From Candidatus Evtepia faecigallinarum (GTDB lineage: Bacteria; Bacillota; Clostridia; Oscillospirales; Oscillospiraceae): 42,282 bases of DNA. This document shows, piece after piece, positions 1 through 42,282 of this stretch. The DNA lies in contig DXEA01000041.1 in NCBI GenBank assembly GCA_019115225.1, positions 1-42,282 of the forward strand. Reading direction: 5' to 3'. Every line of letters starts with the position of its first letter. Within the stretch, counting starts at the first letter, position 1. Both the position numbers and the translations under genes were made by a program. A model generated the notes under the pieces. The model searched no databases, was not told where the DNA came from, and was given only the letters and a program-made list of their open reading frames with translations.

Positions 1-922
1 AACGGATCAGAGTGGCGACGATCTCCCGGTTGAAGTGGTTTTCCAGTTCATCTACAATGAGGTAGCCCCCCGTCTGGAAGGTCTCCATTGCCTGTAAGAA
101 GACATTGATCCCTTTGATGGTTCCCGAAGAGAGGTATCGGTCCAGTTCGGACATCTGTTTGAGAAGAAGTTCATCCTGGCCCTTGAACTTCAAGCGGATG
201 TCCATGCCTTTCGTCTTGGGCTCTACCTTGAGATATTCAATGCTCGGGTCAAAAAAAGCAATGAGCTGGGAGGGGCAGTCCTCTTTGATGCGCAGATGGT
301 TGATGTTCGTGTAGCGCAGTAGTTCTGAGAATGTGATCTGTTCCCGGTTCCGCTTGTTGAAGGCTACCATGATGCTTACATCATCCAGAAGGAACTCTGC
401 GTTTCCATGGATATTTCTGGACAAATTGATCTCGATGCCGTCGAAATCAAAGAGCGCCTTCTTGCTTTTCACTTTCGATAGAGCTTTCGATTGCAGCGTT
501 TCTCGAGCAATGGCCAGCTTGCCGCCCTGCTTTGTGATGACCGTTCTCAGAAGATTGACCGCTCCCCTTTCCGACCAGGGAAACGTCTCTCGATTGCGGG
601 CGAAAAAATAGGTATCAAGGGTAGCGTGGCTGCCCTCAGACAATCCGTCCAGGATATCTGCGCAATCAATGCCATTGAGAGGCTCGTTGTTGAGCATTCG
701 GCAAACGAAAGCGATGAGTTTCAAAATAGTGGTCTTGCCCGAGGCATTGATCCCTATGACAGACAGGACGTTATTCTGATAGAATTCTTGTAGCCCGGTG
801 TGGAATACGCAGCTCATTTCTTTTGCGTTGTCTTCAGTCACTCTTTGCAGGGCCAAAAAGTCGATCTCACAATGCTCCTGGAAAAGTGGAATCCCTGACG
901 CTCGGATTTTTAAGAGTTTCAT
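1..922 (-). CDS. AAA15-family (COG1106-like) ATP-binding protein, 3' truncated at window edge
   Basis: Minus frame read by hand from ATG at 922 stays open to base 1: MKLLKIRASGIPLFQEHCEIDFLAL...SVIGINASGKTTILKLIAF (Walker A)...GGYLIVDELENHFNREIVATLIR (Walker B). Absent from the ORF track, probably because no stop lies in the window. Confidence 0.85.
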   Translation of the reverse strand, partial: MKLLKIRASGIPLFQEHCEIDFLALQRVTEDNAKEMSCVFHTGLQEFYQNNVLSVIGINASGKTTILKLIAFVCRMLNNEPLNGIDCADILDGLSEGSHATLDTYFFARNRETFPWSERGAVNLLRTVITKQGGKLAIARETLQSKALSKVKSKKALFDFDGIEINLSRNIHGNAEFLLDDVSIMVAFNKRNREQITFSELLRYTNINHLRIKEDCPSQLIAFFDPSIEYLKVEPKTKGMDIRLKFKGQDELLLKQMSELDRYLSSGTIKGINVFLQAMETFQTGGYLIVDELENHFNREIVATLIR

Positions 923-971
923 GGGCGCACCTCTTTATGATAATTACAGAAAAGATGTGTTTGATGCTTTC

Positions 972-999
972 ATTATAGCAATTATCACCCGAAAAACAA
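972..999 (-). promoter_or_regulatory. Candidate promoter of the AAA ATPase gene
   Basis: Minus strand TTGTTT (994-999), 16 nt spacer, TATAAT (972-977). Confidence 0.5.
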
Positions 1000-1031
1000 T
1001 ATTAAATACGTAAAATCCGTTTTTAATATTG
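997..1031. repeat. Inverted repeat overlapping the -35 region
   Basis: CAATATTAAAtACG-taaaatc-CGTtTTTAATATTG: 14-nt arms with one mismatch. Confidence 0.6.
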
Positions 1032-1100
1032 CGGGAGGGGGGAGCGCTTTGCAGCCTGAGGGGGACCCATGAAGGGATCACAGATGGTTCGGCCCCGACA

Positions 1101-1134
1101 TGCAAAACAGCGGCAGGGGTGCCCCTGTTTTGCA
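1101..1134. terminator. Hairpin downstream of the MATE gene (weak terminator candidate)
   Basis: tgcaaaacag ... ctgttttgca 10-bp arms; no clear U tract on the minus strand. Confidence 0.35.
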
Positions 1135-1151
1135 GTAGCTACTGTTCTGGT

Positions 1152-2483
1152 TCAGTAGCCGTATTTTTTCCGGTTGGCCGCCAGAAAGGCGGCAGTGACT
1201 ACCAGGGCGGGGACTTCCGCCGCGGCCACCGCCAGCCACACCCCGTCCAGGTCCAGCGCCAGGGGGAGCAGGAGGACTGCCGCCACCTGGAAGACGAGCA
1301 CCCGCAGGAAGGCGATGGCCGCGGAGATGAGGCCGTTGTTCAGGGCGGTGAAGAAGGAGGAGCCCCACAGGTTCAGCCCCATGCACAGGAAGGCCAGGGA
1401 GTAGAGCCGGAAGCCCCGGAGGGTCAGGGCGTACAGGGCGGGGTCGTAGCTGGTAAAAATGCTCACCAGCAGCACCGCCGCCCCCTCGGCCACCAGGGCC
1501 AGCAGGACCCCTGCCCCGGCCATCAGGCGCAGGCTCATGGAGAAGAGGTTGTGCAGCTCGGCCCGGTTCTCCGCCCCGTAGTGGTAGCTGACCAGGGGGG
1601 CGCTGCCCAGGGCAAAGCCCAGGAAGGTGCCCACAAAGACGAAGTTGACATACATGATGACCCCGTAGGCGGCCACCCCGTCCTCCCCCACCAGCTTCAT
1701 GAACTGGAAGTTGTAGAGGATGTTCACCAGGGCGGTGGACAGGTTGGAGACCATCTCCGACGAGCCGTTCAGGCAGGTCTGGGCCACTATGCGGCCATAG
1801 AAGCGGCCGGGCCGGCGCAGGCGCAGCAGGCTGTCGTTTTTCCGGGCAAAGTAGAGAAGGGGGATGACGCTCCCCACCAGCATCCCCAGCACCGTGGCCG
1901 CCGCCGCCCCGGCCAGCCCCCACTGGAAGCCGGCGATGAAGACGGCGTCCAGGACCATGTTGGTCAGGCCCGCGGCCAGGTTGACCTTCAGGCTCAGCCC
2001 CGGCTTTTCCGCCGCCACAAAGAAGCACTGAAAGGCCGACTGGAGCATGAAGGCCGCCTGGCCGGCAAAGAGGATGCGGCCGTAGCGGATGGTGTCCGCC
2101 AGCAGCTGGCCCTCGGCCCCCAGGGCCCGGGCGATCTGGGGGGTGAAGAGGACCCCCAGGCCCCCCAGCACCAGGCCCACGGCCAGGGTCAGGTAGATGA
2201 GCAGGGAAAAGTATTTCTGGGCCAGCTCGTCCTTCCCCTCCCCCAGGGTCCGGGCCACCACGGCGCTGCCGCCGGTGCCCACCATGAAGCCCAGGGTGCA
2301 CAGGGCCATACACACGGGGAAGATCAGGTTCACCGCCGCCAGGGCGGTCTTGCCCACGAAGTTGGAGACAAAGACCCCGTCCACGATGCTGTACAGGGAC
2401 ATAAAGACCATCATCACCATGGTGGGCAGGGTGAAGCGCAGCAGGCGCCGGTAGGTGAAGTGGCTGGAGAGGGAGAGGGTCAC
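1152..2483 (-). CDS. MATE family efflux transporter
   Basis: GTG start at 2483 preceded by AAGGAGG; VTLSLSSHFTYRRLLRFTLPTMVMMVFMSLYSIVDGVFVSNFVGKTALAAVNLIFP... typical MATE N-terminus. The longer 599-aa track ORF runs out of frame through marR. Confidence 0.92.
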   Translation of the reverse strand: MTLSLSSHFTYRRLLRFTLPTMVMMVFMSLYSIVDGVFVSNFVGKTALAAVNLIFPVCMALCTLGFMVGTGGSAVVARTLGEGKDELAQKYFSLLIYLTLAVGLVLGGLGVLFTPQIARALGAEGQLLADTIRYGRILFAGQAAFMLQSAFQCFFVAAEKPGLSLKVNLAAGLTNMVLDAVFIAGFQWGLAGAAAATVLGMLVGSVIPLLYFARKNDSLLRLRRPGRFYGRIVAQTCLNGSSEMVSNLSTALVNILYNFQFMKLVGEDGVAAYGVIMYVNFVFVGTFLGFALGSAPLVSYHYGAENRAELHNLFSMSLRLMAGAGVLLALVAEGAAVLLVSIFTSYDPALYALTLRGFRLYSLAFLCMGLNLWGSSFFTALNNGLISAAIAFLRVLVFQVAAVLLLPLALDLDGVWLAVAAAEVPALVVTAAFLAANRKKYGY

Positions 2484-2923
2484 GGTCTGCCTCCTTCCCC
2501 CAGCAGGCGGCGGTGGACGGCCACGTACTTTCGGGTCAGGGCCAGCAGGGTCTGGATCTCCTCCGGGTCCAGCTCCTCGATGACCTGGTTTTCCCGCTGA
2601 AAGACGGGGGTGAGCTTGTCCTCCAGGGCCCGGCGGCCTGTGGGGGTGAGGAGGATCTTCCGGTCCCGGCCGGGGCCGGGGGCCATGGTGAGATAGCCCT
2701 TTTTCTCCAACCCCTTGATGGAGGAGTGGATGGTCTGCTTGCTGGCGTAGTAGTGCCGGGCGATCTCCTGCTGGGTGCAGCCGTCCCCCAGCTCGGCCAG
2801 GGCGTACAGGATGAGAAAGCCGCTGTCGGACAGGCCGGCGGCCACGGCGGCGGCGTGGTAGGTCTCCTCCATGGCTTTGTACAGCCGGTTCATCTCTTCC
2901 ACTTCCGGGCGGAGTGGGATCAT
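2480..2923 (-). CDS. MarR family transcriptional regulator
   Basis: 147 aa with winged-helix region GCTQQEIARHYYASKQTIHSSIKGLEKKGYLTMAPGPGRDRKILLTPTGRR; 4-nt overlap with the MATE start. Confidence 0.92.
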   Translation of the reverse strand: MIPLRPEVEEMNRLYKAMEETYHAAAVAAGLSDSGFLILYALAELGDGCTQQEIARHYYASKQTIHSSIKGLEKKGYLTMAPGPGRDRKILLTPTGRRALEDKLTPVFQRENQVIEELDPEEIQTLLALTRKYVAVHRRLLGEGGRP

Positions 2924-2940
2924 GGCGCATACCTCCTTGG

Positions 2941-2987
2941 TCCGATTTCATACCAACCTATTATAGTATGAAATCGGACTTTGTCAA
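2941..2987 (-). promoter_or_regulatory. marR-MATE promoter with dyad operator flanking the -10
   Basis: Minus: TTGACA (2982-2987)-N16-TATAAT (2960-2965); perfect 13-bp inverted repeat TCCGATTTCATAC (2941-2953)/GTATGAAATCGGA (2966-2978) straddles the -10. Confidence 0.8.
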
Positions 2988-3003
2988 GCCCCCTCTGACA
3001 AAA

Positions 3004-3270
3004 ACCGCCCCGGAGCATTTGGCTCCGGGGCGGTCAGTCTGTGGAAAAAGCCTCGCAGAGTTTCGCGGCCGCAGCCGCGAAATCAGATGGAATCATTTTC
3101 GGCGGCGGCGTGTACGTCGCCGAAAATACTTCTCGCGGAGCGGCGTGCCGAATTGTCCGCCCCTTGGCGGACAACCGAGGCGCGCAGCGCAGCGCCATCC
3201 CCTTTGTCGAAGAAGGCTGTGCCTTCTTCGACAAGCTAACCGCCCCGGAGCATGGCGCTCCGGGGCGGTT
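3004..3270. repeat. Cluster of perfect hairpins bounded by two near-identical terminator-like hairpins
   Basis: Arms: 3004-3016/3022-3034, 3061-3069/3074-3082, 3095-3104/3118-3127, 3153-3161/3166-3174, 3204-3217/3221-3234, 3238-3251/3257-3270; shorter stems at 3141-3150 and 3179-3196. Confidence 0.85.
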
Positions 3271-3304
3271 TGGGCAAGGGTCCTCGGGCCCTTGGGATAT
3301 CTGC

Positions 3305-3580
3305 TTATTGATCCACGGCGTCCTTGAGGGCCTTGCCGGCCTTGAAGGTGGGCACCTTGGTGGCGGGGATGGGGATGTCCTCCCCGGTCTTGGGGTTGCG
3401 GCCCATGCGCTCGGCGCGGACCTTGGTCTCGAAGGCGCCGAAGCCCACGATCTGGACCTTCTCCTCCTCGGCCAGGGCCTTGGTGATCAGGTTGATGGCG
3501 GCGTTGAGGCCGATCTCCACGTTCTTGCGGGAGAAGCCGGTCTCCTCTGCCACACTCAGGATCAGTTCAGTCTTGTTCAT
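3305..3580 (-). CDS. hup: HU family DNA-binding protein
   Basis: MNKTELILSVAEETGFSRKNVEIGLNAAINLITKALAEEEKVQIVGFGAFETKVRAERMGRNPKTGEDIPIPATKVPTFKAGKALKDAV. Confidence 0.97.
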   Translation of the reverse strand: MNKTELILSVAEETGFSRKNVEIGLNAAINLITKALAEEEKVQIVGFGAFETKVRAERMGRNPKTGEDIPIPATKVPTFKAGKALKDAVDQ

Positions 3581-4377
3581 GGTTGATTACCCTTTCTCTC
3601 TTCGTTCTCGGGATGCTTTTCCCGGTTCCACAGCACCATGAGCTGGTCTACGGTCAGGTCCCTCATGTCCTGCCCCTGGGCTGCTGCCGCCGCCTCTACC
3701 CCAGCGAAGCGGCGAATGAATTTCTCGCAGGTGCCGGCCAGGGCATCCTCGGGGTCTATTTGAAAGAACCGGCCTACCTTCACTGCGGCAAACAGCAGGT
3801 CGCCCAGCTCTTCCTCCACATTGCTCTTGTCGCGCACGGCGGTGCGCAGCTCGTCCAGTTCCTCGGCGAGCTTGTCCATGGCCCCCTGGACGTCGGGCCA
3901 CTCAAAGCCCGCCTTGGCGGCCTTGGTCTGGAGCTTTTCCGCCCGCCACAGGCCGGGCAGACTCCTGGCCACGCTCTGGAGGGTGGCGGTGTAGGTGGTC
4001 TGGCCCTTCTCCTGGCGCTTGAGCTCCTCCCAGTTGCTCTCCGCCGCCCCGCCAAAGACGTGGGGGTGGCGGAAGATGAGCTTTTTGCAGATGCCGTCGG
4101 CCACGTCGTCCAGGTCGAAGCGGCCGGCGTCCTCCTCGATGGAGGCGTGGAAGAGGACCTGGAGCAGGACATCTCCCAACTCTTCCTTCAGGTGGGCGGG
4201 GCTCTTTTCGTCAATGGCCTCGGCCACCTCGTAGGCCTCTTCGATGAAATTGCGGCGGATGCTCTCGTGGGTCTGTTCCCCGTCCCAGGGGCAGCCGCCG
4301 GGGTGGCGGAGGACGGCCACCAGGCGACGCAGGTCGTCCACCGTATAGTTCTCTTTGGTTTCAAATTTTACCATCAT
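3577..4377 (-). CDS. mazG: Nucleoside triphosphate pyrophosphohydrolase MazG
   Basis: HPGGCPWDGEQTHESIRRNFIEEAYEVAEAIDE...EELGDVLLQVLFHA repeated in a second MazG domain; overlaps hup start. Confidence 0.95.
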   Translation of the reverse strand: MMVKFETKENYTVDDLRRLVAVLRHPGGCPWDGEQTHESIRRNFIEEAYEVAEAIDEKSPAHLKEELGDVLLQVLFHASIEEDAGRFDLDDVADGICKKLIFRHPHVFGGAAESNWEELKRQEKGQTTYTATLQSVARSLPGLWRAEKLQTKAAKAGFEWPDVQGAMDKLAEELDELRTAVRDKSNVEEELGDLLFAAVKVGRFFQIDPEDALAGTCEKFIRRFAGVEAAAAAQGQDMRDLTVDQLMVLWNREKHPENEERKGNQP

Positions 4378-4451
4378 TTATATCATATCATCTCGGTTGT
4401 CACAAGCCCTTCGGGCATATTTTTTGCCTCAGGCTGTAAATTTTATTCCTT

Positions 4452-6047
4452 TTACCACTTGATGCGCAGCAGTTTGGCGATCTTATCCCCCTTGGGCATC
4501 AGGGCCAGGTCGTCCCGGGAGACGATGCGCAGCACCACCACCAGCACGGCATAGACGACGCAGCCGGCCACGATGGCCCCGGCCACCGACAGGGTGTTGC
4601 CCAGGTGACCGGCCAGCAGGCCGTAGCAGGCCCAGGCGGCCGCCCCCATGATGACGGCGGCGATGGTGGGCTTGACAAAGACCCGCAGGTAGCGGGGGGG
4701 ATGGGGGGTGACCTTTTTGATGGCCACCAGCTCCATGACCGAGACCAGGGCAAAGCACACCAGGGTGCCCATGGGGGCCCCCTTGATGCCCACGGCGGGC
4801 AGCTGGACCAGGACAAAGTTCACCAGCAGCTTCACGGCGCTGCTGATGGCGATGAACCAGATGGGCAGGGCCGCCCGGCCGTTGGCCTGGAGGATGGCGT
4901 TGCACAGGAGCATCATGCACACGAAGATGGAGGCGATGCCCAGCAGGAAGAGGCAGTGGCTGGCCACCTCCTGGTTGGTCTCGGGATAGAGCATCTGGAT
5001 GATGGGGGCGGAGAGGACGGCCAGACCCACCCCGGCCGGCAGGGCCAGCAGGGCCCCCACCCGCAGGGCGGACTCGGCGATCTTGCCGGCCCCCAGGGTG
5101 TCCTTTTTGGTCAGGGCGGCGGAGACGGCGGGGACGATGCAGGCGGTCAGGGAGACCATGAAGGCCGCCGGCAGGTTGTAGATGGTCACCGCCTTCTGGT
5201 AGCAGCCGTACAGGCTCACCGCCAGCTCCTCACTGTAGCCCAGGGCACTCTGGAGGAGGTTTTGCACCTGCACCGTGTCCAGATAGGTGGTGATGGGCAC
5301 CACGGAGGAGCTGAGGGTGATGGGGATGGCGATGGCCAGCAGGGTCTTGAGGATGCGCCCGGCGCTGTCGGGGGTGTCCTCGCTCCCCTCCCGGTCCCGC
5401 CGGCGGCTGCGGCGGTGGTGGCGGATCATCAGATAGACCAGGGAGACAAAGCCGCTGGCGGTGACGCCGCCGATGGCCCCGGCGGCGGAAAACTCACTGC
5501 CGAAGCCCAGGTAGAGGATGTACCAGGCCAGCACCAGGCCCACGATGAGCTTGGTCAGGGCCTCCAGCACCTGGGAGAAGGCGGTGGGCACCATGTCCGA
5601 GTGGCCCTGGGCGTAGCCCCGGTAGGCGGACATGGTACAGACAAAGAAGCAGGACAGGGCCATCACCCGCACGGCGGGGGCGGCCAGGCTGTCCCCCTGC
5701 AGGTCGGCCAGCTGCTGGGCAAAGACGAACATGATGAGGCTGCTGATGGCCCCCAGGATGATGAAGGTGATGAGGGCCACCCGGAAGACCCGCCCCACCT
5801 GGTTGCGCCGGCCCAGGGCGTTGGCCTCGGAGATGGTCTTGGACATGGCCACCGGCAGGCCGGCGGTGGAGACCATGAGCAGGAGGTTATAGATGGCATA
5901 GGCGTTGTTGAAGTGCCCGAAGCCCACGTCCCCCAGGATGCGGCCCAGGGGGATCTTATACAGGGCGCCGATGACCTTGACGATGGCGATGCTGATGGCC
6001 AGAATGGCGGCACCGCCGAAAAAGGTGTTGCTTTTCTGTTCTTTCAA
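4452..6047 (-). CDS. Polysaccharide/lipid flippase of the SpoVB/MurJ-like MOP superfamily
   Basis: 531 aa multi-pass: FFGGAAILAISIAIVKVIGALYKIPLGRILGDVGFGHFNNAYAIYNLLLMVSTAGLPVAMSKTISEA. Confidence 0.87.
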   Translation of the reverse strand: MKEQKSNTFFGGAAILAISIAIVKVIGALYKIPLGRILGDVGFGHFNNAYAIYNLLLMVSTAGLPVAMSKTISEANALGRRNQVGRVFRVALITFIILGAISSLIMFVFAQQLADLQGDSLAAPAVRVMALSCFFVCTMSAYRGYAQGHSDMVPTAFSQVLEALTKLIVGLVLAWYILYLGFGSEFSAAGAIGGVTASGFVSLVYLMIRHHRRSRRRDREGSEDTPDSAGRILKTLLAIAIPITLSSSVVPITTYLDTVQVQNLLQSALGYSEELAVSLYGCYQKAVTIYNLPAAFMVSLTACIVPAVSAALTKKDTLGAGKIAESALRVGALLALPAGVGLAVLSAPIIQMLYPETNQEVASHCLFLLGIASIFVCMMLLCNAILQANGRAALPIWFIAISSAVKLLVNFVLVQLPAVGIKGAPMGTLVCFALVSVMELVAIKKVTPHPPRYLRVFVKPTIAAVIMGAAAWACYGLLAGHLGNTLSVAGAIVAGCVVYAVLVVVLRIVSRDDLALMPKGDKIAKLLRIKW

Positions 6048-6066
6048 AACCGTCGATCCCTCCGCT

Positions 6067-7389
6067 TCACCGGCCTTCCCCGAAGAGTAGGGGCAGGGCG
6101 TATTGTGTTACCTCCGCCTGGATTTTTTCCAGGTCCAGGGTCAGGAAGGTCCCATTCTGGTATATGATCCTGCCCCGGGCCATATTCATCACCACGTCGC
6201 TGCCGTGGGCGGAGTAGACCAGGTTGTCCCGGACGCTGTGGCAGGGGGTGAGGGCGGGGCGGGTGAAGTCCACCAGGATCAGGTCGGCGGTGTGGCCGGG
6301 GGCGATTTTTCCGGTTTTGCGGCCCAGGGCCTTGGCCCCGTCCCGGGTGGCCATGGCCAGCACGTCCCGGGGCAGCAGGGCCAGGGGGTCGCGGGTGACC
6401 CCGTTGTGGAGGACGGCGGCGAACTTCATCTCTTCAAACATATCTAAGTTGTTGTTGGAGGAGACCCCGTCGGTGCCCAGGGCGACGTTCACTCCGGCCT
6501 TCTTCATGGCGGGGACCCAGGCCACCCCGGAGCCCAGCTTCAGGTTGGACACGGGGTTGTGGACGCAGGTGACCCCCTTGGCGGCCATGGCGGCCCAGTC
6601 CTCTTCCGTGGTCCAGACGCCGTGGGCGGCGATGGCCCGGGTGTCAAAGACCCCGTAGCGGGCCAGGATGGCAAAGGGGGTCATGCCCCAGCGCTGCTTG
6701 CAGGCCTCGTGCTCGGACTGGGTCTCGGACAGGTGGACGTGCATCCCTAAGCCCTTCTTCTGGGCGTAGTCGGCCATCCACTGCCACAGGGGGACGTTGG
6801 AGGTGTACTCCCCGTGGACGGAGGCGTCCACCAGGATCTGGCCGTCTCCGGCCCTGTGCCACTCCTCGGTGAGGATGCGCTGGTTCTCGCAGTCCTTGCA
6901 GGTGTCGGGGCCGAAGTCGGCGGGGGAGCCGAAATAGACGCCGCCGCAGGAGAGGTTGGCGCTGATGCCCGCCTCTAAGACGGTCTGGGCGATGTGGGGG
7001 GTGAACATGTACATGTCGGCGATGGTGGTCACGCCCCCGGCGATGAGCTCGGCCAGGGCCAGCCCCGCCCCCGCCCGGACGGCACGGCCGTCTAACTTGG
7101 CCTCGGCGGGGAAGATCCACTGGTTGAGCCAGGTGTGCAGGTCGCACCCGCCTCCGTAGCCCCGCAGGAGGGTCATGGGGATGTGGGTGTGGGCGTTGAC
7201 CAGGCCGGGCATCAGGACGTTGCCCTGGCAGTCGATCTCCCGGGTGAAGTCCCCCTGGGGGCGCTGGGTGCCCACGGAGAGGATCTTGTCCCCCTCCACG
7301 GCCACATAGGCGTGTTCCAGCAAGGTGTCTGCCTCGTCCATGAGCAGGGCGCGGCAGTTGTGGAGCAGAATTCGTTCCATGGCGGTCAC
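6067..7389 (-). CDS. mtaD: Amidohydrolase, 5-methylthioadenosine/S-adenosylhomocysteine deaminase-like
   Basis: MPGLVNAHTHIPMTLLRGYGGGCDLHTWLNQWIFPAE, HVHLSET, GTDGVSSNNNLDMFEEMK. Confidence 0.85.
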   Translation of the reverse strand: MTAMERILLHNCRALLMDEADTLLEHAYVAVEGDKILSVGTQRPQGDFTREIDCQGNVLMPGLVNAHTHIPMTLLRGYGGGCDLHTWLNQWIFPAEAKLDGRAVRAGAGLALAELIAGGVTTIADMYMFTPHIAQTVLEAGISANLSCGGVYFGSPADFGPDTCKDCENQRILTEEWHRAGDGQILVDASVHGEYTSNVPLWQWMADYAQKKGLGMHVHLSETQSEHEACKQRWGMTPFAILARYGVFDTRAIAAHGVWTTEEDWAAMAAKGVTCVHNPVSNLKLGSGVAWVPAMKKAGVNVALGTDGVSSNNNLDMFEEMKFAAVLHNGVTRDPLALLPRDVLAMATRDGAKALGRKTGKIAPGHTADLILVDFTRPALTPCHSVRDNLVYSAHGSDVVMNMARGRIIYQNGTFLTLDLEKIQAEVTQYALPLLFGEGR

Positions 7390-7390
7390 C

Positions 7391-8224
7391 TCAGTCCAGG
7401 GTCAGGTGTTCCAGGCAGGCCAGCAGCAGGCCGGAGAATTTCTCCCGGGCGGCCTCGGCGGCCTCCAGGACCTCTTCCTCGCTGAGCTTCTTGGGCAGGA
7501 CCCCGGCGGCCATGTTGGAGACCAAGGTGAAGCCCAGCACCTCCATGCCGCAGTGGCCGGCGGTGATGACCTCGGGGGCGGTGGACATGCCCACGGCGTC
7601 GGCGCCCAGGATGCGGGCCATGCGGACCTCGGCGGGGGTCTCGTACTGGGGGCCGGGGAAGTACATGTACACGCCCTCTTTCAGGTCCAGGTCCAGGCGG
7701 CGGGCCTGCTGGCGGGCCAGGTCCTGGAGCCGGGGGGTGTAGAGATAGCTGGCGTCGGGGAAGCGGGGGCCGAACTGGGGCAGGTTCTCCCCCCAGAGGG
7801 GGGACTCCATGAAGATTTTGATGTGGTCGGTGATGAGCATGAGGTCACCGGCCTTGAAATTCCAGTTCACGCCGCCGGCGGCGTTGGTGACGAACATGGT
7901 GTTGCAGCCCAGCAGGTGGAGGACACGGACGCCGTAGCTGACCTCCTCGTAGGAGTAGCCCTCGTAGTGGTGGACCCGGCCCTGCATGACGGCCACGTCC
8001 TTGCCGGCCAGCCTGCCAAAGACCATCTGGCCCTTGTGGCCGGGGGCGGTGGAGTGCTTGAAGTGGGGAATCTCGCCGTAGGGGACCACGATGGGGTCCT
8101 CCACCAGGTCCCCCAGGTAGCCCAGGCCGGAGCCCAGGACCATGGCCACTTTGGGGCGGAAGGACCCCAGCTTATCCAGCAGGAAGTTGGCGCTTTCCTG
8201 ATAGTGTTCAAAGGTATAGTTCAT
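7391..8224 (-). CDS. Purine-nucleoside phosphorylase (PNP/MTAP family)
   Basis: MNYTFEHYQESANFLLDKLG...VLGSGLGYLGD...GRVHHYEGYS...FVTNAAGG...GPQYETPAEVRMARILGADAVGMSTAPEV. Preferred ATG at 8224, inside the longer track ORF. Confidence 0.93.
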   Translation of the reverse strand: MNYTFEHYQESANFLLDKLGSFRPKVAMVLGSGLGYLGDLVEDPIVVPYGEIPHFKHSTAPGHKGQMVFGRLAGKDVAVMQGRVHHYEGYSYEEVSYGVRVLHLLGCNTMFVTNAAGGVNWNFKAGDLMLITDHIKIFMESPLWGENLPQFGPRFPDASYLYTPRLQDLARQQARRLDLDLKEGVYMYFPGPQYETPAEVRMARILGADAVGMSTAPEVITAGHCGMEVLGFTLVSNMAAGVLPKKLSEEEVLEAAEAAREKFSGLLLACLEHLTLD

Positions 8225-8332
8225 CTTACAACCTCCATCACGGGGCACAGCCCCGGTTTGCGCCCCGGGGGGGCGTGGGAAAAGATATACTTGGATATCT
8301 TACACCCCCGGCAGGGAAAAAGCAAATAAAAT

Positions 8333-8354
8333 CCTTGATTTTTCAAGGTTTTTT
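8333..8354 (+). terminator. Small stem-loop with T-tract
   Basis: ccttga-tttt-tcaagg-tttttt. Confidence 0.4.
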
Positions 8355-8415
8355 CACATTTGAAGGACTTGCCCCGGGCGTTTTGCCGGGGGAGGGCAGA
8401 GCGGACCCGCGGCAA

Positions 8416-8447
8416 GGGGCTGACCTTATCTGTGAAAGGTCAGCCCC
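8416..8447 (-). terminator. Hairpin downstream of the SanA/YdcF-like gene
   Basis: ggggctgacctt-atctgtga-aaggtcagcccc, 12-bp perfect stem; weak U tract. Confidence 0.55.
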
Positions 8448-8480
8448 TGAAATCCGTTCTCTTGTGTGGGGGAAAGGGCC

Positions 8481-9149
8481 TCAGCCCTCGCTGTACAGGG
8501 GGACCGGGTCCCCTAAGTGGGTGGGCAGGGGCTGGGTGATGGCCTGGAGGAAGTCCTTGTCCCGGGCGAGGATTTCCCTAAGGTCCCGCATGGTCTGGCC
8601 CCGGTAGTTCTCGCCGTCGGCGGCCACCCCCCAGGCCTCCAGGCCCAGGGCGCGGGCTAAGTACAGGGCCCGGTAGAGGTGGTATTCCTGGGTGACGATC
8701 ACGATGCGCTTGGCCCCAAAAATGTCCCGGGCACGGTAGACGCTGTCGTAGGTGTTCAGGCCCGCGTAGTCCAGGGCGATGGCGCTGTAGGGTACCCCCG
8801 CCTCCCGGGCCACCCGGTTCATGGTGGCCAGCTCGTTGTAGTACTTGCTCCGGTTGTCCCCGGACATGAGAAGTTTGCCCGACCAGCCCGCCTGGTACAG
8901 CTCCACCGCCCGGCTGAGCCGGTCGGCCAGCATGGGGGTGGGGCTGCCGTCGGAGTAGACCCCGCAGCCCAAGACCAGGATGCAGTCGATGTCCTCCGGC
9001 GGGGGGTCGGACAGGGTGAGGAGTTTTCCCCGAGTGGACAGGACCACCCAGGCGTTGGGCCCCAGCACCGCCGCCGCGGCCAGCAGGCACACTAAGACCA
9101 GGGCCAGCAGGAGGCGGCGCAGGATTTTTTGTGTTTTGCTCTGGTTCAT
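8481..9149 (-). CDS. SanA/YdcF family (DUF218) membrane-anchored protein
   Basis: N-terminal TM then CILVLGCGVYSDGSPTPMLADRLSRAVELYQAGWSGKLLMSGDN...EAGVPYSAIALDYAGLNTYDSVYRARDIFGAKRIVIVTQEYHLYRALYLARALGL. Confidence 0.88.
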   Translation of the reverse strand: MNQSKTQKILRRLLLALVLVCLLAAAAVLGPNAWVVLSTRGKLLTLSDPPPEDIDCILVLGCGVYSDGSPTPMLADRLSRAVELYQAGWSGKLLMSGDNRSKYYNELATMNRVAREAGVPYSAIALDYAGLNTYDSVYRARDIFGAKRIVIVTQEYHLYRALYLARALGLEAWGVAADGENYRGQTMRDLREILARDKDFLQAITQPLPTHLGDPVPLYSEG

Positions 9150-9223
9150 TCGTCCTTGTTTCGGTTCTGGAAATAGAGGACGCCGGCGATGAATACGATG
9201 CCGACGATCAGGCCAATGACCAT
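9146..9223 (-). CDS. 25-aa single-pass membrane small protein, overlapping the SanA/YdcF start
   Basis: AAAGGAG upstream; ATG at 9223: MVIGLIVGIVFIAGVLYFQNRNKDE; stop overlaps downstream ATG as ATGA. Below the ORF-track length cutoff. Confidence 0.7.
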   Translation of the reverse strand: MVIGLIVGIVFIAGVLYFQNRNKDE

Positions 9224-9260
9224 CTTCCGCTCCTTTCTCCAGCCGGCAGGCTGGGGTCCG

Positions 9261-9470
9261 TTACATGTCGTCGTCTTCCCCGTCCAGGACCAGCTCTTCG
9301 TCTTCCTCCAGCTCGCCCCGGACGTAGGTCACCCGGACGGTGGAGGAGGAGAGCATGTCCACCCGGTACTCCCGCCAGCCCTTGGTGGCCATTTTTTCAT
9401 TGCCTTCCTCCAGGCGGGCGGTCACGTCCTCGGTGTCTGCCCCCATGTAGGTCACTTTCTTCTGTTCCAT
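9261..9470 (-). CDS. Uncharacterised 69-aa acidic protein downstream of scfB
   Basis: MEQKKVTYMGADTEDVTARLEEGNEKMATKGWREYRVDMLSSSTVRVTYVRGELEEDEELVLDGEDDDM; ATG lies 6 nt after the scfB stop. Confidence 0.75.
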   Translation of the reverse strand: MEQKKVTYMGADTEDVTARLEEGNEKMATKGWREYRVDMLSSSTVRVTYVRGELEEDEELVLDGEDDDM

Positions 9471-9476
9471 GGCTTC

Positions 9477-10856
9477 TCATCCTTTCTGGGCCTGGACGGC
9501 CTTGATCATGATGGCACACTCCACCCGTTTCTTGAACAGCTGGCAGCCGTAGTCGTAGGTTCCGTTGATGTCGCCGCTGGCGTGGTAGGCGTTGGCCGCG
9601 CAGCCGCCGGCGCAGTACAGCCGGGCCCAGCAGTCCCGGCAGTCGGGGTTTGCCACCACGTTGCAGCGGTGGAATTTCTCCCCCAGAGCGGGGTTGGTGA
9701 TGCCCTTCCACACATCCCCCATGGAGTAGGCCGGGTCGTTGACGAACTGGTGGCAGGGGAAGAGCTCCCCCCAGGGGGTGACGGCCAGGTACTCCGTGCC
9801 CGAGCCGCAGCCCGACATGCGCTTGTGCAGGCAGGGGCCCCCCTCCAGGTCCAGCATGTAGTGGTAGAAGGTGAAGGGCCGGCCTTCTTCCTCCCGCTTT
9901 AACATTTCCTGGGCCAGGATCTCATATTGCTGGAAGAGTTTGGGCAAGTCTTCCTCCGTCAGGGCCCAGGGCTCGCCGGGGGGGCTGACCACCGGCTCCA
10001 TGCTCAGCTCGGTAAAGCCCAGGTCGGCCATGTGGAAGATGTCGTTGGTGAAGTCCACGTTGTCGTGGGTGAAGGTCCCCCGCATGTAGTAGCTCCGGTC
10101 CCCCCGGCGCTGGACGAAGCGCTGGAACTTGGGCAGGATGATGTCATAGCTGCCCAGGCCGGCCAGGTTTTTGCGCAGGCGGTCGTGGACCTCCTTGCGG
10201 CCGTCGAGGCTGAGGACCACGTTGTGCATCTCTTTGTTACAGAAGTCCGTGACCTCGTCGTCCAGGAGGATGCCGTTGGTGGTGAGGGTGAAGCGGAAAT
10301 GCTTGTGGTGGAGGGGCTCCTGGCTGCGGGCGTAGGCCACCAGGTCCTTGACCACCTGCCAGTTCATGAGGGGCTCGCCGCCGAAGAAGTCCACCTCCAG
10401 GTTTACCCGGCTGCCGGAGTTGGCGATGAGGAAGTCCAGGGCCTGCTTGCCTACCTCGAAGGACATGAGGGCCCGGTCGCCGTGGTAGTTGCCTTGGCTG
10501 GCAAAGCAGTAGTCGCAGTTGAGGTTGCAGGTGTGGGCCACGTGCAGGCACATGGCCTTGAGGACGGGCTTGGTGTGCTCAAACGCCTCCTGCTCCACGT
10601 CCCGCCATAAATCCTGGGAGAAGAGCTTGCCGGCGTCCTTGAGGGCCTGGATGTCTGCCAGACATTCCCGGATCTCCCCCTCGTCCACGTCCTCCCGGTG
10701 GCCGTACTTGGCCAGCATCCGGGCCACGATCTCCTCCTGGGGGGTGGTCTCAAAGAGGGCGATGATGTCATAGGCCACCTCGTCCACCAGGTGGACGGAA
10801 CCACTGTAGACGTCCAGGACGATGTTGCAGCCGTTGAGCTTGTATTGATGGATCAT
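9477..10856 (-). CDS. scfB: Radical SAM/SPASM SCIFF peptide maturase
   Basis: MIHQYKLNGCNIVLDVYSGSVHLVDEVAYDI...HVAHTCNLNCDYCFASQGNYHG (CxxxCxxC)...FFGGEPLMNW... and Cys-rich SPASM C-terminus GSGTEYLAVTPWGELFPCHQF...CRDCWARLYCAGGCAANAY. Alternative GTG start at 10871. Confidence 0.95.
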   Translation of the reverse strand: MIHQYKLNGCNIVLDVYSGSVHLVDEVAYDIIALFETTPQEEIVARMLAKYGHREDVDEGEIRECLADIQALKDAGKLFSQDLWRDVEQEAFEHTKPVLKAMCLHVAHTCNLNCDYCFASQGNYHGDRALMSFEVGKQALDFLIANSGSRVNLEVDFFGGEPLMNWQVVKDLVAYARSQEPLHHKHFRFTLTTNGILLDDEVTDFCNKEMHNVVLSLDGRKEVHDRLRKNLAGLGSYDIILPKFQRFVQRRGDRSYYMRGTFTHDNVDFTNDIFHMADLGFTELSMEPVVSPPGEPWALTEEDLPKLFQQYEILAQEMLKREEEGRPFTFYHYMLDLEGGPCLHKRMSGCGSGTEYLAVTPWGELFPCHQFVNDPAYSMGDVWKGITNPALGEKFHRCNVVANPDCRDCWARLYCAGGCAANAYHASGDINGTYDYGCQLFKKRVECAIMIKAVQAQKG

Positions 10857-10883
10857 AATTGTCTGTCTCACTTCCGTCGAATG

Positions 10884-10920
10884 AAAAAAGTGCCGCTTGA
10901 TCGGGTGCGATCAGGCGGCA
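10884..10920 (-). terminator. Intrinsic terminator/attenuator between scfA and scfB
   Basis: Minus: TGCCGCCTGATCG-CACC-CGATCAAGCGGCA-CTTTTTT; 13-bp stem with one wobble. Confidence 0.8.
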
Positions 10921-10944
10921 GCTTTCCCCGTGTGTCAGCTTCTG

Positions 10945-11091
10945 TTAGCGATTGGAATTCTCGCACTGCTGGTTGGCAAGGCCGCAGGAGGTCTTGCAGG
11001 CAGACTGGCAGGAGGTCTGGCATTCGCCGCAGCCGCCGGTCTTCAGGCTCTTGGCCAGGTCCCGGGTCTCCAGGGTCTGGATTCTCTTCAT
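10945..11091 (-). CDS. scfA: SCIFF (six cysteines in forty-five residues) ranthipeptide precursor
   Basis: Read by hand: MKRIQTLETRDLAKSLKTGGCGECQTSCQSACKTSCGLANQQCENSNR (48 aa, 6 Cys) with AGGAGG upstream. Absent from the ORF track because of length. Confidence 0.95.
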   Translation of the reverse strand: MKRIQTLETRDLAKSLKTGGCGECQTSCQSACKTSCGLANQQCENSNR

Positions 11092-11148
11092 GGAAAACCC
11101 TCCTTTCCTATTTCTCCCCCCGTGGGGGGCACGTCAGAAATCAGAGCT

Positions 11149-11177
11149 ATTATAATGTACTTTCCCCCGTCTGTCAA
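11149..11177 (-). promoter_or_regulatory. Consensus promoter of scfA
   Basis: Minus: TTGACA (11172-11177)-N17-TATAAT (11149-11154). Confidence 0.8.
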
Positions 11178-11184
11178 TGGGGGA

Positions 11185-12096
11185 TCACGGGGCCTGTCCC
11201 GTCGCCAGGACGCCCCAGAGGAAGCTCTCGCCATACCAATAGCTGTTGGCGTAGGTGTTGATGACGTAGAGATGGGTGTCCGAAGGGGCGGTCTGGTCCG
11301 CCGCGGTGAACCGATGGAGGAGGTAGGAGAGGGTCCGGGGGTCCTGTGCCCCCTTGGAGCGAAAGACCGATGCCGCTTTCTCCCGGTTCTCGGCCAGGGC
11401 CTGGCCCACGGCGGAAGAGAGGCCGGCGGCGGTCGGGCTGACCATGGCCTCCTGCAGCTGGCCGGCGGCGTGGGTGCCCAGGATGTTGAGCAGGGCGGAG
11501 AGGGTCAGGTCCTCCGCCGGGGCGGGCAGGGTCAGGGCCTTGACGGAGGCGGGGGTGTCCACAAAGGCGTAGTCCTCGCCGGGGACCAGGGCCTCAACGC
11601 CGTCATAGGGGGGCGTCTGGGCCAGCAGGGCGGCAGGGGCGGCTTCCGCCTGGCCGTCCTGTTCCGGGGCCTCCTCCCCTGTCAGGGCTTTGCAGCCGGA
11701 GAGGGTCTGCCCGTTGAGCAGGAGCGCGCCCCCGGGCCGGTAGGTGAACACGTCGGTGCGCCCCCCGTCGGTGATGGTCACGGCGGTCCGCCCGTCCTCC
11801 TGGGCGGCCACCTGGAGAAGTTCCGTGGTATCGGGGTAGTCGATGGCGTAGGTGATCCCCTCCGGGATGATTGTCTCCACCCGCACCATGGGGCCAAAGA
11901 CGGTGGGGGAGAGCAGGCGCAGGTCCTCGGCCACCTGTGCTGCCTGGTCTGTAGGCTGGCCGCTGGCGGCCAGCAGGTCCCGGGCGGCCTGCTGCTGGGC
12001 GGGGGTTGCTTCCGTTGGCGTTTCTGCCTGCTGACAGCTGGAGAGCAGGCTCAGCAGCAGGACAGCGGCCAGAAAAAGAGCGGGGTATTTCTTCAT
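11185..12096 (-). CDS. Uncharacterised secreted lipoprotein
   Basis: ATG at 12096 after AAGGAGG: MKKYPALFLAAVLLLSLLSSCQQAET (lipobox LSSC). The upstream extension in the track ORF is not needed. Confidence 0.8.
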   Translation of the reverse strand: MKKYPALFLAAVLLLSLLSSCQQAETPTEATPAQQQAARDLLAASGQPTDQAAQVAEDLRLLSPTVFGPMVRVETIIPEGITYAIDYPDTTELLQVAAQEDGRTAVTITDGGRTDVFTYRPGGALLLNGQTLSGCKALTGEEAPEQDGQAEAAPAALLAQTPPYDGVEALVPGEDYAFVDTPASVKALTLPAPAEDLTLSALLNILGTHAAGQLQEAMVSPTAAGLSSAVGQALAENREKAASVFRSKGAQDPRTLSYLLHRFTAADQTAPSDTHLYVINTYANSYWYGESFLWGVLATGQAP

Positions 12097-12299
12097 GGGA
12101 GTTCCCTCCTTGTTGCCACTTGCCGGGAAACGGCCTCCCGGCAGGCTGCTTGTCTTTTCTATTACGGGGGATATCTTGTCTTTATCGTACAAAAAGGCTT
12201 GAGGGGTGTCAAGAATTTTGTGAATTTTGAGGGATGTTTGCGGGAAGGGCAATGTGATGTCCCGGGAAATGGAACCGAATAAGGCGATGGCCTCCTGGC

Positions 12300-13109
12300 T
12301 CAGGCCCCCTGGCCCAGGGCGGGCAGGGGGGCCGGGGTGCTGCCGGTGTGGGTGTATTCCCGCAAAAATTCCAGGCGGCCCTGGAGGTCCCATTCCAGCA
12401 GGTCGGTGGGGCGGACTTGCTGGGGGTCTTTTTGGAAATAGGCTAAACCCGCCAGCTTCAGGATGCCGTAGACGAACTGGGAGCAGAACATGGTGTTGGG
12501 CTGGCCGGCGTAGGGCAGGACCAGGCCCAGCAGGTTATAGGCGCTGCCCTCCTGGTCGATCTTTCCCAGGCGGCGCAGGATGATCCGCTTCTGGTCCCGG
12601 GTGGCGGGCAGGCGGTACAGGCGGACGCAGGCCCCCTGGCGGTGGACCAGCTCGGCCAGGGTCTCCGGGTTCAGGCCGGGGGCGGCGCCGGGGCCGCCCC
12701 CGTTGTAGCTGACCAGGGTGGTCAGGTCCCGGTCCAGGGCCAGGGAGACGTGGTTGTAGGGGCGCTCGGTGAACAGGCCGATGACCTGTCCCGCCGGGCT
12801 GTTGGAGCGGGCAAAGGCCAGGTAGACATAGCCGTCGGACAGGGCGGCTGCCGCCCGGCGGAAGTAGTCGGCAGACAGGCTGCGGCGGGTGCAGTAGTGG
12901 AACCAGCTGTGGCGGGTCAGGTCCCGGCCCAGGGCCAGGGCGCAGCCGGGGGAGGCCGCCTGGCGGGCCAGTCTGGCTTTGATGGGCCGACCGGCCAGAC
13001 GGGCCTTGCCGTAGATTCCCCACACCGTACACAGGATGACCAGGACCAGGAGGGCCCACAGGGGGCGCAGGTACCAGGGGACCCCGTTTGTGTTTCTGCT
13101 GCCTGTCAT
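12300..13109 (-). CDS. Membrane-anchored permuted papain-like (YiiX/NlpC-P60-like) amidase candidate
   Basis: TM near N-terminus, NHVSLALDRDLTTLVSYNGG (His region), MFCSQFVYGILKLAGL (Cys region). Confidence 0.6.
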   Translation of the reverse strand: MTGSRNTNGVPWYLRPLWALLVLVILCTVWGIYGKARLAGRPIKARLARQAASPGCALALGRDLTRHSWFHYCTRRSLSADYFRRAAAALSDGYVYLAFARSNSPAGQVIGLFTERPYNHVSLALDRDLTTLVSYNGGGPGAAPGLNPETLAELVHRQGACVRLYRLPATRDQKRIILRRLGKIDQEGSAYNLLGLVLPYAGQPNTMFCSQFVYGILKLAGLAYFQKDPQQVRPTDLLEWDLQGRLEFLREYTHTGSTPAPLPALGQGA

Positions 13110-13143
13110 GGCGCGCCACTTCCTCTCCGCTTTTTGATGGGGT

Positions 13144-13167
13144 GTTGTACTATTGACATCGTACAAC
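13144..13167. promoter_or_regulatory. Inverted repeat upstream of the papain-like gene
   Basis: GTTGTAC-tattgacatc-GTACAAC. Confidence 0.4.
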
Positions 13168-13325
13168 CATACACATGGTAGCCCAAAACGGCGGAAATGT
13201 CAATGGGAAGCCAGCCATTTTCCTCTCGACCGTTGGGAAAGTCCTTGGGGGGCAAGGGGCGGCACAAAGCAGTGTCCCCCGCCGGGGTGGGGTTCTCCGG
13301 CGGGGGGCTGGGAATGGGGGAAAGA

Positions 13326-13859
13326 TCAGAGGGACTTGCCCAGTTCGTAGGCCTGCTGGGGGTAGTCGGTCTTGGCCATGGCCTCTAAGTCCAGGCAGTC
13401 CAGGGCGGAGAGGATGCCCACACGCTGCCAGTGGAGGAAGTTGGTCATGCCCTCGTAGGAGAGGATGGCCCCGGCGGCGGATTCCATGGTGTCGTCCTCC
13501 ATGGTCAGCAGCAGGGCGGTCTTTTTGGGCTGGCGGAGGGCGGGGCTGTTGGCATAGAAGCGGTCGATGGCGGTTTTCAGCTGGGCGGTCCAGTCGTAGT
13601 AGTAGATGGGGGAGACAAAGACCACCATCTCCGCCGCCAGCAGGTGGGGGTTGAGGAGCTCCATGTCGTCCTTGTGGACGCAGCCGGCGTCGGTGGTGCG
13701 GCACTTCCGGCAGCCGAGACATGGATGCAGGTGGGCAAAGGCGGCGTCAAAGCGGAAGACTTCGTGGCCGGCCTCCTGGGCCCCCTGGATGAATTTGTCG
13801 GCCAGCAGGGCCGAGGTGCCGTGGCGGTGGGGGCTGCCGGTGATGACAACGATCTTCAT
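13326..13859 (-). CDS. Flavodoxin-like / NAD(P)H-dependent FMN reductase family protein
   Basis: MKIVVITGSPHRHGTSALLADKFIQGAQEAGHEV...PCLGCRKCR...MVVFVSPIYYYDWTAQLKTAIDRFY. Confidence 0.9.
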   Translation of the reverse strand: MKIVVITGSPHRHGTSALLADKFIQGAQEAGHEVFRFDAAFAHLHPCLGCRKCRTTDAGCVHKDDMELLNPHLLAAEMVVFVSPIYYYDWTAQLKTAIDRFYANSPALRQPKKTALLLTMEDDTMESAAGAILSYEGMTNFLHWQRVGILSALDCLDLEAMAKTDYPQQAYELGKSL

Positions 13860-13908
13860 GGGTACATTCCTCCAATGATAGTTTATTAGATATTAGATAG
13901 TATCGGGC

Positions 13909-14370
13909 TCAGGCCGGGGCCTGGCAGGCCCAGTCGGCCCGGAAGAAGTCCCGCCAGAACAGGACCCCTGCCAGGGCCAGGGCGCAGCCCAGGCCGGTGT
14001 AAAAGACGGCGATGAAGACCTCGGGCACCAGGCCGGAGTAGCGCAGGCCGATGCCCCCGCCCATCATGCAGGCCATGATGAGGTAGGCCTTCTTGTCAAA
14101 AAAGCACCAGAAGGGCTGGGTGGGCCGGCTGTGGCTGCGGATGCGGCGGATGTGCTTCCGGGTCAGCCGGAAGAACATGCTGCCGAAGGCCCCAAAGACC
14201 ACCAGGGACAGCAGGGGGTGAAGGACGGTGATGCGGCCCAGACTGCGGTAAGCCTGAAAGCCCAGCCGGGCCACATTTCCCCCTGCCAGCAGCCAGACGG
14301 TGCCGGCAATGGCCGTGAGGGTACGGTTTTTCACGTGGAAGGGGCCTCTTCCACTGCTTGCCCCCCTCAT
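13909..14370 (-). CDS. Uncharacterised multi-pass membrane protein
   Basis: 153 aa with several hydrophobic segments; overlaps the decarboxylase stop by 4 nt. Confidence 0.7.
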   Translation of the reverse strand: MRGASSGRGPFHVKNRTLTAIAGTVWLLAGGNVARLGFQAYRSLGRITVLHPLLSLVVFGAFGSMFFRLTRKHIRRIRSHSRPTQPFWCFFDKKAYLIMACMMGGGIGLRYSGLVPEVFIAVFYTGLGCALALAGVLFWRDFFRADWACQAPA

Positions 14371-15830
14371 CCGCCCTGGTCCCCCAGGGCGAAGGTGGTG
14401 AAGGGGGGCTTGCCCCGGGTGCCGATGAGGCGGACCCCCGCCCGGTAGAGGGTCTCGACGGTCTCCACCAGGGCGGTGGTGATCTCCTCGCCGGGGGTGA
14501 TGAGGGGGATGCCGGGGGGATAGGCCCAGAGGTACTCCCCAGAGACCTTGCCCATGCCGTCGTAGAGGAAGGTCAGGCCCCCGGGGGCCTGGGCGGCCTC
14601 CTCGATGGACAGCCGGCGGGGGGGCAGGGTGTAGGGCGCGGCGGGGGGTGGGGCGTCGGCCCGGCGGGGGCCGGCGGCGGCGTCCAGGGCCAGCAGGGCG
14701 TCGGCCAGGCGGGCGGGCATGGTGTCGTCGGTGCCCAGGCCGGTCATGGCGATGGCATAGTGGTCCAGGGCCATCTCCAGTTCGATGTGATACGCCTCCC
14801 GCAGGCGGGCCATCAGCTCCACGCCGGTCAGGGCGCTGTTCTGGGTGGAGATGAGGATTTTGGCCGGGTCCAGGGCGAAGAGGCCGGGGTAGGTCTGGCC
14901 TGCCTCCGCCCCGTGGCCGGGACAGCGCAGGTGCTTCAGGCCCCGGATGCGCTGGTCAAACTCCGCCAGGCGGCGGTGCCAGGCGGCGAAGAGCTCCTCC
15001 CCCCGCTCCTCCAGCAGGCGGATGCAGCCGTCCATGGAGGCCATGAGGAGATAGGAGGGGCTGCTGGACTGGAAGATGCCTGTCTGGCGGGCCACCTGGG
15101 GAAGGGGGACCAGGCGGCCGCTGGCGTGGAGGATGGCCGTCTGGGTGAGGCTGGGGAGCATTTTGTGGAGACTGGCCACGGCCAGGTCCGCCCCCTGGGC
15201 CATGGCCCCGGCGGGGAAGGCGGGGTGGAGGCCCAGATGGGCCCCGTGGGCCTCGTCCACCAGGACGGGGATGCCTCTGGCGTGGGCCACGGCGCAGATG
15301 CCCGCCGTGTCGCTGAGGACGCCGTCGTAGGTGGGGCTGGGGTAGACGATGAGTTTCACGTCGGGGTGCGCCGTGAGGGCCTCCTCCACCTGGGCGGGGG
15401 TCAGGGAGCCGGCCAGGCCGAAGGTGGGGTCAGAGGGGGGCAGGAGAAAGACCGGGTCCAGGCCGCAGACCTCCAGGGCGTGGTAGATGGCCTTGTGACA
15501 GTGGCGGGCCACCAGGACCTGGTCCCCCCGGCGGGTGGCCGCCCGGATGGCCGCCAGCAGGCCGCCGGTGCTGCCGTTGACCTGGAAAAAGCTCTTGCGG
15601 CTGCCCCAGAGGGGGGCGGCCCGGTCCATGGACTCCTTTAATATACCCGAGGGGTCGTGGAGGTCGTCAAAGGTGGGCAGCTCGGTGATGTCCAGCCCCG
15701 CTCCCAGGCGGGCCAGATAGGGGGCCAGGGCCTCGTTCTCCTTGTGCCCCGGCATGTGCAGGGAGAGATAGCCCGCCCGGTGGTGGCCCTCCAGCCGGGC
15801 CAGCAGGGAGAGATCGTCGTGGGATGTCAT
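14367..15830 (-). CDS. Orn/Lys/Arg decarboxylase family PLP enzyme
   Basis: GYLSLHMPGHKEN...DITELPTFDDLHDPSGILKE...FFQVNGSTGG...VLVDEAHGAHLGLHP...ASLHKMLPSLTQTA. Confidence 0.93.
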   Translation of the reverse strand: MTSHDDLSLLARLEGHHRAGYLSLHMPGHKENEALAPYLARLGAGLDITELPTFDDLHDPSGILKESMDRAAPLWGSRKSFFQVNGSTGGLLAAIRAATRRGDQVLVARHCHKAIYHALEVCGLDPVFLLPPSDPTFGLAGSLTPAQVEEALTAHPDVKLIVYPSPTYDGVLSDTAGICAVAHARGIPVLVDEAHGAHLGLHPAFPAGAMAQGADLAVASLHKMLPSLTQTAILHASGRLVPLPQVARQTGIFQSSSPSYLLMASMDGCIRLLEERGEELFAAWHRRLAEFDQRIRGLKHLRCPGHGAEAGQTYPGLFALDPAKILISTQNSALTGVELMARLREAYHIELEMALDHYAIAMTGLGTDDTMPARLADALLALDAAAGPRRADAPPPAAPYTLPPRRLSIEEAAQAPGGLTFLYDGMGKVSGEYLWAYPPGIPLITPGEEITTALVETVETLYRAGVRLIGTRGKPPFTTFALGDQGG

Positions 15831-15846
15831 GGGCAGTGCCTCCTTG

Positions 15847-15873
15847 AAAAAACGCCCCCGGCCGGCGGGGGCG
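15847..15873 (-). terminator. Terminator-like hairpin in the decarboxylase 5' leader (possible attenuator)
   Basis: Minus: CGCCCCCG-CCGGC-CGGGGGCG-TTTTTT immediately followed by CAAGGAGG RBS (15839-15845). Confidence 0.7.
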
Positions 15874-15890
15874 GGGATTCTTTGGGCCCT

Positions 15891-15919
15891 ATCATACCAG
15901 AAAGCGGGTCAGATGACAA
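15891..15919 (-). promoter_or_regulatory. Decarboxylase promoter; inverted repeat overlaps the -35
   Basis: TTGTCA (15914-15919)-N17-TATGAT (15891-15896); dyad 15907-15917/15928-15938. Confidence 0.65.
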
Positions 15920-16064
15920 CCAGACGGGTCATCTGGCCTGTGGGGACGCCGGGGCGGGCGGCGCTCTGGACATGCCAAAAACTTTTGTTTTGGTGATTTT
16001 AATAGGGTCAGAGTCGTGCTAAGGTAGGGGCAGTTCTGATTCTAACCCAAAGGAGGCCCTTTCT

Positions 16065-16607
16065 ATGTCCACCAAAACCGCTGTGCAGAGCACCTCCTCT
16101 GCCCGTATCAAATCCCTGGCCATCACCGCTGTGTGTCTGGTGCTGGTCTATGTGTTCACCGCCGTGGTGAATATCCGCCTGCCCTTTGCCCCCAACGGCG
16201 GGCTGATCCATCTGGGCAATGTGCCCCTGTTCGTGGCTGCCATCCTCTTTGGCAAGCGCACGGGGATGATCGCCGGCGGGGTGGGCATGGCCCTGTTTGA
16301 CCTCTTCTCCGGCTGGACCCTCTGGGCCCCCTTCACCCTGGTCATCGTGGGGTGCATGGGCCTGGTGGTGGGGGCGGTGACGGAAAAGCACAAAACCTTC
16401 CCCTTCTACCTGCTGGCCCTGGTGCTGGCCTGCGCCATCAAGATCGGCGGCTATTACCTGGCCGAGGCCATCATCTATGGCAACTGGGTGGTCCCCCTGA
16501 CCTCCATCCCCGGCAATTTGATTCAGGTGGGGGCGGCGGCCATCATCACCCTCATCGTCATCGAGCCCCTGCGTCTGGCGGCTGCCCACACCATCTTGCG
16601 CAAATGA
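16065..16607 (+). CDS. ECF transporter S component (substrate unknown)
   Basis: 180 aa multi-pass: RLPFAPNGGLIHLGNVPLFVAAILFGKRTGMIAGGVGMALFDLFSGWTLWAPFTLVIVGCMGLVVG; AAAGGAGG upstream. Confidence 0.87.
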   Translation: MSTKTAVQSTSSARIKSLAITAVCLVLVYVFTAVVNIRLPFAPNGGLIHLGNVPLFVAAILFGKRTGMIAGGVGMALFDLFSGWTLWAPFTLVIVGCMGLVVGAVTEKHKTFPFYLLALVLACAIKIGGYYLAEAIIYGNWVVPLTSIPGNLIQVGAAAIITLIVIEPLRLAAAHTILRK

Positions 16608-16767
16608 GCGCCGCCGGGGCCCCATATCTGCCCGCGGACGGCGGCGGGCGGGGCGTGCAATTTTGGCGTCTTTTTGCAACTTGACACTTTTGGTCCTTCA
16701 TTCCAGACGGTCTGGGAGAAATTTGTGGGATGGCGCAAATTTTATCGGAAATTTTTGAAAATAATTG

Positions 16768-16796
16768 TTGCATTTACAAGGGCGACGTGCTATACT
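16768..16796 (+). promoter_or_regulatory. gdhA promoter
   Basis: TTGCAT-N17-TATACT. Confidence 0.6.
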
Positions 16797-16909
16797 TTCA
16801 GTTGCAAATGTGATGTATCTCTTTGGGGGATGGCACACTGCAAGTATCCTTGTATTTTCGCCTGGGGCGCCAGGTAAAAATAAATTATCAACGAAGGAGC
16901 CAAACCATC

Positions 16910-18259
16910 ATGAATGCTTATATCGAAAGCGTTATTGAGACCGTAAAGAAGAAGCACGGCAGCGAGCCCGAGTTCGTGCAGACCGTGGAAGAAGTCCTGA
17001 GCTCTCTGGACCCCGTCGTCTCCGCTCACCCCGAGTATGAGGCCGTGGACCTGCTGGGCCGTATGGTCGAGCCCGAGCGGATGTTCACCTTCCGCGTTGT
17101 CTGGACCGACGACGCTGGCAAGACCCACACCAACATCGGCTATCGCTGCCAGTTCAACGGCGCCCTCGGCCCCTACAAGGGCGGCCTGCGGTTCCAGCCC
17201 AACGTGTATCCCGGCATCGTGAAGTTCCTGGGCTTCGAGCAGATCTTTAAGAACTCCCTGACCGGCCTGCCCATCGGCGGCGGCAAGGGCGGCGCTGACT
17301 TCGATCCCGCCGGCAAGTCCGACGCTGAGATCATGCGCTTCTGCCAGAGCTTCATGACCGCTCTGTATCGTTACATCGGGCCCGACATCGACGTGCCCGC
17401 CGGCGACATGGGCGTGGGCGGCCGTGAGATCGGCTACCTGTATGGCCAGTATCGCCGCCTGAAGGGTGTCTTCGAGAACGGCGTGCTCACCGGCAAGGGC
17501 CTGTCCTATGGCGGCTCCCTGGCTCGTCCCGAGGCCACCGGTTACGGCGCTGTGTACTATCTGGTGGAAGTCCTCAAGCACGAGGGCGAGGACATCAAGG
17601 GCAAGACCATCGCTGCTGCCGGCTTCGGCAATGTGACCTGGGGCATCTGCAAGAAGGCCAAGGAGCTGGGCGCCAAGGTCATCACCCTGTCCGGCCCCGA
17701 CGGCTATGTCTACGATCCCGACGGTGTGTCCACCGACGAGAAGGTCGACTACCTGCTGGAGATGCGTGCTTCCGGCCGCAACGTGGTTAAGGATTATGCG
17801 GACAAGTTCGGCGTGGAGTTCTTCCCCGGCCAGAAGCCCTGGGGCGTGAAGGCTGACATCATCATGCCCTCCGCTATGCAGAACGACGTGAACATGGAGC
17901 AGGCCAAGAAGATCGTGGAGTGCGGCGCTAAGTACTACATCGAGGTCGCCAACATGCCCACCACCAACGATGCTCTGACCTTCCTGATGAGCCAGAAGGA
18001 CATCATCGTGGCGCCCTCCAAGGCGGTTAACGCCGGCGGCGTGGGCGTGTCCGCCATGGAGATGTCCCAGAACTCCGAGCGTCTGTCCTGGACTGTCGAG
18101 GAAGTCGACGGCCAGCTGAAGAAGATGATGGAGACCATCCACAGAGTCTCTGCTGAGGCTGCTGAGGAGTATGGCCTGGGCTACAACCTGGTCGCTGGCG
18201 CCAACATCGCTGGCTTCAAGAAGGTTGCTGAGGCTATGATGGAGCAGGGCATCTTCTAA
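16910..18259 (+). CDS. gdhA: Hexameric glutamate dehydrogenase (likely NADP-type)
   Basis: MNAYIESVIETVKKKHGSEPEFVQTVEEVLSSL...RVVWTDDAGKTHTNIGYRCQFNGALGPYKGGLRFQPNV...GGGKGGADFDP; GAAGGAG upstream. Confidence 0.96.
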   Translation: MNAYIESVIETVKKKHGSEPEFVQTVEEVLSSLDPVVSAHPEYEAVDLLGRMVEPERMFTFRVVWTDDAGKTHTNIGYRCQFNGALGPYKGGLRFQPNVYPGIVKFLGFEQIFKNSLTGLPIGGGKGGADFDPAGKSDAEIMRFCQSFMTALYRYIGPDIDVPAGDMGVGGREIGYLYGQYRRLKGVFENGVLTGKGLSYGGSLARPEATGYGAVYYLVEVLKHEGEDIKGKTIAAAGFGNVTWGICKKAKELGAKVITLSGPDGYVYDPDGVSTDEKVDYLLEMRASGRNVVKDYADKFGVEFFPGQKPWGVKADIIMPSAMQNDVNMEQAKKIVECGAKYYIEVANMPTTNDALTFLMSQKDIIVAPSKAVNAGGVGVSAMEMSQNSERLSWTVEEVDGQLKKMMETIHRVSAEAAEEYGLGYNLVAGANIAGFKKVAEAMMEQGIF

Positions 18260-18283
18260 TTAACCCCCCTTCGTTTACCCCAA

Positions 18284-18315
18284 AAGGTCCCGTCCCTTGG
18301 ACGGGACCTTTTTTC
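18284..18315 (+). terminator. gdhA intrinsic terminator
   Basis: aaggtcccgtcc-ctt-ggacgggacctt followed by tttt. Confidence 0.9.
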
Positions 18316-18337
18316 TTTCCCGGGAAAGGAGGCCAGG

Positions 18338-19075
18338 ATGGCAAAGAATCATGACAGCGCCCAAGGGTTTGGGCAGCTGCGGGCCCAGGTGGCCCGGAAG
18401 CGGGAGCTGGAGGCGGCCCGTGGGGCTTTGGCGGAGCAGTGCGCGGCCCTGTCCGCCCAGGCCCAGGAGAAGAGAGCCGCCCGCCAGCAGGCGGAGCGGG
18501 AGCTGGAACAGTTGGAATCCGGCGGCGCTATGGGGGTACTTTTCACCCTGGCCGGGGGAAAGGCGGCCCGGCAGGAAGCGGCCCGCCGGGACCTGCGCCG
18601 GGCCAGGGAGGAGGACCAGAAGGCGGCCTGGGACCTGGCAGAGGCGGAAGGCCAGCTGCTGGAGACAGAACGGGAGCTGGCCGGGCTGGAAGGCTGTGAG
18701 GAGGCCTTTGCCGCGGTCCGCCAGCGGCGGCTGGCTGCCCTGCGGGGGGCGGGACTGCCCCAAAGCCAGCTTCTCACGCGCTTGGAAGAACAGCTGGACC
18801 GGGAAAGCCAATGGCTGCAAACCCTGGCCGCAATGGGCAACCAGGGGCAGGAGGCCCTGGAACAGGCCAAGTACACCCTGACGCTGGCGGCAAAGCTGGA
18901 ACTCTCCCGGCCCATCTTTCTGGTCCAGACCCTCCAGGACGCCGCCGACCTGACCATCCAGCAGCAGCAGGCCCTTCTCGCCCAGACAGAGCAGCTGACC
19001 GCGCAGGTGCGGGAGAACCGGGCTCGCTTGGAGGAGGCGGTAAACGATCTGCTGGGGCAGGACTTGCCCCTCTGA
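18338..19075 (+). CDS. Uncharacterised coiled-coil-rich protein
   Basis: 245 aa, Ala/Glu/Gln/Arg-rich heptad-like sequence; GGAAAGGAGG before ATG. Confidence 0.75.
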   Translation: MAKNHDSAQGFGQLRAQVARKRELEAARGALAEQCAALSAQAQEKRAARQQAERELEQLESGGAMGVLFTLAGGKAARQEAARRDLRRAREEDQKAAWDLAEAEGQLLETERELAGLEGCEEAFAAVRQRRLAALRGAGLPQSQLLTRLEEQLDRESQWLQTLAAMGNQGQEALEQAKYTLTLAAKLELSRPIFLVQTLQDAADLTIQQQQALLAQTEQLTAQVRENRARLEEAVNDLLGQDLPL

Positions 19076-19132
19076 CCCGCGCCTCCCCTGCCGCCCTCCT
19101 GTCCGCACAATCGGCTTTTCCCCTTTGCACCA

Positions 19133-19166
19133 AAAGGCCCTGGCCAATTCTGGCCAGGGCCTTTTT
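19133..19166. terminator. Bidirectional terminator between convergent genes
   Basis: aaaggccctggcca-attc-tggccagggccttttttc. Confidence 0.88.
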
Positions 19167-19205
19167 TCGTCCCCGCAGCGGGACATGGTGCTTCCTGTTA
19201 TGGGG

Positions 19206-20069
19206 TCACTCCCCTACCGGGTTTTCCAGCATGCCGATGCCCTCGATCTCGCAGCGGACCACGTCCCCTGCCTTGAGGAACTTGGGGGGATCAAAGCCCA
19301 TGCCCACCCCGGCGGGGGTGCCGGTGGCGAGGATGGTGCCCGCCTGGAGGGTCATGCCCCGGGTGAGCTCCTGGAGGATGTGGGGGATGGAGAAGATGAG
19401 CTGGTCGGTGGTGGCCTCCTGGCGTTTTTCCCCGTTGACCCAGCAGCGGATGGGCAGGGCGGGGGGCCAGGCCACCTCGTCCCTGGTGACGATGCAGGGG
19501 CCCATGGGGGTGAAGCCGTCCAGGCCCTTGCCGAAGTACCACTGCTTGTGGCCGGTCTGGAGGTTGCGGGCGGAGACGTCGTTGAGGACGGTGTAGCCGA
19601 AGATGTAGTCCTGGGCCTCCTCGGCCTTGACGTTCTTGGCGTCCCTGCCCAGGATCACCGCCAGCTCTGCCTCGTAGTCCAGGCTGTCCACCAGGTCAAA
19701 GTGGCCGGGGATGGGGGCACCGGGGCCGGGGCAGTGGGTGGCCCGCTTGGAGAAGTATACCGCCCGCTCCGGGGCCCGGGTAAAGGCCTGGGCGTCAAAC
19801 TGCTCGGCCTCGGCCTTGTGCTTTTGATAGTTCATGCCCAGGCAGATCACGTCCTGCCGGGGGTGGGGGATGGGGGCCAGGACGGTGACGTCGGCCAGGG
19901 CAAACTCGCCGGTACTCTTGCTGGCGATCTCCAGCACCCCCCGGCGGTGGTCGGGGTCGTCGGCCAGCAGGTGGTTCATGGTCTCATAGGGCAGGGGGGT
20001 CAGCCGGCCGGGACGGGCCTCGAGACAGACCAGCTGGCGGTCCTGCCAGGCTGCGGTGTAGAGTTTCAT
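19206..20069 (-). CDS. Fumarylacetoacetate hydrolase family protein
   Basis: ATG at 20069: MKLYTAAWQDRQLVCLEARPG...VICLGMNYQKHKAE...DYEAELAVILG...FGYTVLNDVSARNLQ...TGTPAGVGMGFDPP. Confidence 0.92.
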   Translation of the reverse strand: MKLYTAAWQDRQLVCLEARPGRLTPLPYETMNHLLADDPDHRRGVLEIASKSTGEFALADVTVLAPIPHPRQDVICLGMNYQKHKAEAEQFDAQAFTRAPERAVYFSKRATHCPGPGAPIPGHFDLVDSLDYEAELAVILGRDAKNVKAEEAQDYIFGYTVLNDVSARNLQTGHKQWYFGKGLDGFTPMGPCIVTRDEVAWPPALPIRCWVNGEKRQEATTDQLIFSIPHILQELTRGMTLQAGTILATGTPAGVGMGFDPPKFLKAGDVVRCEIEGIGMLENPVGE

Positions 20070-20097
20070 GGGCGTCTTCCTCCGTTTCTTTCGTGGT

Positions 20098-21141
20098 TCA
20101 GGCGCGCTCCCAGCGGTCCAGGGCCCGGATGAGGTCCTTGACGGCGCTGGCTTCCGTGGCCCAGCTGGTGCACACCCGCACGGCGGTGTGCTCCCCGTCG
20201 GGCTTGGCCCAGAAGGCAAAGGCGAAGTCCTTTTCCAGGGCGGCCAGCAGGGCGTCGGGCAGGATGGGATACTGTTGGTTGGTCCGGGAGTCATAGAGCA
20301 TCTCATAGCCCCGGTCCTCAAAGGCCCGGCGCAGGTCCAGGGCCAGTTGGTCGGCGTGGCGGGCCAGGTCAAAGTACAGGCCGTTTTCCAGAATGGCGCA
20401 GAACTGGACCCCCAGCAGCCGCCCCTTGGCCAGCAGGCCGCCCCGCTGCTTGATGAAGTAGCGGAAATCCCGCTTCAGGGCGGGGTGGGACAGGACCAGG
20501 GCCTCGCCGAACAGCAGGCCCTGCTTGGTGCCGCCCAGAGAAAAGGCGTCGCACCGGCGGGCCAGGTCGGGCAGGGTCATGTCGCAGGCGGGGCTCATGA
20601 GGCCGTAGCCCAGGCGGGCCCCGTCGATGTAGAGAAACAGCCCCAAGTCCTGGCAGGTCTGCCACAGGGCGGTCAGCTCGGCCAGGGAGTAGAGGGTGCC
20701 GTTTTCCGTGGGCTGGGAGAGGTAGACCATGCCCGGCTGGACCATGTGCTCCCGGGTCTCGTCCTCCCAGTGGGCCTGGTAGACCCGCCGGACGTCCAGG
20801 GCGGAGAGTTTGCCGTCCCGGCTGGGGACGGCCAGGACCTTGTGGCCGGTGCTCTCGATGGCCCCGCTCTCGTGGACGTTGATGTGGCCGCTGGCGGCGG
20901 CGATGACCCCCTGGTGGGGCCGCAGGGCGGCGGCGATGACCGTGGTGTTGGTCTGGGTGCCCCCCACCAGGAAGTGGACATCCAGGCGGTCGTCCCGGCA
21001 CAGGTCCCGGATGAGGCGGCGGGCCCGGTCGCAGTAGGGGTCCTCGCCGTAGCCGGCGGTCTGCTCCAGGTTGGTCTCAAAGAGCCGGCGGAGGATGGCC
21101 TCGTGGGCCCCCTCGGTGTAGTCACAGGTAAATTGTGTCAT
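20098..21141 (-). CDS. Threonine aldolase-like (beta-eliminating lyase family) PLP enzyme
   Basis: MTQFTCDYTEGAHEAILRRLFETNLEQTAGYGEDPYC...FLVGGTQTNTTVIAAALRPHQGVIAA...HINVHESGAIESTGHKV...FSLGGTKQGLLFGEALV. Confidence 0.9.
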   Translation of the reverse strand: MTQFTCDYTEGAHEAILRRLFETNLEQTAGYGEDPYCDRARRLIRDLCRDDRLDVHFLVGGTQTNTTVIAAALRPHQGVIAAASGHINVHESGAIESTGHKVLAVPSRDGKLSALDVRRVYQAHWEDETREHMVQPGMVYLSQPTENGTLYSLAELTALWQTCQDLGLFLYIDGARLGYGLMSPACDMTLPDLARRCDAFSLGGTKQGLLFGEALVLSHPALKRDFRYFIKQRGGLLAKGRLLGVQFCAILENGLYFDLARHADQLALDLRRAFEDRGYEMLYDSRTNQQYPILPDALLAALEKDFAFAFWAKPDGEHTAVRVCTSWATEASAVKDLIRALDRWERA

Positions 21142-21236
21142 CGTCTTCCCTCCCGCGGCGGCGGTCTGCCTGCCGGTTTGTTCCATTATACGCGCTTGGG
21201 GCCAAATGGTCAACTCAGGGGGGGGAGAAGAAAGGG

Positions 21237-21272
21237 GGAGACCGCTGCGGATGGGATTGCGCGGCGGTCTCC
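21237..21272. terminator. Hairpin terminator downstream of the CBS gene
   Basis: ggagaccgc...gcggtctcc 9-bp stem with T-rich flank. Confidence 0.6.
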
Positions 21273-21280
21273 TTTTCCTT

Positions 21281-21718
21281 TTATAAATGGCGGATGTTCT
21301 CGGAGATGTCGGTCAGGGCCCGGGAGATCTCCATCTCCCAGTGGCCGCACTTGGCCAGATCGCCCAGGGAGAGCATCCCCACCACCTTGCCGCTGTCCAC
21401 CACAGGAAGACGGCGGACCTGCTGGCCGGACATGAGCTGGGCGGCCTGGCGGGGGTCGGCGTCGGGGGCCACGGCGGCGGGGCGGCGGGACATGATGGCG
21501 CTGACGGGGACCTGGGCGGGGTCCTCCCCGGCGGCCACGCAGCGCAGGACGATGTCCCGGTCGGTGACCACCCCCAGCAGGGCGCCGGAGGGGGTGCAGA
21601 CGGGCAGGGAGCCGATGTTGTGCCGGGCCAGGAGACGGGCGGCCAGGGCGGCGCTTTCCTTGGGGTCGATGGCGACCACACAGGGGTTCATGAGCTGCTT
21701 GACTTGCAGAAAAATCAC
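21281..21718 (-). CDS. CBS domain-containing protein
   Basis: Tandem CBS: QVKQLMNPCVVAIDPKESAALAARLLARHNIGSLPVCTPSGALLGVVTDRDIVLRC...VSAIMSRRPAAVAPDADPRQAAQLMSGQQVRRLPVVDSGKVVGMLSLGDLAK. Confidence 0.94.
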   Translation of the reverse strand: MIFLQVKQLMNPCVVAIDPKESAALAARLLARHNIGSLPVCTPSGALLGVVTDRDIVLRCVAAGEDPAQVPVSAIMSRRPAAVAPDADPRQAAQLMSGQQVRRLPVVDSGKVVGMLSLGDLAKCGHWEMEISRALTDISENIRHL

Positions 21719-21857
21719 CTCTCTTTTGGGGGGAATGGGACGGCTTTTTTCCTGCTGTTAGTTTGGGCGGGGCAAAGGGGCCTTATGCCCCAAAAAAGGG
21801 ACTGAGAGGCCGTTTGGGCCGGTTTTTTGAAAATTTGCAAAAAAAGTTTGGAAAAAG

Positions 21858-21875
21858 GTGTACGTTTGCGTACAC
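21858..21875. promoter_or_regulatory. Dyad operator candidate upstream of the phage-derived operon
   Basis: GTGTACG-tttg-CGTACAC, perfect 7-bp arms, about 40 bp before the first ORF in an A/T-tract region. Confidence 0.55.
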
Positions 21876-21915
21876 GAAAAGGGGGTGTCACCGGGTAGGG
21901 TGAGGAGGGATTTAC

Positions 21916-22233
21916 ATGGCAAAGAAAAAACTGGACCGGCGCAGCGTCCTGGAGCAGATGATGGCCCTGGCCGCCGGGGCCGCCAACGACGCGGTGAAGC
22001 TGGCCTATCTCACGGAAGAGCGCATGGGGGAGATCGACGGCCTGGACCTGGGCTGCCTGACCGAGTTCAAGCGCAGCAGCAATGGGGCGGTGGAGGTGAA
22101 GCTCACCGACCGGGCCGCCGTATTGGAAAAGCTGCTGGAGCAGATGAAGGAGGAGGAGGGCCGGGAGATGGCCGCCTTCCTCACCGCCCTGGACCGGCCC
22201 CTGGCCCCGGAAGAGGTGAGCTCGGACCGATGA
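21916..22233 (+). CDS. Putative terminase small subunit
   Basis: 105 aa, immediately upstream of and overlapping the large terminase; assigned by position. Confidence 0.6.
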   Translation: MAKKKLDRRSVLEQMMALAAGAANDAVKLAYLTEERMGEIDGLDLGCLTEFKRSSNGAVEVKLTDRAAVLEKLLEQMKEEEGREMAAFLTALDRPLAPEEVSSDR

Positions 22234-23486
22234 GCCTGCGCTTTTCCGACAAGCAGAAGGAAGTTCTTGGCTGGTGGACACGGGGCTCCCCCCACCGGGA
22301 CCGGGACGCCATCGTGTGCGACGGGGCGGTGCGCAGCGGGAAGACCATGTGCCTGGGCCTGTCCTTCGTGCTGTGGAGCATGACCCGCTTCCGGCGGCAG
22401 CAGTTTGCCCTGTGCGGCAAGACCACCCAGTCGGTGCGGCGGAACCTGCTGTACAGCGTGCTGCCGGTGCTGGAAAGCCTGGGCTTTCAGTGGGAGGAGA
22501 AGATCTCCCGCAACTGGCTCAAGGTGCGCTATGGGCCGGTGGAGAACACCTATTTCCTCTTCGGGGGGAAGGACGAGGGCTCTGCCGCCCTCATCCAGGG
22601 CATCACCCTGGCGGGGGTGCTGCTGGATGAGGTGGTGCTCATGCCCCGCTCTTTCGTGGAGCAGGCCTGCGCCCGGTGCTCGGTGACGGGGGCCAAGTTC
22701 TGGTTCTCCTGCAACCCCGCCGGGCCGGGGCACTGGTTTTACCGGGAGTGGATCTGCAAGGCCCGGGAGCGGAACCTCCTCCACCTGCGCTTCTTCATGG
22801 AGGACAACCCCACCCTCTCCCCCGAGACCCGGCAGCGGTATGAGCGGGCCTTTCAGGGGGCCTTTTACCGGCGGTTCGTGCTGGGGGAGTGGACGGCGGC
22901 GGAGGGATTGGTCTATGACTTCTTTGACGAGGACATGGTGCTGCCCCCGCCGGCGGGCCAGGCCCAGCGGTGGGTGATCTCCTGCGACTACGGCACCGTC
23001 AACCCCACCTCCATGGGGCTGTGGGGGAAGTACGGCGGGGTGTGGTACCGGGTGAAGGAGTATTACTACGACGCCCGGCAGGAGAGACGGCAGCAGACCG
23101 ACCAGGAGTACGCCCAGCGGCTGAGGGAACTGGCCGGGGGACGGGAGATTGAGGCGGTGGTGGCAGACCCCTCGGCGGCCTCCTTTCTGGAGGTCCTGCG
23201 CCGGGAGGGGTGGAACGTGCGCAAGGCCAACAACGACGTGCTCTCGGGCATCCGGCTCACCGCCGACGCCTTGAAAAGTGGGCGCATCGTCATCTGCTCC
23301 CCCTGTCAGGATGCCATCCGGGAGTTCGGGTCCTATTGCTGGGACCTGGCCGCCGGGGACCGGGACAAGGTGCGCAAGGAGTTTGACCACGCCATGGACG
23401 AGATCCGCTACTTCGTGGCCACCGTGGCCGCCCCGGAGGAGGGGGACGACCCCTTCTTCGCCGGGTATGTGGAGCGGCGGGTGTGA
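22230..23486 (+). CDS. Phage terminase large subunit (PBSX-type)
   Basis: MSLRFSDKQKEVLGWW...IVCDGAVRSGKTMCLGLSFVLW (Walker A)...GVLLDEVVLMP (Walker B)...ISCDYGTVNPTSMGLWG (nuclease). Confidence 0.93.
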   Translation: MSLRFSDKQKEVLGWWTRGSPHRDRDAIVCDGAVRSGKTMCLGLSFVLWSMTRFRRQQFALCGKTTQSVRRNLLYSVLPVLESLGFQWEEKISRNWLKVRYGPVENTYFLFGGKDEGSAALIQGITLAGVLLDEVVLMPRSFVEQACARCSVTGAKFWFSCNPAGPGHWFYREWICKARERNLLHLRFFMEDNPTLSPETRQRYERAFQGAFYRRFVLGEWTAAEGLVYDFFDEDMVLPPPAGQAQRWVISCDYGTVNPTSMGLWGKYGGVWYRVKEYYYDARQERRQQTDQEYAQRLRELAGGREIEAVVADPSAASFLEVLRREGWNVRKANNDVLSGIRLTADALKSGRIVICSPCQDAIREFGSYCWDLAAGDRDKVRKEFDHAMDEIRYFVATVAAPEEGDDPFFAGYVERRV

Positions 23487-23505
23487 GAGACGAAAGGAGG
23501 ATGTG

Positions 23506-24774
23506 ATGGGATTTTGGAAAGGACGGAAGCAGGAGGCGCAGGCTCCCCCGGGGCCGGTCCAGCTCAGGCCGGCCCAGCGCCACCCCTTCCAGATGCTGGG
23601 CGGCTATGTGCCCCTGCATCAGCCGGCCTTTTCCCTCTACCGGGCCATCCGGGAGGCCATCCCGGTGGTGGATGCGGCGGTACTCAAGCTGGTGCGTCTG
23701 GCCGGGGGCGTGGGGGTGACGTGTGAGGACAAGAGGGCCGAGGAGGAGCTGAACCAGTTCCTGCGCACGGTGCCCGCCGGGTGGAACCAGCGGGGCATTC
23801 AGACCTTTCTGGACAGCTATCTGGACTGCCTGCTCACCTGCGGCCGGGCGGTGGGGGAGATCGTCCCCAGCCGGGACGGGCGGGAGATCGCGGCGGTGCT
23901 GTGCGGGAACGTCTCCGACGTGGAGGTGAAGGTGGGGGACTCTCCCCTGGACCAGAAGCTGGCCCTGCGCCGGCCCAACGGGGAGACGGAGCTGCTGCCC
24001 CGGCAGGACTTATTGCTCTTTACCCCCTACCACCCCAGCCCGGAAAACCCCTATGGGCAGTCGCTGCTCCACGGGCTGCCCTTTCTGTCCGGGGTGCTGT
24101 TGAAGATCTATCAGACCCTGGGGGAGAACTGGGAGCGGGCGGGGAACGTCCGCTTCGCCGTGGTCTATAAGCCGGAAGAGGGGCTGGACCAGCGGCGGGT
24201 CCAGGAGCGGGGGAAGCTGCTGGCCCAGCGGTGGTCCCAGGCCATGGAGAACACCCGGAACGGGTCCGTGCGGGATTTCGTCACCGTGGGGGATGTGGAG
24301 ATCAAGGTCATCGGGGCCGAGTGCGACATCCCCGACTGTCAGGCGCCGGTGCGGCTGATTTTAGAGCAGCTCATCTCCCAGACGGGCATCCCGCCCTTTT
24401 TGCTGGGGCTGAACTGGTCCTCCACCGAGCGCATGAGCAGCCAGCAGGCGGACATCATGACCAGCGAGCTCACCGCTCTGCGCCGCACCCTCACCCCGGT
24501 GGTGGAAAAGGTGTGCGACCTGTGGCTGCGGATGCACGGCAAGGGGTGCGCCTTCCAGGTGGTCTGGGAGGAGATCAATCTCCAGGACCAGGTGGAAGAG
24601 GCCCGGGCCGTCCTGTACCGCCAGCAGGCGGCACAGCTGGCCAAGGGAGAGAAGAACACCGGCCGGGGAAAGGAGGAGGCCAAGGAAGAGGACAAGCCCA
24701 AAACCGACCAGGAAAAGAAGGAGGAGAACCATGCAGACAGTGACCAAGGAAGCCCGGACCCAGGTGACCGCTGA
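23506..24774 (+). CDS. Phage portal protein
   Basis: 422 aa: HQPAFSLYRAIREAIPVVDAAVLKLVRLAGG...LLLFTPYHPSPENPYGQSLLHGLPFLSGVLLKIYQTL...IPPFLLGLNWSSTERMSSQQADIMTSEL. Confidence 0.82.
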   Translation: MGFWKGRKQEAQAPPGPVQLRPAQRHPFQMLGGYVPLHQPAFSLYRAIREAIPVVDAAVLKLVRLAGGVGVTCEDKRAEEELNQFLRTVPAGWNQRGIQTFLDSYLDCLLTCGRAVGEIVPSRDGREIAAVLCGNVSDVEVKVGDSPLDQKLALRRPNGETELLPRQDLLLFTPYHPSPENPYGQSLLHGLPFLSGVLLKIYQTLGENWERAGNVRFAVVYKPEEGLDQRRVQERGKLLAQRWSQAMENTRNGSVRDFVTVGDVEIKVIGAECDIPDCQAPVRLILEQLISQTGIPPFLLGLNWSSTERMSSQQADIMTSELTALRRTLTPVVEKVCDLWLRMHGKGCAFQVVWEEINLQDQVEEARAVLYRQQAAQLAKGEKNTGRGKEEAKEEDKPKTDQEKKEENHADSDQGSPDPGDR

Positions 24775-25672
24775 CCCGGCCGCCGGGGAGCTGGAGGCCA
24801 TCAACAGCCTCAACGGCACCAGCCTGACCGAGGAGGAGGTCTATCTCTTCGCCGTGCGGCTGTGCGACAACCAGACCGACCGGGACATGGAGTACTTTGG
24901 CCGCCAGGACCTGGAGGTGCTGGCCCCCCTCTTTGTGGGGAAAACCGGCATTTTTGACCACAGCTGGAGCGCCAGGGACCAGACCGCCCGCATTTACCGC
25001 ACGGAGGTGGTGGACGAGCCGGGGCTGGTGAGCGAGGCCGGGGAGCCGGGGTGCTACCTGAAAGGGTATGCCTACATGCTGCGCACGGCGGAGAACGCCG
25101 GGCTCATTGCCGAGATCGAGGGGGGAATCAAGAAGGAGGTCAGCGTCAGCTGCGCCGTCAGCGGGAGTATTTGCTCCATCTGCGGCAACGACATCCACGA
25201 CCGCACCGCCTGCAGCCACGTGAAGGGACGGGTGTATGAGGGGAGACGGTGCATCGTGCGCCTGGCCCAGCCCACCGACGCCTTTGAGTGGTCCTTTGTG
25301 GCCGTGCCCGCCCAGCCCCGGGCGGGGGTGGTGAAGAGCCTGGGCCGGGGGGAAAGCCTGGACCAGGTGCTGGCCGGGCTGGACGGCCCCTGGCAGGCAG
25401 AGTGGAAGGAGCTCCAGCGCCAGGCCGCCGCCGGGCGGCGGTATCTGGAAAAGCTGCGGCAGGAGACGGTGCGCCTGGGCCTTATGGCCCAGAAGGGCCT
25501 GCAGCGGGAGACCCTGCAGGCCATCGCCGGAAAGCTGGACGAGGAGGAGCTGGAAGAGCTGCGGGCCTGCTATGCCCGGCAGCTGGAGGATGCCCTGCCC
25601 CTGCCCGTCCAGCTCAGCTACGGCGGGGAACAACGAGGAGAGGCCGGGGACGATGCGTCCTTTGTCATCTAA
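24731..25672 (+). CDS. Putative prohead protease/scaffold-like protein
   Basis: 313 aa between portal and capsid: GKTGIFDHSWSARDQTARIYRTEV...ICSICGNDIHDRTACSHVKGRVYEGRRC...DAFEWSFVAVPAQPRAGVVKS; 44-nt overlap with portal. Confidence 0.6.
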   Translation: MQTVTKEARTQVTADPAAGELEAINSLNGTSLTEEEVYLFAVRLCDNQTDRDMEYFGRQDLEVLAPLFVGKTGIFDHSWSARDQTARIYRTEVVDEPGLVSEAGEPGCYLKGYAYMLRTAENAGLIAEIEGGIKKEVSVSCAVSGSICSICGNDIHDRTACSHVKGRVYEGRRCIVRLAQPTDAFEWSFVAVPAQPRAGVVKSLGRGESLDQVLAGLDGPWQAEWKELQRQAAAGRRYLEKLRQETVRLGLMAQKGLQRETLQAIAGKLDEEELEELRACYARQLEDALPLPVQLSYGGEQRGEAGDDASFVI

Positions 25673-25699
25673 AACCAAATCACAAAAGGAGGAAGAACA

Positions 25700-26050
25700 A
25701 TGGGTGTTGCGTTCAACGGAATGGAGAGTTTGGTGGTCACCTTCCAGGCGGAGACCGCCACGGCGGGGCAGTTTGCCGCCATGCAGGAAAATGACACGGT
25801 GCAGGATGCCGCCGACGGGGCTGCCCCCGTGGGCCTCATCCTCAACCTGCGCGGAGGCCACGCCGCTGTGCAGGTGCGGGGCTATGCCCAGACTGCCTAC
25901 AGCGGCACCGGCGCCCCCGTGCTGGGCTGGAACCAGCTGGTGGCCGACGGCGCCGGCGGCCTGCGCCTGGCAGCGGACGGCGAGACGGGCCGGACCTGTC
26001 TGGTGGTGAACCTGGACAGCGGCAGCAAGACCATGGGCCTGTTCCTGTGA
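25700..26050 (+). CDS. Putative capsid decoration/head fibre protein
   Basis: 116 aa Gly/Ala-rich, directly upstream of the major capsid gene. Confidence 0.5.
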   Translation: MGVAFNGMESLVVTFQAETATAGQFAAMQENDTVQDAADGAAPVGLILNLRGGHAAVQVRGYAQTAYSGTGAPVLGWNQLVADGAGGLRLAADGETGRTCLVVNLDSGSKTMGLFL

Positions 26051-26075
26051 GAACGGGCGGAAAGGAGTGAATGGT

Positions 26076-27110
26076 ATGGCATATCAGTTCGAGACGGTGA
26101 AGCTGGACAAGGGGATGTACCGGGAGTCCGGGCGCTCCTTTGCCAAGGTGCTGGAGCAGTGTGACCCCTCGGAGCAGTACAAGGGCACGCCCCTGGAACA
26201 CCTGGACGCCTTTCAGCGGCAGCTGAAACGCTTTGACATCAAGGTGAAGGGGCCGGAGTCCGATGTGGTCTCCAAGTTCTTTGCCACCTGGGAGTCTGCC
26301 GTCCTCTTCCCCGAGTATGTGGCCCGGGCGGTGCGCCAGGGCATGGAGGAGAGCGACATTTTGCCCTTTATGACGGCGGCGGAGACCCGGATCGCCGGCA
26401 TGGACTACCGCTCCATCGCCTCCACCCCCGAGGAGGACGAGAAGGCGCTGAAGATGGTGGCCGAAGGGGCCCTCATCCCCGAGACCCGGGTGCATGCCCA
26501 GGAGAACCTGGTGCAGCTGCACAAGCGGGGCCGGATGCTGGTGGCCTCCTATGAGGCCATCCAGTTCCAGCGGCTGGACCTGTTCTCCGTGACCCTGCGC
26601 CAGATCGGCGCGTATATTAACCGCATGCATGTGGCGGATGCCATTGAGGTGTTGCTCAACGGGGACGGCAACGGCAACGCCGCCACGGTCTATACCGTGG
26701 GCACCGACCCCATCAGCGGCACCGCCGGCACCCTCACCTATGACGCCCTGGTGGATTTCTGGAGCCAGTTTGACCCCTATGCCATGAACACCCTGCTGGT
26801 GGGGGACGCCATGGCGAAGATTCTCAAGCTGGACGAGATGCAGGACGGCACGGCGGGGCTGACCTTCCAGGGCACCGGCAAGCTGGTCACCCCCATGGGG
26901 GCCACCCTCCTGCGCAGCAGCGCCGTGCCCAGCAACACCATCATCGGCCTGGACAGCAACTACGCCCTGGAGATGATCCGGGGCAGCGACGTGCTGGTGG
27001 AGTATGACAAGCTCATCGACCGGCAGCTGGAGCGGGCGGCCATCACGTCCATCTCCGGCTTCTCAAAAATTTTCCAGGAGGCGTCCAAAGTGCTGCAGAT
27101 TGGCGGGTGA
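26076..27110 (+). CDS. Major capsid protein
   Basis: AAAGGAG then ATG; 344 aa: KGPESDVVSKFFATWESAVLFPEYVARAVRQGMEES...NTLLVGDAMAKILKLDEMQDG...LLRSSAVPSNTIIGLDSNYALEMIRGSDVLVEYDKLIDRQLERAAI. Confidence 0.85.
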   Translation: MAYQFETVKLDKGMYRESGRSFAKVLEQCDPSEQYKGTPLEHLDAFQRQLKRFDIKVKGPESDVVSKFFATWESAVLFPEYVARAVRQGMEESDILPFMTAAETRIAGMDYRSIASTPEEDEKALKMVAEGALIPETRVHAQENLVQLHKRGRMLVASYEAIQFQRLDLFSVTLRQIGAYINRMHVADAIEVLLNGDGNGNAATVYTVGTDPISGTAGTLTYDALVDFWSQFDPYAMNTLLVGDAMAKILKLDEMQDGTAGLTFQGTGKLVTPMGATLLRSSAVPSNTIIGLDSNYALEMIRGSDVLVEYDKLIDRQLERAAITSISGFSKIFQEASKVLQIGG

Positions 27111-27114
27111 TGAG

Positions 27115-27498
27115 ATGATCCAGGAACAGGAGATTGTCGAGGTCGCCCTGTGCTTTGCCGGGCGGCAGCTGACGGATGGAGAGGCCAAGGTCCTCTCCAT
27201 CCTCTGCGCCGCGGCCTTGGACAGCTGGCGGGGGCAGCTGCGGCAGGACGTGGCCGAGGAGAGCATCCGGGACCTGCTGGTGGTGGCCAGCGCCTGGACC
27301 GCCCTGGCGGCGGTGTCCGGGGCCCTGGAGCAGAGCAGCCCCACGCCCCTGTCCTTCTCCGCCGGGGATTTAACTGTCCGCAGCCAGGAGGGACAGGGCG
27401 GGAACGCCTGCGCCAAAAGCCTGCGCAGTCAGGCCGAGGCCCTCATGCTCCCCTACGTGCGGGATGAGGCCTTTGCCTTCTGGGAGGTGAGGGGATGA
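27115..27498 (+). CDS. Putative head-tail connector protein
   Basis: MIQEQEIVEVALCFAGRQLTDGEAKVLSILCAAALDSWRGQLRQDV...; position immediately after capsid. Confidence 0.55.
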   Translation: MIQEQEIVEVALCFAGRQLTDGEAKVLSILCAAALDSWRGQLRQDVAEESIRDLLVVASAWTALAAVSGALEQSSPTPLSFSAGDLTVRSQEGQGGNACAKSLRSQAEALMLPYVRDEAFAFWEVRG

Positions 27499-27833
27499 GC
27501 TTTGCCGGCAGTTTCACCGCCATCGCCGCCCGGTATGGGCGGCCGGTGGTCCTGTTCTGCCAGGGAGAAGAGGCAGGCCGGGGACAGGCGGTGCTGCGGC
27601 CTGTGCTGGACCGGCAGGTCCAGTGGTTCCCCTCTCCCCTGGGGAAGCAGCGGCAGGAGGAGGTCCTCTGTCTGGCCCAGGCGGACCTCCCCTTCCGCAC
27701 CGGCGGGGAGGAACAGACGGTGCAGGCGGGAGAGGAAGTGTATGAGGTGGTCAGCGTCCGGCCGGTGGAGGCCGGGACGGAGCGGATCTATTGGCATGGA
27801 ATCCTGCGGCGAAGGGAGGCAGATGCCCTGTGA
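27495..27833 (+). CDS. Putative head closure/minor structural protein
   Basis: 112 aa, 4-nt overlaps with neighbours, connector position. Confidence 0.5.
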   Translation: MSFAGSFTAIAARYGRPVVLFCQGEEAGRGQAVLRPVLDRQVQWFPSPLGKQRQEEVLCLAQADLPFRTGGEEQTVQAGEEVYEVVSVRPVEAGTERIYWHGILRRREADAL

Positions 27834-28330
27834 CGACGTTGACGGCCCTGCGCCAGGCCATGACGGACTTTTTGGAAGGGCAAGGGATTGCCGCCCTCAC
27901 CGCCTGGCCCCAGGAGCAGCGGCAGAACCACCAGGAACCGGTGGCGGTGGTCCAGGTGAAGGAGGTGGAGGCCGCCCCGGCGGGCTTTCAGAACTATCTG
28001 GGCCAGAGCTATGACAGCCAGGCCCACCGGTGGACCGACCGGTACGGCCAGCGGGTGACGGTGAAGTTTGTCCTCACCCTCTGCAGCCCCCGCGCTGCCG
28101 GGGAGGCCGGGTGCCGCCGGCTGCTGGACCAGGTGGCCGGGGCCCTGCTGCGGGGCGGCCCGGCGGGCTTTGCCGTGGAGAAGTGGACCATGGGGGAGAC
28201 CGACTTTGACCAGCACAGCGGGATGTTCCGGGGCAAGCTCCAGGCCGTGTGCCGGGGGACCCTGGTGGAGAGCCGGGAGGAGAGCGGCGAGATCGTAGCC
28301 ATTGAAGTGAAAGGAGAGATGCAGCTGTGA
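27830..28330 (+). CDS. Putative tail completion/terminator protein
   Basis: GTG start; MTTLTALRQAMTDFLEGQGIAALTAWPQEQRQ...YGQRVTVKFVLTLCSP; upstream of sheath. Confidence 0.5.
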   Translation: MTTLTALRQAMTDFLEGQGIAALTAWPQEQRQNHQEPVAVVQVKEVEAAPAGFQNYLGQSYDSQAHRWTDRYGQRVTVKFVLTLCSPRAAGEAGCRRLLDQVAGALLRGGPAGFAVEKWTMGETDFDQHSGMFRGKLQAVCRGTLVESREESGEIVAIEVKGEMQL

Positions 28331-29373
28331 GCAATGTGGTGACCAGCCATGAGCGGCCGGGGGTGTACTCGGCCTATGAGGCCTCGGCGGTGGTGACGTC
28401 TGCCGGCCGCCGGGGCTGGGCGGCGGTGGCCGCCCGGAGCCAGGGGGGGACGCCGGGGACGGTGTACCCCCTGAATAGCTGGCGGGAGGCGGTGGAGACC
28501 TTTGGCCAGGAGGACCCCTTGACCAAGCTGGTCCAGGTCCTCATGGCCAACGGGGCCGGCCGGGTGCTGGCAGTGCCGGTGGGCGAGGATGCCAATTACA
28601 CCGCCGCCTTTGCCCTGCTGGGCCAGGAGGAAGGCGTGCGCGTGGTGGTGTGTGACAGTGAGGAGGCGACCGTCCAGCAGGCCCTGCGGGACCAGGTGCT
28701 GGCCGACGCTGCCGCCCGGCGGGAGCGCATCGCCGTGGTCCCCGGCGGGGCGGCGGAGGATGTGAGCCAGCTGGTGACCCGGGCCCAGGGACTCAACAGC
28801 GAGCGGGTGGTGCTGACGGCCCCCGGCCTCTCGGCAGAGGAGGGGGGCGCCCTGGTGGCAGCGGCGGTGGCCGGGGCCATCTGCGGCCAGGCCGACCCGG
28901 CCCTCCCCCTGGGGGGCGCGGTGCTGCTGGGGATCTCCCGGCTGGCGGCCCGGTACACCGAGGAGGAGCTGGACACCCTCATCCAGGGGGGCGTGACCCC
29001 GGTGGAGCTGTCCGGGGGCCAGTGCGTGGTCATCCGGGGGGTGACCACCCGGACCAGGACCGGGGAGGTCCCCGACAGCACCTGGCGGGAGCTGGGGACC
29101 ATTCTGGTGGTGGACGATGTGATCCCCGGCATCCGGGACGCCCTGCGGGCCAGGTTCCCCCGGGCCAAGAACACGGCCCAGACCCGGGGGGCCATCCGGT
29201 CCCAGGTGATCTTAGAGCTGGAGCGGAAGCTGGCGGCGGAGGTCATCACCCGGTATGGGGAGGTCACCGTGGAGGCGCTGGCCGACCGGCCCACGGTGTG
29301 CCTGGTGACCTTTGCCTTCTCGGTGGCCCTGGGGCTCAATCAGATCTGGCTGAGCGCCCAGATCACGGTGTGA
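28327..29373 (+). CDS. Contractile tail sheath protein
   Basis: MSNVVTSHERPGVYSAYEASAVVTSAGRRGWAAVAARSQGGTPGTVYPLNSWREAVETFG...; C-terminal VCLVTFAFSVALGLNQIWLSAQITV. Confidence 0.88.
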   Translation: MSNVVTSHERPGVYSAYEASAVVTSAGRRGWAAVAARSQGGTPGTVYPLNSWREAVETFGQEDPLTKLVQVLMANGAGRVLAVPVGEDANYTAAFALLGQEEGVRVVVCDSEEATVQQALRDQVLADAAARRERIAVVPGGAAEDVSQLVTRAQGLNSERVVLTAPGLSAEEGGALVAAAVAGAICGQADPALPLGGAVLLGISRLAARYTEEELDTLIQGGVTPVELSGGQCVVIRGVTTRTRTGEVPDSTWRELGTILVVDDVIPGIRDALRARFPRAKNTAQTRGAIRSQVILELERKLAAEVITRYGEVTVEALADRPTVCLVTFAFSVALGLNQIWLSAQITV

Positions 29374-29386
29374 AAGGAGGAAGGAT

Positions 29387-29776
29387 ATGGCGGCAAATGT
29401 GATCCCCACCAGCAGTGACATCTATCTGGAGGTGGACGGAAAGAAGGTGGCGGTGGTCCAGAGCTACACCGCCCAGAGCACCAAGAACAGCGCCACCGTG
29501 GAGGCCTTCGGGGAGGCCGAGCCTGTGGCCACCCTCCCCGGCCAGACCCGGCATGTGCTGGAGCTGACCCGCATCTACGCCACCGACGCGGCCCTGGCCG
29601 ACGGCATCGACTTTTACGGGCTGGAGGATTTCAGCCTGGTCATCTGCAAGCCCGACCGGCGGGTGATCTATAGCGGGTGCCAGTGGAGCAAGATCGGCGA
29701 GAGCGGGAACCTGGGGACCTCGGTGATGGAGAAGGTCACGGTGGTGGCCAGCCGGCGCCTGGAGACGGCGGTATGA
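29387..29776 (+). CDS. Contractile tail tube protein (XkdM-like)
   Basis: MAANVIPTSSDIYLEVDGKKVAVVQSYTAQSTKNSATVEAFGEAEPVATLPGQTRHVLELTRIYATDAALADGIDFYGLEDFSLVICKPDRRVIYSGC. Confidence 0.85.
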   Translation: MAANVIPTSSDIYLEVDGKKVAVVQSYTAQSTKNSATVEAFGEAEPVATLPGQTRHVLELTRIYATDAALADGIDFYGLEDFSLVICKPDRRVIYSGCQWSKIGESGNLGTSVMEKVTVVASRRLETAV

Positions 29777-30378
29777 GAAACCCGGTAACGTGGCTGCGCC
29801 GGTGGTGGGACCGGCGGCCGGGGGGACGGCTGGAGGCCGTCCCCCCTTGGGACCTGGCCCTGGCCCGGCGGGAGGCGGCCCAGATGGCCGGGGAGGCGGA
29901 TAAGGCCCTGTGGGACAACGCCTGTCTGGTGGCCCGGGCCCTGCGGCGGCGGGGGAGGCGGGTGTATCCCTCGGGAGAGGCGGTGGTGGAGGCCCTCTCC
30001 CCTGCCCGGATCGAGGCCCTGGCCCGGCGGTGGGCCCAGGGGGCGGGGCGGCAGGAGTATGCCATCGGGGATCTGAAGGAGGAGCTGGCGGCCCTGCCCT
30101 GGCAGCGTTTGAGATGGCGGGTGTTACGGCAGTTCGGGGCCCTGCCCACGGAGGAGCGGGCGAGGGAGATGACCGACGGGGACTATCTGTGGTGCGCGGT
30201 GAACCTGCTGCTGGATGAGGAGGAAGAGGCAGCGCGGCTGTGCCCCGTCTGCCGGGAGGAGGCCCAGAGAGAACGCTGCCCGGTGTGCGGCCGGGAGACG
30301 GGGCAGGTCAGCCGGGGGGAGAACCCCGCCTTTGACTGGGCACGGTTTGAGCGGATGAAACGGGGGGAGAGACCGTGA
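29773..30378 (+). CDS. Uncharacterised phage-cluster protein with zinc-ribbon-like motif
   Basis: ATG at 29773; LCPVCREEAQRERCPVCGRETG near the C-terminus; occupies the tail-assembly-chaperone position. Confidence 0.7.
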   Translation: MRNPVTWLRRWWDRRPGGRLEAVPPWDLALARREAAQMAGEADKALWDNACLVARALRRRGRRVYPSGEAVVEALSPARIEALARRWAQGAGRQEYAIGDLKEELAALPWQRLRWRVLRQFGALPTEERAREMTDGDYLWCAVNLLLDEEEEAARLCPVCREEAQRERCPVCGRETGQVSRGENPAFDWARFERMKRGERP

Positions 30379-30905
30379 GAGATTATCTGGAAGAGTGGTT
30401 AGCGGGGGAGCGCGGTACGCTCCTGCCCCGGCGGCAGAATGGAGGGACCGGGACGGTCCGCCGGAACCCTGAACAGGAAGGGGAAGAGGCGGCGCTGCCG
30501 GCGGCGGAAAGGGATGCCTTTTTGGAGGAAGGCAATCTGGCCCGGCAGGGTACGGCTGGAGAAGGGCAATCGCTGGCGGAGGTGGCTGCACCGGGGGAGC
30601 TCCTTTGGCCGGTCCCGGAGAGGCAAGAGGACGTGTGGCCCGCGGGAGAGGCGGCAGAGTGGCCTTTGCCGGGGCAGGAAGAGCTGCTCCAGGAGAGCGG
30701 CGGGATGAGCCCCCGGGAGTTATATGCGGCCCTGGGCCGGACGGCCAGGGTGTCCCGGCTGGCGGCAGAGGGGGCGGCGGGGGGCTCCCCCGCCATTGTG
30801 ACGGTGCCCGCCCCGGCCCATGAGGCGCGGCGGGACTGGGAGGACCTGGACCGGGCGGTCCAGCGGGACGCCCGGCGGTATGACGGGGGCTTTGCCCTGT
30901 ACTAA
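30375..30905 (+). CDS. Uncharacterised phage-cluster protein at the tape-measure position
   Basis: GTG start overlapping upstream stop; 176 aa Glu/Pro/Gly-rich, not a tape-measure-like long helical protein. Confidence 0.7.
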   Translation: MRDYLEEWLAGERGTLLPRRQNGGTGTVRRNPEQEGEEAALPAAERDAFLEEGNLARQGTAGEGQSLAEVAAPGELLWPVPERQEDVWPAGEAAEWPLPGQEELLQESGGMSPRELYAALGRTARVSRLAAEGAAGGSPAIVTVPAPAHEARRDWEDLDRAVQRDARRYDGGFALY

Positions 30906-30923
30906 TGTGTGGAAGGAGGTGCC

Positions 30924-31511
30924 GTGTTGGAGCTGAGCCCCATGCGGTATAAAAGTTTCATCTGGCCCCACAACCCCAGGACCTACACCATCGAGTATGA
31001 GCGGCAGGTGGCGGTGCATAAGATCCCCTTTGGCCGCTACGCCATGCAGGACCTGGGCCTGGGGCGGCGGGTGATGCGGGGAGAGGGGGAGTTTTACGGG
31101 CCGTCGGCCTATGAGGACTTCAAAAAGCTGGCCACGGTCTTTTATGACGGCGGGCCGGGGACCCTGCTGCACCCGGTGTGGCAGAGCGCCCAGGTGTATT
31201 TTGTAGAGCTGGCCCTGGCCCAGGAGCCCCGGCGGGACTATGTGCGCTATACCTTTACCTTTTGGGAGGAGTATGACAAGTACCGCCAGGAGCTGGTGCC
31301 CGTGGGCCAGGAGAGCAGCGGCCAGAGCGGGGGCAGCACGCCGGTGACCCCCGCCCCCGAGGGGGCGGTGTATCACACGGTGGTGGCGGGGGACACCCTG
31401 TGGGCCCTCGCCCAGACCTATGGGGTGACCATGGGGGAGATTTTGGTGTGGAACCCTCAGCTGAAAAACCCCAACGTGATCCTGCCCGGCCAGCGACTGA
31501 GAGTGGGGTGA
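30924..31511 (+). CDS. LysM-containing tail protein (XkdP-like)
   Basis: MRYKSFIWPHNPRTYTIEYERQ...GAVYHTVVAGDTLWALAQTYGVTMGEILVWNPQLKNPNVILPGQRLRVG. Start between 30909 and 30927 is uncertain. Confidence 0.85.
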   Translation: MLELSPMRYKSFIWPHNPRTYTIEYERQVAVHKIPFGRYAMQDLGLGRRVMRGEGEFYGPSAYEDFKKLATVFYDGGPGTLLHPVWQSAQVYFVELALAQEPRRDYVRYTFTFWEEYDKYRQELVPVGQESSGQSGGSTPVTPAPEGAVYHTVVAGDTLWALAQTYGVTMGEILVWNPQLKNPNVILPGQRLRVG

Positions 31512-31515
31512 GGGG

Positions 31516-32469
31516 ATGACAGAGTGGAGACTGATCGGCTATGACGGCGCGGAGTATCTCCTGCCCACCCCTGTGGCCTGGCAGCTGGACTACGGCCTGG
31601 GCTCCCCCTGCGACAGCTTTTGGGTCAAGGTGCTCTGGTCGGCGGGGCAGGAGGACAAGCTGGCCGACGGGGTGCGGGTGCAGGTGCGGGAGGACGGCGC
31701 CCTGCGCTTTGTGGGGGTGGTGGACGAGTGCCAGTGCAGCTGGTCCCCGGAAGGATGCACGGCGGAGATCAGCGGCCGGGGCCTGCAGGCCCTGCTGCTG
31801 GACAACCAGGCGGAGGCGGCGGACTATGGGCAGGCCACCCTGGATGAGATTTTGCGGCGGTATGTGACCCCCTACGGCATCACCCTGGCCCAGCGGGTGA
31901 GCCTGCCGGCGGTGTGGGGCTTTTCGGTGGCCTCGGGGAGCAGCTGCTGGGCGGTGGTGTATGACTTTGCCCGGTATTACGGCGGGGTGACGCCCCGGTT
32001 TACCCGGGAGGGCCAGCTGGCCCTCCACCCCTGGCCGTCGGCCCAGCCTGTGGAGCTGGGCACTGACGCTCCGGTGACCAAGGCGGTCCGGCGGGACAAG
32101 CGGTATGGGGTCCTGTCCCAGGTGACGGTGAAGGATGTCACCGGCTGGACCCGGCAGACGGCGGTGAACGACGGCTTCCAGCGCCGGGGCGGCCAGTGCA
32201 GCCGGGTGATTTTGCTGCCCAGGAACACCGGCTACCAGGCCCGGCGGTATGAGGCCCAGTTCCAGCTGGACCGGTCGGCGGCGGAGCTGTTGGAGATCGA
32301 GATCACCGTGGCCCTCCCCTTTGCCGCCTGGCCGGGGGATTTGGTAAAACTCACCCGGGCCGGGTGGAGCGGCAATGGCATCTACCGGGTCCGGGAGAGC
32401 CGGGTGACGCTGGGGGAGGCCGGCTATGAGACCAGATTGGTTCTGGGCGACCCCCAGGCGGTACTGTGA
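31516..32469 (+). CDS. Baseplate hub protein (XkdQ/gpD-like)
   Basis: 317 aa: GSPCDSFWVKVLWSAGQEDKLADGVRVQVREDGALRFVGVVDECQCSWSPEG...LEIEITVALPFAAWPGDLVKLT. Confidence 0.78.
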   Translation: MTEWRLIGYDGAEYLLPTPVAWQLDYGLGSPCDSFWVKVLWSAGQEDKLADGVRVQVREDGALRFVGVVDECQCSWSPEGCTAEISGRGLQALLLDNQAEAADYGQATLDEILRRYVTPYGITLAQRVSLPAVWGFSVASGSSCWAVVYDFARYYGGVTPRFTREGQLALHPWPSAQPVELGTDAPVTKAVRRDKRYGVLSQVTVKDVTGWTRQTAVNDGFQRRGGQCSRVILLPRNTGYQARRYEAQFQLDRSAAELLEIEITVALPFAAWPGDLVKLTRAGWSGNGIYRVRESRVTLGEAGYETRLVLGDPQAVL

Positions 32470-32489
32470 GAAAAAGGAGGGAAACGGCC

Positions 32490-32861
32490 ATGTGGATGGC
32501 AAGAGGAAGAACGGAGGATTTTCTCCGGGAGCCCCCGGTGGAGCTGGGCCAGGTGACCCTGTCCGGGGCCCCGGTGGGGGTGGCCCTGGCGGGGGAGCGG
32601 AGAAACGTCACCGTCTGCCTGCCCGGGGGCTACCACTGGACCCCCGACCGGGGACAGACGGTGCTGGTGGTCAAGAGCGGCCCTGAGGGGGCCCCCTGCG
32701 TGGTGGGTACCCCGGCAGAGGAGGCCCAGGGCGGCCAGGTGTGGCTGTCGGTGGCCCAGGGGGCGGAGATCCGCCTGGGCCAGGACGGGGTCATCCGGCT
32801 GACCGGGCCGGTGGAGGTCCAGGGCAGCCTGACGGTGAACGGACAGGAGGTGGGGGGATGA
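32490..32861 (+). CDS. Putative baseplate spike/assembly protein
   Basis: ATG after AAGGAGG; beta-rich: VALAGERRNVTVCLPGGYHWTPDRGQTVLVV...IRLGQDGVIRLTGPVEVQGSLTVNGQEV. Confidence 0.6.
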   Translation: MWMARGRTEDFLREPPVELGQVTLSGAPVGVALAGERRNVTVCLPGGYHWTPDRGQTVLVVKSGPEGAPCVVGTPAEEAQGGQVWLSVAQGAEIRLGQDGVIRLTGPVEVQGSLTVNGQEVGG

Positions 32862-33199
32862 GCGTGACCCAGATCAGGGACGGGGACTATCGCCCGGACG
32901 GTCAGGGGGGCTTTGCCGAAAGCGAGGGGGCCCAGGAGGTGCTGGAGCGGGTGCTCTTTCAGCTCACCGCTCGCCGGGGGCGCTTTCCCCTGCTGCCCCA
33001 GGTGGGCAGCCGGCTGTATCTGCTGCTGCGGGAGAAGCCCTCGGTCCGGGGCAGCGTGGGGGCCAGCTATGCCGCCGAAGCCCTGGCAGGGGAGGAGGAC
33101 CTGCAGGTGACGGGGGCAGAATGGAATGAGGCCGCCTGCCACCTGGAGGTGACATTGCTGTGGCAGGGGGAGAGCCTGCGGGCCTGCGTGCCCCTGTGA
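32858..33199 (+). CDS. gp25-like/XkdS (DUF2634-like) baseplate protein
   Basis: MSVTQIRDGDYRPDGQGGFAESEGAQEVLERVLFQLTARRGRFPLLPQVGSRLYLLLREKP. Confidence 0.7.
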   Translation: MSVTQIRDGDYRPDGQGGFAESEGAQEVLERVLFQLTARRGRFPLLPQVGSRLYLLLREKPSVRGSVGASYAAEALAGEEDLQVTGAEWNEAACHLEVTLLWQGESLRACVPL

Positions 33200-33219
33200 G
33201 AGAAGGGAGTGAGGAAACC

Positions 33220-34272
33220 ATGAAAACGGTGGATGAGATTTATCGGGAGATGGTAGACCGGGTGGCCCTGGAGACGGGGATCACCCCGGAGGGCACCGGG
33301 GAGATGGCCGTGCGCCTGTACGCCCTGGCCGCCCAGATCTATGGCCTGTATGAGGAGAACGCCTGGACCTGCCGCCAGTGCTTCCCCCAGACGGCCACGG
33401 GGGAGGAACTGGAAAAGCACGGCTTTCTGCGGGGCGTCAGCCGCCTGGCCGCCCGGCGGGCGGAGGGGACCCTGCGCTTCCTGCTCCAGGGGGCGTCGGG
33501 GAGCGACGTGACCATCCCCCAGGGCACGGTGTGCCTGACGGCGGGGGGAACGGCCTTTGAGACCACCCGGGAGGGGGTCCTTGCCGCCGGGTCCCTATGG
33601 GCAGACGTGCCGGCCCAGGCCGTCCAGCCGGGGTTGGGGGGGAACGTGCCCACGGGGGCGGTGCGCACCCTGTCCCTGGCCCCGGTGGGGGTGGCGGCCT
33701 GCACCAATCCCACCCCCTTTACCGGGGGAGGGGAGGAGGAAGAGGACGAGGAACTGCGGGCCCGCATCCTGGCCACCTATCAGAGTACTCCCAACGGCAC
33801 CAACAGCGCCTACTACGCCAGGCAGGCCCTGGCCGTGCCCGGCGTGGCGGCGGTGAAGGTGCTGCCCAAAAACCGGGGGCTGGGGACGGTGGATGTGATC
33901 ATCGCCGCCGCCGATGGCCTGCCTGAGCAGAGCCTGGTGGACCAGGTCCGGGAGGACCTGGCGGGCAAGCGGGAGATCGCCGTGGACGTGGCCGTCCAGG
34001 CCCCCGAGGCGGTGCCCGTCCACCTGATCCTGTCGGTGCAGCCCCAGGACGGGATGCTGCCGGATGTGGTCCTCCAGCGGGTGAGGGACACCATGGAGAC
34101 CTGGTTTGACGGGAGTATGCTGGGCAAAAACCTGCTGCTGGTGGAGATCGCCCAGCGGATCTATCAGGTGGAGGGGGTGGCCAACTACCGCATCGACGGG
34201 CCGGTCAATGACGTGACGGTGGAGGGCGGCCAGCTGCCGGTGCTGGGTTCCCTGTCGGTGGAGGTGATGTGA
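33220..34272 (+). CDS. Baseplate J-like protein (XkdT)
   Basis: 351-codon ORF: VTIPQGTVCLTAGGTAFETT...ELRARILATYQSTPNGTNSAYYARQALAVPGVAAVKVLPKNRGLGTVDVIIA. Confidence 0.9.
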   Translation: MKTVDEIYREMVDRVALETGITPEGTGEMAVRLYALAAQIYGLYEENAWTCRQCFPQTATGEELEKHGFLRGVSRLAARRAEGTLRFLLQGASGSDVTIPQGTVCLTAGGTAFETTREGVLAAGSLWADVPAQAVQPGLGGNVPTGAVRTLSLAPVGVAACTNPTPFTGGGEEEEDEELRARILATYQSTPNGTNSAYYARQALAVPGVAAVKVLPKNRGLGTVDVIIAAADGLPEQSLVDQVREDLAGKREIAVDVAVQAPEAVPVHLILSVQPQDGMLPDVVLQRVRDTMETWFDGSMLGKNLLLVEIAQRIYQVEGVANYRIDGPVNDVTVEGGQLPVLGSLSVEVM

Positions 34273-34748
34273 TGGGCCACGGACAGTATCTGCGGGACCT
34301 GCTGGCCCCCCTGGGGGTCTACCGCTGGGAGGGCAGCTTCCAGTGGAGTGAGCTGCAAAGCGAGGGGGCGGCCCTGGACCAGGTGGCCCAGGAGCTGGCG
34401 CACATCCGCCAGGAGATGAACCTGTACACCGCCCGGGAGGAGGGCCTGCAGGGGGTGCTGGACCTGCTGGGCCGGACCGCCGGGGAGGAGGACCTGGAGG
34501 ACCTGCGCCAGACCGCCGCCGCCCTGCTGCGCATCGGGGAGAACAGCTTTACCCTGGCGGCCATGAACGACACCCTCCGGGGCTGCGGCATCCCCGCCCA
34601 GGTGGCCGAGACCGGGGACCCCCTGAAGGTGACCGTCACCTTTCCGGGGATCACCGGCATCCCGGCAAACTTTTTTCAGATCCAGAAGCTCATCGAGGGC
34701 ATCCTGCCCTGCCATCTGCAGGTGCAGTACCAGTTTGCCCAGGAATAA
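34272..34748 (+). CDS. Phage tail protein XkdU/gpI-like
   Basis: MGHGQYLRDLLAPLGVYRWEGSFQWSELQSEGAALDQVAQELAHIRQEMNLYTAREEGLQ...; last gene of the module. Confidence 0.75.
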   Translation: MGHGQYLRDLLAPLGVYRWEGSFQWSELQSEGAALDQVAQELAHIRQEMNLYTAREEGLQGVLDLLGRTAGEEDLEDLRQTAAALLRIGENSFTLAAMNDTLRGCGIPAQVAETGDPLKVTVTFPGITGIPANFFQIQKLIEGILPCHLQVQYQFAQE

Positions 34749-34927
34749 GGGGGTGTGGGCAGTCTGCCCAAAGCGGGGCCGGCCCCGTTCGGAGGATGCC
34801 AGGCGCCCGTTTTCCGGGGGATGCAGACCGCGGGAGAACGGTTTGCCGGGGAAAAGGAGCACAACAGATGGTATCGAAGTCACAGACCCAACCCCAAATT
34901 TTGTGCAATAATTTGCCTGAGCAAGGC

Positions 34928-34957
34928 TTGACGGGACTGTCTGGCCGGTGCTATGAT
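34928..34957 (+). promoter_or_regulatory. nrdD promoter
   Basis: TTGACG-N18-TATGAT. Confidence 0.6.
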
Positions 34958-34978
34958 GTGTGTGCTGTAAAATAATAG

Positions 34979-35026
34979 ACACAAGATAATGTGTTTTAAC
35001 GCCATAAACGACACAAGATACCGAAA
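34979..35026 (+). promoter_or_regulatory. Tandem NrdR-box-like elements
   Basis: ACACAAGATAATGTGT at 34979-34994 and degenerate ACACAAGATACCGAAA at 35011-35026, starts 32 bp apart, upstream of nrdD. Confidence 0.75.
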
Positions 35027-35074
35027 AATACGCGCCAGCAGGATGCTGAGATGAGGAAGAAGGAGAAGCGCTCC

Positions 35075-37405
35075 ATGACCATGGTACAACAGATTCGGAA
35101 ACGGGACGGGCGAGTGGTCCCCTTCCACGAGAATAAGATCGCCGACGCCATCAACAAGGCCTTCGAGGCCACCTATAAGCCCGGCTATGACGAGACCGCA
35201 GCCAAGCTGGCCCACGAAGTGGCCTCCGTGCTGGAGGTGGAGGGCAAGGACTGCCCCGACGTGGAGCACATCCAGGACATCGTGGAGCGGGTGCTCATGG
35301 ACAACGGCTATGTCCAGACCGCCAAGGCCTACATCCTCTATCGCTCCGAGCGCAGCCGGGCCCGGGAGATGAACACCCGGCTGATGAAGATCTATGAGGA
35401 CATCACCTTCTCCGCCGCCAAGGACAGCGACATCAAGCGGGAGAACGCCAACATCGACGGCGACACCGCCATGGGCACCATGCTCAAGTACGGCAGCGAG
35501 GGGTCCAAGCAGTTTTATCAGATGTTCGTCATGAAGCCCGAGCACGCCCGGGCCCACAGCAGCGGGGACATCCACATCCACGACATGGACTTTGCCCCCA
35601 TGGGCACCACCACCTGCACCCAGATCGACCTCATCAAGCTCTTTGACGGGGGCTTCTCCACCGGCCACGGCACCCTGCGGGAGCCCAACGACATCGCCTC
35701 CTACACCGCCCTGGCCTGCATCGCCATCCAGTCCAACCAGAACGACCAGCACGGCGGCCAGGCCATCGTGAACTTTGACTATGCCATGGCCATCGGCGTG
35801 CGCAAGACCTTCAAGCGCATCTATCGCCAGAACCTGGCCCGGGCCCTGATGCTCCTGGAGGACCAGGCCGACCCCGAAAGCCAGCTCAAGGAGCACATCC
35901 GGCAGCTGGAGGCCGAGACCGGCCTGTATCCCAAGCTGGAGGACTGCGAGGCATTCTTCCAGGCGGAGATGCCCTTCCTGCTGGAGCACTACGGCCAGGA
36001 CGAGGCCCTGCTGCGCCGGTGCCAGGAGTTCGCCCACTACCGGGCGGTGAAGGAGACCGACCGGGCCACCTATCAGGCCATGGAGGCTCTCATCCACAAC
36101 CTGAACACCATGCACTCCCGGGCCGGGGCCCAGACCCCCTTCTCCTCCATCAACTACGGCATGGACACCTCCCCCGAGGGGCGCATGGCCATGAAGAATA
36201 TCCTGCTGTCCACCGAGGCCGGCCTGGGCAACGGCGAGACCCCCATCTTCCCCATCCAGATCTTCCGGGTGAAGGAAGGGGTCAACTACAACCCCGGCGA
36301 GCCCAACTATGACCTCTTCCAGCTGGCCATCCGGTGCTCGGCCAAGCGCCTCTTCCCCAACTTCTCCTTCATCGACGCCCCCTTTAACCTGCAGTACTAC
36401 CAGCCGGGCCGGCCCGAGACCGAGATCGCCTACATGGGCTGCCGCACCCGGGTCATCGGCAACGTGGTGGACCCCGACCGGCAGATCTGCAACGGCAGAG
36501 GCAACCTCTCCTTCACCACCATCAACCTGCCCCGGCTGGGCATCAAGGCCAAGGGGGACATCAACACCTTCTTTGAAAGCCTGGACCACATGCTGGACCT
36601 GTGCGTGGAGCAGCTGCTGGAGCGCTTTGAGTTCCAGTGCCGCAAGAAGGTGAAAAACGCCCCCTTCCTCATGGGCCAGGGGGTGTGGATCGACTCGGAC
36701 AAGCTGGACTGGGACGACGAGGTGCGGGAGGTGCTCAAGCACGGCACCCTGTCTGTGGGCTTCATCGGCCTGGCCGAGACCCTCAAGGCCCTCATCGGCG
36801 AGCACCACGGCGAGAGCGAGCGGGCCCGGGTGCTGGGCCTGGAGATCGTGGGCCACATGCGGGCCCGGATGGACCAGGAGAGCGCCAAGCGCAACCTGAA
36901 CTTCTCCCTGCTGGCCACCCCTGCCGAGGGGCTTTCCGGCCGGTTTGTCAAGATCGACAAGGAAAAGTACGGCGTCATCGAGGGCATCACCGACCGGGAT
37001 TACTACACCAACTCCTTCCATGTGCCGGTGTACTATCCCATCTCCGCCTATGACAAGATCGCCATCGAGGCCCCCTACCACGCCCTGACCAACGCCGGCC
37101 ACATCAGCTACATCGAGATGGACGGCGACCCCACGGAAAACCTGGACGCCTTCGAGCGGGTCATCCGCTGCATGAAGGAGAAGGGCATCGGCTACGGCTC
37201 GGTCAACCACCCGGTGGACCGGGACCCGGTGTGCGGCTTCTCCGGCATCATCGGCGACCAGTGCCCCGGCTGCGGCCGGAAGGAGGACGACGGGGTCCCC
37301 TTCGAGCGCATCCGCCGCATCACCGGCTATCTGGTGGGCACCCTGGACCGGTTCAACAACGCCAAGCGGGCGGAGGAACGGGACCGGGTCAAGCACAATG
37401 TGTGA
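35075..37405 (+). CDS. nrdD: Anaerobic (class III) ribonucleoside-triphosphate reductase
   Basis: MTMVQQIRKRDGRVVPFHENKIADAINKAFEAT (ATP-cone)...; C-terminal GDQCPGCGRKEDDGVPFERIRRITGYLVGTLDRFNNAK (Cys/Zn and glycyl radical site). Confidence 0.97.
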   Translation: MTMVQQIRKRDGRVVPFHENKIADAINKAFEATYKPGYDETAAKLAHEVASVLEVEGKDCPDVEHIQDIVERVLMDNGYVQTAKAYILYRSERSRAREMNTRLMKIYEDITFSAAKDSDIKRENANIDGDTAMGTMLKYGSEGSKQFYQMFVMKPEHARAHSSGDIHIHDMDFAPMGTTTCTQIDLIKLFDGGFSTGHGTLREPNDIASYTALACIAIQSNQNDQHGGQAIVNFDYAMAIGVRKTFKRIYRQNLARALMLLEDQADPESQLKEHIRQLEAETGLYPKLEDCEAFFQAEMPFLLEHYGQDEALLRRCQEFAHYRAVKETDRATYQAMEALIHNLNTMHSRAGAQTPFSSINYGMDTSPEGRMAMKNILLSTEAGLGNGETPIFPIQIFRVKEGVNYNPGEPNYDLFQLAIRCSAKRLFPNFSFIDAPFNLQYYQPGRPETEIAYMGCRTRVIGNVVDPDRQICNGRGNLSFTTINLPRLGIKAKGDINTFFESLDHMLDLCVEQLLERFEFQCRKKVKNAPFLMGQGVWIDSDKLDWDDEVREVLKHGTLSVGFIGLAETLKALIGEHHGESERARVLGLEIVGHMRARMDQESAKRNLNFSLLATPAEGLSGRFVKIDKEKYGVIEGITDRDYYTNSFHVPVYYPISAYDKIAIEAPYHALTNAGHISYIEMDGDPTENLDAFERVIRCMKEKGIGYGSVNHPVDRDPVCGFSGIIGDQCPGCGRKEDDGVPFERIRRITGYLVGTLDRFNNAKRAEERDRVKHNV

Positions 37406-37437
37406 GGCAGACAAGACAGAACGTGACAGAAACGTTG

Positions 37438-37473
37438 CAAAAAGAGGCTTGGGTCACCCAAGCCTCTTTTCTG
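37438..37473 (+). terminator. nrdD intrinsic terminator
   Basis: aaaaagaggcttggg-tca-cccaagcctcttttc. Confidence 0.88.
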
Positions 37474-37582
37474 TTGCAGAGGGACTTGCAAGTGAAAGAA
37501 AAGAACGTGGACACCCCTTGCAAAATTGTCAAGAAGTTTAGTAAAATACTACAATTTCTTCGTTTCAGAAGGCGAAAGGCAC

Positions 37583-37611
37583 TTGCAAAACCATCTCGGG
37601 GGCGCTATAAT
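37583..37611 (+). promoter_or_regulatory. Promoter of the NuoEF/GltD-like operon
   Basis: TTGCAA-N17-TATAAT. Confidence 0.7.
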
Positions 37612-37719
37612 TTATGCGATCATGTAGAATAGTACCCTGCGGGGAAAATGAAAGATAAGATAAGAAAACTGTAAAAATGATAAACGAAATCTTTCCCGCA
37701 GACCAAAGGAGTGAAGACA

Positions 37720-39960
37720 ATGACCGAGTTCAAGTCGGGCGTCGATCTATCCCTGATGGAAGGTGTCCTGCGCCAGTATCAGGACGACGCCACCAGTCTG
37801 ATCATGATCCTGCAGCAGGCCCAGTCGATCTATGGCTACCTCCCCCAGGAAGTGATCTACCATGTGGCGGAGCGGACGGGGAACAGCCCGGCCAAAGTCA
37901 TGGGCGTGGCTACCTTCTACAGCTACTTCCGCCTGCAGCCCATGGGCACCTATCAGATCATGCTCTGCGACGGCACTGCCTGCCACGTCAACGGCTCTGA
38001 GCGCATCCGCACCGCCATCACCCAGGAGCTGGGCATCACCAACGGCCAGACCACCGAGGACGGCATGTTCACCCTCAACGAGGTGGCCTGCCTCGGCTGC
38101 TGCTCCCTGGCCCCCGTGATGATGATCAACGGCGACACCTATGGCAACCTCACCCCCGAAAAGACCATCAAGATCCTCCGCAAGCTGCGGGAGAGAGAGT
38201 CCGGCCAGGGCATCCGCATCCTGGTGGGCCAGGGCAGCTGCGGCGTCTCTGCCGGCGCTGCCCGGGTGGCCAAGGTCCTCTCCGGCCACATGACCGCCAC
38301 CGACAGCTTCACCGTGGAGACCACCGGCTGTATCGGCATGTGCTATCTGGAGCCCATCGTGGACATCTACGAGGGCGACAAGCTCCTCCACCGCCTGGTG
38401 CGGGTCACCGAGACCGACGCCCTGGGCATCGTGGAGGCCGTGCGCAAGAACGACTTTTCCAAGCTGGAGGCCATGTTCATCAGCGACGAGGACGCCCGCT
38501 TCCTGAAAAAGCAGAAGCGGGTGGCCCTGCGCAACTGCGGCGTGGTCAACCCCACCAGCATCGACGACTACATCAACCACGACGGCTACAAGGCCCTGGA
38601 TAAGGCCCTGCAGATGGAGCCCGAGCAGGTCATCGAGGAGATCAAGATCTCCGGCCTGGCCGGCCGCGGCGGCGCCGGCTTCCCCACGTGGTTTAAGTGG
38701 GATGCCGCCCGGAAGGCAGAGGGGGAGGAGAAGTACCTCATCTGCAACGCCGACGAGGGCGACCCCGGCGCCTTCATGGACCGGGCCGTCATCGAGTCCG
38801 ACCCCCACACCCTCATCGAGGGCATGCTCATCGGCGCCTATGCCATTGGGGCCAGTGAGATGTTCGTCTATATCCGTGCCGAGTATCCCCTGGCCGTGGA
38901 GCGGCTGGGCCATGCCATCGAGCAGGCCCGCAGCCGGGGCCTTTTGGGGGAGAACATCCTGGGCAGCGGCTTCTCCTGCGACCTGAACATCAAGATCGGC
39001 GCCGGCGCCTTCGTCTGCGGCGAGGAGACCGCCCTCATCGAATCCATGGAGGGCAAGCGCGGCATGCCCCGCCTCAAGCCCCCCTTCCCCGCCCAGAGCG
39101 GCTACCTCAACGATCCCTCCAACATCAACAACGTGGAGACCTTTGCCAACGTGGCCTGGATCATCAACAACGGCGGCGCGGCCTTCGCGGCCATGGGTAC
39201 CGAGAACTCCAAGGGCACCAAGGTCTTTGCCCTCACCGGCAAGGTCCAGCGGGGCGGCCTGGTGGAGGTGCCCATGGGCAAGTCCCTCAAGGACGTCATC
39301 TTCGACATTGCCGGCGGCATCAAGGACGGCCGGAAGTATAAGGCCGTGCAGATGGGCGGCCCCTCCGGCGGCTGTATCCCCGCCTCCCTCCAGGATACCC
39401 CCATCGACTACAAGGCCCTCTCGGCCACCGGCGCCATCATGGGCTCCGGCGGCATGGTGGTCATGGACGACAGCACCTGTATGGTGAACATCGCCCGCTT
39501 CTTCCTGGACTTCACCGCCCGGGAATCCTGCGGCAAGTGCGTGCCCTGCCGCATCGGCACCACCCGCATGATGGAGATCCTCAACCGCATCTGCGACGGC
39601 CAGGGCCAGGAAGGGGACATCGAGCTGCTGGAGGAGCTGTGCATCAGCATCAAGGACGGCTCCCTGTGCGGCCTGGGCCAGACGGCCCCCAACCCGGTGC
39701 TGACCACCATCCGGTATTTCCGGGACGAGTACGAGGCCCACATCCGGGACAAGAAATGTCCTGCCTGTGAATGTTCTGCCCTGCTGACCATCTCTATCGA
39801 CCCGGCCAAGTGTACCGGCTGTACGGTCTGCGCCCGCAAGTGCCCCGTGGAGTGCATCAGCGGCGAGCGCAAGGAGCCCCATGTCATCGACCAGGCGGCC
39901 TGTATCAAGTGCAAGCAGTGCGTCAGCTCCTGTAAGTTCGGCGCCATTGTCGTAGAGTAA
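37720..39960 (+). CDS. NuoE-NuoF fusion: NADH-binding Fe-S flavoprotein subunit
   Basis: NuoE-like CDGTACHVNG...CLGCCSLAPVMMINGD; second 2Fe-2S thioredoxin-like domain; NuoF GRGGAGFPTWFKWDAA...CNADEGDPGAFMDR...ESCGKCVPCRIGT; C-terminal CTGCTVCARKCP...CIKCKQCVSSCKFGA. ATG at 37720 after AAAGGAG. Confidence 0.93.
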   Translation: MTEFKSGVDLSLMEGVLRQYQDDATSLIMILQQAQSIYGYLPQEVIYHVAERTGNSPAKVMGVATFYSYFRLQPMGTYQIMLCDGTACHVNGSERIRTAITQELGITNGQTTEDGMFTLNEVACLGCCSLAPVMMINGDTYGNLTPEKTIKILRKLRERESGQGIRILVGQGSCGVSAGAARVAKVLSGHMTATDSFTVETTGCIGMCYLEPIVDIYEGDKLLHRLVRVTETDALGIVEAVRKNDFSKLEAMFISDEDARFLKKQKRVALRNCGVVNPTSIDDYINHDGYKALDKALQMEPEQVIEEIKISGLAGRGGAGFPTWFKWDAARKAEGEEKYLICNADEGDPGAFMDRAVIESDPHTLIEGMLIGAYAIGASEMFVYIRAEYPLAVERLGHAIEQARSRGLLGENILGSGFSCDLNIKIGAGAFVCGEETALIESMEGKRGMPRLKPPFPAQSGYLNDPSNINNVETFANVAWIINNGGAAFAAMGTENSKGTKVFALTGKVQRGGLVEVPMGKSLKDVIFDIAGGIKDGRKYKAVQMGGPSGGCIPASLQDTPIDYKALSATGAIMGSGGMVVMDDSTCMVNIARFFLDFTARESCGKCVPCRIGTTRMMEILNRICDGQGQEGDIELLEELCISIKDGSLCGLGQTAPNPVLTTIRYFRDEYEAHIRDKKCPACECSALLTISIDPAKCTGCTVCARKCPVECISGERKEPHVIDQAACIKCKQCVSSCKFGAIVVE

Positions 39961-39977
39961 GAAGGGAGGGGTTTTGG

Positions 39978-42047
39978 ATGAAAGCAAGAATTAAAGTGAT
40001 TATCAACGGCAAGCCCTGCACCGGCAAGCCGGGACAGACCCTTCTGGAGATCGCGGAGAACAACGGCATTGCGATCCCCAACCTCTGCCACAACGGCGAG
40101 CTGAAGCACTATGGCGGCTGCAGCCTCTGCGTGGTGGAGGCCGAGGGCAGCCCCAAGCTCCTGCGGGCCTGCGCCACCGTGGCCCAGGACGGCCAGGTGA
40201 TCTATACCGAATCCGAGCGGGTGGTGCGCACCCGCAAGACCAGCATCGAGCTGCTCATGAGTGACCACGACGGCGACTGCCGGGGCCCCTGCGTCCTCAG
40301 CTGTCCCGCCAGCGTCAACGCCCAGGGTTACATCCAGGCCATCGCCCGGGGGGACGACAAGGAGGCCGTGCGCATCCTGAAGGAGCGCCTGCCCATCCCC
40401 GCCTCCATCGGCCGGGTCTGCCCCCACCCCTGTGAGGGCGGCTGCCGCCGGCGGATGGTGGAGCAGCCCATCTCCATCTCTTATCTGAAATATTTCGCGG
40501 CGGACCGGGTCATTGCCCAGGGTGGCTACCTGCCTGCCAAGGCGGCTGCCACCGGCAAGCGGGTGGGCGTCATCGGCGGCGGCCCCGGCGGCCTGACCGC
40601 AGCTTATTACCTGTCCCTGAAGGGCCACCGGGTGACCATCGTGGACGCCATGCCCAAGATGGGCGGTATGCTCCGCTACGGCATCCCCGAGTACCGCCTG
40701 CCCAAGCGGGTGCTGGACGAGGAGGTCGCCGAGATCGCCTCTCTGGGTGTGGAGATGAAGAACAACTTCCGCATTGGGGTGGACGAGACCTTTGAGGAGT
40801 TCAAGAGCCACTATGATGCGGTGGTCATCGCCATCGGCGCCTGGGAGAGCATGCCCATCGGCTGCCCCGGCGAGGACCTGGACGGGGTCATGGGCGGCAT
40901 TGACTTCCTGCAGCGGGTGGCCCTGGGGGAGAAGCCCGACATCGGCGACAAGGTCGCCGTGGTGGGCGGCGGCAACACCGCCATGGACGCCTGCCGCACC
41001 GCCGTGCGTCTGGGGGCCAAGGAGGTCTATGTGGTCTACCGCCGCACCGAGGCGGAGATGCCTGCAGAACAGCTGGAGATCGACGAGGCCCGGGAAGAGG
41101 GCGTGATCTATAAGTTCCTCACCAACCCCGCCGAGATTGTCGGCGAGAACGGCAAGGTCAAGGAGATGAAGCTCCAGGTCATGGAGCTGGGCGAGCCCGA
41201 CGAGAGCGGCCGCCGCCGTCCCGTGCCCGTGGAGGGCAAGTTTGAGATCCTGCCGGTGACCTGCGTCATCAGCGCCATCGGCCAAAAGGCCAACGTGGCG
41301 GGCTTTGAGGGCATTGAGCTCAACCGGAAGGGGATCATCTCTGCCGACGAGACCAGCTATCGCACCTCCATGCCCGGGGTGTTCGCCGTGGGCGACGCCA
41401 CCAACAAGGGCGCGTCCATCGCCATCGAGGCCATCGGCGAGGCCCGCCGCTGCTCCCGGGTGGTGGACCTGTACCTCAACGGCATCCAGATGCCCTATCA
41501 GAAGACCTATCTGTCGGTGAAGAACCCCACGGAGGCGGACTTTGTGGACTACATCAAGCGGCCCCGCGCCCAGATGCCCACCCGTCCTGCCGAGGAGCGC
41601 AAGCACGACTTCGAGGAGATCAATCTGGGCTTCAGCGAGGCCCAGGCCCGCGCCGAGGCTGCCCGCTGTCTGGACTGCGGCTGCCATGACTTCAACGAGT
41701 GTAAGCTCATCCGCTGCGCCAACCTCTATGAGCTCCAGCCGGAGCGCATCGAGCGCCTGCGGGATCACGGCAAGGGCAAGACCCACCCCAGCTACAAGGA
41801 GAAGCGACTGGTGGTCATCGAGCGCGACCAGGGCAAGTGCATCCTGTGCAGCCAGTGCGTGCGTCTGTGCGACGAGGTCGTGGGCAAGGGCATCCTGGGC
41901 CTGGTGGACCGTGGCTTCGAGACCACCATCCGTCCGGAGTTCCAGCACAGCGACGATGTGATCCGCGGCTGTATCGACTGCCTCAAGTGCGCCGAGGCCT
42001 GCCCCACCGGCGCCCTGCGTATTCTGGAAAACGAGCTGGAGGACTGA
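39978..42047 (+). CDS. 2Fe-2S/GltD-like FAD-NAD(P) oxidoreductase/4Fe-4S fusion (StnC/NfnB-like)
   Basis: N-terminal 2Fe-2S (NLCHNGELKHYGGCSLCVVE), CRGPCVLSCPASVNAQGY, VGVIGGGPGGLTAAYYLSLKGHRV, VAVVGGGNTAMDACRTAVRLG, C-terminal CILCSQCVRLCDEVVGKG...CIDCLKCAEACPTGAL. Confidence 0.9.
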   Translation: MKARIKVIINGKPCTGKPGQTLLEIAENNGIAIPNLCHNGELKHYGGCSLCVVEAEGSPKLLRACATVAQDGQVIYTESERVVRTRKTSIELLMSDHDGDCRGPCVLSCPASVNAQGYIQAIARGDDKEAVRILKERLPIPASIGRVCPHPCEGGCRRRMVEQPISISYLKYFAADRVIAQGGYLPAKAAATGKRVGVIGGGPGGLTAAYYLSLKGHRVTIVDAMPKMGGMLRYGIPEYRLPKRVLDEEVAEIASLGVEMKNNFRIGVDETFEEFKSHYDAVVIAIGAWESMPIGCPGEDLDGVMGGIDFLQRVALGEKPDIGDKVAVVGGGNTAMDACRTAVRLGAKEVYVVYRRTEAEMPAEQLEIDEAREEGVIYKFLTNPAEIVGENGKVKEMKLQVMELGEPDESGRRRPVPVEGKFEILPVTCVISAIGQKANVAGFEGIELNRKGIISADETSYRTSMPGVFAVGDATNKGASIAIEAIGEARRCSRVVDLYLNGIQMPYQKTYLSVKNPTEADFVDYIKRPRAQMPTRPAEERKHDFEEINLGFSEAQARAEAARCLDCGCHDFNECKLIRCANLYELQPERIERLRDHGKGKTHPSYKEKRLVVIERDQGKCILCSQCVRLCDEVVGKGILGLVDRGFETTIRPEFQHSDDVIRGCIDCLKCAEACPTGALRILENELED

Positions 42048-42069
42048 TACAGTCCGTCCTGCAAACACA

Positions 42070-42107
42070 AACAGCCCGGCCTTTGCAACGCAAAGGCCGG
42101 GCTGTTT
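42070..42107 (+). terminator. Intrinsic terminator of the NuoEF/GltD-like operon
   Basis: acagcccggcctttgc-aac-gcaaaggccgggctgttt. Confidence 0.88.
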
Positions 42108-42143
42108 CGTCCGTTTTTTGGGATGACGAAGGGAGCAGCTTCT

Positions 42144-42282
42144 GTGGCAACCCCGTGGGAAACCCGTGGGAAAAAGCATCAAAATCCATTGGCCCTCAAC
42201 GCCTCCCCCCAGAAGAAGGTTCTGAGCCTGGTGCTCTGTGTGGCTGTGATGCTCTCTGTCATGGTCCTGGGCGCCGGGGCGG
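42144..42282 (+). CDS. Secreted protein, N-terminal fragment (signal peptide)
   Basis: GAAGGGAG then GTG: VATPWETRGKKHQNPLALNASPQKKVLSLVLCVAVMLSVMVLGAGA, open to window end. Alternative in-frame ATG at 42123. Confidence 0.55.
   Translation, partial: MATPWETRGKKHQNPLALNASPQKKVLSLVLCVAVMLSVMVLGAGA

Follow-up and report, generated by a model that had tools for sequence, protein, structure and literature searches.

What purpose does a compact set of phage head and contractile tail genes serve in a gut clostridial genome when the genes for phage propagation are missing beside it? We addressed this question for a contig of Candidatus Evtepia faecigallinarum (GCA_019115225.1, DXEA01000041.1), of which the whole stretch of 42,282 nucleotides analysed is called the window below. 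Recomputing the open reading frames and their starts gave 19 plus-strand genes at 21916-34748, running from a small terminase gene (TerS) to a Gp48/XkdU-like gene and mostly overlapping or abutting, as an earlier note on this DNA had described. Based on PHROG and Pfam matches and on conserved order, they comprise full head, packaging motor, sheath, tube and baseplate sets. The flanks are also those given in that note, a CBS gene at 21281-21718 (minus strand) and nrdD at 35051-37405 (plus strand). With a probability of about 0.72, we consider the cluster to be an ancient domesticated contractile phage, vertically kept in the Oscillospiraceae and most likely making particles that resemble gene transfer agents (GTAs). 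Its features are as follows:

21857..21876, no strand: palindromic operator GGTGTACGTTTGCGTACACG, seen directly in the sequence, approximately 55 bp 5' of the TerS start codon
22230..23486, plus: large terminase TerL (phrog_2, 6e-42; Terminase_6N; Walker A, Walker B and nuclease Asp)
21916..22233, plus: small terminase TerS, 105 aa, N-terminal HTH missing (Terminase_2 positions 59-130 of 141)
23506..24774, plus: portal protein (phrog_30703, 1.9e-151)
24731..25672, plus: putative head maturation protease (phrog_16951, 5.5e-128, unnamed family; role by position)
25700..26050, plus: decoration/head structural protein (phrog_4588, 6.6e-26)
26067..27110, plus: major capsid protein, HK97 type (phrog_3922, 1.9e-116; Phage_capsid_4)
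27115..27498, plus: head-tail connector c1 (position and conservation in 72/80 loci; no family match)
27495..27833, plus: head closure-like connector c2 (weak phrog_12752/phrog_161)
27830..28330, plus: connector/tail terminator-like c3 (phrog_25177, 6.9e-58; Pfam Gp37, weak)
28327..29373, plus: contractile tail sheath, short, 348 aa (phrog_279, 1.2e-41; Phage_sheath_1 and 1C)
29387..29776, plus: tail tube (phrog_27038, 1.3e-64, unnamed family; role from position 3' of the sheath gene)
29773..30378, plus: u1, tail-assembly-chaperone-like (weak phrog_4988; several weak BFVD chaperone matches)
30375..30905, plus: u2, 176 aa, in the tape-measure position (C-terminal motif QRDARRYDGGF; predicted model)
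30909..31511, plus: LysM/GpU (XkdP-like) baseplate protein (phrog_380, 2e-21; phrog_184 baseplate hub, 9.5e-11; LysM and DNA_circ_N)
31516..32469, plus: baseplate hub (phrog_177, 1.1e-48)
32466..32861, plus: putative spike (phrog_25991, 1.3e-39, unnamed family; role by position)
32858..33199, plus: gp25-like baseplate wedge (weak phrog_180; position)
33220..34272, plus: Baseplate J (PF04865, 4.7e-53)
34269..34748, plus: Gp48/XkdU-like baseplate protein (phrog_521, 1.5e-15; Pfam Gp48, sub-threshold)

Family searches supported most of the roles that had been proposed for these frames. PHROG and Pfam confirmed TerL, portal, decoration protein, major capsid, sheath, LysM/GpU-like protein, hub, BaseplateJ and Gp48/XkdU; matches were weak for TerS, connector c3 and the gp25-like protein, and connector c2 matched at a weak level only. 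The protease, tube and spike, however, fall exclusively into unnamed PHROGs and owe their roles to position and conservation, and connector c1 and u2 had no family match at all. The named roles of all cluster genes fit the order conserved in relatives. Within 21916-34748, the same ORF and PHROG/Pfam scan revealed no genes for a tape measure or fibres, for lysis (holin, endolysin), for lysogeny (integrase, repressor) or for replication. A tRNA scan found none, and no att repeat was detected between the flanks: the longest common match, 13 bp and located inside CBS and nrdD, barely exceeds the shuffled maximum of 12 and so does not indicate an att site. A prophage with att sites was rejected because there is no border repeat. 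The locus thus lacks the integrase, repressor, replication genes and att repeats of a temperate prophage, and has the GTA trait of phage-derived head, tail and terminase genes unaccompanied by integration or replication genes.

The capsid gene is single and free of internal stops in 11 of 15 genomes of the same genus (76-88% identity) and in 144 of 401 Oscillospiraceae genomes, spread over 49 of 106 genera; two of these 144 drafts have it as two contig-end fragments. Named carriers are Oscillibacter (including the complete genome AP012044), Flavonifractor, Pseudoflavonifractor, Dysosmobacter and Intestinimonas, and these matches place the cluster family in the Oscillospiraceae. Gene order is identical in 80 named loci wherever the contig is long enough, and the recurrence of one ordered gene set in approximately 80 named genomes shows that the cluster is not a chance assemblage. 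Its absence from many genomes of the family indicates that it is dispensable. A tree of capsid, TerL and portal for 30 genomes shares 15 of 27 splits with that of rpoB (Mantel r 0.77, permutation maximum 0.28). Pairwise dN/dS values (Nei-Gojobori), which had been proposed earlier as a check for capsid and TerL, indicate purifying selection on both (0.14-0.26 and 0.14-0.35, respectively), with 0.08-0.32 for the tube and higher values for the small connectors and u2. Terminase, portal and capsid rank with the most strongly constrained genes of the cluster. The values for nrdD are 0.05-0.13 in 4 of 5 pairs, with the cluster genes higher in the same comparisons. The cluster genes are therefore under purifying selection and, as in GTAs, this goes together with vertical inheritance.

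In a high-quality genome of the same genus that has no capsid gene (G006), TerS and the XkdU-like gene are still found next to nrdD along with a truncated TerL, from which we conclude that the cluster was lost there through internal decay and not by excision. This remnant (locus L347, 7723-10587) consists of TerS, the truncated TerL, unrelated ORFs and then the intact XkdU-like gene. Synteny at the CBS-nrdD junction turned out to be one-sided: nrdD is a constant neighbour, inside the genus only, but CBS was not found adjoining TerS in relatives and was rejected as a conserved flank. The earlier note had named several outcomes that would speak against domestication, and none of them was observed; the cluster is instead widespread, has no att repeats, leaves a decayed remnant and not an empty site, and is under purifying selection. 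Together with the single intact copies and the host-congruent tree, this strongly supports the domesticated contractile particle proposed there.

Among public viral sequences, we inspected IMG/VR matches of at least 11 kb for free phage relatives. These were rejected, since the matches inspected (L107-L186) mostly consist of just this approximately 13-kb cluster, called as a provirus. Such entries appear to be a systematic false call of a mobile virus for a vertically inherited cluster. Phage records gave distant matches only (Caulobacter phage Seuss, 28%), besides unannotated faecal scaffolds. The latter are human-faecal "Bacteriophage sp." entries (L187, 22791-27705, and L189) that carry related head modules in low-GC backgrounds, with the sheath undetected.

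A further property of the tail module concerns its length determinant. The interval between the tube and LysM genes spans 471-1530 bp in 68 genomic loci and 477-1465 bp in 50 IMG/VR loci, which is too small for a tape measure in any of these clusters. A very short contractile tail would be the natural expectation for a cluster without a tape measure. Two genes occupy the interval in the window. The first, u1, had been listed as unknown; it is a single frame here and split across two frames in many relatives, and the split suggests a programmed frameshift of the kind found in tail assembly chaperones. The frames overlap, for example, in G011, G009 and G005 (L016, L017 and L021). Structure searches with u1 gave no PDB match and weak BFVD matches, several of them to tail assembly chaperones, so that, with the weak phrog_4988 match, the protein weakly resembles such a chaperone. 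The second, u2, has homologues of typically 132-289 aa, and each of the 68 loci encodes the QRDARRYDGGF-type motif, or a close variant of it, at the C terminus. Its predicted model is mostly disordered with helices at the termini; a classical coiled-coil tape measure was rejected on this ground, leaving a short linker as the sole reading for u2, which may occupy the tape-measure slot functionally.

Packaging genes were examined in TerS and TerL. The window TerS aligns to Terminase_2 positions 59-130 alone and lacks the HTH portion, a feature called defining for GTA-type TerS (PMC6854486). By contrast, homologues from the Oscillibacter/Dysosmobacter clade are approximately 155 aa long, keep the HTH and align over positions 4-128 (as in the 156-aa protein of L104). 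The GTA-type truncation therefore applies to the window and not to that clade, and non-specific packaging is perhaps not family-wide. Across 67 homologues, TerL shows little or no variation in its Walker A, Walker B and nuclease Asp residues. This anatomy favours the possible gene transfer agent of the earlier note, while the packaging of host DNA itself is something we infer.

A palindrome, GTGTACG-TTTG-CGTACAC, lies 5' of TerS in the window. The family consensus, TTGYACG-N4-CGTRCAA, occurs with at most 2 mismatches 5' of TerS or TerL in 39 of 68 loci versus 0.3% of shuffles; exact sites are found in 8 of the 11 cluster-bearing genomes of the genus and in none of the 3 cluster-less ones tested. 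In relatives, the same operator is present at an unlinked operon for a holin and a C39-peptidase endolysin (L208, L209, L211, L213, L215) and at an unlinked gene for a RepA_N winged-helix protein (L206, L207, L210, L212, L217), where its distance to the start codon is similar to that at TerS. The own genome (G000) has just two sites with at most 1 mismatch, namely the cluster and a RepA_N gene on contig C162 (1 mismatch). Moreover, the operator co-varies between loci of one genome. The sequence GTGTACGnnnnCGTCCCC is present at the cluster in both G011 and G004, a CGTCCCC right half occurs at the RepA_N gene in G011 and G009 and at the lysis locus in G004, and in G012 the sites are of the GTTGTACG...CGTACAAC type at the cluster, at the RepA_N gene and at the lysis locus alike. 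The simplest reading would be one regulator for all loci. Operator-like palindromes also adjoin non-phage genes at L214, L216, L218 and L219 (a response regulator, a sigma factor, or none clear), possibly reflecting a wider regulon or chance. A collagen-like protein near the lysis operon of L208 was dropped as a regulon member, as it is missing from the other lysis operons. The C39 endolysin has two or three full-length paralogues per genome in G011 and G007.

Fibre genes are likewise unlinked in the genus (G001, G002, G007, G010, G014) and encode the N-terminal motif TNKTxxLRLNQW...DFNxDN, with variable sequences beyond this conserved domain. The operator precedes fibre genes in three relatives (G014; G018, L285; and G111, where it separates two divergent fibre genes) and was not found 5' of those in G001, G002, G007 and G010. 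Fibre genes of this type lie in cis in two further families of the order, directly 3' of the XkdU-like gene, and some relatives have holin- or endolysin-like genes directly 3' of the cluster. The own genome has a candidate holin/holin/amidase lysis cassette on contig C13, with a C-terminal domain common with the endolysin of relatives; no operator was detectable at this cassette, and no fibre gene was found in the draft. The operator common to unlinked lysis, RepA_N and some fibre loci implies that the "missing" genes are partly provided in trans. An absence of fibre and lysis genes, as originally noted, therefore holds locally but not genome-wide in relatives, which have unlinked fibre loci and unlinked lysis loci, the lysis loci under the same operator.

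The absence of a tape measure, combined with release and fibre genes placed elsewhere under the same operator in relatives, points to a machine that most likely packages and moves host DNA rather than to a phage. In the model we favour, a regulator binding TTGYACG-N4-CGTRCAA would turn on the structural operon together with the unlinked holin/endolysin, RepA_N and some fibre loci. TerL, guided by the HTH-less TerS, would then fill small heads with host DNA irrespective of its sequence. These heads would receive a very short contractile tail for want of a tape measure, possibly with u2 in that slot, and cell lysis would free the particles for presumed DNA delivery. As far as sequence analysis can judge, the cluster would fit a GTA. 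Release and accessory genes may also be co-regulated with it, since a common, co-varying operator is present in relatives at lysis loci, RepA_N genes and some fibre loci, and in the own genome at the RepA_N gene.

How does this compare with known systems? The best reading, by description, is that the cluster may be functionally close to FpGTA I and II of Faecalibacterium (Borodovich et al. 2026, PMC12946183). These are described as a domesticated head and packaging operon with a separate fibre/holin/endolysin operon and a TerS without an obvious DNA-binding domain, near-ubiquitous in their genus and in a gut Oscillospirales host. However, FpGTA is podovirus-like with no visible tail, whereas the window cluster encodes sheath, tube and a whole baseplate in cis. 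PBSX of Bacillus subtilis (xkd) shares the contractile sheath and the order sheath, tube, chaperone, LysM (XkdP), hub, gp25-like, BaseplateJ and XkdU. PBSX carries a tape measure as well as fibre, holin and endolysin genes in cis. The window cluster, in contrast, has no tape measure between the chaperone-like and XkdP-like genes and no lysis genes in cis; it is neither a PBSX element in the strict sense nor an FpGTA as described. The alphaproteobacterial RcGTA and CcGTA also have a TerS that starts past the missing HTH (PMC6854486) and a vertically inherited, host-regulated structural cluster, regulation here being predicted from the DNA sequence. They differ by an unrelated siphovirus-type tail and by the regulators GafA and GafYZ (PMC6363796, PMC11150451), the window operator being another palindrome. 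R-type tailocins and contractile injection systems resemble the cluster in their short contractile sheath and baseplate but have no head or terminase, and TerL, portal and capsid are both present and constrained here.

Across the order, 63 of 297 genomes have a capsid homologue, and we fetched 14 loci from other families (L351-L364). Several keep sheath and tube with no space for a tape measure; 4 have a baseplate but no recognised sheath (nor tube, with one weak exception); and some have recognised head genes alone, next to host genes. Loci without sheath, tube or any recognisable tail gene still keep terminase, portal and capsid. We would give even odds to an Oscillospirales-wide domesticated DNA-packaging lineage with stepwise tail loss, in which the Oscillospiraceae have a scattered one-operator regulon and FpGTA is a later stage. 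In this evenly balanced scenario, loss of the tape measure (contractile mini-tail, as here) would be followed by loss of sheath and tube (baseplate on head) and finally of everything but the head.

These relatives bear directly on whether the particle could instead be kept vertically for killing relatives, as for PBSX, with DNA packaging incidental. Sheath, hub, spike and host-lysis genes are retained, fibres vary outside their conserved N-terminal domain, and PBSX packages host DNA without injecting it (PMC12946183). Yet a penetrating tail would need a tape measure, which is missing; terminase, portal and capsid are under marked selective constraint; and other families of the order dropped tail genes while keeping these three, the opposite of what a killing device predicts. 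We therefore regard this explanation as unlikely, though the likeliest of the alternatives. Much less probable is a DNA-free injection or protein-delivery device that keeps its head genes by inertia: the complete baseplate and short sheath are like those of contractile injection systems, but the cluster has no cargo gene, and such a device leaves the strong constraint on the TerL nuclease and ATPase residues unaccounted for, making it scarcely credible.

Decay of a temperate prophage, with loss of the tape measure and lysis genes, would account for the local absence of these and of fibre genes, and decay is indeed visible in G006. However, 19 of 19 genes are open, the identical gene set recurs in 49 genera under purifying selection with common regulatory sites, and neither att nor integrase is present; family-wide conservation already contradicts this idea, which is very improbable. 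The same low standing applies to the idea of a mobile or satellite element whose tape measure comes from a helper phage that mobilises it. The structural module is compact, trans genes lie elsewhere in the genome, and IMG/VR and phage records list the cluster as provirus or phage; against this, the phylogeny is host-congruent, nrdD is constant within the genus, and each genome has one copy with no integrase or att.

Earlier work has described GTA-like packaging of DNA in gut members of the Ruminococcaceae and Oscillospiraceae, including the Oscillospiraceae genus Onthomonas, which was searched with no operon reported (PMC12946183). The domesticated cluster described here is a concrete family-wide candidate for such packaging in Oscillospiraceae, possibly including Onthomonas. 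The new element is the palindromic operator linking the TerS cluster with unlinked lysis, RepA_N and some fibre loci. If our reading is true, GTAs would extend to a contractile, tape-measure-free design for which natural stages of tail loss are on offer, and gene movement in abundant gut Clostridia would become testable in culturable Oscillibacter, Flavonifractor and Pseudoflavonifractor.
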